From NCBI RefSeq assembly GCF_024752305.1, contig NZ_JANTHX010000004.1, positions 434,001 to 498,000 on the forward strand: a DNA stretch of 64,000 bases, in the 5' to 3' direction. The position numbers were made by a program, and so were the translations under genes. A model generated the notes under the pieces. The model worked only from the letters and a program-made list of their open reading frames with translations, was not told the origin of the DNA and made no database searches. Shown here piece by piece: positions 1 to 64,000 of this stretch (positions are counted from its first letter, which is position 1; each line of letters opens with the position of its first letter). Origin of the DNA: Protaetiibacter mangrovi. GTDB lineage: Bacteria; Actinomycetota; Actinomycetes; Actinomycetales; Microbacteriaceae.

Positions 1-20
1 GCTGCTGGCAGACTCGGAGG

Positions 21-575
21 GTGACCGCCTCCGACCGATACGTGCTCGCCACCGACGGTGCCTGCAAAGGCAACCCCGGCCCCGCCGGCTGGGCGTGGGT
101 GGGGGAGGACGGCGAGTGGGCCGCCGGTTCGCTGCCGTCGGGCACCAACAACATCGGCGAGCTGCTGGGGCTGCTGAACGCGATCCGCGACCACGCGCAG
201 GTGCGAGAGCTCGTCGTGCAGGCCGACTCGAAGTACGCGATCGACACCTACTCGTCGTGGATGGACGGCCACAAGCGCCGCGGTTGGCTCACCTCCGCCA
301 AGAAGCCGGTCGCCAACCGCGAGATCCTCGAGCAGCTGATCGCCGTGCGCGACGCCCGCCGCGCCGCGGGTCTGCCGGATGTCGTGCTCGAGCACGTGCG
401 CGGCCACGCCGGCCACCGCCTCAACAGCTGGGCCGACGAGCGCGCCGTGCGCGCCTCCCAGCACGCCGCGAAGGGCGAGGAGTCGCAGTGGTCGTCGCTC
501 GGCGGGGTGCAGCCGAAGCTCGACGTGTCCGTCGACCCGCCGCGCGGCGCCGCGGATCGCGTCGGGCGGCGGTAG
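21..575 (+). CDS. rnhA: Ribonuclease HI
   Basis: A 184-aa RNase H that cleaves the RNA strand of RNA:DNA hybrids in the cytoplasm during replication and repair. The N-terminus carries the hallmark TDGACKGNPGP with the first catalytic Asp. The second acidic residue lies in IGELLGLLNAI, the third in QADSKYAID, and the C-terminal motif HVRGHAGHRLNSWADE supplies the His and last Asp, so the active site looks complete. The GTG start directly follows GGAGG at positions 16-20. The core ends near residue 155 and is followed by about 30 polar residues that are not part of the fold. The following lipoprotein gene is convergent, with only a few bases between the stops. Confidence 0.95.
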   Translation: MTASDRYVLATDGACKGNPGPAGWAWVGEDGEWAAGSLPSGTNNIGELLGLLNAIRDHAQVRELVVQADSKYAIDTYSSWMDGHKRRGWLTSAKKPVANREILEQLIAVRDARRAAGLPDVVLEHVRGHAGHRLNSWADERAVRASQHAAKGEESQWSSLGGVQPKLDVSVDPPRGAADRVGRR

Positions 576-584
576 CGTCCCCGG

Positions 585-1100
585 CTAACGCTGCTCAGGC
601 ATGCCGGTGGGGGCCGGTTCGTGCAGCACCTCTCCGTTGATGGTGCCGACCGACGCGATCGTGTACGGATCGAGGTTGAGCACGTCGCCCTCCCAGAGCA
701 TCCCCGTCGCCCCCCGGCGGATCTGGTTGAGCGCGACGATGTAGGGCCCGGGGAGCCCGAATCGCTCGGCGACGAAGTCCAGGATGTCCCCGGAGCCGAC
801 CGTGTAGGCGACGGCGACGCCCCGGGCGTCGAGCGTGGCCGTTCCGATCGCGTACTCGCGGGGGCCGGCATCCACCGCATCCACGATCGGCCAACCACCG
901 ATCTTGGGGGTGGGCGTCGTCGTGCGCACGGGTGCGGGAGCTGCGGACGACGGCGAGGCGGACGGCGTGGGGGACGCCGTCGTCCGGCCCGGTGTCGGTG
1001 TCGGGCTCGGCGGGGATGGGGCGGGCGTGCACCCGCCGAGTGCGACAGCGCAGACGAGGCCGACGGCCGCCCCCGCGATGATCGCACGACTCCCGGACAT
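585..1100 (-). CDS. LysM-type secreted lipoprotein
   Basis: A 171-aa predicted lipoprotein. It opens with a short basic stretch and a hydrophobic segment ending in a lipobox (ALGGC), followed by about 45 residues rich in Pro, Thr and Ser that look like a wall-spanning linker. The C-terminal half contains a LysM-like segment (VAYTVGSGDILDFVAERFG, then a VALNQ element), so peptidoglycan or glycan binding at the cell surface is the likely role. The ATG at 1100 is chosen because the signal peptide begins there and AGGA precedes it. No enzyme domain is visible. The tRNA-Lys gene lies just upstream on the same strand. Confidence 0.75.
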   Translation of the reverse strand: MSGSRAIIAGAAVGLVCAVALGGCTPAPSPPSPTPTPGRTTASPTPSASPSSAAPAPVRTTTPTPKIGGWPIVDAVDAGPREYAIGTATLDARGVAVAYTVGSGDILDFVAERFGLPGPYIVALNQIRRGATGMLWEGDVLNLDPYTIASVGTINGEVLHEPAPTGMPEQR

Positions 1101-1141
1101 GACGACATCCTGAGGCACGCTCCGCGCGCTCTGCAATGGGG

Positions 1142-1214
1142 TGGGCCCGGTGGGGCTCGAACCCACGACCCGCGGATTAAAAGTCCGATGCTCTACCGAC
1201 TGAGCTACAGGCCC
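1142..1214 (-). tRNA. tRNA-Lys (anticodon TTT)
   Basis: Read on the minus strand the sequence folds into a full cloverleaf. The acceptor arms GGGCCTG and CGGGCCC pair, the D-arm starts GCTCAGTCGG, the anticodon loop is CTTTTAA with anticodon TTT, and the T-arm is GTGGG-TTCGAGC-CCCAC. The discriminator base is A. The genome continues CCCA, so a clean CCA end is not encoded. Confidence 0.96.
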
Positions 1215-1270
1215 GATGCCTCCAGGGTAGCCGTCAGCGGGGTGGCCGGTCGCCGGGGGAGAATGGGGCG

Positions 1271-1903
1271 ATGGCCGACGACTTCCACAAGCCCACGCTC
1301 TTCGGCGGGCGCGAGTTCGAGGCGTTCGAGAGCTCCTCGCCCGACCCCGCCGTCACCCGCCGCATCGCGCACGACACCGCGCGCAGCCTCGTCTCCCGGG
1401 TGCGCGACGCGGGGGATCCGAGCGTCGTCGACCGGGTCGTCGGATTCACCGACGAGCACGGCCTGGAGACGATCGCGGAACTCTGGGCGATGTCCGGCCC
1501 GCGCACCCTTCCGGGCGCCCTGTGGCGCATCTACCTGCTGCGGGTGATGATCCGCCAGGACCCGGACGGCGTCGCCCTGCTGTTCCAGCGGGGCACCGAG
1601 GTGCTCGCCACCATCGACCCGATCGTCGCGGGCGCGCCCACTCCCGCAGGGCCCCAGGAGGTGCTCGAGCTGTCCGACCGCATCCTGCGCGGCGTCTTCG
1701 AGGGCGACTTCGCGGATGCGCTGGAGCGCGCCGCGGCGTTCTGCCGTGTCGAGGCGGCGGGTGCCGCATCCGTGGCCGATGACCAGGACGCGGCGGCGCC
1801 CGAGCGCTCGACCGAGCTCACGACGCGGGCCGCCCGCCTCACGACGATCGCCGAGGACCTGGCATCCTGCGCCCGCCTCGCCCGCGACGACTCGCTCGAC
1901 TGA
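1271..1903 (+). CDS. Conserved actinobacterial protein, function unknown
   Basis: A 210-aa soluble, helical, acidic protein with no signal peptide, membrane segment or catalytic motif that I recognise. I recall relatives of this protein in Microbacteriaceae sometimes carrying the automatic label 'DNA-directed RNA polymerase subunit beta', but nothing here resembles an RNA polymerase beta subunit in length or motif. Features include a central stretch rich in Leu and Arg (PGALWRIYLLRVMIRQDP) and a Cys-containing helical C-terminal segment (ALERAAAFCRVEAAG) followed by SCARLARDDSLD. It stands alone: tRNA-Lys lies upstream on the other strand and a non-coding stretch follows. Confidence 0.7.
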   Translation: MADDFHKPTLFGGREFEAFESSSPDPAVTRRIAHDTARSLVSRVRDAGDPSVVDRVVGFTDEHGLETIAELWAMSGPRTLPGALWRIYLLRVMIRQDPDGVALLFQRGTEVLATIDPIVAGAPTPAGPQEVLELSDRILRGVFEGDFADALERAAAFCRVEAAGAASVADDQDAAAPERSTELTTRAARLTTIAEDLASCARLARDDSLD

Positions 1904-1934
1904 CCGCCGCCGCGGCATCCGCAGCACCCCACCC

Positions 1935-2015
1935 CAGAAATGCAGGAGATTCTGCGGATCGGGCCCGGAACACGGATGCGGCTCCCCGTTCGACCGAGGA
2001 TCTCCTGCATTTCTG
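1935..2015. repeat. Inverted-repeat element (15-bp perfect arms)
   Basis: CAGAAATGCAGGAGA at 1935-1949 is repeated as its exact reverse complement at 2001-2015, with 51 nt between. It lies downstream of the 1271-1903 gene. The layout, a short unit and its inverted copy around a spacer, matches two other intergenic elements here (14,668-14,723 and 47,642-47,691), though the units differ in sequence. It may be a REP-like element or a protein-binding site. Confidence 0.6.
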
Positions 2016-2077
2016 AGGACAGCCGTGCGGATGCGGCGGCCCCGGCACCCGGCGACGCCCTCGCGTAGACTGTCGGG

Positions 2078-2155
2078 GCCGGGCCGCAGTAACCCCGGGC
2101 TCCACTTTTAGCCGCTTCGAGCGGCCTTGCGCCGAGAGGCGTTCTGCGGCCCGGC
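2078..2155 (+). ncRNA. Candidate ~78-nt structured RNA
   Basis: The 328 bases between 1904 and 2231 contain no convincing gene. Within them, GCCGGGCCGCAG at 2078-2089 pairs perfectly with CTGCGGCCCGGC at 2144-2155. The 12-bp stem encloses two further hairpins, 2111-2116/2120-2125 (loop TCG) and 2130-2133/2138-2141 (loop GAGA). A TAGACT -10 box at 2066-2071 would start transcription about 7 nt later, at the first base of the outer stem, which is the arrangement expected of a free RNA whose ends pair. No known RNA family was recognised. The alternative is a bidirectional terminator or operator between the 1271-1903 gene and pstB, but there is no T-run. Confidence 0.4.
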
Positions 2156-2231
2156 ACTTTCACGCCCTGGCGTTGCTGCCGCGTCCGTCTGCAGCACGCC
2201 GACTCCGTGATTCGGGACGAGCCCGCGGGGG

Positions 2232-3011
2232 TCACCCGAACTTGCCGGAGACGTAGTCCTCGGTGGCCTTCACGGACGGGTTCGAGAAGATCGTCGTGGT
2301 GTCGTCGTACTCGATGAGCTTGCCGGGCTTGCCGGTGCCCTCGATGTTGAAGAACGCCGTCTTGTCGGAGACGCGCGACGCCTGCTGCATGTTGTGGGTC
2401 ACGATCACGATCGTGTACTCGGTCTTCAGCTCCTCGATGAGGTCCTCGATGGCGAGGGTCGAGATCGGGTCGAGGGCCGAGCAGGGCTCGTCCATCAGGA
2501 TGACCTCGGGCGACACCGCGATCGTGCGCGCGATGCAGAGACGCTGCTGCTGGCCGCCGGAGAGACCCGAGCCCGGCTTGTCGAGGCGGTCCTTCACCTC
2601 GTTCCACAGGTTCGCACCCATGAGCGACTTCTCGACGAGTTCGTCAGCCTCCTGCTTCGGCATGCGGGTGTTGTTGAGCCGCACGCCCGCGAGCACGTTC
2701 TCGCGGATCGACATCGTCGGGAACGGGTTCGGGCGCTGGAACACCATGCCCACCTGGCGCCGCACGAGCACCGGGTCGACGCCCGGGCCGTAGAGGTTGT
2801 TGCCGTCGATGAGCACCTCGCCGTCGACGCGCGCGCCCGGGATCACCTCGTGCATGCGGTTGAGCGTGCGGATGAAGGTCGACTTGCCGCATCCGGACGG
2901 GCCGATGAAGGCGGTCACCGTGCGCGGTTCGATCGTGAGGGTCACACCCTCGACGGCCCGGAACGTGCCGTAGTAGACGTCGAGGTCGCGGACTTCGATG
3001 CGCTTGGACAT
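2232..3011 (-). CDS. pstB: Phosphate ABC transporter, ATP-binding protein PstB
   Basis: A 259-aa ATPase of the high-affinity phosphate importer PstSCAB, on the cytoplasmic face of the membrane. It has Walker [10 protein letters not shown] near residue 38, a Q-loop in [13 protein letters not shown]-like context, the signature LSGGQQQR, Walker [14 protein letters not shown] and the switch His in VTHNMQQA, all typical of PstB. It is the last gene of the minus-strand operon pstS-pstC-pstA-pstB and starts 14 nt after the pstA stop. No paralogue is visible in the window. Confidence 0.97.
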
Positions 3012-3025
3012 GGGTTCCTAACCGA

Positions 3026-4108
3026 TCAGCGCCCGGTCTTGGGCGAGAAGTAGTGGGACACGATTCGGGCGATCGCGTTGAGCAGCGCCACGATGAGGAT
3101 GAGGGTGAGCGCGCCGGCCCACGAGCGGTCGAAGTAGAACTGCGCGTCGGTGCCGGGGCTCACGTACTGCGTGTAGACGAACACCGGCAGCGACATCATG
3201 CGCTCCGAGAACGGGTTGTAGTTCATCGACGCGGTGAAGCCGGCCACGATGAGCAGGGGCGCCGTCTCGCCGATGACGCGCGAGATCGAGAGCATGATGC
3301 CCGTCGTGATGCCCGCGATCGAGGTCGGCAGCACGACCTTCGCGATGGTGCGCCACTTGGGCACCCCGAGCGCGTAGGAGGCCTCGCGCAGCTCGTTGGG
3401 CACGAGGCGGATGATCTCCTCGCTCGAGCGCACCACCACCGGGATCATGAGGATCGACAGGGCGACCGAGCCGGCGAAGCCCATCCGCACGCCCTCGCCG
3501 AAGATCAGGGCGAACACCGCGTAGGTCGCGAGGCCCGCGACGATCGAGGGGATGCCGGTCATCACGTCGACGAAGAAGGTGATGCCCTTGGCGAGGCGGC
3601 CGGTGCCGTACTCGACGAGGTAGATCGCCGTCATGAGCCCGACCGGGATCGAGATGACCGCGGCGAGACCCGTGATCAGCAGGGTTCCGACGATGGCGTG
3701 CAGCGCGCCGCCGCCCTCGCCGACGACGTTGCGCATCGACTGGCTGAGGAACGTGCCGTTGAGGAAGGTCGGCAGGCCGTTGACGACCACCGTCAGGGTC
3801 AGCCAGATCAGCGGGATGAGGGCGAGCACGAACGCGCCCGTCACGAGCGAGGTGATGAGGCGGTTGGTCGCCTGGCGCGCACCCTCGACGAGGCGCGACA
3901 GCAGCCAGTTGGCGAACACGAACAGCACCACGCCGCCGATGATCCCGAGGATCCAGTTGAACTCGCCCTCGGGGCTCCCCATGATCGCGGCCGCGCCGAG
4001 CGAGACCACCAGGGCGACGGCGAGCACGGCCCACGGCGTCCACCGGGGCAGCTTGCCCGCGGTGTAGGAGTTGGCGATCACGCGCGGTGCCTGGGTTCCG
4101 GTCGTCAT
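3026..4108 (-). CDS. pstA: Phosphate ABC transporter permease PstA
   Basis: A 360-aa inner-membrane permease, the partner of PstC. Two hydrophobic helices near the N-terminus are followed by a long extracytoplasmic part and the six-helix binding-protein-dependent transport domain. The cytoplasmic EAA loop reads ELREASYALGVPKWRTI, which docks on PstB. The protein is somewhat longer than the usual ~290 aa because of the extra N-terminal pair of helices. The ATG at 4106-4108 overlaps the TGA stop of pstC by one base, so translation is probably coupled. The open frame continues far upstream of this ATG only as the antisense shadow of pstC. Confidence 0.95.
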   Translation of the reverse strand: MTTGTQAPRVIANSYTAGKLPRWTPWAVLAVALVVSLGAAAIMGSPEGEFNWILGIIGGVVLFVFANWLLSRLVEGARQATNRLITSLVTGAFVLALIPLIWLTLTVVVNGLPTFLNGTFLSQSMRNVVGEGGGALHAIVGTLLITGLAAVISIPVGLMTAIYLVEYGTGRLAKGITFFVDVMTGIPSIVAGLATYAVFALIFGEGVRMGFAGSVALSILMIPVVVRSSEEIIRLVPNELREASYALGVPKWRTIAKVVLPTSIAGITTGIMLSISRVIGETAPLLIVAGFTASMNYNPFSERMMSLPVFVYTQYVSPGTDAQFYFDRSWAGALTLILIVALLNAIARIVSHYFSPKTGR

Positions 4109-5046
4109 CAGTTGGCTCCCGAGAATTCCTTGCGCAGCGAGACCGCCCACCGCGCGACCGAGTTCACCGCGAAGGTGATGACGAAGAGGATGAGGCCGGT
4201 CGCGATGAGCACGTTCACGCCGATGCCGTGGGCTTCGGGGTAGTTGAGCGCGATGTTCGCGGGGATGGTCGTCGGGTTCTGCGAGCTCGTCAGCACGAAG
4301 CTGATGATGACGGCGGGCGAGAGCACCATGGCCACGGCCATCGTCTCGCCGAGGGCGCGGCCGAGGCCGAGCATGACGGCCGAGATGATGCCGGGGCGAC
4401 CGAACGGCAGCACCGCCATCCGGATCATCTCCCAGCGGGTCGCGCCGAGCGCGAGCGCCGCCTCCTCGTGGAGCTTCGGCGTCTGCAGGAACACCTCGCG
4501 GCAGAGCGCGGTGATGATCGGCAGGATCATGACGGCGAGCACGATCGCCACCGTCAGGATGGTGCGCCCGGTGCCCGACACGGGCGGGGTGAACAGCGGG
4601 AACCATCCGGCGTTGTCGACCAGCCAGGCGTAGAAGGGCTGGATGGCGGGGGCGAGCACGCCGGCGCCCCAGAGGCCGTAGACGACCGACGGCACCGCGG
4701 CGAGCAGGTCGATCGTGTAGCCGAGGCCCTGGGCGAGGCGGCGCGGTGCGTAGTGCGAGATGAAGAGCGAGATGCCGAGGGCGATGGGCACCGCGATGAT
4801 GAGCGCGAGGGCCGCGGCCCACACGGTGCCGAAGACGAGGGGGCCGACGTAGCTCCAGAAGCTGTCGGGCGAGCCCTTGATCTCGGCCGGGTCGACCAGG
4901 AACGCGGGGATCGACTGGGCGACCAGGAAGATGGCCACCGCGGCGAGCACGACCAGGATGAGGGTTCCCGCGGCGAGCGCTGCGCCGGAGAACAGGGTGT
5001 CTCCGAGCCGCTTCTTCGCGGCGATCCGGGCCGGGGCGGCGGTCAT
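4108..5046 (-). CDS. pstC: Phosphate ABC transporter permease PstC
   Basis: A 312-aa six-helix permease of the phosphate importer. The N-terminal helix is at about residues 18-44. The EAA loop is KLHEEAALALGATRWEMI, and the family sequence GRALGETMAVAMVL follows. It is separated from pstS by 88 nt that contain a strong hairpin, and it overlaps pstA by one base. With pstA and pstB it forms the weaker-expressed distal part of the operon. Confidence 0.96.
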   Translation of the reverse strand: MTAAPARIAAKKRLGDTLFSGAALAAGTLILVVLAAVAIFLVAQSIPAFLVDPAEIKGSPDSFWSYVGPLVFGTVWAAALALIIAVPIALGISLFISHYAPRRLAQGLGYTIDLLAAVPSVVYGLWGAGVLAPAIQPFYAWLVDNAGWFPLFTPPVSGTGRTILTVAIVLAVMILPIITALCREVFLQTPKLHEEAALALGATRWEMIRMAVLPFGRPGIISAVMLGLGRALGETMAVAMVLSPAVIISFVLTSSQNPTTIPANIALNYPEAHGIGVNVLIATGLILFVITFAVNSVARWAVSLRKEFSGAN

Positions 5047-5077
5047 GGGTCCTCGTCTTGGTCGGTGTCGGGTTCAG

Positions 5078-5130
5078 TGTGTCGGGCTGCGGCCCCCGGT
5101 GCAAATGCCCGGGGACCGCAGCCCGACACA
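5078..5130 (-). terminator. Strong hairpin between pstS and pstC (attenuator)
   Basis: TGTGTCGGGCTGCGG at 5078-5092 pairs perfectly with 5116-5130. The stem extends through a GC-rich section with one bulge to an 8-nt loop (TGCAAATG, 5100-5107). It starts 4 nt after the pstS stop and has no T-run. The likely role is to protect the 3' end of pstS mRNA and reduce read-through, so the binding protein is made in excess over the permeases. Confidence 0.75.
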
Positions 5131-5134
5131 GGTG

Positions 5135-6223
5135 TTACTTGATCGACGCGATCGCGTCGGCGACCTTCGCCGACAGGTCGTCCGAGAGCGGGGCGGCGCC
5201 CGCCGACTCGGCGGCGACCGACTGGCCGTCGGCGCTCGTGATGTAGCCGATGTAGGCCTTCACGAACTCGGCCTTGGCCGGGTCGGCGTACTCCTGGCAG
5301 ACGATGCTGTACGAGACGAGCACGAGCGGGTAGTGGCTCGGGTCGGTCGTGGTGCGGTCGAGCTTGAACGCGAGGTCGTTCGCGTCGCGGCCGTCGGCGA
5401 GGGGCGAGTCGGCGACGACGGCGGCCGCGGCCTCCGGCGTGTACGACACGAACTCGTCGCCCACCTTGATCGCGGCGGTGCCGAGCGAGCCGGCCTTCGA
5501 CGCGTCGGCGTAGCCGATGGTGCCCGAGCCGTTGGTGACGGCGTCGACGACACCGGTCGTGCCCTGGGCGCCCTCACCGCTCTGGAACGGGAAGGTGTCG
5601 GCCGCCTTCTGGTCCCACACGGTGGGAGCCGTCTGGCCGAGGTAGTCGGTGAAGTTCTTGGTCGTACCCGAGTCGTCCGAGCGGTGCACCGCGGTGATCG
5701 CCAGGTCGGGGAAGGTCACGCCGTCGTTGAGGGCGGCGATCGCCGGGTCGTTCCAGTTGGTGATGTCGCCCTTGAAGATCTTGGCGAGGGTGTCGGAGTC
5801 GAGGTTCAGCTCGTCGACGCCGTCCACGTTGAAGATCACCGCGATGGGCGAGATGTAGGTCGGGATGTCGAGCGCCTTGGAGTCGGCGGCGCACGACTCG
5901 AAGGTGCCGGCGAGCTCGTCGTCCGAGAGGGCCGAGTCGGAGCCGGCCCAGTCGGAGCCGCCGGCGATGAAGGTCGCGCGGCCCGCGCCCGAACCGGTCG
6001 GGTCGTAGTTGATGGTCACATCCGGGTTGGCGGTCTGGAAGGCGGCGATCCAGGCCTCCTGGGCGGAGCCCTGGGCCGAGGAACCGGCGCCGTTGAACGT
6101 GCCGGAGAGGGTGCTCGCCGAGCTCTCGTCGCCGGACGGCGTCTCGTTCGAGGCGCACGAGGAGAGCGCGAGGGCGCCCACCATCGCGAGGGCGGCGATG
6201 CCACCGATACGCGTGATCTTCAC
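5135..6223 (-). CDS. pstS: Phosphate-binding lipoprotein PstS
   Basis: A 362-aa periplasmic-type phosphate-binding protein, lipid-anchored on the outer face of the membrane. The signal peptide ends in the lipobox LSSC near residue 23, followed by a Ser/Thr-rich tether. The PBP fold shows the phosphate-binding features GAGSSAQ near the N-terminus, DPTGSGAGR, SDSALSDDE and HRSDDSGTTKNF, the last being the typical PstS binding loop. It is the first gene of the pst operon, with a PHO-box promoter upstream and a hairpin immediately after its stop. Confidence 0.97.
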   Translation of the reverse strand: MKITRIGGIAALAMVGALALSSCASNETPSGDESSASTLSGTFNGAGSSAQGSAQEAWIAAFQTANPDVTINYDPTGSGAGRATFIAGGSDWAGSDSALSDDELAGTFESCAADSKALDIPTYISPIAVIFNVDGVDELNLDSDTLAKIFKGDITNWNDPAIAALNDGVTFPDLAITAVHRSDDSGTTKNFTDYLGQTAPTVWDQKAADTFPFQSGEGAQGTTGVVDAVTNGSGTIGYADASKAGSLGTAAIKVGDEFVSYTPEAAAAVVADSPLADGRDANDLAFKLDRTTTDPSHYPLVLVSYSIVCQEYADPAKAEFVKAYIGYITSADGQSVAAESAGAAPLSDDLSAKVADAIASIK

Positions 6224-6318
6224 TGTGTTCCCTTCGGGAATGTCGGTCAGGGGTGATTCGAGGCTCTTGGCGGCCTCGATCCCCGACGCTAGGAAGCGAC
6301 GGTGACCAGGTTCGGCGG

Positions 6319-6351
6319 GAACGGTGAACGGAAGGTGAACGGAACGGTAAC
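6319..6351 (-). promoter_or_regulatory. PHO box upstream of pstS (RegX3/PhoP site)
   Basis: On the minus strand this is three consecutive 11-nt units: GTTACCGTTCC, GTTCACCTTCC and GTTCACCGTTC. This matches the direct-repeat PHO box known from Streptomyces PhoP (GTTCACC-type units at 11-nt spacing). A TAGCGT element at 6286-6291 on the same strand is a candidate -10. The far end of the box touches the last base of the mutT1 stop codon. The RegX3 gene at 24.6 kb encodes the probable activator. Confidence 0.85.
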
Positions 6352-7292
6352 TACGTGGTCGGGCTGTGCACCTCGACGGCGACGATCCCGCTCTCGGGGT
6401 CGTCGACCGGCACGTGCAGCACGGCGTACTCGCCGGTCGAGAGCGCGGCCGCGCGCTGCAGCTTGCTGCTGCCGGAGGTCCGCGTCTGCTCGGCGACCGC
6501 GGCGATGATCTGCGGCAGCACCGGACCGTGACTGCACAGCACCACCGACTCGCGCATCCGGATGCGGTCCGCCACGAGCTCCGCCACCGGTTTGCCGCCC
6601 GAGCGGTAGGCGTCCTGCGCGATCACGTGCTCCTCGTCGACCGGGAGCCCCGTCACGCGGGCCGTGGGGGCGATGGTGCGCAGGCAGCGCTCGGCCGTCG
6701 AGCTGACGAGGGTGCGCGGCCGGAACGCGGCGATGCCGTGCGAGACGCTCATCGACTGGTCGATTCCCCGCTGCATGAGCGGGCGCGTCGAGTCGGGGCC
6801 GTCCCAGTCCTCGGCCGGCACGGCCTTGCCGTGCCGCAGCGCGACGATCGCGAACGTGCGCGCGCGCCCCTGGGCGTACAGCTCGGCGAAGCGGTCGACG
6901 ATGTCGAGGTCGTGCGGGTAGCTCAGCACCTTCGCGGCCTTCTTGAGCCCCACCCAGTGCAGCTCCTCGATCTCGTCGTTCGACACGAACGTCGAGTTCG
7001 CGATCGCCTCGCGGCTGACCTCCCCGGCCCAGTAGTAGACCTGCTTGTCGCGGCCTCCGGGGAGCTGGTATTCGACGACCCCGAGCGGGGCGCCCAGGCC
7101 GATGATGAGGCCCGTCTCCTCGGCGATCTCGCGCACGGCCGTCTCGGGCAGCGTCTCGCCCGGGTCGACCTTGCCCTTGGGAAGCGACACGTCCTTGTGC
7201 TGCGTGCGGTGCACGAGCAGCACCTTCGGCTTGCCCTTCTTGGAGACCTTCCAGCAGACGGCCCCGGCGGCCAGCACGGGGGCCTGGCTCAT
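6351..7292 (-). CDS. mutT1: NUDIX hydrolase with histidine phosphatase domain (MutT1-like)
   Basis: A 313-aa two-domain enzyme resembling mycobacterial MutT1. The N-terminal NUDIX domain has the Nudix box from [20 protein letters not shown] onward. The C-terminal half is a histidine phosphatase domain beginning VALRHGKA (the RHG catalytic motif) with a later SHGPVLPQ containing the second His. In mycobacteria such proteins hydrolyse 8-oxo-GTP/GDP and diadenosine polyphosphates. The ATG at 7292 overlaps the ppk stop as ATGA, so the two genes are translationally coupled. The stop codon abuts the pstS PHO box. Confidence 0.88.
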
Positions 7293-9463
7293 CGGGATCC
7301 TCCCGTCCGGCGACGGCTCGACACCTGCCGCCAGGTCGCGTCCTGCAGGTCGGTGAGCGGCTGGCCCTCCGCGTCGCGGTCGTGACGCAGCCATGCGCCG
7401 TCGGCCTCGAGCTCCCACGCCGAGGTGCTCGCATCCATCGCGAGGTCGAACAGCTCGGCCGTCTCGGCGATGTGGGCGGGCGCGTCGAGCCGCACGAGGG
7501 CCTCGACGCGGCGGTCGAGGTTGCGGTGCATCATGTCGGCGCTGCCGATGTAGACCTGCGGGTCGCCGTCGTTCGCGAACGCGAAGATGCGCGAGTGCTC
7601 GAGGTAGCGCCCGAGGATCGAGCGCACCCGGATGTTCTCGCTGAGCCCCGGCACCCCGGGCCGCAGGGAGCAGATGCCGCGCACCCACACCTCGACGGGC
7701 ACCCCCGCCTGGCTCGCGCGGTAGAGCCCGTCGATGATGGCCTCGTCGACCATCGAGTTCACCTTGATCCGGATGCCGGAGGGCTTGCCGAGCCGCGCGT
7801 TGTCGGCCTCCTGCTCGATGTTCTTGAGCAGCGCCTTGCGCAGGTAGCGGGGTGCGACGAGCAGCCGCTTGAACTTCTTCTCGATGGCGTAACCCGAGAG
7901 CTCGTTGAAGAGCCGCGTGAGGTCCTTGCCGACGGTGTCGTCGTCGGTCAGCAGGCCGAGGTCTTCGTAGATGCGGCTGGTCTTCGGGTTGTAGTTGCCG
8001 GTGCCGATGTGGCTGTAGTGCTTGAGCTCGCCGCCCTCCTGACGCACGACGAGGGCGAGCTTGCAGTGGGTCTTGAGACCGACGAGACCGTAGACGACGT
8101 GGACGCCGGCCCGTTCGAGCTTGCGCGCCCAGGAGATGTTGGCCTGCTCGTCGAAGCGGGCCTTGATCTCGACGAGCGCGAGCACGGCCTTGCCCGCCTC
8201 GGCGGCGTCGATGAGCGCCTCGACGATGGGGCTGTCGCCGCTCGTGCGGTAGAGGGTCTGCTTGATGGCGAGCACGTTCGGGTCGGCCGCGGCCTGCTCG
8301 AGGAACGCCTGCACGCTCGTCGCGAACGACTCGTAGGGGTGGTGCAGCAGGATGTCGCCCTTGCTGATGGAGGCGAAGATGTCGGGCTTCTCGGTGGGTT
8401 CGGCGGGCTGCAGCGCGACCGAGGTCGTCGGCACCCGGCGCGGGTAGCGCAGCTCCGGGCGGTCGAGGCCCGACAGCTCGAAGAGGCCGCCGAGGTCGAG
8501 CGGGGAGGGCAGCCGGTACACCTCGCGGTCGGTGATGCGCAGCTCCTGCATGAGCAGCCCGAGGGTCACCTCGTCCATGTCGTCCGAGATCTCGAGGCGG
8601 ATGGGCGAGCCGAAGCGTCGGCGCAGCAGCTCCTTCTCGAGCGCCTGCAGCAGGTTCTCGGTCTCGTCCTCCTCGATGACGACGTCCTCGTTGCGGGTCA
8701 CCCGGAACTCGTGGTGCTCGAGCACCTCCATGCCCGGGAACAGCTCGCCGAGGTGGTTGGCGATCAGATCCTCGAGGGGGATGTAGCGGCGGATGCCGGT
8801 GGTCTCCGGCAGCTGCACGAACCGCGGCAGGTTGGTGGGCACCTTGAGGCGCGCGAACTCCACCTTGTCGGTCTTCGGGTTGCGCACCCGGATCGCGAGG
8901 TTGAGTGAGAGCCCGGAGATGTAGGGGAACGGATGCGCCGGGTCGACGGCGAGCGGCATCAGCACCGGGAAGATCTGGTTCTGGAAGATGTCGTGCACCC
9001 GCTCGCGGTCGACCTCGTCGAGGTCGCTCCAGTTCTCGATGTGGATGCCGGCATCGTCGAGCGCGGGCTTGACGAGGTCGTGGAACGCGCGCGCGTGGCG
9101 CTCCTGCAGCTCGTGCGCGCGCTCGGAGATGTCCTCGAGCACCTCGAGCGGGGCCCGGCCGACGTTGGTCGGAACGGCGAGGCCGGTGTCGATACGGCGC
9201 TTGAGGCCCGCGACGCGCACCATGAAGAACTCGTCGAGGTTCGAGGCGAAGATGGCGAGGAAGTTGGAGCGTTCGAGCAGCGGGAGGGCCGGGTCCTCGG
9301 CGAGTTCGAGCACCCGCTGGTTGAAGGCCAGCCAGCTGATCTCGCGGTCGAGGAAGCGGTCGGGAGGCAGCGTGCCGTCGTCGACGGGGGCGGGATCGGC
9401 CTCGTAGTCGTCGAGCAGATCGGCGGCCAGCGTCGCGTCTCCGAGCGGGCTGTTCGTCTCCAT
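7289..9463 (-). CDS. ppk: Polyphosphate kinase
   Basis: A 724-aa PPK1-type kinase that polymerises the gamma phosphate of ATP into polyphosphate. The N-terminal domain starts around [17 protein letters not shown]. The phospholipase-D-like catalytic half contains [14 protein letters not shown], with one conserved His, and [11 protein letters not shown], with the second. [16 protein letters not shown]-like sequence ([17 protein letters not shown]) marks the ATP-binding region. The length is typical. The ATG at 9463 is preceded by an AGGA-type ribosome site. It is the first gene of a ppk-mutT1 pair directly upstream of pstS, which links polyphosphate storage with phosphate uptake. Confidence 0.96.
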
Positions 9464-9509
9464 CGCCCCATCCTGCCAGCAATGGCGTGACGCATCCGTG
9501 AATAGGGGG

Positions 9510-9977
9510 CTACTGCTCCATGGATTCGGGGGAGGCGATCGCCCGGGCCGATCCGAGCATCGCGTCGAGGCGCGCGGCGCCGAGGCGCTCGGAGAGCTCG
9601 GCGGAGACGGCACGGGAGCTGCGTGCGGCGTCGAGGCAGAACGCGATGCCGCGTTCGGTGAGCTCGACGCGCACGGCCCGGCCGTCGTCGGGGTCGGGGC
9701 CGGTGCGCACGTAGCCGGCCTCCTCGACGTCGCGCACGAGCATCCCCATCGCCTGCCGGGTGAGTCCGGCGTGCGCTGCGAGATCGGTGATGCGGCTGCC
9801 GCCGGCGTCGAGCCCGGCGAAGACGGGCAGGTGCGCGGGTCGGATCGCGTCGTGGCCCCGGGCGTGCAGGTGCCGGAACAGGGCGCTCCGCGCCGCGCGC
9901 TCGGCGGCCCCGAGGGTCAGCGCGACGTCGGCGGCGAGCGCCTCGGCGAGCTCGTCGAGCTCGGATCCGTCCGACAT
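9510..9977 (-). CDS. MarR-family transcriptional regulator
   Basis: A 155-aa winged-helix repressor. The DNA-binding part shows [20 protein letters not shown] as recognition region and a wing with [18 protein letters not shown], typical of MarR. The ATG at 9977 is chosen because AAGGACG lies 6-12 nt before it; an in-frame TTG at 10,004 would extend the protein by nine residues. It is divergent from a peroxiredoxin-like gene, and the 87-nt intergenic space holds two 12-bp direct repeats. Regulation of that neighbour and of itself is the natural inference. No sensor Cys pair is present; there is a single Cys near the C-terminus. Confidence 0.88.
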
Positions 9978-9989
9978 GGGCAACGTCCT

Positions 9990-10022
9990 TGACAAATTAG
10001 GCAATCGACCTGACTATTTAGG
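9990..10022. promoter_or_regulatory. Candidate MarR operator and divergent promoter
   Basis: TGACAAATTAGG (9990-10001) and TGACTATTTAGG (10,011-10,022) agree at 10 of 12 positions and are 21 bp apart, two helical turns. A TTGACA -35 box at 9989-9994 overlaps the first copy. A plausible -10 (GACTAT, 10,012-10,017) at 17-bp spacing falls in the second copy, so a bound regulator would block the promoter of the peroxiredoxin-like gene. The region is unusually AT-rich for this chromosome. Confidence 0.55.
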
Positions 10023-10064
10023 AAAGCACCTTTACTAGTTCATCTCGACCGCAGAAAGCACATT

Positions 10065-10526
10065 ATGCCGAACGACATCGTCCTCCCCGCCCGGGGCACC
10101 GCCTTCCCCGCCCTCGACCTCGTCGACGCCGACGGGCACGTCGCGCCGCTCTCCGAGCTGATCGGCGGACGCCGCGCCGTCGTGCACTTCATGCGCTCGC
10201 CCAGCTGCCCGGTCTGCCTCGGCCACGGCGCCGTCCTGCAGCGGATGCGGTCGGCCGGCGAGATCCCCGACGTGCCCATCGTGTTCGTCGCACCCGGGGG
10301 AGCGGATGCGGCGGCCGAGGCGCAGGCGCGACTCGCCGGGCGCGGCATCGTCGTGCGCGCATCCGACGACGCGCACCCGGCGCTCGGCCTCGGCCGCTTC
10401 CTCGCGCTGCAGCACAGCGGCACCTTCGTGCTCGACGCGGACGGCGCGGTGCTCTCGGCCGTGTCGGCGGCGATCCCGACCGCGAGCTTCTCGCGCGCGG
10501 CGACGATCGACGCGCTGCGGGACTAG
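10065..10526 (+). CDS. Peroxiredoxin-like (AhpC/TSA fold) protein
   Basis: A 153-aa thioredoxin-fold protein of the redoxin/AhpC-TSA type. After a short N-terminal strand it has [13 protein letters not shown], a CxxC pair where peroxiredoxins place the peroxidatic Cys. Later it has [18 protein letters not shown] and [13 protein letters not shown] as in AhpC-family proteins. There is no signal peptide, so it acts in the cytoplasm. The likely role is reduction of peroxides or other oxidants under control of the divergent MarR regulator. The substrate is not evident from sequence. Its stop overlaps the convergent glnR stop by a few bases. Confidence 0.8.
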
Positions 10527-11197
10527 ACCCCGACCTGCTCGTCCTCGTAGACGTTGAAGCGATAGCCGACGTTGCGCACCGTGCCGATCAGCGACTCGAG
10601 GTCGCCGAGCTTCGCGCGCAGGCGGCGCACGTGCACGTCGACGGTGCGGGTGCCGCCGAAGTAGTCGTACCCCCACACCTCGCTGAGCAGCTGCTCGCGC
10701 GTGAACACGCGGCTCGGGTGGGTGGCGAGGAAGCGCAGCAGCTCGAACTCCTTGAAGGTGAGGTCGAGCGGGCGACCGTGCACCTTCGCCGAGTAGCTCG
10801 CCTCGTCGATCACGACGCCGGAGGCCTGGATCTTGGAGACCGAGTTCTCCTTGGCGAGCCGGTCGATCACCAGGCGGATGCGGGCGTCGACCTCGGCGGG
10901 ACCGGCGGTCGACAGGATGACCTCGTCGACCCCCCAGTCGGCGGAGACCGCGGTGAGCCCGCCCTCCGTCAGCACGAGCACGAGCGGCACGCCGAGCCCG
11001 GTGGTGCGGAGGATCTTGCACAGCGACTTGGCGCTCGCCAGATCCTGACGCGCATCGACGAAGACGAGGTCCGAGGTGGGCGCGTTGACGAGAGACGCGG
11101 GCTCCGCGGGGATCACGCGCACGCGGTGGCTGAGCAGTCCCAGCGCCGGCAGCACATCCGTGTCGGCGGCGGAGCTCAATATCAGCAGCTGCGCCAC
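10523..11197 (-). CDS. glnR: GlnR-type winged-helix response regulator
   Basis: A 224-aa OmpR-family regulator closely resembling actinobacterial GlnR, the global nitrogen regulator. The receiver domain starts with [20 protein letters not shown] and contains [15 protein letters not shown], with the Asp equivalent to the pseudo-phosphorylation site, and [16 protein letters not shown]. The C-terminal wHTH contains [20 protein letters not shown] and [15 protein letters not shown]. No kinase is adjacent, as is normal for GlnR. The GTG at 11,195-11,197 is preceded by AAAGGA. No GlnR targets such as glnA or amtB are in the window. Confidence 0.9.
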
Positions 11198-11323
11198 GCA
11201 GGTCCTTTCGAGGCGGTATCGGGTCTCGTCGCTAGGGCACAGTGTACGCAGGCCCGGGCCCGCGGCTCTCCTCGGGCCCCGCGCGGGGCCCCGGACGGGG
11301 GGCGACGCCGTAGGCTGGGCACC

Positions 11324-11599
11324 GTGTCCAGCTCGTTGCGCAGCGTGATCCCCGTCTGGGTCCTCGCCCTCGTCGGCGCCGTCGCGGTCGCGTTCATCGC
11401 ATCCGCCGCCCCGCTCGTCTGGCTGCCCGTCGTGTTGGCGCTCGCGGTGCTGCTCACCTTCACCATCCAGCTCTCCCTCGCGCGCAAGGAGGGGTTCGTG
11501 GAGCGGATCGTGGCGAGCCTCGGCGGGGCGTTCCTCATCCTCGTGCTCGCGACGCTGCTCATCTGGGCGTTCGGCGGCCTGACGGCCGGCGCGGCCTGA
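11324..11599 (+). CDS. Small membrane protein (three predicted helices)
   Basis: A 91-aa protein with three hydrophobic segments, at about residues 8-25, 28-47 and 63-82, separated by a short cytoplasmic-type loop with Lys and Arg. No catalytic motif is seen, and it is not recognised. A TAGGCT -10 box at 11,311-11,316 is only 7 nt from the GTG start, so the mRNA is probably leaderless. It lies between divergent glnR and a 36-aa membrane peptide. Confidence 0.6.
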
Positions 11600-11618
11600 T
11601 CGCACTAGACTCGATCCC

Positions 11619-11729
11619 ATGATGCTGGCGCTCGAGCTCTTCTTCATCGGTCTGCTCGGCCTCGCGACGCTCTCCATCGGGGCCGTCTCGGTCGTCGTGC
11701 TCTACAACCTCTTCCGCGGCCAGCGCTGA
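11619..11729 (+). CDS. Small single-helix membrane peptide (36 aa)
   Basis: A short ORF starting ATGATGCTGGCG and ending in FRGQR. Residues 8-29 are continuously hydrophobic ([20 protein letters not shown]), consistent with one membrane helix followed by a basic tail. TAGACT at 11,606-11,611 lies 7 nt before the ATG, the same leaderless layout as neighbouring real genes, and the stop is four bases before the next start. I do not recognise a family. Confidence 0.5.
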
Positions 11730-11733
11730 GGCC

Positions 11734-12366
11734 GTGTTCGAGCTCGACGTCGACCTGCCGGCCGAACTCGTCCCGCTCTCCTGGCTGATCGGCGTCTGGG
11801 AGGGCAGCGGTGTCGTGGCCTACAAGGTGGGCGACGAGGTGCGCGAGCACGAGTTCGGGCAGCGCGTCGCGTTCAGCCACGACGGCACCCCGCACCTGCA
11901 GTACTCGTGCACCGCGTGGCTGCTGCCCGAGACCGACGCCGCGGCGTCCGATGACGACGTGGCGCCGCATCCGCGCCATCTGTTCTCGGAGATCGGCTAC
12001 TGGCGGCTTTCGCGCCCGCTCGTCGACGCCGACGACGGCCCGGCGATGCTCCCCGGCACAGCAGCGCCGATCTTCCGGACCGCCGACGCCGTCGAGACGC
12101 TGCGCAACGGTCGCGGCGCCTTCGACATCGAGGTGATGCTCGTGCAGCCGGGCGGGGTCAGCGAGCTCTACCTCGGCGAGATCAACGGCCCGCGCATCGA
12201 CCTCGCGACGGATGCCGTGCTGCGTTCCGGCACGGCGAAGGACTACGCCGCGGCCACCCGCCTCTACGGTCTCGTCGACGACCACCTGCTGTGGGCGTGG
12301 GACATCGCGGCACTCGGCCAGGACCTGCGCACCCACGCGTCGGGGCGGTTGGGGCGCGTCGAATGA
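11734..12366 (+). CDS. Nitrobindin-like / FABP-family heme-binding protein
   Basis: A 210-aa beta-barrel protein of the THAP4/nitrobindin family (DUF1794). The family signature GxWxGxG is present as GVWEGSG near residue 20. The C-terminal strand-loop has ALGQDLRTHASGRL, carrying the His that ligates heme in nitrobindins. Such proteins bind ferric heme and react with nitric oxide or peroxynitrite. There is a hydrophilic insertion with DAAASDDDVAP. It starts with GTG and overlaps the next gene as ATGA, so the two are coupled. Confidence 0.8.
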   Translation: MFELDVDLPAELVPLSWLIGVWEGSGVVAYKVGDEVREHEFGQRVAFSHDGTPHLQYSCTAWLLPETDAAASDDDVAPHPRHLFSEIGYWRLSRPLVDADDGPAMLPGTAAPIFRTADAVETLRNGRGAFDIEVMLVQPGGVSELYLGEINGPRIDLATDAVLRSGTAKDYAAATRLYGLVDDHLLWAWDIAALGQDLRTHASGRLGRVE

Positions 12367-13445
12367 CCTCCCCCTTCGCGGATCGGGACGGCGCCGTGGG
12401 CGACCCGCCCGAGCACTACGGCGACCCGATCGGCGAGCAGCGTCCGCTCGCCGCCGGAACCGCGATCGTCGACCTCTCCGACCGCGACGTCGTCTCGCTC
12501 ACCGGACCCGACCGCCTTCGCCTCGTCGACTCGCTCACCTCGCAGTCGCTCGCGGGCCTCGCGCCGGGCGACTCCGCCGAGACCCTGCTGCTCGACCCCT
12601 CGGGCCGCATCGAGTACGCCGCGCGCGTGCTCGACGACGGCGAGGTCGCGTGGCTGCTGATGGATGCGGGCACGGGTGCCGGTTTCGCCGCCTTCCTCGA
12701 CCGGATGCGGTTCATGCTGCAGGTCGTCGTCGCCGACCGCTCGGGCGAGTTCGCGACCGTCGGCACCTTCGGCGACGCCCCCGCCGCCACCGCGGCGCCG
12801 AACGGGGTGCCGCTGGTCTGGGTCGACCCCTGGGGCGTCGTGCAGGCGGGCGGATTCCAGTACGCCGCCGGCACGCATCCGGCCGACGGCTGGAGCTACC
12901 GCGAGGCGCTCGTGGAGCGCGAGCGGCTGCCCGAACTGGCCGGACTGCCCGCCGCGGGAACCCTCGCGCTCGAGGCGCTGCGGATCGCCGCCTGGCGCCC
13001 GCGGGCCGCGACCGAACTGGACGGCACCTCGCTGCCGCACGAGTTCGACTGGCTCCGCTCGGCCGTTCACCTCGCGAAGGGCTGCTACCGCGGCCAGGAG
13101 ACGGTCGCCAAGGTGCACAACCTCGGCCACCCCCCGCGGCGGCTCGTGATGCTGCACCTCGACGGCTCCGACGGCGTGCTGCCCGCGGCCGGCGACGAGG
13201 TGCGGCTCGGCCGCCCCGATTCCGAGGGCGCCGCGGTCGGACGCGTCACCGCCGCCGCCTGGCACCACGAGCTCGGACCGGTGGCGCTGGCGATCCTCAA
13301 GCGGTCCGCGGATCCGGCATCCGAGCTCACGGTCGTCGTCGACGACGTGCTCGTGCCGGCGGCCCAGCAGGTGATCGTGCCGCCCGACGCGGGCGCGACC
13401 GCCGACGTGCCGCGCATCCCGCGCCTGGGTGCGGTGCGGCGCTGA
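12363..13445 (+). CDS. ygfZ: YgfZ/GcvT-fold folate-binding protein
   Basis: A 360-aa protein of the YgfZ family, tetrahydrofolate-dependent helpers in iron-sulfur cluster assembly or repair. The diagnostic motif KGCYRGQE is present near residue 238 as KGCYRGQETVAKV, with the invariant Cys. An N-terminal GcvT-like part contains RLRLVDSLTSQSL, and there is a C-terminal beta domain. Its ATG overlaps the TGA of the nitrobindin gene by four bases, suggesting co-translation of two proteins concerned with oxidant-sensitive metal centres. Confidence 0.9.
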   Translation: MTSPFADRDGAVGDPPEHYGDPIGEQRPLAAGTAIVDLSDRDVVSLTGPDRLRLVDSLTSQSLAGLAPGDSAETLLLDPSGRIEYAARVLDDGEVAWLLMDAGTGAGFAAFLDRMRFMLQVVVADRSGEFATVGTFGDAPAATAAPNGVPLVWVDPWGVVQAGGFQYAAGTHPADGWSYREALVERERLPELAGLPAAGTLALEALRIAAWRPRAATELDGTSLPHEFDWLRSAVHLAKGCYRGQETVAKVHNLGHPPRRLVMLHLDGSDGVLPAAGDEVRLGRPDSEGAAVGRVTAAAWHHELGPVALAILKRSADPASELTVVVDDVLVPAAQQVIVPPDAGATADVPRIPRLGAVRR

Positions 13446-13446
13446 G

Positions 13447-14574
13447 GTGACGGAGCGGTCCGACGCGAGCGTGAGCGCCGAGCTGCGCCGACTCGAGCGC
13501 CGGGTGCGGCGCCAGGTGGACCTGCGGATGGCGGGTCGTCGGGTGTGGGAGTCGCTCCCCGCGATCCTGCAGATCCTCACCGCGGTGGCCGCCGCCTACG
13601 CGATCGCCCACTGGGGTCTCGGACATGCCGTGCCGCTCCTCGCGATCACGGTGACCATCAACTCGCTCGGCTTCACCCGCGACGCCCGGCCCGTGCGGGT
13701 GGCCGAGTCGGTCGTCGGCATCCTGCTGGGGATCGCCCTCGGCGACGCGCTCGCACTGCTCGTCGGGCGCGGCCTCTGGCAGCTGCTGCTCGTGCTCGCC
13801 GCGGTGTTCGTGGTGGGCCGCGCCGTCTCGGCGAACCCGTCGTTCGCGGTGGCGGCGGCCGTGCCGTCGGCGCTCGTCGTGATGCTGCCCGATCCGGTCG
13901 GCGGTCCGTTCACGCGCTCCCTCGACGGCCTCGTCGGCGGGGTCGTCGCGCTGCTCGTCACCGCGCTCATCCCGCGCGACCCGCGTCGCTCGGCGGCCCG
14001 CGACGGCCGCGCCCTGTTCTCGGTGCTCGAGGAGTCGCTCGGCTCGATCGTCGACGCGCTCGCGCACGCGGACCCCGCGGCCGCGGACCTCGCCCTCACC
14101 CGACTGCGGCGCACCCAGCCGCTCGTCGACGCCTGGGGCACCTCGCTCGACTCGGCGATCTCGATCGCCCGCATCTCGCCGTGGGTCAACCGGCACCTGC
14201 CCGAGCTGCGGCGCAGCACCCGGGTGCTGCGGGGCGCGGACCTGGCGACCCGTCACCTGCGCACGATCGCCCGCCGCTCCGAGTTCCTGGTGCGCGACGG
14301 CCGTGCGCGGCCGGCGCTCGCCGGGCTCGTCTCGCAGCTCGCCTCGGGGGTGCGCATGCTCGGGCGCGAGCAGGACGACCCCGAGCTCGCGGGGGCCGCA
14401 CGGGCGGACCTCACGCGCCTCGCCGCGCGGCTCGACCCGGCCGAGGTGCTGCCCGGTGCCCCCGTGACGGACGTCGCCATCCTGCTGCTGCTGCGCCCGC
14501 TCGCCGTCGACCTGCTCGACGCATCCGGTCTCGACCCCGACGCCGCGCGCGCCCTGCTGCCCCCCGTGGCGTGA
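13447..14574 (+). CDS. FUSC/aromatic-acid-exporter-type membrane protein
   Basis: A 375-aa integral membrane protein. After a basic N-terminal helix, residues ~40-185 hold about six hydrophobic segments including LLAITVTINSLGF and LLVLAAVFVVGRAV, ending in the cytoplasmic sequence LIPRDPRR typical of FUSC-like proteins. The C-terminal half is a soluble helical domain rich in Arg and Leu. Family members are linked to export of aromatic acids or fusaric acid, but no substrate can be read from the sequence. The GTG at 13,447 is two bases after the stop of the ygfZ-like gene. Confidence 0.75.
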   Translation: MTERSDASVSAELRRLERRVRRQVDLRMAGRRVWESLPAILQILTAVAAAYAIAHWGLGHAVPLLAITVTINSLGFTRDARPVRVAESVVGILLGIALGDALALLVGRGLWQLLLVLAAVFVVGRAVSANPSFAVAAAVPSALVVMLPDPVGGPFTRSLDGLVGGVVALLVTALIPRDPRRSAARDGRALFSVLEESLGSIVDALAHADPAAADLALTRLRRTQPLVDAWGTSLDSAISIARISPWVNRHLPELRRSTRVLRGADLATRHLRTIARRSEFLVRDGRARPALAGLVSQLASGVRMLGREQDDPELAGAARADLTRLAARLDPAEVLPGAPVTDVAILLLLRPLAVDLLDASGLDPDAARALLPPVA

Positions 14575-14583
14575 CCCCTACCC

Positions 14584-14723
14584 GAGGCGTCACTTTGTGT
14601 CGCCTCCCAGCAGCTTTGGACGACCCAAATCGACGCCTCACAGGCACACCTGCCGACGGGAGAGATCGAGGCGTCACTTTGTGTCGCTTGCGTGGTGAGG
14701 GACGCGACGCAAAGTGACGCCTC
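14584..14723. repeat. Three copies of a 20-bp unit, two of them inverted
   Basis: GAGGCGTCACTTTGTGTCGC occurs at 14,584-14,603 and 14,668-14,687. Its reverse complement with one mismatch is at 14,704-14,723, so the second and third copies form a hairpin with a 16-nt loop. The rest of the 160-nt gap between the FUSC-type gene and the convergent methyltransferase shows nothing else. The layout is that of a REP/BIME-type element. Confidence 0.7.
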
Positions 14724-14734
14724 GAGAACGAGCC

Positions 14735-15538
14735 TCAGGGGTTCGGGGCGACGGCGAGCCAGGGGAGGGCGAGCTCGCCGAGACGCCAGCGGGCTCGGCC
14801 GCCGAGCGGCGGGGTGTCGAGCACGGGCCACGAGTCGCGGACGGATGCCACGGCCGCCTGCCAGCGCTGCACCGGCCCGTAGACCGACAGCGGCGCATGC
14901 GTCGCCCACGCCCGGTCGAGGTCGACGAGCAGCGCGTGCACGCGCTCGCCCGGCACGTTGCGGTGGATGAGCGCCTTCGGCAGCCGCTCGGCCACGATCG
15001 AGGGCGCCTCGAGCTCGGCCAGGCGCAGCGAGATCGTGAAGGTGTGCGGCCCGTCGGCGTCGAGCGTCACCCAGCTCGAGATCCGCCCCAGCTCGTCGCA
15101 GGTGCCCTCGACGAGCTGCCCGCCGGGGGCGAGGCGCGTGCCCATCCGCGCCCAGGCATCGGCGACCTCCGCCTCGTCGTACTGCCGCAGCACGTTGAAC
15201 GCCCGGATGATCGCGGGCCGGCGCCCGCCGTCGGTCGGCACCTCGAAGCCGCCGAGCCGGAAGCTCACCCCCGGCGCGGCGGCCGCGGAGGCGAGGCGCA
15301 CCCGCTCGGGGTCGATCTCGATGCCGAGCACCTCCACGTCCGAGCGCACCCGCGCGAGCCGCGCCCGCAGCTCGTTGCTCGTGGTGGCGGACGCCCCGTA
15401 GCCCAGGTCGACGACGAGCGGATCCTCCGCCGCCCTGAGCGCCGGCAGCGCGGCGATCCACCGGTCCACCCGGCGCAGCCGGTTGACCCCGGTGGTGCCG
15501 CGCGTGATCCGTCCCTCCGGCCTGCCCGCTCTCGCCAT
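14735..15538 (-). CDS. Class I SAM-dependent methyltransferase
   Basis: A 267-aa Rossmann-fold methyltransferase. Motif I is LVVDLGYGASATTSNELRA, followed by an acidic strand end VEVLGIEIDPERV that would bind the ribose of SAM. IIRAFNVLRQYDEAEV resembles motif IV, and GTRLAPGGQLVEGTCDE motif V. The substrate is unknown; there is no RNA- or DNA-binding domain. It stands alone between the repeat element and divergent gpmA. Confidence 0.8.
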   Translation of the reverse strand: MARAGRPEGRITRGTTGVNRLRRVDRWIAALPALRAAEDPLVVDLGYGASATTSNELRARLARVRSDVEVLGIEIDPERVRLASAAAAPGVSFRLGGFEVPTDGGRRPAIIRAFNVLRQYDEAEVADAWARMGTRLAPGGQLVEGTCDELGRISSWVTLDADGPHTFTISLRLAELEAPSIVAERLPKALIHRNVPGERVHALLVDLDRAWATHAPLSVYGPVQRWQAAVASVRDSWPVLDTPPLGGRARWRLGELALPWLAVAPNP

Positions 15539-15576
15539 CGCGCCCCACGTTATCGCCGCCTGGGTAGGCTTTCCGC

Positions 15577-16323
15577 ATGACCTCCACGCTCATCCTGCTG
15601 CGCCACGGCAACTCCGAATGGAACCAGAAGAACCTCTTCACCGGATGGGTCGACGTGCGGCTCTCGGAGCAGGGCGTCGCCGAGGCGAAGCGCGCCGGCG
15701 AGCTGCTCGCCGAGTCCGGGCTGGCGCCCGAGATCCTCTACACGAGCGTGCTCACCCGCGCCATCCAGACCGCGAACCTCGCACTCGAGGTGGCCGACCG
15801 GCTGTGGATCCCGGTCAAGCGCAGCTGGCGCCTCAACGAGCGCCACTACGGTGCGCTGCAGGGACTCGACAAGGCCGAGACCCTCGAGAAGTACGGCCCC
15901 GAGCAGTTCCAGACCTGGCGCCGCAGCTTCGACACCCCGCCGCCGCCGCTCGACGACGACGCCCCGTACAGCCAGGTGGGCGACGAGCGCTACGCCGACC
16001 TCCCCGACGCGGAGCTGCCGCGCACCGAGAGCCTGAAGCTCGTGATCGACCGCATGCTGCCCTATTGGTTCTCGGACATCACGACCGACCTCGCCGCCGG
16101 CAGGACGGTGCTCGTCACGGCCCACGGCAACTCGCTGCGCGCGCTCGTGAAGCACCTCGACGGCATCAGCGACGCCGACATCGCCGAGCTCAACATCCCG
16201 ACCGGCATCCCGCTCGTCTACGAGCTCGACGACGACTTCCGCCCCACCGCCCCCGGCCGCTACCTCGACCCCGAGGCCGCCGAGGCCGGGGCCGCCGCGG
16301 TCGCCGCCCAGGGCAAGAAGTAG
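15577..16323 (+). CDS. gpmA: 2,3-bisphosphoglycerate-dependent phosphoglycerate mutase
   Basis: A 248-aa glycolytic enzyme interconverting 3- and 2-phosphoglycerate. The phospho-His motif is [18 protein letters not shown] at the N-terminus; [17 protein letters not shown] and [17 protein letters not shown] complete the active site. The length is normal. TAGGCT at 15,565-15,570 is 6 nt before the ATG and there is no Shine-Dalgarno, so the transcript is probably leaderless. Confidence 0.97.
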
Positions 16324-16355
16324 GGTCCGCGGGGCGCCGGCAGGTCGGTGGCACG

Positions 16356-16559
16356 ATGCTCCCCGAGCCGGACAACGCCGCGTCGATGTGGGTGCTGCTC
16401 TTCTGGGGCTTCATCCAGTTCGTCGTCGGCGCAGGGCTCGTCGTGCTGGCGTACGTTGCCATCTCCCGGGCGCTCGGGTACGGCGTGGAAGCCGGGAGGA
16501 AGGCTCTCCGGCGGAGCAGACCCGACAGGTCCCCTGCCGAATCCGAGCCCCACAACTGA
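16356..16559 (+). CDS. Small single-pass membrane protein (67 aa)
   Basis: A 67-aa protein with one long hydrophobic segment at residues 11-36 (WVLLFWGFIQFVVGAGLVVL) and a basic, hydrophilic C-terminal tail. It sits 32 nt after gpmA and 16 nt before the thiamine-binding-type gene, all on the plus strand. The start is chosen as the first ATG before the membrane segment, with only a weak ribosome site. Not recognised. Confidence 0.5.
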   Translation: MLPEPDNAASMWVLLFWGFIQFVVGAGLVVLAYVAISRALGYGVEAGRKALRRSRPDRSPAESEPHN

Positions 16560-16575
16560 GTCGAAAGGTCGCCCC

Positions 16576-16887
16576 ATGCTCGTCGCGTTCTCCGTCGCCC
16601 CGTCCGGAACGGGGGATGCCGACGGCTCGGTGCACGACGCCGTCGCCGCCGCCGTGCAGATCGTGCGCGAGTCGGGGCTGCCGAACCGCACCACCTCGAT
16701 GTTCACCGAGCTCGAGGGGGAGTGGGACGAGGTCATGGACGTCGTCAAGCGCGCCACGGATGCGGTGGCCGCCTACGGCTCGCGGGTGTCGCTCGTGCTG
16801 AAGGCCGACATCCGCCCCGGGTACTCGGGCGAGCTGGACGGCAAGGTCGAGCGCCTCGAGCGCGCGATCGACGAGCTCGGCTCCTAG
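16576..16887 (+). CDS. MTH1187-family thiamine-binding protein
   Basis: A 103-aa protein of the UPF0045/MTH1187 family, small ferredoxin-like proteins of the same fold as the thiamine-binding YkoF. It begins MLVAFSVAPSG, contains SMFTELEGEWDEVMDVVKRA and VSLVLKADIRPG, and ends with a helix carrying VERLERAIDELG. A GAAAGG ribosome site precedes the ATG. Thiamine binding is inferred from the family; the cellular role is unknown. Its stop is a few bases from the stop of the convergent LuxR-type gene. Confidence 0.8.
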   Translation: MLVAFSVAPSGTGDADGSVHDAVAAAVQIVRESGLPNRTTSMFTELEGEWDEVMDVVKRATDAVAAYGSRVSLVLKADIRPGYSGELDGKVERLERAIDELGS

Positions 16888-16890
16888 CCG

Positions 16891-19716
16891 TCACTCGGCC
16901 GAGCGGCGCGAGACCCAGGCGGCCACCTCGGCGCGTCGCGACATGCCGAGCTTGGCCAGGATGTGCTCGATGTGCGCCGACGCGGTCTTCGGCGAGATCA
17001 CCAGCCGCTCCGCGATCTCGCGATTCGTCGCGCCCGCCGAGACGAGCGCCGCGACCTCGAACTCGCGGGCCGTGAGCGGTCCGGTCGAGCCGGGCGCGTC
17101 GGCGTCCAGCCGCACGGATGCCGCCATCCGCGCCAGCAGGGGAGCGTCGGCCTCCTCGGCGCGGCGCCGCGCCTCCGCGACGAGTCTCGCGGCCTCTCCG
17201 AGCCGCCGGGCGCGGGCCGCACAGCGGGCGAGGTCGAGCTGCGCCTGCACGCCCTCCCACATCCGGCCCCGGGCGAGCCACGCCGCGGCCGCGGACTCGA
17301 GCAGCGGCCGGGCGGTGTTGGTGCGCCCCTCGGCGAGCTGGAGCACCCCCTCGGCGTGGTCGAGCGCGGGCAGGGTGCCGGGGATGCCGCGGTGCCGCAC
17401 GAGCGACCCCGCGCGGTCGAGCCACTCGCGGGCCCCCTCGTGGTCGCGGGCGGCGAGACGGGCGCGCACCCCGGTCAGCACGAACGGGAACAGGTAGGCG
17501 GCGTCGTCGACGGCCGCGGACTCGCGGTACCCGTCCTCCACGAAACCGATCGCGGCATCCGGATCGCCGCCGTGCAGCGCCGCCTCGGCGAGCCCCCAGA
17601 GGGCGGGGCTCACCCGCTGCAGCTCCTCCATCCGCCGTCCGAGTTCGAGGGAACGTCGCAGGTGCTCGCGGGCCAGGTCGAGGCGCCCGCGGGCGAGCTC
17701 CACGTAGCCGAGCACCTTGAGGGCCTCGATCTCGGTGGTGATGCCGTGACCATCCGCCAGCGCGCGCTGCGCGTCGCGCTCCGCGCCGGGGGCACCGGTC
17801 GCCCAGCGCACGTGACCCCGATGGGCGCGCAGATAGTGGTGGTCGTTCCAGCGCTCGGCCGCCGCGGTGAACTCGAGGCCCTCGTCGAGCCAGCGCGTCG
17901 CGATCCCGTACTCGACGAGCACGGATGCGGAGGTCGCGATCATCCGCCGGGCACGCACGGCGGCCGCCTCGTGCTCGGTGCCCGCCTCGCGGATGACGCC
18001 CTCGAGTAGCTCCCAGCCCTCGGTCCGACCCGCGAACACCTGGACCGCTCCGAGGGTCGCCTGCACGTCGAGCCTGGCCGCGGGGTCGGCGTCGCGCTCC
18101 AGGCGGGTGAGCGCCTGCTGGCCGATGTCGATCGAGGCGTCGAGTCGCCGGGCGAGCATGTAGGCGGCCGCCTCGGCGCCGAGCAGGCGGCCCCACGCCG
18201 CGTCGCCGCCACCGCCGGGTGTCGCCTCGAGCCATCCGCGCGCCTCGGCGGCGAGGCCGATCCGCTGGGCGAGGTCGTCGCCGAGCAGGTGCCGCATCGC
18301 CATCAGCGGGGCCACGAGGGCCGCCGCACGGTCGACGTCGCCGACCTCCCGCAGCCGACGGATCGCATCCTCGAAGCGTGTCGCGGCGGCGGAGCTGTCG
18401 TCGATCGCCGCGAGCTCCGCGGCGCTGCAGGCGGTCAGCCGCGCGAGCTCCGCGGGGTCGACGTCGGCGGGCGCGGTGCGCAGCGCGCGGGAGTAGAGAT
18501 CGGCGGCCTCGCGGTGCGCGGAGATGCCGGCGGCCGCGTCGGCCGCGCGGACGGCATGGGGGAAGGCCCGCTCGGGGAGTCCCGCGAGCTCGTACTGCTC
18601 GGAGAGGTAGGAGGCGCGAAGCCCCGCCCGCTCGGATGCCGCGGCGACCGCTTCGTGCAGGCGCCGTCGCCGCGTCACCGGGATCTCCTCGTAGAGGGCG
18701 TCCCGCAGCAGGGCGTGCCGGTAGTCGTACTTCGTCGCCGACAGCCGCTCGAGAAGGTGCTCGTCGCAGAGGTTGCGCAGCCGCTCCTCCAGCTCGTCGT
18801 CGCCGCGACCGCCCAGGATGTCGAGCAGCAGCGGGAACTCGAACGAGCATCCGATCACCGCGGCGGCCTCGGCCACGGTCTGCACCTCGGCGGGCAGCCC
18901 GGATGCGCGCTGCCGCACCGCCTCGGCGATGGTGTCGGGCACGAGGTGGGCGTCGCCGGCGGCGATGAGCTCCTCCACGTACAACGGGATGCCGTTGCTG
19001 CGCGTGAGCAGATCCTCGAGCAGCGCCGCGCTCGGCACCTCGCCGAGCAGCGACTCCGCCAGCCGGGCGGTGCCGTCCGCGTCGAGTGGGGCGAGCGGCG
19101 CCTCCTCGGCGAAGCGCTGGGCAAGCAGGTGGCTGCGCCAGACGGCGAGCGACGACCCCGGGCGCACCTCGTCGCTGCGGTAGGTCGCGACGACGAGTGC
19201 CGGGGCCCGGCGCACGAGGGGCGCGACGCGCTCCAGCACGTCGAGGCTCAACTCGTCCGCCCAGTGGAGGTCCTCGATGCGCAGCAGCGTCGCCTCCCCG
19301 GTCAGCACCTCCAGCACGAGGTCGGCGAGGTCGGCGACCAGGATGCGGTAGCGCCGGGCGGCGTCGCCCGAGGTGTCGTCGGCGCGCACCCGCGTCGCCA
19401 GGGCATCCGCCGGCTCGCCGCGCCCCGACTGGCGCAGGGCACGGGCGAGGTCGAACAGCACGGCGCCTGGGAATTCGGTGTCCTTCGGCCAGGCACGTGT
19501 CGTCAGGGTGGCGACGTCGGGGAGGCGACTGGCGATCTCGTCGAGCATCCGCGACTTGCCGATCCCCGCCTCGCCCGCGACCAGCAGGAACTGGCCGTCG
19601 CCGGCCGCCGCCTCGGCCCAGCGCCGCTCGGCGAGCGCGAGCACGTCGTCGCGGCCGACGAGCTCGGCGCGCACCCGGGCAGGTCGCCGGTCTGCGGTGG
19701 GGGATTCCGCGGTCAC
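16891..19716 (-). CDS. Large LuxR-family ATPase regulator (LAL type)
   Basis: A 941-aa STAND-type transcriptional regulator. The N-terminal AAA-like ATPase has Walker A VAGEAGIGKSRML and a Walker B-like LLRIEDLHWADELSLDVLERV. The middle ~500 residues are helical and TPR-like (AALHGGDPDAAIGFVEDGY and similar). The C-terminus is a LuxR HTH: LTAREFEVAALVSAGATNRE followed by IAERLVISPKTASAHIEHI. Such regulators usually activate a nearby catabolic or secondary-metabolism cluster, but none is present, so the target is unknown. The GTG at 19,714-19,716 lies 7 nt after a TATGCT -10 box on the minus strand, so the mRNA appears leaderless. Confidence 0.88.
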   Translation of the reverse strand: MTAESPTADRRPARVRAELVGRDDVLALAERRWAEAAAGDGQFLLVAGEAGIGKSRMLDEIASRLPDVATLTTRAWPKDTEFPGAVLFDLARALRQSGRGEPADALATRVRADDTSGDAARRYRILVADLADLVLEVLTGEATLLRIEDLHWADELSLDVLERVAPLVRRAPALVVATYRSDEVRPGSSLAVWRSHLLAQRFAEEAPLAPLDADGTARLAESLLGEVPSAALLEDLLTRSNGIPLYVEELIAAGDAHLVPDTIAEAVRQRASGLPAEVQTVAEAAAVIGCSFEFPLLLDILGGRGDDELEERLRNLCDEHLLERLSATKYDYRHALLRDALYEEIPVTRRRRLHEAVAAASERAGLRASYLSEQYELAGLPERAFPHAVRAADAAAGISAHREAADLYSRALRTAPADVDPAELARLTACSAAELAAIDDSSAAATRFEDAIRRLREVGDVDRAAALVAPLMAMRHLLGDDLAQRIGLAAEARGWLEATPGGGGDAAWGRLLGAEAAAYMLARRLDASIDIGQQALTRLERDADPAARLDVQATLGAVQVFAGRTEGWELLEGVIREAGTEHEAAAVRARRMIATSASVLVEYGIATRWLDEGLEFTAAAERWNDHHYLRAHRGHVRWATGAPGAERDAQRALADGHGITTEIEALKVLGYVELARGRLDLAREHLRRSLELGRRMEELQRVSPALWGLAEAALHGGDPDAAIGFVEDGYRESAAVDDAAYLFPFVLTGVRARLAARDHEGAREWLDRAGSLVRHRGIPGTLPALDHAEGVLQLAEGRTNTARPLLESAAAAWLARGRMWEGVQAQLDLARCAARARRLGEAARLVAEARRRAEEADAPLLARMAASVRLDADAPGSTGPLTAREFEVAALVSAGATNREIAERLVISPKTASAHIEHILAKLGMSRRAEVAAWVSRRSAE

Positions 19717-19824
19717 GACGTGAGCATAGGAGCGCTGACGCGCGGGCGACATAGGTCGATCGACCGATGTTGCGGGGAGGTGCGCACGCGGAGCGTGGGG
19801 ACACCGAACGGAAGGAGCGTCCCC

Positions 19825-20073
19825 ATGGCGCGATTCATGGATGTCCACGACGGATTCGTGGGCGTGACCAAGCAGCAGCTTGAGGCGGCCCACGAGGCCG
19901 ACCTGGCGATCGAGGGCGAGGAGGGCGTGCACTTCGAGCGCGCCTGGCTCGACCCCGACTCGGGCAAGGTGTTCTGCCTGTCGACCGGGCCGTCGCGTGA
20001 GGCGGTGATGCGCATCCACGAGCGCGCCGGCCACCCCACCGCCCAGGTCTACGAGCTGCCGATCGAGGTATGA
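19825..20073 (+). CDS. DUF4242 / SCO4226-like small protein
   Basis: An 82-aa protein of the DUF4242 family. It has ARFMDVHDGFVGVTKQQLEA at the N-terminus, then a Cys in GKVFCLSTGPSREAVMRIHE and a conserved HPTAQVYELPIEV end. The Streptomyces relative SCO4226 was described as nickel-binding, but metal binding here is inference. The ATG has a strong GGAAGGAG ribosome site. It overlaps the next small ORF as ATGA. Confidence 0.7.
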   Translation: MARFMDVHDGFVGVTKQQLEAAHEADLAIEGEEGVHFERAWLDPDSGKVFCLSTGPSREAVMRIHERAGHPTAQVYELPIEV

Positions 20074-20216
20074 CCACCTCGGCAGACTGTCGTGCGGAGC
20101 GCCGTCGTCGTCGGCGTGCGCTCCGCACGGAGCGGAGGCTGCGGAGGAATGCGCTGCGCGCCCGTCAGGAACGGCAACAGCTCACGACGCTGCGCTGGTT
20201 CGCGCGCGGCGGGTGA
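20070..20216 (+). CDS. Possible 48-aa arginine-rich protein
   Basis: A short ORF whose ATG overlaps the stop of the DUF4242 gene (ATGA). It encodes 48 residues, about a third of them Arg (CRAERRRRRRALRTERRLRR), ending in TTLRWFARGG. The overlap suggests coupled translation and the composition suggests nucleic-acid binding, but this could also be a chance open frame in GC-rich DNA. Confidence 0.35.
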   Translation: MTTSADCRAERRRRRRALRTERRLRRNALRARQERQQLTTLRWFARGG

Positions 20217-20318
20217 GTGCGTCTGGCTTGTCGGGCATCGCCGGGGACGTATTGACCCTCAATTCCTTGTCGGGAAAGCTACCCCTGATTGATCTTGACC
20301 ATCGGCTGGGGGTAATTG

Positions 20319-22595
20319 GTGACCGAATCGAACTCTGAGACCGGGCCGCAGTTCGAGAAGCGTGTACTGGCACTAGCGCGAGCAATCCATGACCCCCTTG
20401 GCACCCAGGGTGCCGAGATCTACGAGGGCCGAGAGCGCGACTCGGTCTTTACCAATGAAAGCCAGGTTCACGTCTACGAAGTGACGACGCTGCGCACCAA
20501 GGAGAAGGCCGAATACGACGGCCAGAAACTCGTCGACATGATGAAATCTCTCGCGGCGAAGCCGGAGAATCTCTATCGGTCCGTCAATGGCTGGTTTGTT
20601 ACTCGCGAGGAACCGACACCTGAGCAGCGGACCGTGATCCAGGCGTTGGCGAAGAAGAATGCCCTACCTCTGAAGGCAATCAGTGCAAGCACGCTATTGC
20701 AGAGAATCTGCAACTCCGAGCTCTACCTTCAGCAGCGTGACAGTGCGCCCTTTGGGAGTCTCGCGTACGCGCCGGCGGCCAGCGGCGCGGGATTTCGCGT
20801 CGACGTTGACTTCGAGACGATCGGGAATGGTCCGCGAAGCGTGGGCAACGTGTCGGACGCGTTGCTAGGCGGCCGACACATCGTACTAACGGGCGATTTT
20901 GGTGTCGGCAAGAGTCACGGACTCCGCGAGATATACCGATCGCTGCGCCGTGATCACTTCCGCGGGAATAAGCTCACGCGCTTCCCCGTCCATATCAACC
21001 TTCGCGATTGCGTCGGGCTTCGAACCCCGGCGGAAATATTTCGCCGTCATGCGGAGGACATCGGCTTTGTTGAGGAGCGAAGCCTAATTTCCGCTTGGCG
21101 TTCAGGTGGGGTTGTGTTGCTTCTCGACGGATTCGACGAGATCGTCCCGGTTCGTTGGATGGGGAATGCCGCCGATCTCCGGGAGGTCCGCTGGGAGGCG
21201 ATGGCACCGATACGTCGACTCGTTGAAGAGACCCCAGAAGGTACTGGCATCATCATCTGCGGACGACCCAACTATTTCTCGACGAACGACGAGATGAAAG
21301 TTGCTTTGGGGTTCGACTCCCGCGCCGACTCGATCTTCCTCGCGGACTTTGACCACGGCCAGATAGCTGAGTACCTACAGAAGGCAAGCGTGGATTGGCA
21401 GGTACCCGACTGGATACCGGGACGTCCACTCCTCCTCGGGTATCTCGCGAGCATGCATGAGGTGAGTGGCGACTCTGAGGAGATGGATCGTTCGGTCGCC
21501 TGGCGGCAATTGCTGCAGGCGATATGCCAGCGGGAGTCGCGCATGTTTGCGGCGGTTCGTGCCGAGACCATCGAGGCGATCGTTGCGAGAGTTGCGACTC
21601 TGGCGCGGTCTGCCGGAAATGAGATTGGTCCAATCGGGATGGACCTCATGCGGGCAGCATTCATCGCGGTAAACAACAGGCAGCCAGACGAGGAGGGCCT
21701 CCAGCTCTTGCTCCGGCTGCCGGGCCTTTCAGTCGACGGTGGAAGTCCAGACGAATCTCGCGTCTTCGTTGACCTAGACCTCGCTGATACGGCGTACGGG
21801 ATTGATCTCGCCGGATATCTTTCGGCACCACACGCCGAGCACCCGCTCAAGAGCGTGGCGTCCTGGGTTTCCGCTGCAAGCGACCTGGGGGTGGCGGTTG
21901 CAAGCGACGTTGCGACGGAGAACGGTGTCACCGGCGCGGCGGTGCTGGCTGTGGCCAAGACGCGCGACAGTTCCGGACAGTTCGATGCGATTCTTGCTGA
22001 TGTGCTGCGTGTCGCCGAAAAGCAAGGCGTCGACGAAGACCGCCTGAAGCAGGACTACCTCGTAGAGGGCGTCATCTTTGACGAATTGGAGTTGTCCGGT
22101 GAGGAACATGTGCTCGGCTATGTTCGCTTTCAGGACTGCATATTTCACAGCGTCGACCTAAGCGCTGTGGAGCAGGGCGGCAGCTATCCGGTATTCAAGC
22201 GTGGCTTGATTGGGCTCCTCAATGGAGTCACCGCCGTGCCTTCGTGGCTAGAAGACTCGTTCGTCGACGTTGAAATCGAGCGCTTCAGTAGTAGCTCGCA
22301 GACGACATCAGGCATCATGCAACTCAACCTCAGCCCTCTCGACAAGATCGCTCTATCCATCCTCAAAAAAATCTACGGACAAAGAGGCACTGGGCGGAAG
22401 GAGGGAGCGCTTTCGAGAGGGCTTGACTTGAGTCTACGAGAGCAAGTTCCTGGCGTGATATCGGAAATGATTTCAGCGGGCTGGATTCAAAAAAATACAG
22501 CTGGCAAGAGCATCATCTATGTCCCGGTGAAGTCCAGACGGAGCGAGGCGCTGCAGGCACTTGAGGCTCCGGGAGATTTTCGACTTCGGCGGTAA
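20319..22595 (+). CDS. NACHT-domain STAND NTPase, probable antiphage defence protein
   Basis: A 758-aa protein. Residues 1-140 resemble a restriction-endonuclease-like fold, with an acidic position in RERDSVF and VHVYEVTTLRTKEKAEYDG in place of the usual E-x-K, so its nuclease activity is uncertain. A NACHT NTPase follows: Walker A GDFGVGKS (~192-199), Walker B VVLLLDGFDEI (~265-275) and a downstream sensor strand IIICGRPNYF. The C-terminal ~300 residues are unrecognised and end in a winged-helix-like region (~670-745). Bacterial NACHT proteins of this type act as single-gene antiphage sensors and effectors. The GTG at 20,319 follows CTGGGGG. Base and codon use (ATA, TTT, AAA, CTA codons) differ strongly from both neighbours, implying transfer. 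Confidence 0.82.
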   Translation: MTESNSETGPQFEKRVLALARAIHDPLGTQGAEIYEGRERDSVFTNESQVHVYEVTTLRTKEKAEYDGQKLVDMMKSLAAKPENLYRSVNGWFVTREEPTPEQRTVIQALAKKNALPLKAISASTLLQRICNSELYLQQRDSAPFGSLAYAPAASGAGFRVDVDFETIGNGPRSVGNVSDALLGGRHIVLTGDFGVGKSHGLREIYRSLRRDHFRGNKLTRFPVHINLRDCVGLRTPAEIFRRHAEDIGFVEERSLISAWRSGGVVLLLDGFDEIVPVRWMGNAADLREVRWEAMAPIRRLVEETPEGTGIIICGRPNYFSTNDEMKVALGFDSRADSIFLADFDHGQIAEYLQKASVDWQVPDWIPGRPLLLGYLASMHEVSGDSEEMDRSVAWRQLLQAICQRESRMFAAVRAETIEAIVARVATLARSAGNEIGPIGMDLMRAAFIAVNNRQPDEEGLQLLLRLPGLSVDGGSPDESRVFVDLDLADTAYGIDLAGYLSAPHAEHPLKSVASWVSAASDLGVAVASDVATENGVTGAAVLAVAKTRDSSGQFDAILADVLRVAEKQGVDEDRLKQDYLVEGVIFDELELSGEEHVLGYVRFQDCIFHSVDLSAVEQGGSYPVFKRGLIGLLNGVTAVPSWLEDSFVDVEIERFSSSSQTTSGIMQLNLSPLDKIALSILKKIYGQRGTGRKEGALSRGLDLSLREQVPGVISEMISAGWIQKNTAGKSIIYVPVKSRRSEALQALEAPGDFRLRR

Positions 22596-22600
22596 CCGCG

Positions 22601-23242
22601 TCAGACCCAGTCGCCGGTGGCGAGGTACTGCACCTTCTTGGCGATCGACACGGCGTGGTCGGCGAAGCGCTCGTGGTAGCGCGAGGCGAGGGTCGCGTCG
22701 ACGGTGTCGACCGTCTCGCCCTTCCAGGTCTCGCCGAGCACCTTGTCGAACACGGCGAGGTGCAGCGCGTCGACCTTGTCGTCCTCGTTGCGGATGTGCT
22801 CGGCGATCGCCGTGTCCTCGGTCTCGAGCAGCTCGGTGAGCTTGCGGGCGATCTCGACGTCGAGCGCCCCCATCTCGCGGAAGGTCGAGCGCAGGCCCTT
22901 CGGCACGACCTTCTCCGGGAAGCGGTAGCGGGCGAGTTGGGCGATGTGCTCGGCCATGTCGCCCATCCGCTCGAGCGACGCCGAGATCCGCAGGGCGCTC
23001 ACCACGATGCGCAGGTCGCGGGCGACCGGCTGCTGGCGGGCGAGGATCGTGATGGCCAGCTCGTCGAGCTCGGTCGCGAGCGCGTCGATCTTCTGGTCGT
23101 CCTCGATGACCGTCTCGGCGAGCGCGACGTCCGATTCGTTGAACGCGCGCGTGGCGTTGTCGATCGAGTCGGCCACGAGTGTGGAGATCTCGACGAGGCG
23201 CTCCTGCACCTCACGCAGTTCCTGCTGGAACACCTCGCGCAT
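22601..23242 (-). CDS. phoU: Phosphate transport regulator PhoU
   Basis: A 213-aa all-helical protein of two PhoU repeats. Each carries the metal-binding-type sequence, for example ASLERMGDMAEHIAQLARY in the first and SRYHERFADHAVSIAKKVQY in the second. PhoU links the Pst transporter to the SenX3/RegX3 signalling pair and restrains the response when phosphate is plentiful. It is divergent from senX3. Its stop is 5 nt from the stop of the NACHT gene, so that islet was inserted immediately beside phoU. Confidence 0.96.
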   Translation of the reverse strand: MREVFQQELREVQERLVEISTLVADSIDNATRAFNESDVALAETVIEDDQKIDALATELDELAITILARQQPVARDLRIVVSALRISASLERMGDMAEHIAQLARYRFPEKVVPKGLRSTFREMGALDVEIARKLTELLETEDTAIAEHIRNEDDKVDALHLAVFDKVLGETWKGETVDTVDATLASRYHERFADHAVSIAKKVQYLATGDWV

Positions 23243-23342
23243 CGGATCTGATCCTTTCCCCGCCGGGTTCTGTGCCCGGCATTCGTCGGCATGCGGCGGC
23301 CCGGGTCCCCGGGCGACCGCCGTGCAACCGTCCCGCGGGAAG

Positions 23343-23375
23343 GTTAACGAGCGGTGTCCGGGCCGTGAACTTCCC
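23343..23375 (+). promoter_or_regulatory. Possible degenerate PHO box between phoU and senX3
   Basis: Three consecutive 11-nt units, GTTAACGAGCG, GTGTCCGGGCC and GTGAACTTCCC, keep the GT start and 11-nt phasing of the clear pstS PHO box, but only the outer two resemble the consensus. Autoregulation of phoU or senX3-regX3 would fit the biology. The remaining bases of the 200-nt gap show only the senX3 -10 box. Confidence 0.35.
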
Positions 23376-23442
23376 TGTAAGGGATGTCGAGACCTCCGGC
23401 GTCCGACATTCGGTCCTCTTCGGCCCGCCCTAATCTAGTCCC

Positions 23443-24600
23443 ATGGACGCCGCTTGGCTCGTGCCCGCCGCCCTGGGCTTCGGGCTGCTGGTCGGCGTCG
23501 GCGGCGCGGCGGCGGTCGTCGCCGCCCATGCGCGCGGCCAGCGCGCCGCCGCGGTCGTCACCCCCTCCGTGCCCGACGGCGTCGAGGAGGTCATCGACGC
23601 GCTCGAGACCGCGGGCATCGTGCTCGACTCCTCCAACAACGTCGTCAGCTGCTCGACCGCCGCCGTGGCGCTCGGGCTGGTCTGGAACCACACCCTCGTG
23701 CACCAGGAGCTCGTCTCGCTCGTCGACCGCGTGCGCTCCGAGGGCTCGGCCGCGAACGAGGAGATGCAGCTGCCGCGCGGCCCGTTCGGCGACGCCCAGG
23801 TGCACCTGCTCGTGCGCGCCGCCCCGCTCGGCGCCCGCTTCGTGCTGGTGCTCGCCGACGACCGCACCGAGGCGTACCGCCTCGAGGACGTGCGGCGCGA
23901 CTTCGTCGCGAACATCTCGCACGAGCTGAAGACGCCGATCGGGGCCATCGGGCTGCTGGCCGAGGCGCTCGAGTCGGCCGCCGACGAGCCGGATGAGGTG
24001 CGCCGCTTCGCGAAGCGCCTCACGATCGAGGCGGAGCGGCTGCGCACGCTGACGCACGAGATCATCGAGTTGAGCCGCCTGCAGGCCGCCGACGCCCTCG
24101 AGCACGCGGAGCGGGTGAACGTGGACTCGGTCGTGGCGCAGGCCGTCGACGCCAATCGGGTCGCGGCCGAGTCGCACCGCATCACGATCGTGGCGCAGGC
24201 CGACGCGACGGCGGTCGTCTGGGGCGACGAGTCGATGCTCGTGACCGCCGTGCACAACCTCATCGCCAACGCCATCCAGTACTCGCCGGACGGCACCCGC
24301 GTCGGCGTCGGCGTCGCCCGTCGCGACGGCGCGATCGAGATCGCGGTCACCGACCAGGGCGTCGGCATCCCCGAGTCCGAGCGCGACCGCGTCTTCGAGC
24401 GCTTCTTCCGCGTCGACTCCGCGCGCAGTCGCCAGACCGGCGGCACCGGCCTCGGCCTCGCCATCGTCAAGCACGTGGTGCAGAACCACGGCGGCGACGT
24501 GCGCGTGTGGTCGCAGCAGGGCCGCGGCTCGACGTTCACCATCCGTCTACCGGAGGCCGCCCCGGCCGCCGCCGCACCATCCCGTGGAGCCCCCTCGTGA
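23443..24600 (+). CDS. senX3: Phosphate-sensing histidine kinase SenX3/PhoR
   Basis: A 385-aa membrane kinase. An N-terminal hydrophobic region (~5-29) is followed by a PAS-like domain, the phospho-acceptor motif FVANISHELKTPIGAIGLLA, and a catalytic domain with HNLIANAIQYS (N box), VTDQGVGIPESE (G1) and GTGLGLAIVKHV (G2). It phosphorylates RegX3 when phosphate is scarce. A TAATCT -10 at 23,431-23,436 lies 6 nt before the ATG, so the operon is probably leaderless. The GTG of regX3 overlaps its stop. Confidence 0.95.
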   Translation: MDAAWLVPAALGFGLLVGVGGAAAVVAAHARGQRAAAVVTPSVPDGVEEVIDALETAGIVLDSSNNVVSCSTAAVALGLVWNHTLVHQELVSLVDRVRSEGSAANEEMQLPRGPFGDAQVHLLVRAAPLGARFVLVLADDRTEAYRLEDVRRDFVANISHELKTPIGAIGLLAEALESAADEPDEVRRFAKRLTIEAERLRTLTHEIIELSRLQAADALEHAERVNVDSVVAQAVDANRVAAESHRITIVAQADATAVVWGDESMLVTAVHNLIANAIQYSPDGTRVGVGVARRDGAIEIAVTDQGVGIPESERDRVFERFFRVDSARSRQTGGTGLGLAIVKHVVQNHGGDVRVWSQQGRGSTFTIRLPEAAPAAAAPSRGAPS

Positions 24601-25280
24601 CCCGCATCCTCATCGTCGAAGACGAGCCCTCGCTCGCCGAACCCCTCGCCTTCCTGCTCGGCCGCGAGGGCTACGACACGGTCATCGCCGGCGACGGCCG
24701 CGCGGCGCTCGCCGAGTTCGACCGCGGCGGAGCCGACCTCGTGCTGCTCGACCTCATGCTGCCGGGCCTCTCCGGCACCGAGGTGTGCCGCGAGCTGCGC
24801 AGCCGCTCGAGCGTGCCGATCATCATGCTGACGGCGAAGGACTCCGAAGTCGACATCGTGGTGGGGCTGGAGCTCGGCGCCGACGACTACGTCACGAAGC
24901 CCTACTCGAGCCGCGAGCTGCTCGCCCGGATCCGGGCGGTGCTGCGCCGCCGCGTCGAGATCGAGGAGGACCCGATCGAGGCGGTGCTGGAGGCCGGCCC
25001 GGTGCGTATGGACATCGAACGGCACGCGGTGTCGGTCGACGGCACCGAGGTCGCGATGCCGCTCAAGGAGTTCGAGCTGCTCGAATTCCTGCTGCGGAAT
25101 GCCGGACGGGTGCTCACGCGGGGGCAGCTCATCGACCGCATCTGGGGCTCCGACTACTTCGGCGACACCAAGACCCTCGACGTGCACATCAAGCGCATCC
25201 GGGCGAAGATCGAGCCCGACCCGTCGAACCCGAAGCTGCTCGTGACGGTGCGCGGACTGGGCTACCGCTTCGAGCACTGA
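24597..25280 (+). CDS. regX3: Phosphate response regulator RegX3/PhoP
   Basis: A 227-aa OmpR-family regulator. The receiver starts TRILIVEDEPSLAEPLA, with the phospho-acceptor Asp in LVLLDLMLPGLSG and the conserved Thr and Lys in MLTAKDS and YVTKPY. The C-terminal wHTH reads MPLKEFELLEFLLRNAGRV with TKTLDVHIKRIRAKIE. The GTG overlaps the senX3 TGA (GTGA), giving translational coupling. The expected target is the PHO box upstream of pstS at 6.3 kb. Confidence 0.95.
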   Translation: MTRILIVEDEPSLAEPLAFLLGREGYDTVIAGDGRAALAEFDRGGADLVLLDLMLPGLSGTEVCRELRSRSSVPIIMLTAKDSEVDIVVGLELGADDYVTKPYSSRELLARIRAVLRRRVEIEEDPIEAVLEAGPVRMDIERHAVSVDGTEVAMPLKEFELLEFLLRNAGRVLTRGQLIDRIWGSDYFGDTKTLDVHIKRIRAKIEPDPSNPKLLVTVRGLGYRFEH

Positions 25281-25299
25281 GCGGCGCGGTACGCGCCGC
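25281..25299. terminator. Hairpin between convergent regX3 and a lipoprotein gene
   Basis: GCGGCGCG at 25,281-25,288 pairs with CGCGCCGC at 25,292-25,299 around a 3-nt loop, directly after the regX3 stop. It could end transcription from either side, although there is no clear T-run. Confidence 0.45.
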
Positions 25300-25304
25300 C
25301 CGGC

Positions 25305-25772
25305 TCAGTTCGCGGGCAGCAGGTCGGCGTATTCCGGCAGCGTCGCGTCGAGCACCGGGATCTGCAGCCCGCTCTGGTCCTTGCTGGTGTGGACGACCGC
25401 GTCGAGCAGGCCGCCGGGCTGCTCGCCGAGCGGGTCGAGGATCACCTCGTCGTCGTCGGAGCCGAACTGCGTGCTGCCGTGGGCATGCGCGGTGGCGTCG
25501 ATCTCGTGGTACTCGCCGTCGACCGACCACTGCAGGGTGAAGTCGATGTCGGCGCCGGTCGTGTTGACGGCGGTGCCGATGAGGCTGCCGGTCTCGCCGT
25601 CGTCGCTGAGCACGAGCACGTTGCGCAGCTCGAGCTCGCCCATCGTGAGGCTGACGCCGTCGCTCGCGTCGTAGGGGTGGCTCGTCTCCGGCGTCATCCA
25701 GAGCGCGCAGCCGGAGAGAGAAAGGACGAGGGCGCCGCTCAGGGCGGTGGCGGCCACGGCACGTGCTCTCAC
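25305..25772 (-). CDS. Predicted lipoprotein, function unknown
   Basis: A 155-aa secreted lipoprotein with an N-terminal basic and hydrophobic signal ending in the lipobox LSGC near residue 19. The mature part looks beta-rich, with LELRNVLVLSDDGETGSLIG and VNTTGADIDFTLQWSVDGEY, resembling small immunoglobulin-like lipoproteins, and no catalytic motif is visible. The GTG at 25,770-25,772 has GGAGGA upstream. Longer in-frame starts exist but would place a long hydrophilic region before the signal peptide. It is convergent with regX3 and divergent from carD. Confidence 0.7.
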   Translation of the reverse strand: MRARAVAATALSGALVLSLSGCALWMTPETSHPYDASDGVSLTMGELELRNVLVLSDDGETGSLIGTAVNTTGADIDFTLQWSVDGEYHEIDATAHAHGSTQFGSDDDEVILDPLGEQPGGLLDAVVHTSKDQSGLQIPVLDATLPEYADLLPAN

Positions 25773-25901
25773 GGGGATCCTCCAGATGTAGACGTCGAGC
25801 CCCTCCAGACTAGCGGCAGCCGCGAGGGCCCGACGCCGCCCGGCCCCGGCCGGGGCACCGCCGCTGTGATAAAATGAGAGGTCTGCGGAAGGAACAACTC
25901 C

Positions 25902-26384
25902 ATGCTCTTCGAGGTCGGCGAGACGGTCGTTTACCCCCATCACGGTGCGGCAACCATCATCGAGGTGAAGGACAGGGTCATCAAGGGTGAGACCAAGAAG
26001 TACCTGAAGCTCAACGTCACCCAGGGTGATCTCATCATCGAGGTGCCCGCCGAGAACGTCGACCTGGTCGGCGTCCGCGACGTGATCGGCAAGGAGGGGC
26101 TCGACCGGGTCTTCGAGGTGCTGCGCGCCCCCTTCACGGAAGAGCCCACGAACTGGAGCCGCCGCTACAAGGCGAACCTCGAGAAGCTCGCCTCCGGCGA
26201 CGTGATCAAGGTCTCCGAGGTCGTGCGCGACCTGTGGCGCCGCGACCAGGATCGCGGTCTCTCGGCCGGTGAGAAGCGCATGCTCGCGAAGGCGCGCCAG
26301 ATCCTCATCTCCGAGCTCGCCCTCGCCGAGAAGACCGACGAGGAGAAGGCGTCGACCGTCCTCGACGAGGTCCTCGCGTCCTGA
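25902..26384 (+). CDS. carD: CarD-family transcriptional regulator
   Basis: A 160-aa RNA polymerase-binding protein. The N-terminal RNAP-interaction domain has [17 protein letters not shown] and [16 protein letters not shown]. The C-terminal helical DNA-contact domain contains [17 protein letters not shown] and the Trp in [15 protein letters not shown], which wedges open the upstream edge of the promoter bubble in CarD. It stabilises open complexes at housekeeping promoters. A TGATAAAAT extended -10 element lies at 25,867-25,875, and GGAAGGA precedes the ATG. Confidence 0.96.
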
Positions 26385-26409
26385 TCGCCGCTCCTCCTAG
26401 GCTCGTGGC

Positions 26410-27579
26410 ATGAGCGGGCTGCCGGATGAGGTGCGCGTCGCCGTCGTGGTCGTCGCCGCAGGCGGCGGTACCCGCCTCGGCCAGGCGCAGCCCAAGGCGT
26501 TCGTCGAGCTGCACGGCGCCACGATCCTCGAGCACGCCCTGCGCGGCGTGTTCGCGGCGACGCACCCGGCGCAGGTGATCGTGGTCGCGCCGCACGCGCT
26601 CGTCGCGCGGGCGCGCGCGATCGCCGAGCACGTCGCGGGAGTCGCATCCGGGCACCTCTCCGTGGTCGCCGGGGGCGAGACCCGCCAGCTCTCGGTGAGC
26701 GCGGGCCTCGCGGTGCTCGCCGACGGCGTGGAGGCGGTGCTCGTGCACGACGCGGCGCGGGCGCTCACGCCGAGTGCGCTCATCGACCGGGTCGCCTCGG
26801 TGGTGCTCGAGGGCGGCGGAGCGGGGGTCATCCCGGCGTCTCCTGTGGTCGACACCGTGAAGCGGGTCGACGGGGATCGGGTGGTCGAGGCGGTCGATCG
26901 CAGCGATCTCGTGCACGTGCAGACGCCTCAGGGCTTCCCGCGCGACGCCCTCGTCGCGGCCTACGCCGCGGCAGGCGAGGACTACACCGACGACGCCGCG
27001 CTGTTCGCGGCGGCGGGCGGCGCCGTCGTCACCGTGCCCGGCGAGCCGCGGGCGTTCAAGATCACCACCCCCTGGGATCTGAACCGGGCGGAGCACCTGC
27101 TCGACGCGGGTGCTCGCATCCGCACGGGCGTGGGCGTCGATGCCCACCGCTACGACGACGCGGTGCCGCTGTGGCTCGGCGGGGTCTACTTCCCCGACGA
27201 GCCGGGGCTCGACGGGCACTCGGACGGCGACGCCGTCATCCACGCGATCTGCGACGCGCTGCTCTCCGCGGCCGGGCTCGGCGACATCGGCTCGCGGTTC
27301 GGCTCGGCCGCGCCGGAGTTCGCGGGTGCGCCGAGCGAGGTGTTCCTGCGCGAGACGCTCGCCCTCGTCGAGGGCGCCGGCTTCCGGGTCGGGAACGTGG
27401 TGGTGCAGATCATCGCCAACCGCCCGCGCGTGTCGGCACGACGGCTCGAGATGGAGGCCCGTCTCGGCGAGCTGGTCGGGGCGCCCGTGAGCGTCGCGGG
27501 CACCACCTCGGACGGGCTCGGATTCACGGGGCGGGGCGAGGGGCTCGTCGCGATCGCGAACGCGCTGCTCGCACGCTGA
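26410..27579 (+). CDS. ispDF: Bifunctional IspD/IspF of the MEP isoprenoid pathway
   Basis: A 389-aa fusion. Residues ~1-225 are IspD (2-C-methyl-D-erythritol 4-phosphate cytidylyltransferase) with VVVAAGGGTRLGQAQPKAF and VLVHDAARALTP. Residues ~235-389 are IspF (MECDP synthase) with RTGVGVDAHRYDD, the metal-binding Asp and His, and DGHSDGDAVIHAICDAL. IspE is not encoded here. TAGGCT at 26,398-26,403 lies 6 nt before the ATG, so the mRNA is probably leaderless. The last 56 bp overlap the convergent HtaA-type gene. Confidence 0.96.
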   Translation: MSGLPDEVRVAVVVVAAGGGTRLGQAQPKAFVELHGATILEHALRGVFAATHPAQVIVVAPHALVARARAIAEHVAGVASGHLSVVAGGETRQLSVSAGLAVLADGVEAVLVHDAARALTPSALIDRVASVVLEGGGAGVIPASPVVDTVKRVDGDRVVEAVDRSDLVHVQTPQGFPRDALVAAYAAAGEDYTDDAALFAAAGGAVVTVPGEPRAFKITTPWDLNRAEHLLDAGARIRTGVGVDAHRYDDAVPLWLGGVYFPDEPGLDGHSDGDAVIHAICDALLSAAGLGDIGSRFGSAAPEFAGAPSEVFLRETLALVEGAGFRVGNVVVQIIANRPRVSARRLEMEARLGELVGAPVSVAGTTSDGLGFTGRGEGLVAIANALLAR

Positions 27580-28291
27580 GCACGACGGCCACCGCGATCA
27601 GGATCACGGCGCCGCCCACGACGACCGCCGTCGCCCAGGCGGGCCAAGCGGCGAGGGCGCCGCCGGCCACCGCGGAGGCGCATCCACCCGCCACGGTCGC
27701 CGTGAGGGTCACGGGGTCGAGGGGCTCGCCCGCCGGGTAGGTGCCGAAGGCGGCGGCCCCGTCGGCGGTGAGCGTCGCCGGCGCATCCGTCCACGTCACC
27801 GTGTCGCCGTCGCTCGTCGCGTCCGCGAGGTCGAGCTCGGCGAACGCCACCCCGTGCGCGTCGACGGCGTCGCCCGCCTGGGTGGTGCCCGTCACGTCGA
27901 GCAGCAGCGTCGCACCCCCCGCGTCGACGACGATCCGGGGGTCGGCGACCGTCGTGTCGAGCACCCCGCCGTGCCCGGTGAACCGCACCGGCCCGTCGAA
28001 GGCGAGTTCGAGGGCCCCGTCGTCGCGCGCCGCCCCCGTGCCGTCCGCCCAGGTGAAGAGCGGCGTCGCATAGCTCGCGCCTCCCGCCGTCGTCCACTCG
28101 CCGTTGGCGATGGAGCCGTCGATGTAGGCGCGGAAGCTCTCCTTGAAGCCCCAGACGAGGGTCGCGTCCGAGACGGTGCACCCCGCGTCCTCCTCCGCCG
28201 CCGCGGGCACGGCGGGGAGGAGCGCGACGCCCAGGGTCAGCAGCGCGAGCCATGCGGCGCGCCAGCGCGCACGCGAGGGCACGGATGGCAC
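27524..28291 (-). CDS. HtaA-domain surface protein (heme-binding type)
   Basis: A 255-aa secreted protein with one HtaA domain, the module used by corynebacterial HtaA/HtaB to capture heme. An N-terminal signal peptide ends ...LLPAVPAAAEE. The HtaA domain begins ATLVWGFKESFRAYIDGSI and includes ARDDGALELAFDGPVRFTGH. A C-terminal hydrophobic anchor (WATAVVVGGAVILIAVAVV) is followed by a basic tail. The GTG at 28,291 is favoured by GAGGGAG upstream and the signal peptide; an ATG at 28,354 is possible. A DtxR-like box lies upstream, so iron control is likely. No heme ABC transporter is adjacent. Confidence 0.78.
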   Translation of the reverse strand: MPSVPSRARWRAAWLALLTLGVALLPAVPAAAEEDAGCTVSDATLVWGFKESFRAYIDGSIANGEWTTAGGASYATPLFTWADGTGAARDDGALELAFDGPVRFTGHGGVLDTTVADPRIVVDAGGATLLLDVTGTTQAGDAVDAHGVAFAELDLADATSDGDTVTWTDAPATLTADGAAAFGTYPAGEPLDPVTLTATVAGGCASAVAGGALAAWPAWATAVVVGGAVILIAVAVVLSVRAARSRSRRAPRPAP

Positions 28292-28321
28292 GGGCGGCTC
28301 CCTCGAGAGGACGGGCGGGGA

Positions 28322-28340
28322 TGAGGCAACCCTAACCTCC
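28322..28340 (-). promoter_or_regulatory. DtxR-like iron box upstream of the HtaA gene
   Basis: On the minus strand the 19 bases read GGAGGTTAGGGTTGCCTCA, matching about 14 of 19 positions of the DtxR/IdeR consensus TWAGGTTAGSCTAACCTWA. The core AGGTTAG-half is intact and the other half is degenerate. It overlaps the probable promoter of the HtaA-type gene. A DtxR-family repressor is encoded at 56,011-56,703. Confidence 0.6.
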
Positions 28341-28406
28341 GGAGCCGTGCGCATGCCGCCGCGTCATCCGGACCGTCACGCGGGGGCGCGTCGGTAAACT
28401 CGGGCC

Positions 28407-29819
28407 GTGACGATCCGCCTGTACGACAGCCGCGCCCAGGCGCTGCGCGACTTCGCGCCCCTCGACGAGGGCAAGGTCGGCATGTACGTGTGCGGCCCCA
28501 CCGTGCAGTCGTCGCCGCACGTCGGGCACCTGCGCTCCGCGCTCGCCTACGACCTGTGGCGGCGCTGGTTCGCGTACCGCGGCTACGACGTCACCTTCGT
28601 GCGCAACGTCACCGACATCGACGACAAGGTGCTGGCGAACGCATCCCCGCACGAGCCGTGGTGGGCGGTCGCGTACCGTGTCGAGCTGGAGTTCAGCGAG
28701 GGCTACCGCGCCATCGGCATCCTGCCGCCGACGTACGAGCCGCGGGCCACGGCGAGCGTGCCGCAGATGCAGGAGATCATCGCCGCGCTCATCGACCGCG
28801 GCCACGCCTACGTCGCCGACGACGGCACGGGCGACGTCTACTTCGACGTGCGCACCTGGCCGGCCTACGGCGAGCTCACCCGGCAGAGGGTGGCCGACAT
28901 GGCCGACTCGCCGGATGCGGCCACCCGCGGCAAGCGCGACCCGCGCGACTTCGCGCTCTGGAAGGGCACCAAGGAGGGCGAGCCGGCGTCCGCGTCGTGG
29001 ACCTCGCCGTGGGGCGCCGGGCGCCCCGGCTGGCACATCGAGTGCTCCGCCATGTCGAAGCGCTACCTCGGCGGCGAGTTCGACATCCACGGCGGCGGCC
29101 TCGACCTGCGCTTCCCGCACCACGAGAACGAGCTCGCCCAGTCGGCCGCGGCCGGCGACGGCTTCGCGCGCTACTGGGTGCACAACGGCATCGTCATGGT
29201 CGAGGGCCAGAAGATGTCGAAGTCGCTCGGCAACTCCATCTACGCGGCCGAGTTCCTGGCCCTCGCCCCGCCCGTGGTCGTGCGCTACTACCTGGCGAGC
29301 GCCCACTACCGCTCGAGCATCGACTACCACCCGGGTGCCCTCGAGGAGGCCGAGGCCGCGCTCGACCGCATCGCCGGGTTCCTCGAGCGCGCGGAGCGCG
29401 CCCTCGAGCCGAGCGGTCTCGCCGGACCGGGCGACGGTCACGTGCCCGAGGCGTTCGGCGCCGCCATGGACGACGACCTCGGGGTGCCGCAGGCTCTCGC
29501 GGTGCTGCACGAGACGGTGCGCGCCGGCAACACGGCGCTCGACGCGGGCGACCTCGAGCAGGTCGCCGTGCTGCGCGAGCGCGTGCGGGCGATGGCCGGA
29601 GTGCTCGGGGTCGATCCGACGGCACCCGAGTGGGGCGACGACGGGTCGGGTGCGGTCGCCACCGCGCTCGCGGCGCTCGTCGAGAAGCTCATCGCCGACC
29701 GCACCGACGCGCGGGCGGCCAAGGATTTCGCCGCGGCCGATCGCATCCGCGACGAGCTCGCGGCGGCCGGGATCGTGATCGACGACACCCCGGCGGGCGC
29801 CCGATGGAGCCTCGCATGA
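28407..29819 (+). CDS. cysS: Cysteinyl-tRNA synthetase
   Basis: A 470-aa class I aminoacyl-tRNA synthetase that charges tRNA-Cys. The HIGH-equivalent is [15 protein letters not shown], preceded by the zinc-binding Cys in YVCGPTV. Further zinc ligands lie in HIECSAMS and FPHHENE, and the KMSKS motif is [11 protein letters not shown]. The length matches the usual ~465 aa. TAAACT at 28,395-28,400 lies 6 nt before the GTG, a leaderless arrangement. rlmB follows after 37 nt, as is common in actinobacteria. Confidence 0.97.
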
Positions 29820-29856
29820 TCACGACCTCGATCCAGAACACGCAGGGGAGCTGCTG

Positions 29857-30834
29857 ATGGCCAAGCCGGGACGCCCGGGCGCGCGCAAGAACAAGAAGGG
29901 CGCGACCGCGGGCACAGGAGGCCACGGGCGCAAGGCGCTCGAGGGCAAGGGACCGACCCCGAAGGCCGAGGACCGCAGCTGGCACGTCGCCGGCAAGCGC
30001 AAGGCCGCGAACGACCGCCTCGAGGCCGCGCGGGCGCGCCACGGCAAGCCGGATGCGTCCGGCAAGCGTCCGCCGCGCCCCAAGAAGGCCGACGACGGCG
30101 AGCTCGTCACGGGCCGCAACTCGGTCGTCGAGGCGCTCCGCGCCCGCATCCCCGCGTCGACGCTCTACGTGGCGGCGCGCGTCGAGATGGACGACCGGGT
30201 CAAGGAGGCCCTGTCGATCGCGACGAAGCGCGGCATCCCGGTGCTCGAGGTCATGCGCCCCGAGCTCGACCGGATGAGCGGACCGGATGCGGTGCACCAG
30301 GGGCTCGCCCTCAAGGTGCCTGCGTACGAGTACGCGCATCCGCTCGACCTGCTGGAGGTCGCCCACGGCACGGACCGCCCGCCGCTCCTCGTCGCGCTCG
30401 ACGGGGTGACCGACCCGCGCAACCTCGGGGCGATCATCCGCTCGGCGGGCGCGTTCGGCGCGCACGGCGTGATCGTGCCGCAGCGCCGCTCGGTGGGCAT
30501 GACCGCGTCGGCGTGGAAGACCTCGGCGGGCGCCGCCGTGCGCGTGCCGGTGGCGATGGCGGCGAACCTCACGCAGACCCTGCAGTCGCTCAAGAAGGCG
30601 GGCGTCTTCGTGCTCGGTCTCGACGGGGGCGGCGACACCCCGCTGCCCGGCATCTCGTTCGCCGACCGGCCGATCGTGATCGTCGTCGGCTCCGAGGGCA
30701 AGGGCCTCTCGCGGCTCGTCACCGAGAACTGCGACGCGATCGTGTCGATCCCGATCCAGGCCGACACCGAGTCGCTCAACGCGGGCATCGCCGTCTCGGT
30801 CGCCCTCTACGAGGTCGCGAAGCTGCGGGCCTAG
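29857..30834 (+). CDS. rlmB: 23S rRNA 2'-O-methyltransferase, TrmH/SpoU family (RlmB-like)
   Basis: A 325-aa rRNA methyltransferase. The first ~80 residues are Lys/Arg/Gly-rich and probably disordered, typical of actinobacterial RlmB proteins. A substrate-binding L30e-like part (VTGRNSVVEALRARI) follows, then the SpoU knot with TDPRNLGAIIRSAGAFG, VVGSEGKGLSRL and ESLNAGIAVSVALYE, the three SAM-binding knot motifs. The modified base is probably the G2251 equivalent but this cannot be proven here. GGGGAG precedes the ATG. Confidence 0.92.
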   Translation: MAKPGRPGARKNKKGATAGTGGHGRKALEGKGPTPKAEDRSWHVAGKRKAANDRLEAARARHGKPDASGKRPPRPKKADDGELVTGRNSVVEALRARIPASTLYVAARVEMDDRVKEALSIATKRGIPVLEVMRPELDRMSGPDAVHQGLALKVPAYEYAHPLDLLEVAHGTDRPPLLVALDGVTDPRNLGAIIRSAGAFGAHGVIVPQRRSVGMTASAWKTSAGAAVRVPVAMAANLTQTLQSLKKAGVFVLGLDGGGDTPLPGISFADRPIVIVVGSEGKGLSRLVTENCDAIVSIPIQADTESLNAGIAVSVALYEVAKLRA

Positions 30835-30838
30835 CCGC

Positions 30839-31309
30839 TCAGCGTGACGCGAGGTAGCGCCGCACCGCCTCCGCCGAGGTGGCGTGGTCGACGACGTCGG
30901 GCTCACCCGAGGTCGTGATCGATCCGACGACCTCGCCGGCCACCCGCAGCGGGATCGACCCGCCGTGGGCCTTGAACACCTCGTGGTCGACGTCCGCGCG
31001 CTCGGCGAAGGGCGTGCCCGCCTCCTCGTGACGGCGGCGCACCAGCAGCGACGGCTCGCCGAAGCGCATGACGACGGCGTGCTTGCCCGCCAGCCACGGG
31101 TCGTTGCCGGGACCCGAGGTGCCGAGCTTCGCCTGGAACACCACGTCGCCCCGCAGCGCGATGCGTACGGCGAGGTTCAGCCCGCGCTCGTCGATCACCT
31201 CGACCGCCGTGAGGCCGAGGTCGACGGCGTCGTCGTTGTCGAACGACGGCAGGTCGAGCACCTCCTCGCGCTCGAGATCGGCGACCGTGTACTCGGGAAG
31301 TCCGCTCAT
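30839..31309 (-). CDS. UPF0303 / GlcG-HbpS-fold protein
   Basis: A 156-aa protein of the UPF0303 (heme-degrading-domain) type. It contains LNLAVRIALRGDVVFQAKLG, then WLAGKHAVVMRFGEPSLLVR and HGGSIPLRVAGEVVGSITTSG, the conserved fold seen in HbpS and GlcG proteins. Heme or small-molecule binding is inferred from the fold. The ATG at 31,307-31,309 overlaps the TGA of the DUF4032 gene by one base, so the two are an operon. Its stop is 4 nt from that of convergent rlmB. Confidence 0.78.
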   Translation of the reverse strand: MSGLPEYTVADLEREEVLDLPSFDNDDAVDLGLTAVEVIDERGLNLAVRIALRGDVVFQAKLGTSGPGNDPWLAGKHAVVMRFGEPSLLVRRRHEEAGTPFAERADVDHEVFKAHGGSIPLRVAGEVVGSITTSGEPDVVDHATSAEAVRRYLASR

Positions 31310-32595
31310 CAGACCTTGGCCCTCCAGTCCTCTTCTCCGTCGTCGACGACGGCGATGGGCAGCGTGATCGCCGAGGTCTGCGGTCCCACCACCGTCACCT
31401 CGTCGCGGCGGTGCCGCAGCACGCTGTCGACGTAGGAGGTGAGCGCCTCCGCGAGCGGCACGTTGCGCTGCTGCTCCTGCGAGAGGTACCAGCGGTGGTC
31501 GAGCAGCTGGTGGAACACCTCGGCGGGTTCGAGCTTGCTGCGCAGGTCCCTCGGGATCGAGCGGATGACCGGCTCGAACACCGAGACGAGCCACTCGTGC
31601 GCCACCATCTCCTCGTCCTCGTCCGACTTGCCCCGCACCGCACGGTAGGCGTCGAGGTCGTTGAGCAGGCGCCGGGCCTGGTTCTCGCCGGCGTCGAGCC
31701 CGGTGAGCCGCAGCAGGCGCCGGGAGTGGTGGCCGGCGTCGACCACCTTCGGCTGGATCCGCACGCTCGTGCCGTCGTCGCCCTTGCGGATCGAGAGCTC
31801 CTCGATGTCGAAGCCCAGGTCGTTGAGGCGCTCGACGCGCTCGCGGATGCGCCAGCGCTCCGCCTCGGGGAAGGTCTCGGATGCGGTCAGCTCGCGCCAG
31901 AGCGATCGGTAGGCCGCGACGATGCCGTCGGCGATGTCGACCGGGTCGACCGCCTCGTCGAGCCGGCCCCCCGACTGCAGGTCGAGCAGCTCGCCCGCGA
32001 TGTTGATGCGGGCGACCTCGAGGTCGTTCTCGCGCTGCCCGTTCGAGAGCCCGCCCTCGTAGAGTTTGCCGGTCTCGGCGTCGACCAGGTAGGCCGCGAA
32101 GGAGCCCGCGTCCCGGCGGAAGAGGGTGTTCGAGAGCGACACGTCGCCCCAGTAGAAGCCGATGAGGTGCAGCCGGGCCAGCAGCAGGGCGAGCGCGTCG
32201 ACGAGGCGCGTCGCGGTGTCGGGACGCAGCGCCTGCGAGTAGAGGGCGCGGTAGGGCAGCGAGAACTTGAGGTGGCGCGTGACGAGGGCGGGGGCGAGCT
32301 CCTCGCCGTCGGCCGAGATGCGGCCCGTGACGACGGCGACCGGTTCGACGCATGGCACGTCGAGGCGCTGCAGCGTGCGCAGCATCTCGTATTCGCGGCG
32401 GGCGAGCTCGGCCGTGGTCTCCTTGATCGCCACCACGAAGCCCTCGAGGTGCACGAAGCGCACGAGGTGCCGCGAGATCCCCTTCGGCAGCGCGGCGATT
32501 GTCTCCTCCGGCCACGACTCGAGCGGCAGCTGCCACGGCAGGTCGAGCAGCGCCGGATCCGGAACCGCGGAGGTGATGGACAGGGTGGAGCTCAC
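31309..32595 (-). CDS. DUF4032 kinase-like protein
   Basis: A 428-aa protein with DUF4032 and lipopolysaccharide-kinase-like features. A VVAIKETTAELARREYEML segment would hold the ATP-binding Lys. IGFYWGDVSLSNTLF resembles a catalytic loop (D-x-x-x-x-N), and YLVDAETGKLY the metal-binding Asp. About 180 further residues form a helical C-terminal domain. The substrate is unknown. TAGGCT at 32,602-32,607 on the minus strand is 6 nt before the GTG, a leaderless arrangement. It is coupled to the UPF0303 gene. Confidence 0.8.
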   Translation of the reverse strand: MSSTLSITSAVPDPALLDLPWQLPLESWPEETIAALPKGISRHLVRFVHLEGFVVAIKETTAELARREYEMLRTLQRLDVPCVEPVAVVTGRISADGEELAPALVTRHLKFSLPYRALYSQALRPDTATRLVDALALLLARLHLIGFYWGDVSLSNTLFRRDAGSFAAYLVDAETGKLYEGGLSNGQRENDLEVARINIAGELLDLQSGGRLDEAVDPVDIADGIVAAYRSLWRELTASETFPEAERWRIRERVERLNDLGFDIEELSIRKGDDGTSVRIQPKVVDAGHHSRRLLRLTGLDAGENQARRLLNDLDAYRAVRGKSDEDEEMVAHEWLVSVFEPVIRSIPRDLRSKLEPAEVFHQLLDHRWYLSQEQQRNVPLAEALTSYVDSVLRHRRDEVTVVGPQTSAITLPIAVVDDGEEDWRAKV

Positions 32596-32611
32596 GCTCC
32601 GAGCCTAACGA

Positions 32612-32645
32612 CGAAGGCCGCACCCCGGTGGGGGTGCGGCCTTCG
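32612..32645 (-). terminator. Terminator hairpin downstream of the sugar-ABC ATPase gene
   Basis: CGAAGGCCGCACCCC at 32,612-32,626 pairs perfectly with 32,631-32,645 around a 4-nt loop GGTG. It lies 16 bases past the stop of the minus-strand ugpC-type gene. A T-run is absent, as in many actinobacterial terminators. Confidence 0.75.
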
Positions 32646-32661
32646 CGGATGCGGTGCGTGC

Positions 32662-33771
<1,110 letters not shown>

Positions 33772-34016
33772 GGTGATTCGTTCTCCTTCACCGGCAGGTA
33801 CGTGCCGGACGATCCGTAGTGAATGGAAAGACCGACGGCGTCGGTGCCGACGATCCCGCCCAGTATGTCACAGCGGTTCGGGGCGCCCGTCTTCAGCATC
33901 CGTCCGGACGCTTCCCAGATTGGCTCCCTAGCATCGCAGAGCCGCCGGATTGGCGTCCGGTCGCGCGCGCGTCGTATTCTCTCGAACGCGCTCCGCACAC
34001 CCGAGAACGAGGATCG

Positions 34017-34931
34017 ATGACGTACGGCGAGGCCGATCGCCCGGAGCCCGGGGGCAACGAAGCCCGGGCCGCCGCGAAGGAGCGCGCCCGCGAACTGCGC
34101 ACCCAGCACCGCAAGCAGGAGCGCCGTCGCCGGGTCGTCCTGCAGCTCAGCGTGCTGGGCGGGGCGCTCGTCGTCATCGCCGTGGTGGTCGTGACGCTCA
34201 TCACGATGAACCAGTCGCCCGCGCGCGGTCCGCTCAACATGGCGAGCGACGGCATCAAGATCGGCACCGACCTGAAGGCGATGCGCACCACCGCGCTCGC
34301 GCCCTCCGCCACGCCCATCCCGTCCGAGACCAACGCGCCCGACGTCATCGACATCCAGCTCTACGTCGATTACCTCTGCGCCAACTGCGGCGCCTTCGAG
34401 ACCAACAACGACGACCAGCTGCGCAAGTGGGTCAGCACGGGTGCGGCGACGCTCGAGATCCATCCGATCGCCCTGCTCACCACGAAGTCCGCCGGAACCC
34501 AGTACTCGCTGCGTGCCGCCAACGCCGCCGCCTGCGTGGCCGAGTACTCGCCCGACCATTTCTTCGACTTCCACGAGTCGCTGTTCGTCGACCAGCCCGA
34601 GGAGGGCTCGGAGGGGCTGTCCGACGATGAGCTGCTCGACCGGGCCACCCGGGCGGGCGTCACCAACACCTCCAAGATCGCGAGCTGCATCGAGAAGAAG
34701 CGCTTCGCCGCCTGGGTGCAGGCGGCCACCGTGCGGGCCCTCAACGGCCCGATCCCGAACGCCGACATCCCCGCGATCACCACGGCGCCCACGATCATCG
34801 TCGACGGCAAGCAGTTCCAGTACACGAAGGACTTCGACCCGAACGAGCTCGCGCAGTTCGTGACGGGAGCGGCGGGTGCCCAGTACACGGCGACGCCGAC
34901 CCCGACGCCCACACCCACCCCGGCGCCGTAG
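34017..34931 (+). CDS. DsbA-like thioredoxin-fold membrane protein
   Basis: A 304-aa protein. It has a hydrophilic, Arg-rich cytoplasmic N-terminus, one transmembrane segment at about residues 43-63 (LQLSVLGGALVVIAVVVVTL) and an extracytoplasmic DsbA-like domain. The redox motif is CANC in YVDYLCANCGAFE, then HDFF-like ...HFFDFHESLFVDQPEEG and a cis-Pro region ITTAPTIIVDGKQ. It ends in a PT repeat tail (TPTPTPTPAP). The role is thiol-disulphide exchange for secreted proteins. The ATG at 34,017 is chosen over upstream frames because of the -10 TATTCT and the basic N-terminus. Confidence 0.85.
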   Translation: MTYGEADRPEPGGNEARAAAKERARELRTQHRKQERRRRVVLQLSVLGGALVVIAVVVVTLITMNQSPARGPLNMASDGIKIGTDLKAMRTTALAPSATPIPSETNAPDVIDIQLYVDYLCANCGAFETNNDDQLRKWVSTGAATLEIHPIALLTTKSAGTQYSLRAANAAACVAEYSPDHFFDFHESLFVDQPEEGSEGLSDDELLDRATRAGVTNTSKIASCIEKKRFAAWVQAATVRALNGPIPNADIPAITTAPTIIVDGKQFQYTKDFDPNELAQFVTGAAGAQYTATPTPTPTPTPAP

Positions 34932-34964
34932 GTAGGCTTGCTCACCGTGCGCGAAGCGCACGGT

Positions 34965-35041
34965 GCCTCCTTAGCTCAGTTGGCCAGAGCGTCGCTCTTG
35001 TAAAGCGAGGGTCGTCGGTTCGAATCCGACAGGAGGCTCCA
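34965..35041 (+). tRNA. tRNA-Thr (anticodon TGT)
   Basis: A complete cloverleaf. Acceptor arms GCCTCCT and AGGAGGC, anticodon stem TCGCT/AGCGA with loop CTTGTAA (anticodon TGT), and T-arm GTCGG-TTCGAAT-CCGAC. The discriminator is T and CCA is encoded. A TAGGCT promoter element at 34,933-34,938 lies just upstream. Confidence 0.96.
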
Positions 35042-35055
35042 CCGGACGGAGGGCC

Positions 35056-36048
35056 ATGTCGCACGAGCACGCGCTGCGTCCGTTCGTGACGGTCGCGGCG
35101 CTCGCCGCGGCGGTCGTCTCGGGCGGGCTGGTGGCGCTGCAGGCGCGCATCAACGGCCAGCTCGCCGTCGAGCTCGGCCACAGCGTGCTGACGGCGCTCA
35201 TCTCCTTCGGCGTCGGCACCCTCGCCTGCGCCCTCGCCCTGCTCGCCTGGCCGCGCGGGCGCACCGGCCTCGTACTCATCCGCGACGCCGTCCGCGACCG
35301 GCGGATGACGCCGTGGTTCCTGTTCGGAGGCGTCGCGGGCGCCCTCATGGTGACCACCCAGGGGCTCACCGCCCCGGTGCTCGGCGTGGCGCTCTTCACC
35401 GTGGCGCTCGTCGGCGGTCAGACGATCGGCTCGCTCGTGATGGACAGGCGGGGTGTCGGCGCGATGGCGGCGACGCCGCTCACCCCGCCGCGGATGGTGG
35501 GCGCGGCCCTCGCGGTCGCCGCCGTGATCTGGGCCGTCTCCGACCGGCTCCACGGCGACGTGGCGTGGCTGCTGCTGGTGCTGCCGTTCCTCGCGGGGAT
35601 CGCCGTGTCGTGGCAGCAGGCGGTGAACGGCCAGCTGCGCCAGCAGGCGCAGTCGGCGCTCAGCGCCACCTTCGTGAGCTTCCTCGCCGGCACGGCCGTG
35701 CTGGCGGTCGCCGCGGCGGTCGAGTGGCTCGTGGCGGGACCCGCGCACGCGCTGCCCGCCGAACCCTGGCTCTACCTCGGCGGGCTCATCGGCGTCGTGT
35801 TCGTCGCCGGGGCGGCGGCGATCGTGCCGTTCACCGGGGTGCTGCTGTTCGGGCTCGCGACGATCGCGGGCCAGCTCGCCGTCGCGGTGCTGCTCGACGT
35901 GCTGTCGCCCGTCTCGGACACCGGGCTCGACCTCGCGACCGTCGGGGGCGCCGCGCTCGCGATCGTCGCGGTCGCCGTGGCGTCGATCCGCCGACCCGGT
36001 CACCGCGGGGGCGGGGTCACAGACTCGACAGGTGCTTCTTCGCCGTGA
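35056..36048 (+). CDS. DMT-family transporter (tandem DUF606/YdcZ)
   Basis: A 330-aa membrane protein with about ten hydrophobic helices arranged as two repeats. Each begins with an NGQL motif: LQARINGQLAVELGH near residue 35 and WQQAVNGQLRQQAQSALSA near residue 190. This is the duplicated YdcZ/DUF606 architecture of the drug/metabolite transporter superfamily. The substrate is unknown. Its 3' end overlaps the convergent nitroreductase gene by 32 bp. Confidence 0.82.
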   Translation: MSHEHALRPFVTVAALAAAVVSGGLVALQARINGQLAVELGHSVLTALISFGVGTLACALALLAWPRGRTGLVLIRDAVRDRRMTPWFLFGGVAGALMVTTQGLTAPVLGVALFTVALVGGQTIGSLVMDRRGVGAMAATPLTPPRMVGAALAVAAVIWAVSDRLHGDVAWLLLVLPFLAGIAVSWQQAVNGQLRQQAQSALSATFVSFLAGTAVLAVAAAVEWLVAGPAHALPAEPWLYLGGLIGVVFVAGAAAIVPFTGVLLFGLATIAGQLAVAVLLDVLSPVSDTGLDLATVGGAALAIVAVAVASIRRPGHRGGGVTDSTGASSP

Positions 36049-36571
36049 TGGGGGAGCGGCGTCCGCTCTTCTTCGCCGGCCTCGACCCGACGTAGAGCCA
36101 GCCGAGCAGGCGCTCGTCCGGACCGAGCCCGTGGGCCCGGTGCACCGCTTCGGCGCGCGTGTAGTGGCCGGTGCGCCACATGACGCCCCAGCCGGCCTCG
36201 TCGAGCAGCAGGCTGAGCGCGTGGGCGACACCCGAGGCGACGGCCTCCTGCTCCCAGTCGGCGACCTTGCCGCTCGGCTTCGGCGACACGACCACGGCGA
36301 GCAGCAGCGGCGCCCGCAGCGGCTTGCGGGCGAGCTTCTCCGCATCCGACCCGCTCGCGCCGCTCGCCTCGGCGATGGCCCGACCCACACGGTCGCGCGC
36401 CTCGCCCCGGATGGCGACGATCCGCCACGGCCGCAGGGCCGCGTGGTCGGCGACCGTGCCCGCCACCTCGAGCAGCTTGCGCAGCTGCTTGTCGGTGGGG
36501 GCGTCGTCGCCGACGCTGGAGTGGGACCGCCGCCGCAGCATCGCCTCGGCGGCGGGACCCGTCTTCGCCAT
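36017..36571 (-). CDS. Nitroreductase-family protein
   Basis: A 184-aa flavoprotein of the nitroreductase fold. Near the N-terminus it has MLRRRSHSSVGDDAPTDKQL, the usual R-R-S-x-R-like phosphate-binding segment. ADHAALRPWRIVAIRGEARD contains the P-W-R FMN contact, and HALSLLLDEAGWGVMWRTG and DERLLGWLYVG complete the fold. Such enzymes reduce nitro compounds or quinones with NAD(P)H. The ATG at 36,571 is 2 nt after the msrB stop, so the two genes form an operon. Confidence 0.85.
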   Translation of the reverse strand: MAKTGPAAEAMLRRRSHSSVGDDAPTDKQLRKLLEVAGTVADHAALRPWRIVAIRGEARDRVGRAIAEASGASGSDAEKLARKPLRAPLLLAVVVSPKPSGKVADWEQEAVASGVAHALSLLLDEAGWGVMWRTGHYTRAEAVHRAHGLGPDERLLGWLYVGSRPAKKSGRRSPITAKKHLSSL

Positions 36572-36573
36572 GC

Positions 36574-36990
36574 TCAGTGCTCGGCGGTCTCGCCCTCGGC
36601 CTGGAAGCCGAGCGAGAGCGAGTTCATGCAGTAGCGCAGTCCCGTCGGCGTGCCGAAGCCGTCGTCGAAGACGTGGCCCAGGTGCCCGCCGCAGTTCGCG
36701 CAGCGCACCTCGGTGCGCACCATGCCGAGCGAGCGGTCCTCGATCAGCTCCACCGCATCCGGGTTCACCGAGTCGTAGAAGCTCGGCCACCCGCAGCCCG
36801 AGTCGAACTTGGTGCCGCTCTTGAAGAGCTCGGCACCGCACGCCGCACAGGTGTAGAGGCCCGCGCGGTGCTCGTCGAGCAGCTCACCGGTCCATGCGCG
36901 CTCGGTTCCGGCCTCCCGCAGCACGCGGTAGCGGTCGTCGCCGAGCTCCTCGCGCCACTGATCGTCCGTCTTGCTGACCTTGTAGCCCAT
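36574..36990 (-). CDS. msrB: Peptide-methionine (R)-S-oxide reductase MsrB
   Basis: A 138-aa zinc-type MsrB that repairs methionine-R-sulfoxide in proteins. The two zinc CxxC pairs are CAACG and CANCG. The substrate region is GCGWPSFYDSV and the catalytic Cys is in GLRYCMNSLSL near the C-terminus. There is no signal peptide, so it acts in the cytoplasm. AAAGGGAA lies before the ATG. It is the first gene of a two-gene operon with a nitroreductase. Confidence 0.96.
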   Translation of the reverse strand: MGYKVSKTDDQWREELGDDRYRVLREAGTERAWTGELLDEHRAGLYTCAACGAELFKSGTKFDSGCGWPSFYDSVNPDAVELIEDRSLGMVRTEVRCANCGGHLGHVFDDGFGTPTGLRYCMNSLSLGFQAEGETAEH

Positions 36991-37085
36991 CGCGTTCCCT
37001 TTCCTCGCACATCCTAGGTACCCGCACCGGGCACCCGCTCGATACAACGTCGCGGGACGACGCGGAGTTCCCGGATGATGGCTGC

Positions 37086-38078
37086 ATGGCAGAGGGCACC
37101 GCCGACTGGTACCGGCGCGCGGCGGGCGAGCTCGCGGCCACCTCCCCGAGGCAGGTGGAGTGGTGCCTCGGGGTCGCCGACGACCGGCGCATGCTCGAGC
37201 TGCTCGACGCCCTGCCCCGGCCCGCCCGGCAGCCGTCTCTGCTGTTCGCGGTCGCCGCGTGGCTCGGGGCCCCGGATGCGCCGTACCCGGCGTGGTCGGC
37301 GTGGCTGCTCGGGCGCGCCGACGCGCTCGCCGCCGAGCTTCCCGTGCGCCGGGTGCAGACGAACGAGCCGGGCCGCTGCGTGCCGCTCCTCGCGGGACTC
37401 GACCGCATCGCCGGCCCGATCGCGCTGCTGGAGCTCGGCGCCTCCGCGGGGCTCTGCCTCGTCCCCGAGCGCTACGGGTACCTGCTGCGCACCTCCGACG
37501 GGCCCGTGGCCCTCGGCGCCGGACAGCCGGTGCTGGAGGCCGATCTCGACGGTGGCGCCCTGGCGCCGCGGGCGCTGCCCGACATCCGGTGGCGCCGCGG
37601 CGTCGACCTGGATCCGGTGGACGCGACCCGCGACGACGGGCGGCGCTGGCTCGCGGCATCGCTGCCGCCCGACCGGCCGGAACGCCTCGCCCGGCTGCGC
37701 GCGGCGCTCGCGGCGGTCGCCCCGGACCCGCCGCTCGTCGTCGCCGGCGACGCCCTCGAGGCGATGCCGGGCGCCGCGGCGGACGCTCCGGGCGGGACGA
37801 CCCTCGTCGTGGCCTGTCTCGGGACGGCGGTCTACCTGCCCCCCGCGGACCGGGCCCGGCTGCTCTCCGAGATCGCGGGTATCGGCGCCCGCGCCCTCAC
37901 CTTCGAGGCGCGCACGGCGATCCCGGAGGTCGCCGAGCGCTGGCGGGAGCTGGCCGCGGAGGGACGCGCGGACGCCGGCGCGGCCTTCGTGCTCGCCCTC
38001 GACGGCGAGCCGCTCGCCTCCGGTTCGCCGCACGGCGACCGCCTCGTCGGGGTGCGCCCCGCGGGTCGCGACGGCTGA
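37086..38078 (+). CDS. DUF2332 family protein
   Basis: A 330-aa soluble protein of the DUF2332 family. Typical features are an N-terminal helical region (LLFAVAAWLGAPDAPYPAW), RRVQTNEPGRCVPLLAGLDRI, then LLELGASAGLCL, which resembles a SAM-binding glycine loop, then RRGVDLDPVDATRDDGRRWL and VVACLGTAVYLPPADRARL. A methyltransferase-like fold is plausible but no activity is established. It stands alone between divergent msrB and the DUF3263 gene. Confidence 0.75.
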   Translation: MAEGTADWYRRAAGELAATSPRQVEWCLGVADDRRMLELLDALPRPARQPSLLFAVAAWLGAPDAPYPAWSAWLLGRADALAAELPVRRVQTNEPGRCVPLLAGLDRIAGPIALLELGASAGLCLVPERYGYLLRTSDGPVALGAGQPVLEADLDGGALAPRALPDIRWRRGVDLDPVDATRDDGRRWLAASLPPDRPERLARLRAALAAVAPDPPLVVAGDALEAMPGAAADAPGGTTLVVACLGTAVYLPPADRARLLSEIAGIGARALTFEARTAIPEVAERWRELAAEGRADAGAAFVLALDGEPLASGSPHGDRLVGVRPAGRDG

Positions 38079-38133
38079 CGCGCGCCGCGCTCCTAGGCTG
38101 ACGGCGACGATCCGTCGGTCGAGGAGGTGAACC

Positions 38134-38448
38134 GTGCCCGCAGATGCCGGTGCCGCACGCCTGCCGACCGAGGCGACCCAGCTCGGGCTCGACCCCCTGT
38201 CGCTGCGCGTGCTCGCGTTCGAGGACGCCTGGAGCGGCCGCGCCGGTGCCAAGGCCTCGGCGATCCGTGCGGAGTTCGACGTGGCGCCCGCACGTTACTA
38301 TCAGCTTCTGTCGGCGATACTCGATTCGCCGGCAGCGCTGCGCCACGATCCCCTCCTGGTGCGTCGACTGCAGCGCATGCGGGAGGCCCGGGCGGCTGCC
38401 CGCGCGTCCCGAACTTTCCGCATCGACACTCAGGACCCGATCGACTAG
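38134..38448 (+). CDS. DUF3263 family small protein
   Basis: A 104-aa protein of the actinobacterial DUF3263 family. The core LSLRVLAFEDAWSGRAGAKA, followed by IRAEFDVAPARYYQLLSAIL, looks like a helix-turn-helix, suggesting DNA binding. A GTG start is preceded by GAGGAGGTG. The stop directly abuts the ATG of the LytR_C gene, an arrangement that recurs in actinobacteria. Confidence 0.75.
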   Translation: MPADAGAARLPTEATQLGLDPLSLRVLAFEDAWSGRAGAKASAIRAEFDVAPARYYQLLSAILDSPAALRHDPLLVRRLQRMREARAAARASRTFRIDTQDPID

Positions 38449-39021
38449 ATGGCCAGCTTCCCCCGCGACCGCTTCGACGACATCCCGTCCGACGTCGACC
38501 GCGTCGGCGCGCACCGATCGCCCCGCAAGCGCGGGCGCGGGTGGATCGCCTTCGCGTGGTCGGTCGTGGCGACCGCGGTGCTGGTCGTCGTGGGGTTGTT
38601 CGCGCTCTCGTTCTTCGACTCGCGCTTCCAGCTGCCGTTCGCGCAGGAGAGCGCCACCCCGTCCGAGACGCCGACGGTGATCGAGACCGCCGAGCCGGTC
38701 ACCGACCCCTCGACGCTCGACCCCGCCTACCTCGCGGCCCTCACCCTGTCGGTGCTCAACGGCACGCCGACCCAGGGGCTCTCGAACACCGCCGGCGACC
38801 AGATCGCGGCGGCCGGATGGCCGAACCCGAGTCGGGCGGCGGCGTCGAACACGAGCGAGCCGCTGACGATCGTCTACTACTCGAACCCCGACGACGAGGG
38901 TGTCGCCCGCGGGATCGCCCAGCTCGTGGGGGCGACCGACGTGCAGCTGTCGGACGCCTTCCCGACGGCCGCCATCACGGTGGTCCTGGGCGCGGACTAC
39001 GTGCCGCCCGCCGCCGGCTGA
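38449..39021 (+). CDS. LytR C-terminal-domain membrane protein
   Basis: A 190-aa protein. It has a short Arg-rich cytoplasmic N-terminus, one transmembrane helix at about residues 33-55 (IAFAWSVVATAVLVVVGLFA), a Thr/Pro/Glu-rich linker and an extracytoplasmic LytR_C domain. The domain starts LTLSVLNGTPTQGLSNTAGD and includes PLTIVYYSNPDDEGVARGIA. The domain is found fused to LCP enzymes that attach polymers to peptidoglycan; here it is free-standing. It directly follows the DUF3263 stop. Confidence 0.82.
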   Translation: MASFPRDRFDDIPSDVDRVGAHRSPRKRGRGWIAFAWSVVATAVLVVVGLFALSFFDSRFQLPFAQESATPSETPTVIETAEPVTDPSTLDPAYLAALTLSVLNGTPTQGLSNTAGDQIAAAGWPNPSRAAASNTSEPLTIVYYSNPDDEGVARGIAQLVGATDVQLSDAFPTAAITVVLGADYVPPAAG

Positions 39022-39031
39022 GAGGCGCGAT

Positions 39032-39051
39032 CGGGCCCGGAACGGGGCCCG
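39032..39051 (+). terminator. Hairpin after the LytR_C gene
   Basis: CGGGCCC at 39,032-39,038 pairs with GGGCCCG at 39,045-39,051, and GTGTTACG follows. It lies 10 nt past the stop. The signal is modest because the stem is short and the T-run incomplete. Confidence 0.4.
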
Positions 39052-39208
39052 GTGTTACGCCGATGTTTAATCTGCGTTGAATCTTCCGCACGGCGGGCCT
39101 TTTGGGGCTCCCGGCGCGATCCGGCTCCCGATCCGCTCGCTAGCATCGCCCCAAGTGCAGCCGCGAGGCGGCTCGCACAGCGACAGGAACACAGCAGGGA
39201 GCACGACG

Positions 39209-39409
39209 ATGGCCAACGGAACCGTGAAGTGGTTCAACGCGGAGAAGGGCTTCGGTTTCATCACCGCGGACGGCGGGCAGGACGTCTTCGTCCACTACTC
39301 GGCGATCGACATGTCCGGCTACAAGGTGCTCGAGGAGGGCCAGGCCGTGACCTTCGAGATCGGCGCCGGCCCCAAGGGCCCGCAGGCCGAGTCGGTCCGC
39401 CCCTCCTGA
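39209..39409 (+). CDS. cspA: Cold-shock protein (CspA family)
   Basis: A 66-aa OB-fold RNA chaperone. RNP1 is KGFGFITA and RNP2 VFVHYSA, after the canonical start [21 protein letters not shown] -10 box lies at 39,141-39,146, which gives a leader of roughly 55-60 nt containing a GC hairpin (GCCGCGAGGCGGC), as is common for cold-shock mRNAs. GCAGGGAG is the ribosome site. The remaining upstream bases (39,052-39,140) show nothing else. Confidence 0.96.
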
Positions 39410-39472
39410 GCGACCTCCGGACGCGCCGCGGATGGCGGTCGCGGGCTCCGGACCGCGCCCTAGCATGAGCGC

Positions 39473-42275
<2,803 letters not shown>

Positions 42276-42307
42276 ACTGAGACCCTGAGGTCTCACGACA
42301 AACGATC

Positions 42308-42338
42308 AGCGGGCGGCTCCCACAAGGGGCCGCCCGCT
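42308..42338 (+). terminator. Terminator hairpin after groEL
   Basis: AGCGGGCGGC at 42,308-42,317 pairs with GCCGCCCGCT at 42,329-42,338, with additional inner pairs and a short loop around ACAA. It is 33 nt past the groEL stop and is followed by TCGTGTGT. Confidence 0.8.
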
Positions 42339-42354
42339 TCGTGTGTCCTCTGGG

Positions 42355-42393
42355 CTGGTTTCGACACGCCCGCTGCGCGGGCTACTCAACCAG
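42355..42393. repeat. Palindromic intergenic repeat, TTTCGACACG...CTACTC family (copy 1)
   Basis: The element starts CTGGTTTCGACACG and ends CTACTCAACCAG. Outer arms CTGGTT/AACCAG and inner arms GCCCGC/GCGGGC are both perfect. The same family occurs twice more at 51,454-51,490 and 51,508-51,544. It lies between the groEL terminator and the end of the WXG100 gene. Confidence 0.8.
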
Positions 42394-42404
42394 CGGGACC
42401 TCCG

Positions 42405-42695
42405 TCAGCGCGCGAACAGCCTCGTGTTGTGCTGCTCGATCTCCGCGTACTGCTGACCGGCCTGGGCGAGGGCCGAGCCGATGGCGGTGAGCGAGTCCTC
42501 GACGTGCCGCTGGGTGACCCGCCACTCGTCGACGACGCCGCGGAACGCGGCGGCTGCGCTGCCCGTCCACGTCGCCTGCAGCTGCTCGAGCTGCGCGTGG
42601 AGGGCGCCCACCTCGCCCTGGATGCGTCCGACGGTCTGCCGGGCGGCCGCCGCGTGCGCGAGGACGGCTTCGCTGTCTACCTGGAATGTGCTCAT
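42405..42695 (-). CDS. WXG100-family protein (EsxA-like)
   Basis: A 96-aa helical hairpin protein with the WXG motif in QLQATWTGSAAAAFRGVVDEW at the turn, the right length and no signal peptide. WXG100 proteins are exported by type VII (ESX) systems, but no EccC, EccD or partner WXG gene is adjacent. Its secretion machinery, if any, lies elsewhere. The ATG at 42,693-42,695 is chosen for the canonical MSTFQVDSEAVLAHA start. The next gene upstream on the same strand is a histidine kinase 10 nt away. Confidence 0.85.
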   Translation of the reverse strand: MSTFQVDSEAVLAHAAAARQTVGRIQGEVGALHAQLEQLQATWTGSAAAAFRGVVDEWRVTQRHVEDSLTAIGSALAQAGQQYAEIEQHNTRLFAR

Positions 42696-42705
42696 GCCGC
42701 ACACG

Positions 42706-44406
42706 CTAGGAGCGGGGCGCCGCCTTCTCGGCGGGTCCGGGTGCCTCCGGGGAGGCCTCCGCGTCGTCCGCCGTGTGCAGGAGCGGGATGCTGACCCGGA
42801 AGGTCGCACCCCCGCCGGGGGTCTCGAGCACCTCGACGTGCCCGTCGTGCGCGCGCACGATGCCCGCGACGATCGCGAGACCGAGCCCGGAGCCGCCCGT
42901 CTCGCGGGTGCGCGAGGTGTCGGCCCGCCAGAACCGCTGGAAGATCTTCTCCCGCAGCTGCGGGGGGATCCCCTCGCCGTGGTCGACGATCGACACGACC
43001 CCGAAGCCGCCCGCGCGGTCGACGCCGACCTCGAGCTCGATGGGGCTGTCGTCGGGCGTGAAGCGCATGGCGTTGCCCATGAGGTTCGTGATCACCTGGC
43101 GCAGCTTGTTCTCGTCACCGCAGACGATCGGCCCGACGCTCGGCATCGTGGAGCTCGTCTCGGTGGCGCCCGCGGTGGTCTCGGCCGTCGCCGGGCGCCG
43201 CCGCCGCAGGCGGGCGAGAGCCGACCCGGCGAACGAGATCGGACCCGTCGCGGTCGTCGCGGGCGGTGTCGTCGCGGTCGAGCCGGGCTCGGGCGTCGGG
43301 TCGGCGGCCGCGAGGTCCACCGCCTGCCGCGGGTCGATCGACTCGGGCACCACGACGGTGATCCGCCGCAGCGGCGCCGAGGCGGATGCGTCGAGGGCGG
43401 CGTCCTGGGCGATCGGCAGCAGGTCGACGGGGGCCTGGGGCACCTCCCGCGGCTCGTCGAGGCGGGCGAGCTCGAGCAGGTCCTCGACGAGTCCGCCCAT
43501 CCGGATCGCCTCGCGCTCGATGCGGTCCATCGCCTGCGCGACGTCGTCGGGGTTCTGCAGCGCCCCCATCCGGTACAGCTCGGCGTAGCCGCGCAGCGAC
43601 ACGAGCGGGGTGCGCAGCTCGTGGCTCGCGTCGCCGACGAAGCGGCGCATCTGCTCGACGGCGCGCTGCCGGTCGGCGAGGGCGAGGTCGATGCGGGCGA
43701 GCATCGCGTTGAGCGAGCGGTTGAGGCGACCCACCTCGGTGTTCGGGGTGGCGCCGCCGAGGCGCTGGCTGTAGTCGCCCGCGGCGAAGCGGGCGGCCGT
43801 GCGCTCGACGTCACGCAGGGGGGTGAAGGTGCTCGTGACGAGCAGCTGGGTCACGGCCGCGCCGAGCAGCACCACGGCGATCGCGAACAGGAAGAAGATG
43901 AGGCTGTAGCGGGTGATGGTCGCGTCGATGTCGGTGAGGTCGATCCCCGACACGAGGGTGAAGAAGCTCCCGTCGTCGCCGACGTAGAAGGTGGTGGTGA
44001 CCCGCCACTGCCCGGTGCCCGTGGCGTCGCTGACGGTCGTGAGCTGCCCGTCGTGCTGGTAGCTCCACGAGGAGGTCATGAGCGACAGATCCGGCTGCAG
44101 GTACTCCTCGGGCACGTTGTCGCAGATGGTGTCGCCCTTGGCGTCGACCAGTGCCACGAGATACCCGGGCGCGTAGCGCACGTTGCACGCGGCGACCTGC
44201 GTCGCATCCATGTTCTGCACCTGCTGCGACCACGCGCGCACGGTGGTGTCGCGCTGGTCGAAGAGGTAGGTGCGCAGCACGGTCATGGTGCCCATGCCCG
44301 CCACCGCGAGACCGAAGGTCAGCAGCAGCACCGTGACGCCCGTGATCTTGGTGCGCAGCGAGATGCCGTTCCACCAGCGGTCGAACGAGGCGTGCAGCTT
44401 CGGCAT
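42706..44406 (-). CDS. Sensor histidine kinase
   Basis: A 566-aa membrane kinase. TM1 is at ~21-44 and TM2 at ~165-190, flanking an extracytoplasmic sensor of about 120 residues with three Cys (AACNVRY, TICDNV). HAMP follows, then the phospho-acceptor motif FVGDASHELRTPLVSLRGY, N box VITNLMGNAMRFTP, G1 VDHGEGIPPQ and G2 GGSGLGLAIVAGIV. An unusual ~80-residue insert rich in Pro, Thr and Ala separates the dimerisation helices from the ATPase lobe. It pairs with the response regulator 40 nt upstream; the architecture resembles mycobacterial TrcS/TcrY. Confidence 0.9.
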   Translation of the reverse strand: MPKLHASFDRWWNGISLRTKITGVTVLLLTFGLAVAGMGTMTVLRTYLFDQRDTTVRAWSQQVQNMDATQVAACNVRYAPGYLVALVDAKGDTICDNVPEEYLQPDLSLMTSSWSYQHDGQLTTVSDATGTGQWRVTTTFYVGDDGSFFTLVSGIDLTDIDATITRYSLIFFLFAIAVVLLGAAVTQLLVTSTFTPLRDVERTAARFAAGDYSQRLGGATPNTEVGRLNRSLNAMLARIDLALADRQRAVEQMRRFVGDASHELRTPLVSLRGYAELYRMGALQNPDDVAQAMDRIEREAIRMGGLVEDLLELARLDEPREVPQAPVDLLPIAQDAALDASASAPLRRITVVVPESIDPRQAVDLAAADPTPEPGSTATTPPATTATGPISFAGSALARLRRRRPATAETTAGATETSSTMPSVGPIVCGDENKLRQVITNLMGNAMRFTPDDSPIELEVGVDRAGGFGVVSIVDHGEGIPPQLREKIFQRFWRADTSRTRETGGSGLGLAIVAGIVRAHDGHVEVLETPGGGATFRVSIPLLHTADDAEASPEAPGPAEKAAPRS

Positions 44407-44446
44407 CAGGCGCCTCGCATCCGTGCGTCCGCGATGGGACGGCGGC

Positions 44447-45139
44447 TCACGCCTTGGCGGTCTTGAGCATGTAGCCGAAACCGCGCTTCGTCTGGATCAT
44501 CGGCTCGACCGAGTGCTGGTCGATCTTGCGGCGCAGGTACGAGATGTAGCTCTCGACGATGCCGGCGTCGCCGTTGAAGTCGTACTCCCACACGTGGTCG
44601 AGGATCTGCGCCTTCGACAGCACCCGGTTCGGGTTGAGCATGAGGTAGCGCAGCAGCTTGAACTCGGTGGGGGAGAGCTCGACCGAGATGTCGCCCACGG
44701 TGACCTCGTGGGTGTCCTGGTCCATGGTGAGCTCGCCGGCGCGGATGATCGCGTCCTCCTCGTCCTGCATGGTGCGGCGGAGGATCGCCTTGATGCGCGC
44801 GACGATCTCGTCGAGCGAGAACGGCTTCGTGACGTAGTCGTCGCCGCCGACCGTGAGGCCGGTGATCTTGTCCTCCGTGTCGTCCTTGGCGGTGAGGAAC
44901 AGGATGGGCGCGGTGTAGCCCGACGCGCGCAGTCGCTTGGTGACGCCGAAGCCGTTCATGTCGGGCAGCATCACGTCGAGGATGATCAGATCGGGCTCCT
45001 CGTCGAGGACCGCGGAGATGGCCTGGGCGCCGTTGCCCACCGCGCGCACGGCGAAACCGGCGAAGCGGAGGCTGGTGGTGAGGAGGTCGCGGATGTTGGG
45101 CTCGTCGTCGACGATGAGGATCTTGGGTCCGTCGCTCAT
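44447..45139 (-). CDS. OmpR-family response regulator
   Basis: A 230-aa regulator. The receiver starts KILIVDDEPNIRDLLTTSL, with the phospho-Asp in LIILDVMLPDMNGFG and the conserved Thr and Lys in FLTAKDD and YVTKPFSLDE. The wHTH has LSPTEFKLLRYLMLNPNRV and AGIVESYISYLRRKID. It resembles TrcR/TcrX. An ATG at 45,139 is preferred over one at 45,148 because GATAAT at 45,147-45,152 (minus strand) would give transcription starting at the former. It is cotranscribed with the kinase gene. Confidence 0.9.
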   Translation of the reverse strand: MSDGPKILIVDDEPNIRDLLTTSLRFAGFAVRAVGNGAQAISAVLDEEPDLIILDVMLPDMNGFGVTKRLRASGYTAPILFLTAKDDTEDKITGLTVGGDDYVTKPFSLDEIVARIKAILRRTMQDEEDAIIRAGELTMDQDTHEVTVGDISVELSPTEFKLLRYLMLNPNRVLSKAQILDHVWEYDFNGDAGIVESYISYLRRKIDQHSVEPMIQTKRGFGYMLKTAKA

Positions 45140-45209
45140 GGCATCCATTATCCTGCATGTTCGCTGAATGTCACCTGGAACATTTATCCGCCCCCGTGGG
45201 CTCCGATCG

Positions 45210-47528
45210 TCAGCACTGCGGCTTGCCGTCCTTCAGGCGGCAGAAGTCGAGCGTATAGCTGTAGGTCGTCGAGGACAGGCGGCCGGGGGAGGTGTCCGCG
45301 CAGCTGTAGGAGCCCTCCACCTGGAAGTGCGTCACGTCCGGATCCGCGATGTCCTTCATCGACGGCATGTCCCCGCCCTCGAACGTCGGGGCGCTGGAGC
45401 AGGTGTCGAACCAGGCCGCCACGACCGGCTCGAAGGGGTAGAGCGGGTCGCCGCAGTTCCGCCACAGCGGCTCCGACGACGGGTACTGGTCCCCCGCCGC
45501 ATAGAGGGTGTGCGGCTTCGGGATCGTCACCTGAAGCGTCGCGTCGTAGTCGCGCGCGCCGCAATCCGGGGCGGGCGTGCCGCCGTCGCTGTAGCCGCCG
45601 CCCCCGCCGCCGGCGCAGCCGCCGCCCACGGTGTAGGGATCGGGCATCTGGCCGGTCCCGGGTGACGCGGTCGACTTCGCGACCGTGTAGTGGGCGGGCA
45701 TCGGGAACATCGAGACCCCGCTCTCGTCGACCTCGCGCCCGACGAATTCGGTGCCCTGCGGCACGAAGACGAACGCCTGGTCGCTGCGGTTGTCGAGGGT
45801 GTCGTCGATGAGCTTCGCGGACACCGTGACCGGGTCGGTCGTGAAGGTGCCCTTCTCCTCGGTGGAGTCGTTGCTCGACGGGATGCTCCCGCACGCGTAG
45901 ATCTTGTTGTGGGCGACCCGACCGCTGATGGTGCCGATCGCCGTCACCTGGAAGTCGGCGTCGAGCTTCCAGTCGCGCACGGCGAGCTGCGAGGGGAAGC
46001 CGAGGGTGTAGAAGCGCGCGAGCATGTCCGGCACGAGAGCCAGACCGCCCGTGGTCGAGGCGTCGAGCACATCCCAGGGAAGCGACCGCGCATCAGCGAA
46101 GAGGTCGTTGCTCTTGAGGTCGACGCTCGCGTGGACCCCCTCGGTCAGGTCGTTCGGCGTCACCCCGTCGGGGAGCGTCGACGCCTGCGGAGCCCCGGAC
46201 AGCGCGAACGCGACCTTGCCGTCGTCGTCGGTCCTGCCCTCGGTGACGGCCGAATCCGACGACCCGGTGCCGTCTCCCACCCGCAGGACGCTCGGGTCGT
46301 CGGTGATCAGGTGCACGTCGAGCCCCGACGGGGGGTCGGTGTCCACCCCCGGGAAGTCCATCCCCACCCACCCGCTGAAGAGCAGGTTGATGCACTCGCG
46401 CATCTTCGCCCAGGTGCCGGGGTGGTAGCTCAGACCGATGTCGAGGGTGCGCACCTGGCCGGGGGTCGTGTCCTTCGTGCGGACCAGCGGAGAGTCCTCC
46501 AGCGTGAACGAGGCGCGCATCGACGCCGCCTTGGCGAGGAGGGTGACCAGGGCGAGGATCGGTCGCACCCAGGTGAGGATGAGCCCCGCCTTGCTCGCGA
46601 CGCCCGTGCCGGTCCAGAGACCCCCGCCCTCGGAGTGCTCGGCGGCCTGCTCGGCCACGTACTCGAGGGTCTTGTCGAGCACGAAGGTCGACTCCGCCTT
46701 CTGGCCCGCGTCGAGCACCGCCTTGCTCCACGGGTTCTCGCTGACCTCGCACGGGCGGTGCGAACCCGCCTTCTCCTCCCCCGAGCGGAAGAGCGCGGGG
46801 CGGGCGCTCCCGCCGCCGTCCGACAGCGCGAGCTCGGTCGCGTAGTCCTCGCCGTCCGCGGCAGCCGCCACCGTGCCCTCCGACGCGAGCCGGCGCAGCA
46901 GCAGTTCGACCTGCGCCCAGTTCAGCGTCGCCTCCTCCGCCGTCAGGAGGACGCCGTCGCGCGAGAAGTCGGGACCGACCGACCAGAACACCTGATCCCA
47001 GTCCCGGCTCGTGGGGGTGCGCAGCTCGTCGTAGAGCAGCGAGGTCAGCTGCTCGGCGCTGCCTCCGGATGCGGCGGGGCTGAGCATGTCGGCGATCTCG
47101 GGCAGCGGCACCTCGCCGGGGGCCGCGGCGAGCGCCGCGGCGAGGCGGAGCTCGCCGTCGCTCATCAGCATGCCGAGACCCTGGTCGCCGTTGGCGGTGA
47201 GGGCGGAGCCGTCGTCGGCTTCGATCGGGATGCCGGCGCGCAGGAAGAGCGCCTCCCACGCGGCGACCCCCTTCTCGCCCCCGGCGTGCGCATCCGGGGC
47301 GAGCGCCTGGATGGCGTCGTAGGCGGTCTGCATCGCCGTCGCGTCGTCCGACCCGTCGACCGCCGGGGGCAGCTCGGCCGGGGCGGGGAGGTCGCCCATG
47401 TAGAGGTCGGTGTCGCCGCCCCCGCCTCCGGAGTCGCCGCCGGACGGAGGAACGCATCCGCTGAGAAGCAGCGACGACAGCACGACGAGGGCGACCGCGC
47501 TCGCGGCTCCCGATCGGCGACGGGTCAC
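45210..47528 (-). CDS. Large secreted lipoprotein, function unknown (772 aa)
   Basis: A 772-aa lipoprotein. The signal peptide ends LLLSGC near residue 25, followed by a Gly/Ser/Asp-rich tether. The first ~300 residues are mainly helical (EVPLPEIADMLSPAASGGS, LLYDELRTPTSRDWDQVFW). The rest appears beta-rich with bacterial Ig-like sequence (TEGRTDDDGKVAFALSGAP) and a Gly-rich loop near residue 645. Cys residues cluster in the C-terminal part (VGGGCAGG, APDCGARD, WRNCGD, FDTCSS, YSCADTS) and the protein ends in PQC, suggesting disulphides. No family was recognised. It lies downstream of a two-component pair on the same strand. Confidence 0.75.
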   Translation of the reverse strand: MTRRRSGAASAVALVVLSSLLLSGCVPPSGGDSGGGGGDTDLYMGDLPAPAELPPAVDGSDDATAMQTAYDAIQALAPDAHAGGEKGVAAWEALFLRAGIPIEADDGSALTANGDQGLGMLMSDGELRLAAALAAAPGEVPLPEIADMLSPAASGGSAEQLTSLLYDELRTPTSRDWDQVFWSVGPDFSRDGVLLTAEEATLNWAQVELLLRRLASEGTVAAAADGEDYATELALSDGGGSARPALFRSGEEKAGSHRPCEVSENPWSKAVLDAGQKAESTFVLDKTLEYVAEQAAEHSEGGGLWTGTGVASKAGLILTWVRPILALVTLLAKAASMRASFTLEDSPLVRTKDTTPGQVRTLDIGLSYHPGTWAKMRECINLLFSGWVGMDFPGVDTDPPSGLDVHLITDDPSVLRVGDGTGSSDSAVTEGRTDDDGKVAFALSGAPQASTLPDGVTPNDLTEGVHASVDLKSNDLFADARSLPWDVLDASTTGGLALVPDMLARFYTLGFPSQLAVRDWKLDADFQVTAIGTISGRVAHNKIYACGSIPSSNDSTEEKGTFTTDPVTVSAKLIDDTLDNRSDQAFVFVPQGTEFVGREVDESGVSMFPMPAHYTVAKSTASPGTGQMPDPYTVGGGCAGGGGGGYSDGGTPAPDCGARDYDATLQVTIPKPHTLYAAGDQYPSSEPLWRNCGDPLYPFEPVVAAWFDTCSSAPTFEGGDMPSMKDIADPDVTHFQVEGSYSCADTSPGRLSSTTYSYTLDFCRLKDGKPQC

Positions 47529-47641
47529 GGGAGAACCACCTTCAACGCGAGGACGGGGACAGGCGGGGAGGCTAGCGGGGTACGTTCCGGGCGGTCAAGG
47601 GGGACGGATCTGTCTACGGTGTGTCGCGCTCGTGCCGGGGT

Positions 47642-47691
47642 TTCGTGCGAAATGGTCGCTTCGCGGGCCTGACGCGACCATTTCGCACGAA
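47642..47691. repeat. Inverted-repeat element (18-bp perfect arms)
   Basis: TTCGTGCGAAATGGTCGC at 47,642-47,659 is the exact reverse complement of 47,674-47,691, with 14 nt between. It lies between the divergent 772-aa lipoprotein gene and folP2, 30 nt from the folP2 start. The remaining bases of the gap show only the folP2 -10 box. Confidence 0.7.
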
Positions 47692-47720
47692 TCCCGCGGC
47701 CCCCGCCTAGCATCGAGCGT

Positions 47721-48596
47721 GTGACCATCGAGAGCTCGCCCGTGCGCCGCATCGGCGCGCGCGAGTTCGACTTCTCGCGGCGGGTCGCCGTGATGGCGAT
47801 CGTCAACCGCACCCCGGATTCGTTCCACGACAAGGGGGCCACCTTCGCGCTCGAGAAAGCCGTGGATGCGGCGCTCGCGGCGGTCGCCGACGGGGCCGAC
47901 TGGGTCGACGTGGGCGGGGTCCCGTTCGGGCGCGGGCCGGTCGTCGAGCTCGCCGAGGAGCTCGAGCGCATCGTGCCGCTCGTCGCGCGCATCCGGGCGG
48001 CATCCGACGTGGTCATCTCGGTCGACACATTCAGCGGCGCAGTCGCCGCCGCCTCGCTCGCGGCCGGCGCCGATGTCGTCAACGACACCTCCGGGCTGTG
48101 GGACCCCGAGATGGCGCCCGCGGTCGCCTCGGCGGGCGGCCACCTCGTGCTGACGCACTCGCTCACGCCGCCGCGCACCCCGCATCCGTCGCCCCGCTAC
48201 GACGACGTCGTCGACACCGTCGTGGCGCATCTGCACGACCGGATCGAGACGGCGGTCGCGGCCGGGGTGCCGTTCGAGAACCTCATCGTCGACCCCGGGC
48301 ACGACCTCAACAAGAACACCCTCCACTCGCTCGAGCTCACGCGGCGCCTCGGCGAGATCGCCGCACTCGGGCCGCCGGTGCTGGTGGCGCTCTCGAACAA
48401 GGACTTCATCGGCGAGACCCTCGACCGCCCCCAGTACGAGCGGCTCGAGGGCTCGCTCGCCGCCGCGGTCGCGTCGATCCTGAACGGGGCCCGCATCGTG
48501 CGGGTGCACGACGTGCGGGCGAGCGTCGCGGCGGTGCGGATGACGGAGGCGATCCTCGGATGGCGGGAGCCCGCGTGGCTGAAGCACAACATGTGA
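47721..48596 (+). CDS. folP2: Dihydropteroate synthase-like protein FolP2
   Basis: A 291-aa TIM-barrel protein of the DHPS family. The N-terminal motif is MAIVNRTPDSFHDKGATF, the FolP2 variant, rather than the G-x-x-N-V-T-P-D-S-F-S-D-G of true DHPS. VDTFSGAVAAASLAAGADVV and FENLIVDPGHDLNKNT follow, with the sulfonamide-site region modified. Mycobacterial FolP2 lacks DHPS activity, so the reaction here is unknown. TAGCAT at 47,708-47,713 is 7 nt before the GTG, so the mRNA is probably leaderless. The RibD-like reductase gene overlaps its stop (GTGA). Confidence 0.88.
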   Translation: MTIESSPVRRIGAREFDFSRRVAVMAIVNRTPDSFHDKGATFALEKAVDAALAAVADGADWVDVGGVPFGRGPVVELAEELERIVPLVARIRAASDVVISVDTFSGAVAAASLAAGADVVNDTSGLWDPEMAPAVASAGGHLVLTHSLTPPRTPHPSPRYDDVVDTVVAHLHDRIETAVAAGVPFENLIVDPGHDLNKNTLHSLELTRRLGEIAALGPPVLVALSNKDFIGETLDRPQYERLEGSLAAAVASILNGARIVRVHDVRASVAAVRMTEAILGWREPAWLKHNM

Positions 48597-49321
48597 CGAT
48601 CGACCGGCTGTGGCCCGAGGCGGCCGCCGACCTCTCCGACGAGGCGCTCGTCGCGGAGCTGCGCGGCGTCGACCCCGTGCTGCGCGTCAACTTCGTGACC
48701 TCGGTCGACGGCGCCGCCACGCGCGACGGTCTCTCGGGCGGGCTCGGCGACGCGGCCGACCGCCGCTACTTCGAGCTGCTGCGTCGCGTCGCCGACGTCG
48801 TCGTGGTCGGCGCCGGCACGGTGCGCGCCGAGGGCTACGGCCCGCTGCGGGTGTCGGAGGCGTCGGTCGCCTGGCGCACGGCGAACGGGCTGACCCCGCA
48901 TCCGGTGTTCGCGATCGTGTCGGGCTCGCTCGACCTCGATCCGGGCGACCGCATCTTCGCGGACGCGCCGACGCGTCCGGTCGTCGTCACCACGGCCGGG
49001 CACTCGGTCGAGCGGTTCACCGACGTGGCCGACGTGATCGAGGCGGGCTCGGGCGACCGCATCGATCCGGATGCCGCGGTCGTCGCTCTGCACTCCCGCG
49101 GTCTCACGCGCATCCTGTGCGAGGGCGGGCCCAGCCTCTTCGGGGCGCTGCTGGCCGCCGATCTCGTCGACGAGCTGTGCGTGACGGTCGCCCCCACCCT
49201 CGAGGCCGGGGACGCGCGGCGCATCTCCGCGGGCGAGCTGCCCGAGCCGCGGTCGATGCGGCTCGCGCATGTGCTGCGCTCCGGCTCGACGCTGTTGCTG
49301 CGCTACGGGCGAGGAGGGTGA
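48593..49321 (+). CDS. Pyrimidine reductase-family protein (RibD C-terminal-like)
   Basis: A 242-aa DHFR-fold protein of the RibD C-terminal family. The N-terminus has LRVNFVTSVDGAATRDGLSG and VVVVGAGTVRAEGYGPL, the NADPH site of the fold. RILCEGGPSLFGALLAADLV and DELCVTVAPTL are the typical C-terminal motifs. It lacks a deaminase domain, so it is not a full riboflavin enzyme. The GTG overlaps the folP2 stop by four bases, giving coupled translation, and suggests a joint role in pterin or folate-like metabolism. The substrate is unknown. Confidence 0.82.
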   Translation: MTIDRLWPEAAADLSDEALVAELRGVDPVLRVNFVTSVDGAATRDGLSGGLGDAADRRYFELLRRVADVVVVGAGTVRAEGYGPLRVSEASVAWRTANGLTPHPVFAIVSGSLDLDPGDRIFADAPTRPVVVTTAGHSVERFTDVADVIEAGSGDRIDPDAAVVALHSRGLTRILCEGGPSLFGALLAADLVDELCVTVAPTLEAGDARRISAGELPEPRSMRLAHVLRSGSTLLLRYGRGG

Positions 49322-49322
49322 C

Positions 49323-49739
49323 ATGGCCGCCGGGATCATCACGACATCCGATCGGGAGCTCCGCGAGGTGCTCGCGGCGTCGACGCCCGAGGTGCGCGAG
49401 CTGACGCTCGCCGCGCGGCGGCTCATCCTCGACGTGCTGCCGCAGACCGTCGAGGTGGTGTGGCCCGCGCAGCGCAGCGCAGGTTACGGCACCGGGCCGA
49501 AGAAGAACAGCGAGCAGTTCGTGTGGCTGCTGCCGTTCGCGGCGCATCTCGCGATGGCGTTCCCCTACGGGGTGGAGCTGCCGGACCCGGCGGGGCTGCT
49601 CGGCGGCACCGGTGCGCGCATCCGGAACGTGCGGATCGCGACGGCGGAGGACCTCGCCCGGCCCGAGCTGCGGGCTCTGGTGGAGGCGGCGACCCGCCAT
49701 CGGGTGCCGCCGCCGCCCGCCGAGATCACGGTGCGGTAG
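49323..49739 (+). CDS. DUF1801-family protein
   Basis: A 138-aa protein with the DUF1801/YdhG-like fold. It contains LTLAARRLILDVLPQTVEVV, PKKNSEQFVWLLPFAAHLAM and RIRNVRIATAEDLARPELRA. No catalytic residues can be assigned and the function of the family is unknown. The ATG follows GAGGAGGGTGAC and is 1 nt after the stop of the reductase gene, so it is the third gene of the folP2 operon. It is convergent with the XPB helicase gene, whose stop is 9 nt away. Confidence 0.75.
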   Translation: MAAGIITTSDRELREVLAASTPEVRELTLAARRLILDVLPQTVEVVWPAQRSAGYGTGPKKNSEQFVWLLPFAAHLAMAFPYGVELPDPAGLLGGTGARIRNVRIATAEDLARPELRALVEAATRHRVPPPPAEITVR

Positions 49740-49748
49740 GGGGCCTGC

Positions 49749-51401
49749 TCAGGCGGCCAACTCGTGGGCGTCGAGGATCGTGTAGCTGTAGCCCTGCTCG
49801 GCGAGGAACCGCTGGCGGTTCTGGGCGAAGTCCTGGTCGACCGTGTCGCGCGCCACGAGGGTGTAGAAGTTCGCCGGCAGGCCGGACTCCTTCGGGCGCA
49901 GCAGGCGGCCGAGGCGCTGCGCCTCCTCCTGGCGCGAGCCGAAGGATCCCGACACCTGGATGGCGACCGTCGCCTCCGGCAGGTCGACCGAGAAGTTCGC
50001 CACCTTCGACACCACGAGCACCGGGGTCGTGCCGTCGCGGAACTCCTGGTACAGCCGCTCGCGATCGGCGATCGGGGTCGAGCCGGTCAGCTGCGGGGCG
50101 CCGAGCGCGTCGCTCAGCTCCTCGATCTGGTCGAGGTACTGCCCGATCACGAGGATGCGCTCGCCCGCGTGCTTCGCCACCAGCTCCTTCACCACGCCGA
50201 GCTTGGCCGGGGCGGTCGCGGCCAGGCGGTAGCGCTCGTCGTCGGCGCTCGCGGCGTACTCCAGCCGCTCCGACTGCGGCAGGTCGATCCGCACCTCGTA
50301 GCAGGAGGCGGGGGAGATGAACCCCTGCGCCTCGATCTCCTTCCAGGGGGCGTCGAAGCGCTTCGGCCCGATGAGGCTGAACACGTCCGACTCGCGGCCG
50401 TCCTCGCGCACGAGCGTCGCCGTGAGGCCGAGGCGGCGGCGCGCCTGCAGCTCGGCCGTCAGCTTGAAGACCGGCGCGGGAAGCAGGTGCACCTCGTCGT
50501 AGACGATGAGGCCCCAGTCGAGGGCGTCGAGCAGCGTCAGGTGCGCGTACTCGCCCTTCCGCTTCGCGGTGAGGATCTGGTAGGTCGCGATCGTGACCGG
50601 CTTGATCTCCTTGACCTGGCCGGAGTACTCGCCGATCTCGTCCTCGGTGAGGCTCGTGCGCTTGAGCAGCTCGGCCCGCCACTGCCGGGCCGACACGGTG
50701 TTGGTGACGAGGATGAGGGTGGTCGTGTCGGCGGCCGCCATCGCGCCCGCGCCGACGAGCGTCTTGCCGGCGCCGCAGGGCAGCACCACGACGCCCGAGC
50801 CGCCCGCGAAGAAGTTGTCGACCGCCTGCTGCTGGTAGGGGCGCAGCGTCCAGCCGTTCTCGACGAGCTCGATCTCGTGCGGGGTGCCGGGCGTGTAGCC
50901 GGCCTGGTCTTCGGCGGGCCAGCCGATCTTCAGCAGCTCCTGCTTGACCTGGCCGCGCGCCCACGGCTGCAGGGTCCACTCCGTCGAGCTGCGGCGGATG
51001 CCGAGGAACGGCCCCACCTTCGAGTTGCGGGTGATCTCGGCGAGCACCGCCGCATCCGTGGTGCGGATGACGAGGTCTCCACTCTGTCCATCGGGGCTGG
51101 CGTCGCGTGCGATCACGAGGCGGCCGTACCGACCGACCGTCTCCTCGATGTCGATCACGACCGACTGCGGCACCGGGAACTTGGCGTAGCGCTCGAGGGT
51201 CGCCAGCATCTGCGAGGCCTCGTGCCCGGCGGCGCGCGCGTTCCACAGGCCGAGCCGGGTGATGCGGTACGTGTGCACGTGCTCGGGAGCACGCTCGAGC
51301 TCGGCGAAGATCGCGAGCTCGTGCCGCGCCTCCTCGGCCTCCGGGTGTGCCACCTCGAGCAGCACCGTGCGGTCGCTCTGCACGATCAGCGGTCCGTTCA
51401 T
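49749..51401 (-). CDS. DNA repair helicase, XPB/Ssl2 family
   Basis: A 550-aa superfamily 2 helicase of the bacterial XPB type. An N-terminal damage-recognition-like domain is followed by motif Q/I WTLRPYQQQAVDNFFAGGSG and VVLPCGAGKT, motif II DEVH in LIVYDEVHLLP, motif III LGLTATLVREDG, motif V SKVANFSVDLPEA and motif VI SRQEEAQRLGRLLRPK. It unwinds DNA in a 3'-5' direction in characterised homologues. The next minus-strand gene upstream encodes a Helicase_C_3 protein that often accompanies it. The ATG follows TAGGCT at a 9-nt distance. Confidence 0.93.
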   Translation of the reverse strand: MNGPLIVQSDRTVLLEVAHPEAEEARHELAIFAELERAPEHVHTYRITRLGLWNARAAGHEASQMLATLERYAKFPVPQSVVIDIEETVGRYGRLVIARDASPDGQSGDLVIRTTDAAVLAEITRNSKVGPFLGIRRSSTEWTLQPWARGQVKQELLKIGWPAEDQAGYTPGTPHEIELVENGWTLRPYQQQAVDNFFAGGSGVVVLPCGAGKTLVGAGAMAAADTTTLILVTNTVSARQWRAELLKRTSLTEDEIGEYSGQVKEIKPVTIATYQILTAKRKGEYAHLTLLDALDWGLIVYDEVHLLPAPVFKLTAELQARRRLGLTATLVREDGRESDVFSLIGPKRFDAPWKEIEAQGFISPASCYEVRIDLPQSERLEYAASADDERYRLAATAPAKLGVVKELVAKHAGERILVIGQYLDQIEELSDALGAPQLTGSTPIADRERLYQEFRDGTTPVLVVSKVANFSVDLPEATVAIQVSGSFGSRQEEAQRLGRLLRPKESGLPANFYTLVARDTVDQDFAQNRQRFLAEQGYSYTILDAHELAA

Positions 51402-51453
51402 AACCGACCAAGCCTATCCGCGAGGGGCCGTGTATCGCTTGTCGGCCCAACCT

Positions 51454-51490
51454 CTGATCGAGTAGCCGCGAAGCGGCGTGTCGAAATCAG
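51454..51490. repeat. Palindromic repeat, TTTCGACACG...CTACTC family (copy 2)
   Basis: Reads CTGATCGAGTAGCCGC followed by GAAGCGGCGTGTCGAAATCAG. It is in the opposite orientation to copies 1 and 3, and with copy 3 it forms a head-to-head pair separated by 17 nt. Confidence 0.8.
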
Positions 51491-51507
51491 CCGCGAGTGT
51501 GCGGAAG

Positions 51508-51544
51508 CTGATTTCGACACGCGCCTTCGGCGCTACTCAATCAG
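51508..51544. repeat. Palindromic repeat, TTTCGACACG...CTACTC family (copy 3)
   Basis: Reads CTGATTTCGACACGCGCC followed by TTCGGCGCTACTCAATCAG. The inner arms GCGCC/GGCGC and outer CTGAT/ATCAG are perfect. It sits in the 156-nt gap between the helicase gene and the Helicase_C_3 gene, which contains nothing else recognised. Confidence 0.8.
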
Positions 51545-51557
51545 CGGGTGCGGCGCC

Positions 51558-53432
51558 TCAGGCGGGGGTGACGGCGACGATGTGCGAGAGCGGGAGGGTG
51601 CGCTCGATGTCGGCGCGGCGGTCGCGGGCGCGCAGCCGGCCGCCCGCGAGCGCGGCGGGCTCGAGCAGGTAGGGCACCTCGCTGCCGTCCGGCATCCGCA
51701 CGACGACGGTCACCTGCATCTTGCTCTTGATGGCGAGCTCCAGCTGACGCGCGTTCCACGCCGCGCCGCTCTCGACCGGCTGCTCGGCCGCGTTCGCCCG
51801 GATGCGCTCCACGATGCGCGCGGCCGGGTCGCCCGCGGCGTCGCGCGGCGCCTCCCGCGGCGGGGTGCGTCGCACGGCGCGGATCGCGCCCCCGGCGTCT
51901 TCGTACACCGCGGGATAGCGGGCGTCGACGAGCGACCAGTAGACCATCTCGGCGTCGAAGCGGCTGACCGCCTCGTGCTCGTCGGCGCGGCGCAGGGCCA
52001 GGGGCGCGAGGGCCTGATCGATGAGCAGCTGCCCGATGACGGTGGCGTCGTCGGCGCGCACGTAGGCGTGGGCGATCCCCGACGGGCCGCCGGTCGAGCC
52101 GTCGAGCGGCCCGACCCGCAGGCTGCCGAAGCGCCCGGCCGTGTCCGACAGCAGGTAGTCGAGCGGCTGCGGGATGCCGGTCAGCGAGATCTCCGAGAGC
52201 AGCGCGCGCAGCTGCTCGATCGTGGCGCCGTGGGTGAGCGCACGGGTCACCGACGCCGCCGTCACCCGGAAGCTCGACGCGATCCCGACGGACTCCACAT
52301 CCGCCACCTCGCGCAGCCGGGCGTCGACGTCGGCCGCGAGCGGTCCGGGCGCGATGATCGACAGATCGTGCTGGATGTAGACCTGACGCACGTCCGGCGG
52401 GAACAGCTCGGCGACGGCGGCACCGGCCGCATCCGGGCCCGCGCCCACCAGGGCGACGCCCGCGGTCGAGGGCACCGTGGCCTCGACGATGCCGAGCCGC
52501 TCGGCGGCCGCGATGACCGCCCGGGTGCGCTGCGCCAGCCAGTCGCCACCCGCCGGGTACAGCCAGGCGAGGTAGTCGAGCAGGCCCTGACCCCAGTGCG
52601 CTCCGGCGCGCGCCCGCAACTGCTCGCGCAGCTCGGCGGGCACGCGCGCGAGCCAGCCCGCGGCGAGCGCCGTCCAGCGCGCGGCGCGCGGCAGCTCCCG
52701 CCAGGCGTCGGCCTCCGGGGTCGCCCGCCAGGCGCCGTCGGTGGCGGTCAGGATGCCGGCCCCCTCGCCGATCGCGAGCAGCGTGTCGAGCTCGGCGTCG
52801 TCGTGGGCTCCCGTGGCGGCGAGCATGCGCCGCCAGTCGGGCAGGGCGACGCCGCCGCGCTGCAGCAGCCGCGCCGGCTCGCGCTCCACCGCCCCGACGA
52901 GCTCGCCGACGGCCGTGACCGCGGCGAAGGCGCGCTCCCCGGCCGCACGGTCGGCGCGCACGCGCGCCTCGCCGGCGACCGCCTCGAGCGCGGCGGGCGG
53001 ACCGGCGTCGAGCAGCTCGCCCGGTGACGGCAGACCGTGCGCGGGCCAGTCGCGCAGCACATCGCCGACCTGCTCGGGGACGAGGTAGCCGTCGCCGTCC
53101 TCGACGAGCAGCGCCAGGTCGACGAGCCGGACGAGGGCGGGATCCCGCACCTCGGGCGCCTGCCCGGTGCGGGCGGCGATCGCCGGGGCGTCCACCTGGC
53201 CGACGCCGTCGGCGAGCAGGACGGCTGCCGCGAGGGCCCCGAGCACCGAGCGGTCGAGGTGCACGAGCGCCGCCTGGATCGACGGCGCCTCGAGCAGCGC
53301 CTCAGCGAGGTCGAAGACGTCGCGGATGCCGGCCTCGCGCAGCGGACGCGCGCGCAGCAGCTCCGTCAGGGCATCATCCGGCAGCGCCCGCAGCCGAGCC
53401 GCGAGCGCCAGGGCCGAACTGCTACCGCTCAC
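51558..53432 (-). CDS. Helicase-associated (Helicase_C_3) DNA-binding protein
   Basis: A 624-aa protein of the Helicase_C_3 family (XPB/Ssl2-like helicase C-terminal domain). The N-terminal half is a run of winged-helix-like segments (ALTELLRARPLREAGIRDVF, GVGQVDAPAIAARTGQAPEV). The C-terminal half carries the conserved domain with VRQVYIQHDLSIIAPGPL and ISLTGIPQPLDYLLSDTAGR and ends with a small WYL-like segment. It lacks helicase motifs. Encoded beside XPB in many actinobacteria, it is a likely partner in DNA repair. Its GTG start overlaps the preceding gene by 11 nt. Confidence 0.85.
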   Translation of the reverse strand: MSGSSSALALAARLRALPDDALTELLRARPLREAGIRDVFDLAEALLEAPSIQAALVHLDRSVLGALAAAVLLADGVGQVDAPAIAARTGQAPEVRDPALVRLVDLALLVEDGDGYLVPEQVGDVLRDWPAHGLPSPGELLDAGPPAALEAVAGEARVRADRAAGERAFAAVTAVGELVGAVEREPARLLQRGGVALPDWRRMLAATGAHDDAELDTLLAIGEGAGILTATDGAWRATPEADAWRELPRAARWTALAAGWLARVPAELREQLRARAGAHWGQGLLDYLAWLYPAGGDWLAQRTRAVIAAAERLGIVEATVPSTAGVALVGAGPDAAGAAVAELFPPDVRQVYIQHDLSIIAPGPLAADVDARLREVADVESVGIASSFRVTAASVTRALTHGATIEQLRALLSEISLTGIPQPLDYLLSDTAGRFGSLRVGPLDGSTGGPSGIAHAYVRADDATVIGQLLIDQALAPLALRRADEHEAVSRFDAEMVYWSLVDARYPAVYEDAGGAIRAVRRTPPREAPRDAAGDPAARIVERIRANAAEQPVESGAAWNARQLELAIKSKMQVTVVVRMPDGSEVPYLLEPAALAGGRLRARDRRADIERTLPLSHIVAVTPA

Positions 53433-53685
53433 CGTCCCGGTCGAGCCGGCGCCGGCGCACGGTGCTCACGACGAGGAAGGCCACGATGAGCAGGAACGCG
53501 AGGGGGAGGCCGATGTAGCCGACCAGCACGAGGGCGGGCCAGATGCCGCCCGACATCTCCGCCCCGCTGGATGCCGCGATCATGGTCGCGACGATCGCGA
53601 TGATCGAGATGCCGACGATGGCGGCGATCATGGCGGCGAGCACGCGTTCGATACGATTGAGCGGGACGGGGGCGTTCTCGGGCAC
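53422..53685 (-). CDS. Small membrane protein (two helices)
   Basis: An 87-aa protein with hydrophobic segments at about residues 14-37 and 46-73, separated by a short loop, with a basic C-terminal tail (TVRRRRLDRDGER). Not recognised. TAGTGT at 53,692-53,697 on the minus strand is 6 nt before the GTG, the leaderless pattern. It overlaps the next minus-strand gene (Helicase_C_3 protein) by 11 nt and is divergent from the cold-shock gene. Confidence 0.65.
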   Translation of the reverse strand: MPENAPVPLNRIERVLAAMIAAIVGISIIAIVATMIAASSGAEMSGGIWPALVLVGYIGLPLAFLLIVAFLVVSTVRRRRLDRDGER

Positions 53686-53741
53686 GAGACAACACTATGC
53701 CCCGCATCCCCGCCCGAATGATCAGCGAGAGAGGCCCGCGC

Positions 53742-54122
53742 ATGCCGACCGGCAAGGTGAAGTTCTACGACGAGGAGAAGGGCTTCGGCTTCGTCACCTC
53801 CGACGACGGCCAGGAGGTCTTCCTGCACGCGTCGGCGCTCCCCGCCGGTGCCGTGGTGCGTGCGGGCACGCGACTCGAGTTCGGCATCGCCGACGGTCGC
53901 AAGGGCGCGCAGGCGCTCTCGGTGCGGGTGCTCGACGCCCCGCCGAGCCTCAGCAAGATCAACCGTCGCTCGGCCGACGACATGGCGATCGTCGTCGAGG
54001 ACCTCGTGAAGCTGCTCGACGGCATCGGCGCCGGCCTTCGTCGGGGGCGCTACCCCGACCGCGCGCACGGGGCCAAGATCGCCGCCGTGCTGCGCAAGGT
54101 CGCCGACGACCTGGACGCGTGA
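53742..54122 (+). CDS. cspB: Cold-shock protein with C-terminal extension
   Basis: A 126-aa protein. Residues 1-66 are a cold-shock OB fold (MPTGKVKFYDEEKGFGFVTS with RNP1, then VFLHASALP as RNP2). They are followed by a ~60-residue extension (LSKINRRSADDMAIVVEDLV, with a basic RRGRYPDRAHGAK segment) predicted to be helical. This longer form is common in actinobacteria and distinct from the 66-aa Csp at 39.2 kb. GAGAGAGG precedes the chosen ATG; an ATG at 53,697 would add 15 residues. It is followed 7 nt later by DUF3027. Confidence 0.9.
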   Translation: MPTGKVKFYDEEKGFGFVTSDDGQEVFLHASALPAGAVVRAGTRLEFGIADGRKGAQALSVRVLDAPPSLSKINRRSADDMAIVVEDLVKLLDGIGAGLRRGRYPDRAHGAKIAAVLRKVADDLDA

Positions 54123-54129
54123 GCGCCTC

Positions 54130-54723
54130 GTGACCGACGAGGAACGCGCCCGCATCGCCCGCGAGGCTCTGGCCGAGATCACCACGGAGGCATCGGTCGG
54201 CGAGCTCGTCTCGCAGGTCGCCGAGGGCGAGGGCGTCACCACGCTGTCGTTCGCCGCCACGATGCCCGGCTACCCGGGATGGCACTGGACGGTCAGCGTG
54301 GCCGAGCTGCCCGACGAGGGGCCGTCGGTGCTCGAGGCCGAGCTGCTGCCGGGCGACGGCGCCCTGCTCGCGCCCGACTGGGTGCCGTGGTCGGAGCGGC
54401 TCGAGGAGTACCGGGCGGCGCAGGCCGCGGCGGCCGCCGCGGGCGAGGAGGTCGACGAGGAGTTCGCCGAGCTCTCCGAGGGCGACGACGACACCGAGGG
54501 TGCCGACGCCGATGACGACGAGCTCGACGGGGACGACGACTTCGGGGTCGACCCCGACGACGGGATCGACTTCGAGCACCCCGAGTCAGCGGTGTTTGCG
54601 GCGGAAGCGGTGCACGTAGACGAGGGCGATGAGGCCGAGGCCGATGCCGATGAGGCAGGTCCACAGCCACCAGACGCGTCCGGACTCGACGAGGGGTCCG
54701 ACGACGACGAGCAGCCCGCCTAG
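54130..54723 (+). CDS. DUF3027 family protein
   Basis: A 197-aa actinobacterial protein. The conserved part is ARIAREALAEITTEASVGEL, then SFAATMPGYPGWHWTVSVAE and LLAPDWVPWSERLEEYRAAQ. A long acidic tail of Asp and Glu repeats follows (EGDDDTEGADADDDELDGDD). The last ~46 codons lie opposite the convergent DUF2530 gene and are probably read only because the reading frame stays open there. The GTG start lies 7 nt after the cold-shock gene, so the pair is likely cotranscribed. Its function is unknown. Confidence 0.8.
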   Translation: MTDEERARIAREALAEITTEASVGELVSQVAEGEGVTTLSFAATMPGYPGWHWTVSVAELPDEGPSVLEAELLPGDGALLAPDWVPWSERLEEYRAAQAAAAAAGEEVDEEFAELSEGDDDTEGADADDDELDGDDDFGVDPDDGIDFEHPESAVFAAEAVHVDEGDEAEADADEAGPQPPDASGLDEGSDDDEQPA

Positions 54724-54828
54724 CGCGAGCACCCAGAGCACCAAGCCCGCCAGGATCGCCGCGCGGTCGTCCGTGGGGACGGGCGCCGGATCCGGACGCC
54801 GCTCCTCATCCTTCAGCCAGAACCGCAT
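54586..54828 (-). CDS. DUF2530 small membrane protein
   Basis: An 80-aa protein of the DUF2530 family. A short charged N-terminus (PAPVPTDDRAAILAGLVLW) leads into two membrane helices, ~24-44 and ~50-68. The family motif GRVWWLWTCLIGIGLGLIAL is present, and the tail is basic (YVHRFRRKHR). It overlaps the 3' end of DUF3027 on the opposite strand by 138 bp. serC ends 16 nt further on the same strand side, and the family commonly occurs in this neighbourhood. Confidence 0.82.
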   Translation of the reverse strand: MRFWLKDEERRPDPAPVPTDDRAAILAGLVLWVLALGGLLVVVGPLVESGRVWWLWTCLIGIGLGLIALVYVHRFRRKHR

Positions 54829-54844
54829 GCCGCGAGCCTAGGGG

Positions 54845-55963
<1,119 letters not shown>

Positions 55964-56010
55964 CTATTGAGCCGCCGGGTAGGCTGAGACCGACGTGCAG
56001 GGAGGCCACG

Positions 56011-56703
56011 ATGACCGATCTCGTCGACACGACGGAGATGTACCTTCGGACCATCCTCGACCTCGAGGAGGAGGGGATCACGCCGCTGCGTGCGCGGATC
56101 TCGGAGCGCCTCGGGCACTCGGGCCCCACGGTGTCGCAGACCATCGGCCGCATGGAGCGCGACGGCCTCGTGGTCGTCGAAGGCGACCGTCATCTCGCCC
56201 TCACCACCGAGGGTCGCAGCCGTGCGATGCACGTCATGCGCAAGCACCGTCTCGCGGAGCGGTTGCTCGCCGACGTGATCGGACTCGACTGGGCGTTCGT
56301 CCACGACGAGGCCTGCCGCTGGGAGCACGTGATGAGCGAGCAGGTGGAGCGCCGCCTGCTCGAGCTGCTCGACCATCCGACCGAGTCGCCCTACGGCAAC
56401 CCGATCCCGGGGCTCGACGAGCTGGGCGACCGCCCGGCGGGCCGCTTCCTCGACGGGGTGGAGAGCATCGTGACGCGGGCGGGCTCCGCCGCGGGCGAGG
56501 TGACGGGTGTCATCCGTCGGCTCGGCGAGCCCGTGCAGTTCGAGCCCGAGCTGCTGACCCAGCTGCGCGACGCGGGCGTCGTGCCCGGTGCGACCGTCGC
56601 CCTGTCGGCCGCCGGCTCGTACGTCATCGTGCAGGTCGACGGCTTCGGTGAGGGTCTGGAACTGCCCGTCGAGGTCGCGTCGCACATCTACGTCGAGGCC
56701 TGA
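56011..56703 (+). CDS. DtxR/IdeR-family metal-dependent repressor
   Basis: A 230-aa regulator with three domains. The wHTH includes YLRTILDLEEEGITPLRARI and LGHSGPTVSQTIGRMERDGL. The dimerisation/metal-binding domain holds HRLAERLLADVIGLDWAFVH and ACRWEHVMSEQVERRLLEL. The C-terminal SH3-like FeoA domain includes VVPGATVALSAAGSYVIVQV. Ligands resembling Met10, Cys102, Glu105 and His106 of DtxR are visible in MYLR and ACRWEH. GGGAGG precedes the ATG. A DtxR-like box upstream of the HtaA gene is a candidate target. Confidence 0.92.
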   Translation: MTDLVDTTEMYLRTILDLEEEGITPLRARISERLGHSGPTVSQTIGRMERDGLVVVEGDRHLALTTEGRSRAMHVMRKHRLAERLLADVIGLDWAFVHDEACRWEHVMSEQVERRLLELLDHPTESPYGNPIPGLDELGDRPAGRFLDGVESIVTRAGSAAGEVTGVIRRLGEPVQFEPELLTQLRDAGVVPGATVALSAAGSYVIVQVDGFGEGLELPVEVASHIYVEA

Positions 56704-56796
56704 TCCGAACCCTCCCGGGGGCACGCGAACAGCGGATGTCCCCCGAACGGGGCACGTCGGTGTGATTTCCCAGGTGACCTCGCCTACACTCGGCAG

Positions 56797-56946
56797 GTCC
56801 TCTCGACCACGCAAGGAAGGTCGGAGGCCGCCAGGCAGGGCGTCTCGTCCACCCATCCTCTGCCCGGCGACGTGACATACGAAAGGGATGGGGCCGTCAC
56901 CTCGAGCGGCCGGGATGCAGGAGCCCCCCTCTTGTCAGGTAACCCG
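56797..56946 (+). promoter_or_regulatory. Structured leader upstream of NlpC/P60 gene, possible riboswitch
   Basis: A TACACT -10 at 56,785-56,790 would start a leader of about 150 nt. It holds several pairings: GCCAGGCAG with CTGCCCGGC (one mismatch), CCATCC with GGATGG, and GTGAC with GTCAC. NlpC/P60 and related wall-hydrolase genes in actinobacteria are classic targets of c-di-AMP (ydaO/yuaA) riboswitches, and a leader of this size fits. I could not match the conserved core with certainty. The preceding bases 56,704-56,784 show nothing recognised. Confidence 0.35.
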
Positions 56947-57630
56947 ATGGATCGCCGCACCCGCATCGGTGCGATCCGCAACCTCGCGATCATCGCGCTC
57001 GTCGTCCCCGGTCTCTTCGCCACCGTCGCCCTGCCCGCGTACGCGTTCCAGCCCGAGGCGGCCGACGACGCGACGCAGACCGCGGCGCTGCAGCAGCTGC
57101 GCGAGACGAACGCCCAGACCGTGCCGATCGCCGACGTGCAGGTGGCCGCCGCGGCGCGCGACAGCTACGACTTCACCTCGGCCGCCGAGCTGCGCCGTGC
57201 CGCGCAGCGCGCCGCGCTCGCCTCCTACTCGGGACCGTCGGTGCGCGACTACCTGGCCAACCCGCCCTACCCGAACTTCGACCTGAACCAGGTCGTGCAG
57301 GTGGCGCTCCAGTACCAGGGCGTCCCCTATGTGTACGGTGGCGCCTCGCCCGCCGGCTTCGACTGCTCCGGTCTCGTGATGTTCGTCTACGCCCAGTTCG
57401 GCGTCGCCCTGCCGCACTCCTCGAGTGCGCAGGGGCGGGGCGTCGGCGGCGGCCACCTCATCGCGCGCGCCGACGCGCGTCCCGGCGACGTGGTCGTGAT
57501 GGACGGCGGAGGCCACTCCGCGATCTACATGGGCGGCAACACGATGGTGCACGCCCCGAAGCCGGGCGGTGTGGTCGAGGTGCACCCCATCTGGGACCCG
57601 AACGCCTGGTTCGTCCGCTACGGCATCTGA
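56947..57630 (+). CDS. Secreted NlpC/P60 peptidoglycan hydrolase
   Basis: A 227-aa secreted endopeptidase. The signal peptide spans ~1-33 (NLAIIALVVPGLFATVALPA, cleaved after AYA). A short linker with ARDSYDFTSAAELRRAAQRA leads to the NlpC/P60 domain: catalytic Cys near residue 140 in AGFDCSGLVMFVYAQF, His near 190 in GGGHSAIYMG. It cleaves stem-peptide links in the cell wall. AGGTAA precedes the ATG. A structured leader lies upstream, suggesting RNA-level control. The DSYDFTSA linker motif recurs in the CHAP protein at 58.6 kb. Confidence 0.9.
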   Translation: MDRRTRIGAIRNLAIIALVVPGLFATVALPAYAFQPEAADDATQTAALQQLRETNAQTVPIADVQVAAAARDSYDFTSAAELRRAAQRAALASYSGPSVRDYLANPPYPNFDLNQVVQVALQYQGVPYVYGGASPAGFDCSGLVMFVYAQFGVALPHSSSAQGRGVGGGHLIARADARPGDVVVMDGGGHSAIYMGGNTMVHAPKPGGVVEVHPIWDPNAWFVRYGI

Positions 57631-57749
57631 GTTGTATTGCGCCGCGGTAATCCGCGGCGCGGGGCGACACGACCCGAATCGTTAGCGGTTCATTCACCCG
57701 CACGGGTTACCCTGGCATCCTCAGAGGTCTTCGGATCGGGGAGGGCACC

Positions 57750-57851
57750 ATGCGAGACACGCAGAGCATCCGCACCATGGATGCGCGCGCGCTGTTCCGC
57801 ATACAGCTCAGCAGCCGGCCCGACGTGCACTGTCACGTCGAGGTCGTCTAA
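57750..57851 (+). CDS. Possible 33-aa small protein or leader peptide
   Basis: A 33-codon ORF preceded by GGGGAGGG, encoding MRDTQSIRTMDARALFRIQL then SSRPDVHCHVEVV. Its TAA stop lies in the 5' arm of a strong intrinsic terminator. It is therefore either the sole gene of a ~140-nt transcript or a leader ORF controlling the HNH gene downstream. It has no hydrophobic segment. The region before it (57,631-57,749) shows no other gene. Confidence 0.4.
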   Translation: MRDTQSIRTMDARALFRIQLSSRPDVHCHVEVV

Positions 57852-57884
57852 GGCGCTGTCGTTCGCGACGGCGCCTTTTCTGTT
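57850..57884 (+). terminator. Intrinsic terminator with T-run
   Basis: AAGGCGCTGTCG pairs with CGACGGCGCCTT around a TTCG tetraloop (12 bp with one G-T pair), directly followed by TTCTGTTCT. It is the most canonical terminator in the window. The stop of the 33-codon ORF lies in its 5' arm. Confidence 0.85.
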
Positions 57885-57961
57885 CTCTCATCCGCGTTCC
57901 GCAGGGCTCCGGGATGTTCGACAGCCTGCACGCCATGCAGGCTCCCTCGAGAGGAGACCCG

Positions 57962-58459
57962 TTGCGCACCCTGGTGCTGAATGCCGGATACGAACCGCTG
58001 GCCGTCGTGTCGTTCAAGAGAGCCCTCGTGCTCGTGCTGTCGGGGAAGGCGGTCGTGGTCGCGAGCGACGACGACCACCCCGTGCACGGCACGACCGGCG
58101 AATGGGATCGCCCGTCGGTGATCCTGTTGCGCCGGTACGTGAGGGTGCCGAGCGGCCGGGCCGTGCCGGTTTCGCGGCGGGGCGTGCTGCGGCGCGACGA
58201 CCAGCGCTGCGCGTACTGCGGCGTCCACGCCTCCACGATCGACCACGTGATGCCGCGCTCGCGGGGCGGGGCCGACAGCTGGGAGAACCTGGTGGCGTGC
58301 TGCCTGCGCTGCAACAACATCAAGGGCGACCGCACCCCGCAGGAGATGGGGTGGTCGCTGCGGTTCGCGCCGCGGCCGCCGCACGGCACCGCCTGGCTGG
58401 TGCGCGGTGCCGAGCGCACCCAGCCGGAGTGGCGCGAGTACCTCGCGCCGGCCGCGTAG
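57962..58459 (+). CDS. HNH endonuclease family protein
   Basis: A 165-aa HNH protein of the common actinobacterial type that begins LRTLVLNAGYEPLAVVSFKR. The zinc/nuclease core is RCAYCGVHASTIDHVMPRSR, GGADSWENLVACCLRCNNIK. It has the paired CxxC zinc ligands, the catalytic His in IDHV and the Asn in WENL. The TTG at 57,962 is preferred because GAGAGGAG lies just before it; an ATG at 57,914 is possible. Its role is unknown. It follows a terminator, so it needs its own promoter or antitermination. Confidence 0.85.
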   Translation: MRTLVLNAGYEPLAVVSFKRALVLVLSGKAVVVASDDDHPVHGTTGEWDRPSVILLRRYVRVPSGRAVPVSRRGVLRRDDQRCAYCGVHASTIDHVMPRSRGGADSWENLVACCLRCNNIKGDRTPQEMGWSLRFAPRPPHGTAWLVRGAERTQPEWREYLAPAA

Positions 58460-58640
58460 CAGCCGTCGCCGAGCCGCGGATCCGCGACGGAATCCGTCGC
58501 GTGAGCCTCTCTCAACATGGGAAAGTGCTGGCAATGGCGCTGTCTACCCCCGAAAAGCGGGCCGTTATCGAGACGTGACATTCGGGGCCATCTCGCGTAA
58601 CGTCGAATGGTCGTCTCCAACCCGGAAGAGCCTCAACCAC

Positions 58641-59801
58641 GTGACTGACTACGAGACCCTCGCTGCGCTCGGTTTCACCGAACCCGCCGCGAAGACCTCG
58701 GAGGCCGGCCCGCTCCCGCAGCAGTCCCGCCCCGAAGGGGTCTCGGGCGCTCGCGAGAATGTCGAGTTCCCCTCGCGTCGCTCGCTCCGCAACGCCGCCC
58801 CGGCGCCCGCCGCGGGCGCTGCGGTCCCCACTCCGACCCCGGCCCAGCCGGGGTCGCGTCGTGCGGCCCGCGAGGCGCTCTCGAGCCCCGTTCAGAGCCC
58901 GGGTCCGGCGCCGACGTTCACCGAGTCGACGCCGCGGATCCCCGCGTTCACCGCGACGATGCCGCAGGTGGCGGCGCCGTTCGGCACCTTCGACGCCACT
59001 CCCGCATCCGGCGACACCGCCGGACGCGAACGCGGTCGGCGCAGCGGGCGCAGCGCGGCCGCCCCGGCCGTGGCGCGCCCCTCGTCGACGCACGGCACCC
59101 GCAAGCGCCTCAGCGTCGCGGGCACCATGGTGCTCGTCGGCGGGCTGTTCGTCTCGCTCACCCTGCCCGCGTACGCGTCCACCGAGACCCCGGATGTCAT
59201 CGCCGACGTCGCCGCGAAGGCCGACGGCCAGGTGCTCGCACTCGACAAGGCCGCGGTCGACACCGCGAGCGTGACGAGCGACACCCGCGACGGCTACGAC
59301 TCCACGAGCGCCTCGGATCTGAAGCGCCTCTACCGCGACGCGCTGCGCCAGCGGAACATCCAGATGTACCTCGCCTCGGGCGCCAAGGAGCTCGGCGACG
59401 ACTACCCCTGGGCCACCGAGCTCTCGCGCAGCCAGGGCGGCGGCCTCTCGCCGCTGCGCTACTACGTGCGCGAGTGCGTCGACTTCGTCGCCTGGCGCCT
59501 GAACCGCGACGCCGGCTCCACGCACGCCCCGTTCAAGTGGGACTGGTCGTCGCTGACGCCCGGCGGTGGAAGCGCCCACTCGTGGAAGAGCCAGTGGGAC
59601 AAGCACGGCTGGCCGACCAGCACCACCCCGGCCGCCGGATGGGTCGCCTGGTTCCCGGGAGCCAACCACGTCGCCTACGTCAACAGCGTGCTGCCCGACG
59701 GCTCCGTGCTCATCGAGGAGTACAACTGGGGCCCCGAGATCTACGGCCAGCGCATCATCCCCGCGAGCTCCGCGATCTACCTCTCGCCGCCGCCCGCCTG
59801 A
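58641..59801 (+). CDS. CHAP-domain secreted peptidoglycan hydrolase
   Basis: A 386-aa protein with an unusual layout. About 155 mostly disordered residues rich in Pro, Ala, Ser and Arg are followed by a signal/anchor helix (SVAGTMVLVGGLFVSLTLPA, ~158-177, cleaved after AYA). A linker with TRDGYDSTSASDLKRLYRDA and a C-terminal CHAP domain follow: catalytic Cys ~279 in YVRECVDFVAWRLN, His ~343 in GANHVAYVNS. CHAP enzymes cut peptidoglycan cross-bridges or amides. The GTG start is uncertain; earlier in-frame starts at 58,575 and beyond exist. The 180 nt before it contain no clear element beyond a weak GC hairpin. Confidence 0.8.
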   Translation: MTDYETLAALGFTEPAAKTSEAGPLPQQSRPEGVSGARENVEFPSRRSLRNAAPAPAAGAAVPTPTPAQPGSRRAAREALSSPVQSPGPAPTFTESTPRIPAFTATMPQVAAPFGTFDATPASGDTAGRERGRRSGRSAAAPAVARPSSTHGTRKRLSVAGTMVLVGGLFVSLTLPAYASTETPDVIADVAAKADGQVLALDKAAVDTASVTSDTRDGYDSTSASDLKRLYRDALRQRNIQMYLASGAKELGDDYPWATELSRSQGGGLSPLRYYVRECVDFVAWRLNRDAGSTHAPFKWDWSSLTPGGGSAHSWKSQWDKHGWPTSTTPAAGWVAWFPGANHVAYVNSVLPDGSVLIEEYNWGPEIYGQRIIPASSAIYLSPPPA

Positions 59802-59864
59802 TCCGCTCTCCCGCCGCGCCACCGCCCGGCCGCTGCGCGTCCGCTCGATAGACTCGGGCGGTCA

Positions 59865-59936
59865 GCCTCTGTAGCTCAATGGAAGAGCAGTTCCGTCCTA
59901 AGGAAAGGGTTGGGGGTTCGAGTCCCTCCAGGGGCA
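59865..59936 (+). tRNA. tRNA-Arg (anticodon CCT)
   Basis: Acceptor arms GCCTCTG and CAGGGGC, D-arm GCTCAATGGAAGAGC, anticodon loop GTCCTAA (anticodon CCT), and T-arm GGGGG-TTCGAGT-CCCTC. The discriminator is A; CCA is not encoded. A TAGACT -10 box lies at 59,849-59,854. The foreign-looking island begins right after this gene, consistent with its use as an integration site. Confidence 0.94.
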
Positions 59937-59949
59937 CCCCTAGGGGCAC
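59930..59949 (+). other. Possible attachment-site remnant at tRNA-Arg 3' end
   Basis: The 3' end of the tRNA with the next base, AGGGGCAC (59,930-59,937), is repeated at 59,942-59,949, and the join forms the palindrome CCCCTAGGGG (59,937-59,946). A short duplication of a tRNA tail next to foreign genes can mark a recombination site, but eight bases is weak and no integrase lies in the window. Confidence 0.3.
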
Positions 59950-59968
59950 ATTGTCTAGCCCCAACTGG

Positions 59969-59995
59969 AGATCCCTTTGATTGCGGGGATCTTTC
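59969..59995 (+). terminator. Terminator hairpin after tRNA-Arg
   Basis: AGATCCC at 59,969-59,975 pairs with GGGATCT at 59,986-59,992 and is followed by TTCATCAT. It is a plausible end for the tRNA transcript. The rest of 59,996-60,083 shows nothing recognised. Confidence 0.5.
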
Positions 59996-60083
59996 ATCAT
60001 TCGCAGGTTGGGGTTCGTGCCGCTCTCGGCCACCACGTCTGCCGCCTGGTCACACCTGGGCGGACGAAGCTCTGCGCGTGAAA

Positions 60084-60110
60084 CCACATGTGCGATACTC
60101 GCACATGTGG
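60084..60110. promoter_or_regulatory. Perfect 12-bp palindromic operator over the XRE-gene start
   Basis: CCACATGTGCGA-TAC-TCGCACATGTGG is a perfect inverted repeat. Each arm contains the 8-bp palindrome CACATGTG. It covers a GATACT -10 box (60,094-60,099) and includes the GTG start (60,107-60,109), so a bound protein would block both transcription and the leaderless start. Autoregulation by the XRE protein is the obvious reading. Confidence 0.75.
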
Positions 60111-61222
60111 CTCAACTGGACCTGGTGGCACTCGGCCAACGCATCCGACAAGCGCGTGAGCGATCTGGGCTCAGCCAGGCGGAACTTGCCGGTGAGATCG
60201 GGCTCGACCGTACCGTCGTTACGAAGATCGAGAGCGGCACTCGTGGAGTGAGCGCGATTGAACTCTCCGACATCGCCGCTGCGCTTCAGACCCGAATGTC
60301 GTCCTTCTTTGAAGAACCGGTGCCAGCGCTAGTCTCTCACCGCGCTAGCCAAGGGGTTGATGTGGTTGATTCTCGGATCGACCGCTTGATTGCCAAACTT
60401 GCGGAGGACGTGGAGTTCCTAATTGAACTGGCGCCGGACGTTCTTCAGGCGACCGCGCAGGAGACCGAGCCGCGACCCAACAACCGCGCCGAAGCCGAAC
60501 AACTTGCTCATCGAGCGAGAGGCCTGCTTGGCCTCACGCCAACCGAACCGGTGCGTGAGCTCGGCGCGGCGCTCGAGCCCCTTGGCCTCCTCGTCTTCGG
60601 GTTCGACCTGGGCCCCGACACGGCCGACGCCGGCACAATCCTCCTGCGTGCAGGAGGAGTCGGTTTGGTAAACAGTCACATGAAGGTCGGTCGACGGAGG
60701 CTTGCAGCGGCTCATGAACTTGGCCACTATTTGGTCGCTGACGATTACTCGATCGACTGGCGCGTTTCGACCGAGCATGCTGGCATAGAGGCACTACTTG
60801 ACGACTTCGCGCGGGAACTCCTGCTCCCGCGCGAGGCATTGAATGACCGATGGTCGTCTCGCGTGGAGCGTCATGGACTACGCGCCGCGACTGTCATGAC
60901 GGCAAGCGAGTACCGGGTGGATATGGCGACACTTGCCCGAAAGCTTCGGGAGTGCGAACTGATCCAGGGAGACGAGGCAGGTCAGATCCGCGGCACATCC
61001 ACCACGGCGCTCGACATTGTCGAGCATGGCCTGGTCGTTGCGGAGGAATTTGCCGCCACCACTCTCCCGCGCGTTTACCAGCTAGCGATCTTGCGTCTCG
61101 TGCGCGACGAGAAGCTCAGCCGCGAACGCGCTCTGGAGATGCTTCATAACACCCATATGGACGCCGACTTGCCACTACCGCGAGCCCGTCGAGAAGACGA
61201 AATCTGGAACTTCGTTTCGTGA
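60107..61222 (+). CDS. XRE-family regulator fused to ImmA/IrrE metallopeptidase
   Basis: A 371-aa protein. The N-terminal XRE helix-turn-helix is LGQRIRQARERSGLSQAELA and following (residues ~7-60). A middle region without a recognised fold leads to an ImmA/IrrE-type domain with the zinc-peptidase motif HELGH at about residue 201 (RRLAAAHELGHYLVADD) and a downstream Glu in FARELLLPRE. In phage and mobile elements such proteins relieve repression by cleaving a repressor, or act as toxin-antitoxin regulators. The GTG is 7 nt from a -10 box (leaderless) and lies in a perfect palindrome. The PIN-like gene overlaps its stop (GTGA). Codon use is less GC-biased than in the chromosome core. Confidence 0.88.
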   Translation: MAQLDLVALGQRIRQARERSGLSQAELAGEIGLDRTVVTKIESGTRGVSAIELSDIAAALQTRMSSFFEEPVPALVSHRASQGVDVVDSRIDRLIAKLAEDVEFLIELAPDVLQATAQETEPRPNNRAEAEQLAHRARGLLGLTPTEPVRELGAALEPLGLLVFGFDLGPDTADAGTILLRAGGVGLVNSHMKVGRRRLAAAHELGHYLVADDYSIDWRVSTEHAGIEALLDDFARELLLPREALNDRWSSRVERHGLRAATVMTASEYRVDMATLARKLRECELIQGDEAGQIRGTSTTALDIVEHGLVVAEEFAATTLPRVYQLAILRLVRDEKLSRERALEMLHNTHMDADLPLPRARREDEIWNFVS

Positions 61223-61764
61223 CCGACTGGGTCGATCCTCTCGTGTTTGACACGGGACCGATGCGACACTTTGCCCTCCAGGGGTGGCTCGGCGTATTGA
61301 AGTTTCTCGCGGGCGATCGAACGGTTGTTGTCCCGGAGAGCGTGGAAGTCGAGCTGCGGATGCAGGCACACGAGCGTCCAGCACTACATGCCGTACTGGA
61401 CGCCGACTGGATCCACGTCGACAGGAGTGCCGACGTGGATGTGTTGGTCGCCTTCAGCAGGTATGAGGGTCGTCTTGCTGTTGGGGAAACGAATCGTGGA
61501 GAGTGTGGGGTCCTCGCGTTGGGGGCCGTTCGAGGCTTTGAACTCGTAATCGATGACTCGGTCCCGAGACAGATCGCGATCGACGAAGGCCTTCGAGTCA
61601 CCGCCACCCTTCCACTTCTTTGTCAGGCTATCCGGGCGGAACAACTCACGGTCCAAGTTGTCGAAAGCATCGCGGACGACCTGCTTTCTGGAAAGTACTA
61701 CCTTCCTTTCCAGGCTGGAGGGTTTCGAGCCTGGGCGTTGGAGCAGGGACTGGTGGACTACTAG
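61219..61764 (+). CDS. PIN-like domain protein (toxin-type nuclease)
   Basis: A 181-aa protein resembling PIN/DUF3368 nucleases. The first conserved Asp is in LVFDTGPMRHF near residue 11. A middle acidic group lies in AVGETNRGECGVLALG (~90-104), and FELVIDDSVPRQIAIDEGL provides the C-terminal Asp pair. PIN proteins cut RNA and often serve as toxins. The GTG overlaps the stop of the XRE-peptidase gene, so the pair is one translation unit. That suggests a two-gene system in which the peptidase partner controls the nuclease. Confidence 0.72.
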   Translation: MTDWVDPLVFDTGPMRHFALQGWLGVLKFLAGDRTVVVPESVEVELRMQAHERPALHAVLDADWIHVDRSADVDVLVAFSRYEGRLAVGETNRGECGVLALGAVRGFELVIDDSVPRQIAIDEGLRVTATLPLLCQAIRAEQLTVQVVESIADDLLSGKYYLPFQAGGFRAWALEQGLVDY

Positions 61765-61787
61765 TTGGGCAGCGAGCTAGTTGGGCA
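61761..61787. repeat. 11-bp direct repeat after the PIN-like gene
   Basis: CTAGTTGGGCA occurs at 61,761-61,771 (containing the PIN gene stop) and again at 61,777-61,787 (containing, on the other strand, the stop of a coding remnant). A tight direct duplication here may be a recombination or deletion footprint. Confidence 0.45.
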
Positions 61788-61905
61788 ACAAGAGAGTCTC
61801 GGCGGGATGCCAACGAGCGCTTCGCCGTAGGTGGGCGAAAGTGTCGGCGCAGTCGACCAGGACGTAGCCGTCCCCCCGCCGGAACTCGGAGCGACGGAAG
61901 GTCGC
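61777..61905 (-). pseudogene. Possible coding remnant (C-terminal fragment)
   Basis: In one minus-strand frame, 42 codons between two stops encode FRRSEFRRGDGYVLVDCADT followed by FAHLRRSARWHPAETLLLPN. The composition is protein-like, but there is no start codon and the upstream frame is closed at 61,906-61,908 (TAA). It may be the tail of a gene truncated when the island was rearranged. The surrounding 61,765-61,960 has no other gene. It could also be chance. Confidence 0.3.
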
Positions 61906-61960
61906 TTATCCCAGCATCAGTACCACGGGTGCCGCACGCCCGATCTCCTCACGACGGCCC

Positions 61961-64000
61961 TTAGCGAAAGACCTCATCCAAGCTGTAGGAGAGGTTGTGA
62001 GCGGACCCCCAACCGACGTCCACAAACGTGTCGAGGGTCCCAAGGAAGTGTGCAAGCACGATTGGATCGGTCCGAAGCAGGTCTCGTTGCTCGGCGACAA
62101 AGCGTCGTAGGACGGACATCACGAGATCGAGCCCCATTGAGTCGAACTCGTAGCCGCCCACCCGTCCTGCATCTACCGCAGCAGCGACGAGTCGCAACAC
62201 GGATCGAGGGTCGGACTCGAAGCCGTATGCGAGCACAGCGATCGTGTGGTGGGTGGTGCTCGGGGCGGTAGCGCCTGCTAGAGCCTCGAGCAAGGAGCCG
62301 TACAGCCGAAGAACATCGCGCGGATTGGCGCGCGGGCTCGGTTCTTCCTCTTTCCGGTTGTACGCGCCGCATGAGAAATAAAGTTGGTTGCTGACGGCGT
62401 CCACGTGCTGAAGTAGCCGACGGTAGCGCTTCCGAGCTGAGTCGGTCGCCAGACGTCCCTCGAACCGTGCCCGCAATCTGGCTAGTTCTGCTGAACTCCG
62501 CTCCACCACCGTTGTCGATATTTCTACTGCGCGAGTCAGGGCCGCGACGTTGCGCTCGGTGTGAGGTGCTGGCGTGAGAGGCTCGCGCAGTATGTGGATG
62601 ACTGCCGTAATCAGGTTGGACCGGGCGGGTATCGCTGAGAGCAGCCTGTCTATATCGGAGCGCGCGCCCGGGTCGCCGTCCCATATGTCGAGGATTGCCA
62701 GCTTCCGCACACACGATTCGCGCAGTTGTTTGCCGCGCGACCCCAACTGCTGAGCTCGCACCAGCGTCTCGCGAAGGTTCTGAAGCAAGCCGTTGCGATC
62801 GCTGAATCTCTTGGCCCTAAAGACCACTCTCAAGATGGCGTCCAGCACTGCGGCCGAGGGCTCTACTCTCAGTCGTGCCTGCAGGATGGATAGTGCGAGC
62901 GGGCGTCGATCCGCGAGTATCCATGGCAGGTACTGGAACGCCTGGCGACGTACCTCGACCTCCGGAGCCGAGCACAGCAGGGTGACTTGTGCTTCAACCT
63001 CTGGCGTGGATATGCCGTAGTGAAGCAGTCCGAAGACGGCTTGGACCGCGGTGATCCGAGGGTTCCCGCCTGCCCAGTATTCGGAGTTGTCGAAGGACTC
63101 GACTTCGCGAGGGTGAGACACAGGAATTGCGAGAGACTGCAGCACCGCATCCACGAGAAGCCGTTGTGTGTCTGGATCGGTGTCGGCGATCCACTCCGCT
63201 CGCGAGGCTGCCGCGGCAAATGCCGCCGCGCTGTTCCACGCCTTCCGTCTGACCTCGTCGGCACCGTTAGTCGTTAGCTGCGATAGGTCTGCAACGAGTC
63301 GGTCGAGTGCCTGGATTCTCGAGTCGAACGTTTCGCGGTCAAGAACCGGAGGCAGATCTCGTTCAAGATTGCGTGCCTGTCCGAGCAGCGATCGTATGTG
63401 AGGGTCGTCGGTATCGACGCCGGCCTCGCGGAGGTCTGAGTCGGAATCGTCGGGGCTGGGATCGAAATCCCAAGCCCGGACGAATGGCCGTTGCGAGGGC
63501 GCTTGTTCGACTTCGGGGCTGAGACGCCGTTCGCGAGCCTCTTCTGTCGCGAACGCTTCCGGTGTGAACCTGGCAAGTAGTTGATCTGCGACACGGGATT
63601 GTCTTTCGTCGTTGGTCATCCCGATGATCGTTCGTTCGATCGCGACTCGATCGGCGGTTGTCGCGGAGGCGTGCAACTCGACGAGCGACTCGCCGATCTC
63701 GAACGACAACTCTCCGGACCCGAGACAATCGGCGTTGGTCAAGATCGGCATCAGGGCATGGGCAACATCCTGGGTCCGCGGTACCGCTTGGATCAGAGCC
63801 ATCCACACGCCGGCGTGAACGCTTTGGCCGGTCAGCTCGTCGATCACGCCGACCGCGACGCGGGGGGACTGAGATCGCATCCAGGACCGCAGGTGGGCAA
63901 GGATCTGGAAGGGGACCTCGTGCCCGTCGTCCAGGTCGATGAAGTAGCTGCCGTCACGGATCACGGTGCCACCAGCGGTTGAGAGCTCAATGGGGTCTCG
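61961..64000 (-). CDS. Large helical-repeat protein, 3' part only
   Basis: The frame is open to the right edge of the window, so at least 679 residues of the C-terminal part are present and the start lies outside. The first GTG seen, at 63,964, sits inside a continuous sequence (IELSTAGGTVIRDGSYFIDL) and is unlikely to be the true start. The protein is soluble and almost entirely helical, with HEAT-like stretches (VEAQVTLLCSAPEVEVRRQA, LALSILQARLRVEPSAAVLD) and an Asp/Ser-rich linker around SPDDSDSDLREAGVDTDDPH. No catalytic motif is visible. Codon use matches the XRE/PIN genes, not the core. The position in the island suggests a defence or mobile-element role; a STAND-type NTPase would carry its ATPase upstream, outside this window. 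Confidence 0.7.
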   Translation of the reverse strand, partial: RDPIELSTAGGTVIRDGSYFIDLDDGHEVPFQILAHLRSWMRSQSPRVAVGVIDELTGQSVHAGVWMALIQAVPRTQDVAHALMPILTNADCLGSGELSFEIGESLVELHASATTADRVAIERTIIGMTNDERQSRVADQLLARFTPEAFATEEARERRLSPEVEQAPSQRPFVRAWDFDPSPDDSDSDLREAGVDTDDPHIRSLLGQARNLERDLPPVLDRETFDSRIQALDRLVADLSQLTTNGADEVRRKAWNSAAAFAAAASRAEWIADTDPDTQRLLVDAVLQSLAIPVSHPREVESFDNSEYWAGGNPRITAVQAVFGLLHYGISTPEVEAQVTLLCSAPEVEVRRQAFQYLPWILADRRPLALSILQARLRVEPSAAVLDAILRVVFRAKRFSDRNGLLQNLRETLVRAQQLGSRGKQLRESCVRKLAILDIWDGDPGARSDIDRLLSAIPARSNLITAVIHILREPLTPAPHTERNVAALTRAVEISTTVVERSSAELARLRARFEGRLATDSARKRYRRLLQHVDAVSNQLYFSCGAYNRKEEEPSPRANPRDVLRLYGSLLEALAGATAPSTTHHTIAVLAYGFESDPRSVLRLVAAAVDAGRVGGYEFDSMGLDLVMSVLRRFVAEQRDLLRTDPIVLAHFLGTLDTFVDVGWGSAHNLSYSLDEVFR

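Follow-up and report, generated by a model that had tools for sequence, protein, structure and literature searches.

The window, meaning the whole 64,000-nucleotide stretch of DNA analysed, carries at positions 20319..22595 a gene for a NACHT/STAND protein of 758 residues, which is read on the forward strand (as are all the domains described below) from a GTG start codon, a TTG at 20316 also being possible, to a stop at 22595. The 3' end of this gene lies 5 nt from the stop of phoU at 22601-22603, phoU itself (22601..23242) being encoded on the reverse strand. Two-state fitting of base composition yields one low-GC segment of maximum likelihood at 20246..22650, with a GC content of 0.586 against 0.733 outside it and a log-likelihood gain of 85. 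The GC3 of the gene is 0.674, compared with 0.93-0.98 in nine named neighbours; other ORFs of low GC3 in the window lie chiefly at 60-64 kb (0.65-0.70). No transposase or integrase was seen by eye among the ORFs of 15-28 kb of the window, no border repeats were found around the gene, a promoter scan found no promoter, and none of the five terminator-like sites in a scan falls at the gene end. An earlier note on this DNA, made from the sequence alone, had claimed a single NACHT gene with composition changing at both borders, the phoU stop 5 nt away and no transposase or integrase nearby; the ORF coordinates, the positions of the motif residues, the composition fit and the verified gap from 22595 to 22601 bear it out on each of these points.

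All eight same-genus genomes contain phoU, with PhoR, RegX and CarD beside it, and none of the eight contains an orthologue of the NACHT gene, so that the earlier note's reading of the gene as a transferred one withstood the comparison that it had proposed. In two of these genomes (L113 and L117) the site is almost empty, with about 140 and 82 bp respectively separating a conserved small gene from phoU, and in the others the gene content between the small gene side and phoU differs. In the window the interval from the same small gene to phoU spans about 5.7 kb (16887-22601) and houses a LuxR-type gene and a small ORF, high in GC, followed by the low-GC NACHT gene; the small 82-aa ORF of the site is absent from all eight genus-mates. 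The names of neighbouring genes (LuxR-type, DUF4242-like and so on) were assigned by eye, and the ORF calling applied to neighbours is crude where GC is high. Given the near-empty or differing sites in genus-mates and the low GC of the gene, phoU adjoins a variable spot, of which the NACHT gene is the clearly foreign part. The same phoU-side spot is occupied in L115 (5803-6504) by a pair that looks, by eye, like an RHH antitoxin with a PIN toxin of VapC type, and in L119 (7902-8915) by a different low-GC ORF (62% versus 73%), perhaps HEPN-like by eye, whose product found no match at E<=1 among PDB sequences.

The central part of the protein, residues ~126-576 (20694..22046), is an NLR-type NACHT module, assigned from Pfam family matches, a predicted model and structural comparison. 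Walker A (GDFGVGKS, residues 192-199, 20892..20915) and Walker B (LLLDGFDE, residues 267-274, 21117..21140) were identified by motif and conservation, and the motifs of NACHT-clade STAND proteins (P-loop GxxGxGKS, Walker B hhhhDGxDE, and a downstream R and P) are all present: in the family alignment K198, D270, E274 and R316 are kept in 84/84 proteins and P370 in 82/84. The window protein itself scores 25.8 bits against Pfam NACHT (E 1.1e-5), 0.9 bits short of the curated cut-off of 26.7, while 58 of the 65 family members scanned match at E<=1e-3 (best 7.9e-12); nSTAND3 is also matched by six of the 65. The NACHT core recognised in the earlier note is thus well founded. In the predicted model the module has the order NBD-HD1-WHD-HD2 and resembles the animal NLRs NLRC4, NLRP3 and NOD2 over residues ~126-576, although at only 10-15% identity and with different domains in front and behind; the structural comparison effectively covers residues 128-576 of the model and is silent on those outside. 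No LRR was matched in the window protein by Pfam. Among PHROGs, phrog_18297, of unknown function, matches the NTPase part of a phage-encoded relative, the Haddon protein described below, at 6.3e-6 and that of the window protein at 0.0099. The full-length profile found nothing among PDB sequences at E<=0.01, and the four rows returned for the window protein alone (E 0.12 and worse) were set aside as chance-like.

Residues 9-130 (20343..20708) constitute a restriction-endonuclease-type, Mrr-related domain, recognised from profile-profile comparison, Pfam, the model and conservation. Pfam gave no family for the N-terminus of the window copy, and among 66 members the most frequent match, NA-iREase1 (PF22722), was found in eight and weakly (best E 0.016), which falls short of a clear score; Mrr_cat (PF04471) was matched by four of the 66 (best 2.6e-5) and Card1_endonuc likewise by four (best 0.0012). 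At E<=1 these N-termini matched 43 families in all, and among the 25 listed many are unrelated single matches. The profile of the 66 N-termini aligned with 11 Mrr-type domains at 82% (hhalign; E 1.1e-5, 106 columns), against 0.2% for a C-terminal control profile. These 11 domains were found through the NA-iREase1 model, so the alignment and the Pfam result are not separate lines of evidence: a PF22722 search gave 67 matches in 296 genomes, 30 loci were fetched, and the 11 kept by eye all have the Mrr-type D and x-K. The PF22722 model thus cross-matches Mrr, and no purer NA-iREase1 set came out of this search. The predicted order of elements (helix 9-24; strands 33-35, 38-40, 43-45 and 49-56; helix 61-80; strand 88-95) is, in the model, that of a restriction endonuclease core over residues 9-95, and together with the Mrr profile match it corresponds to the alpha-beta-beta-beta-alpha-beta core of the PD-(D/E)XK superfamily. 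The nuclease-like N-terminus of the earlier note therefore gains support. The N-terminal profile also drew four tektins from the PDB sequences (E 0.24 and worse), which were taken as chance.

In the alignment D41 (20439-20441) lies over the Mrr aspartate, and E54 (20478-20480) and T56 (20484-20486) lie over Q-x-K, so that of the catalytic D and (D/E)-x-K the acidic residues are present and the lysine, kept in all the aligned Mrr-type domains, is replaced by Thr or Ser in 83/84 proteins. Conservation over the 84 proteins is otherwise 80 for E13, 82 for D41 (the misses being L035, a truncated row, and L084, with an unreliable start), 83 for E54, 82 for K63 (20505-20507), 78 for D67 and 76 for K70; K63 is nine residues past E54, and is predicted by the model to sit within the first turn of the helix coming after the E-x-T strand. 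The E-x-T pattern of the earlier note, present as E54-V-T56, had been taken as a hint against a standard nuclease. Because it is a family-wide rule accompanied by a conserved downstream lysine, by itself it gives no argument against a nuclease; judged from the sequences, the missing lysine would lower the probability of a standard PD-(D/E)XK enzyme, not that of a domain working as a nuclease. One relative, L064:9686-11920, has lost E13, G37, E54, T56 and K63 together and kept its NACHT motifs, a joint loss that may be a natural sign that these residues form one site, though at 13% identity the alignment of this N-terminus is less sure. The same protein may be a naturally occurring version with a dead effector. 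Separately, a 548-aa ORF in a same-order genome (L002:808-2454) matches the window protein in the NTPase part only and starts with a D...hhIEVTT...K pattern that resembles the E-x-T head.

Beyond the NACHT module lie a pentapeptide-like beta region, which is a candidate sensor (residues ~580-660, 22056..22298), recognised from pentapeptide matches, conservation and the model, and a winged-helix-like domain (residues ~663-749, 22305..22565), recognised from conserved K684, R693 and G701, the model and weak family matches. The latter is among the better-conserved parts of the protein, and GntR was matched by one of 65 members (6.6e-5). HalA and Qnr appear among the pentapeptide matches and were read as sharing a repeat type only. 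The terminal winged helix of the earlier note stands, mainly on the model and the weak family matches; its view of the C-terminal half as a single sensor of a new type does not, because the NLR NBD-to-HD2 module runs to ~576 and is followed by the beta region and the winged helix. The beta region would be a compact sensor, unlike LRR, TPR or WD40 repeats.

Relatives of the gene are scattered. Of 59 related genomes one gave a match, weak and in the NTPase part alone; another 395 genomes sampled from the phylum, a few of which also belong to the first set, gave none. A scan across 84,980 species, each represented by one genome, returned 115 stretches encoding relatives, 80 of which were kept; the nearest (50-55% identity) are from Streptomyces, Actinomadura and Microbacterium. 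Full-length copies are encoded by Pseudomonas phage Haddon (CDS0030; one of 50,697 phage records) and by an Erwinia plasmid (one of 72,556), the gene of the latter finding no DNA-level match in E. coli genomes. Long matches were found in eight viral contigs, some near-copies of one another; in the five whose neighbours were tested, the family gene is accompanied by terminase (L006 and L094), tail (L006) and endolysin (L005) families, and in L093 and L097 by a DNA-polymerase family only. Where a genome locus offers 6 kb of flank or more (72 cases), the gene is lower in GC than its flanks in 71, by a mean of 13.4 points; for 257 other long ORFs in these loci the mean is 3.3 points higher, this control being biased upwards where DNA is GC-rich.

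A quick tree was built from 84 rows, of which 82 differ and 12 lack a phylum label; it splits deeply into groups of 40 and 44. Members of the second clade are ~21-27% identical to the window protein, which itself belongs to a set of 11 (100* in the tree), all actinobacterial. Phylum labels require 16 changes, where the least possible is 11 and the shuffled mean 33.9, which indicates mostly inheritance within phyla, together with transfer between phyla. Duplicates (L001, L091, L098), NTPase-only proteins (L002, L100) and ORFs below 700 aa were left out of the alignment and tree. Among the last are L044, L046 and L087, in each of which the copy is broken into two ORFs that overlap, through either gene decay or errors in sequencing. 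In Cellulomonas sp. HZM the gene occurs twice (L018 and L019) on one contig, ~30 kb apart and in opposite orientation, with identical protein sequences.

NACHT/STAND antiphage proteins with restriction-endonuclease heads are already a known kind. In the available text of PMC12169576, the clade 6 proteins bNACHT25 and bNACHT32 likewise combine in one protein an N-terminal PD-(D/E)XK-type domain, a central NACHT and a C-terminal sensor; the DNase is required for defence, and DNA is degraded upon infection. By analogy these are probably the closest in function to the window protein, which has the same layout in its domain order, with putative roles for the parts. As far as their description allows comparison, they differ in having an NCH1 helical domain where the window protein has the beta region and winged helix, and the E-x-T/S with downstream K of the window family is counted as a further difference. 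The part of PMC9122126 available describes a hotspot of defence genes in P4-like satellites where STAND proteins headed by Mrr_cat or BpuSI_N occur; these likewise have an Mrr-type nuclease, STAND NTPase and C-terminal sensing part but, unlike the window protein, C-terminal repeats, again compared by description. Avs/STAND antiphage proteins such as EfAvs5 are also among the closest known systems, and the accessible portion of PMC13092281, on DefensePredictor, reports validated systems that include ones containing PD-(D/E)XK and ones containing NACHT domains. None of three members scanned gave a clear match to a PADLOC-DB 2.0.0 model, the best being partial, at E 0.0031. Applied to random samples of flanking genes, PADLOC matched 65 families for 147 of the 415 near genes and 72 for 134 of the 361 far genes; among the matches listed (25 families each), the near genes include R-M, HerA and AbiEi types, one protein each, and the far genes kinase-type models in three. 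No description of the window family was found in the literature searched, and one may be contained in the main bNACHT paper (Cell 2023). Its odd but strongly kept active-site pattern would set the family apart within the known kind.

The reading that we prefer, with a probability of roughly 60%, is that the gene arrived by horizontal transfer and encodes, as a single-gene system, an NLR-like protein directed against phage, with an Mrr-type nuclease head. Sporadic occurrence, foreign composition and domain architecture support the transferred gene of the earlier note, with a putative role in defence. In the proposed mechanism, the NACHT module of the resting protein would hold nucleotide and lock the protein closed. 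Some component or process of the phage would be sensed by the variable beta region, possibly together with the winged helix; oligomerisation that depends on ATP would then gather the Mrr-type N-terminal domains, which would cut DNA and so stop the phage and probably the host. The task of the lysine replaced by Thr or Ser would most likely be taken by K63. We advance more tentatively, at a little under even odds, the suggestion that the family is a widespread NACHT-linked endonuclease whose active site has been rewired to D-(x12)-E-x-[T/S]-(x6)-K, the catalytic lysine having left the strand for the first turn of the helix after it. A scattered single-gene NLR-like system with phage-borne copies thus poses a clear question, whether a restriction endonuclease without the classical lysine is dead or rewired.

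That the domain is catalytically dead, and serves in DNA binding or as an adaptor or decoy, any protection coming from a replication block or the recruitment of another effector, is rather unlikely in our view. It would account for the near-universal replacement of the lysine and for the NACHT-associated inactive REase 1 being the most frequent, if weak, Pfam match, and inactive enzyme domains are described in NTPase-linked conflict systems in the available part of PMC7159879. A dead domain would, however, hardly need D41, E54 and K63 to be near-invariant over two clades, several of the conserved residues are lost jointly in L064, and the 'inactive' label of NA-iREase1 appears to sit badly with the conserved D, E and K. 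At the position of that lysine BamHI and BglII have E or Q. If the site is rewired, some NACHT-attached 'inactive' restriction endonucleases would be active enzymes triggered by NLR-like assembly, and domains labelled inactive in immune NTPases would need re-reading.

The better-conserved winged helix and the single GntR match would also suit a STAND-type transcription regulator of MalT-like logic, binding promoters and without a role in defence, but a sporadic gene of foreign composition, with phage and plasmid copies and an endonuclease-type N-terminus, makes this very improbable. We give similarly little credence to the proposal that the gene serves only its carrier element, as in superinfection exclusion by prophages, and has simply been left behind at phoU: copies do occur on phage, viral contigs and a plasmid, and no mobile-element gene is seen by eye at the phoU locus, yet the window copy has all its domains intact and the invariant motifs kept, and exclusion, being itself antiphage defence, overlaps the antiphage reading preferred here.

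A second low-GC stretch of the window (59865-64000, ~60%) starts just past tRNA-Arg(cct) and looks like a tRNA-borne accessory island. By eye, its ORF at 59981-61222 reads as an XRE-type helix-turn-helix with an ImmA/IrrE-like peptidase, overlapped by a small PIN-like ORF at 61219-61764, and a 667-aa ORF lies on the other strand at 61961-63964.
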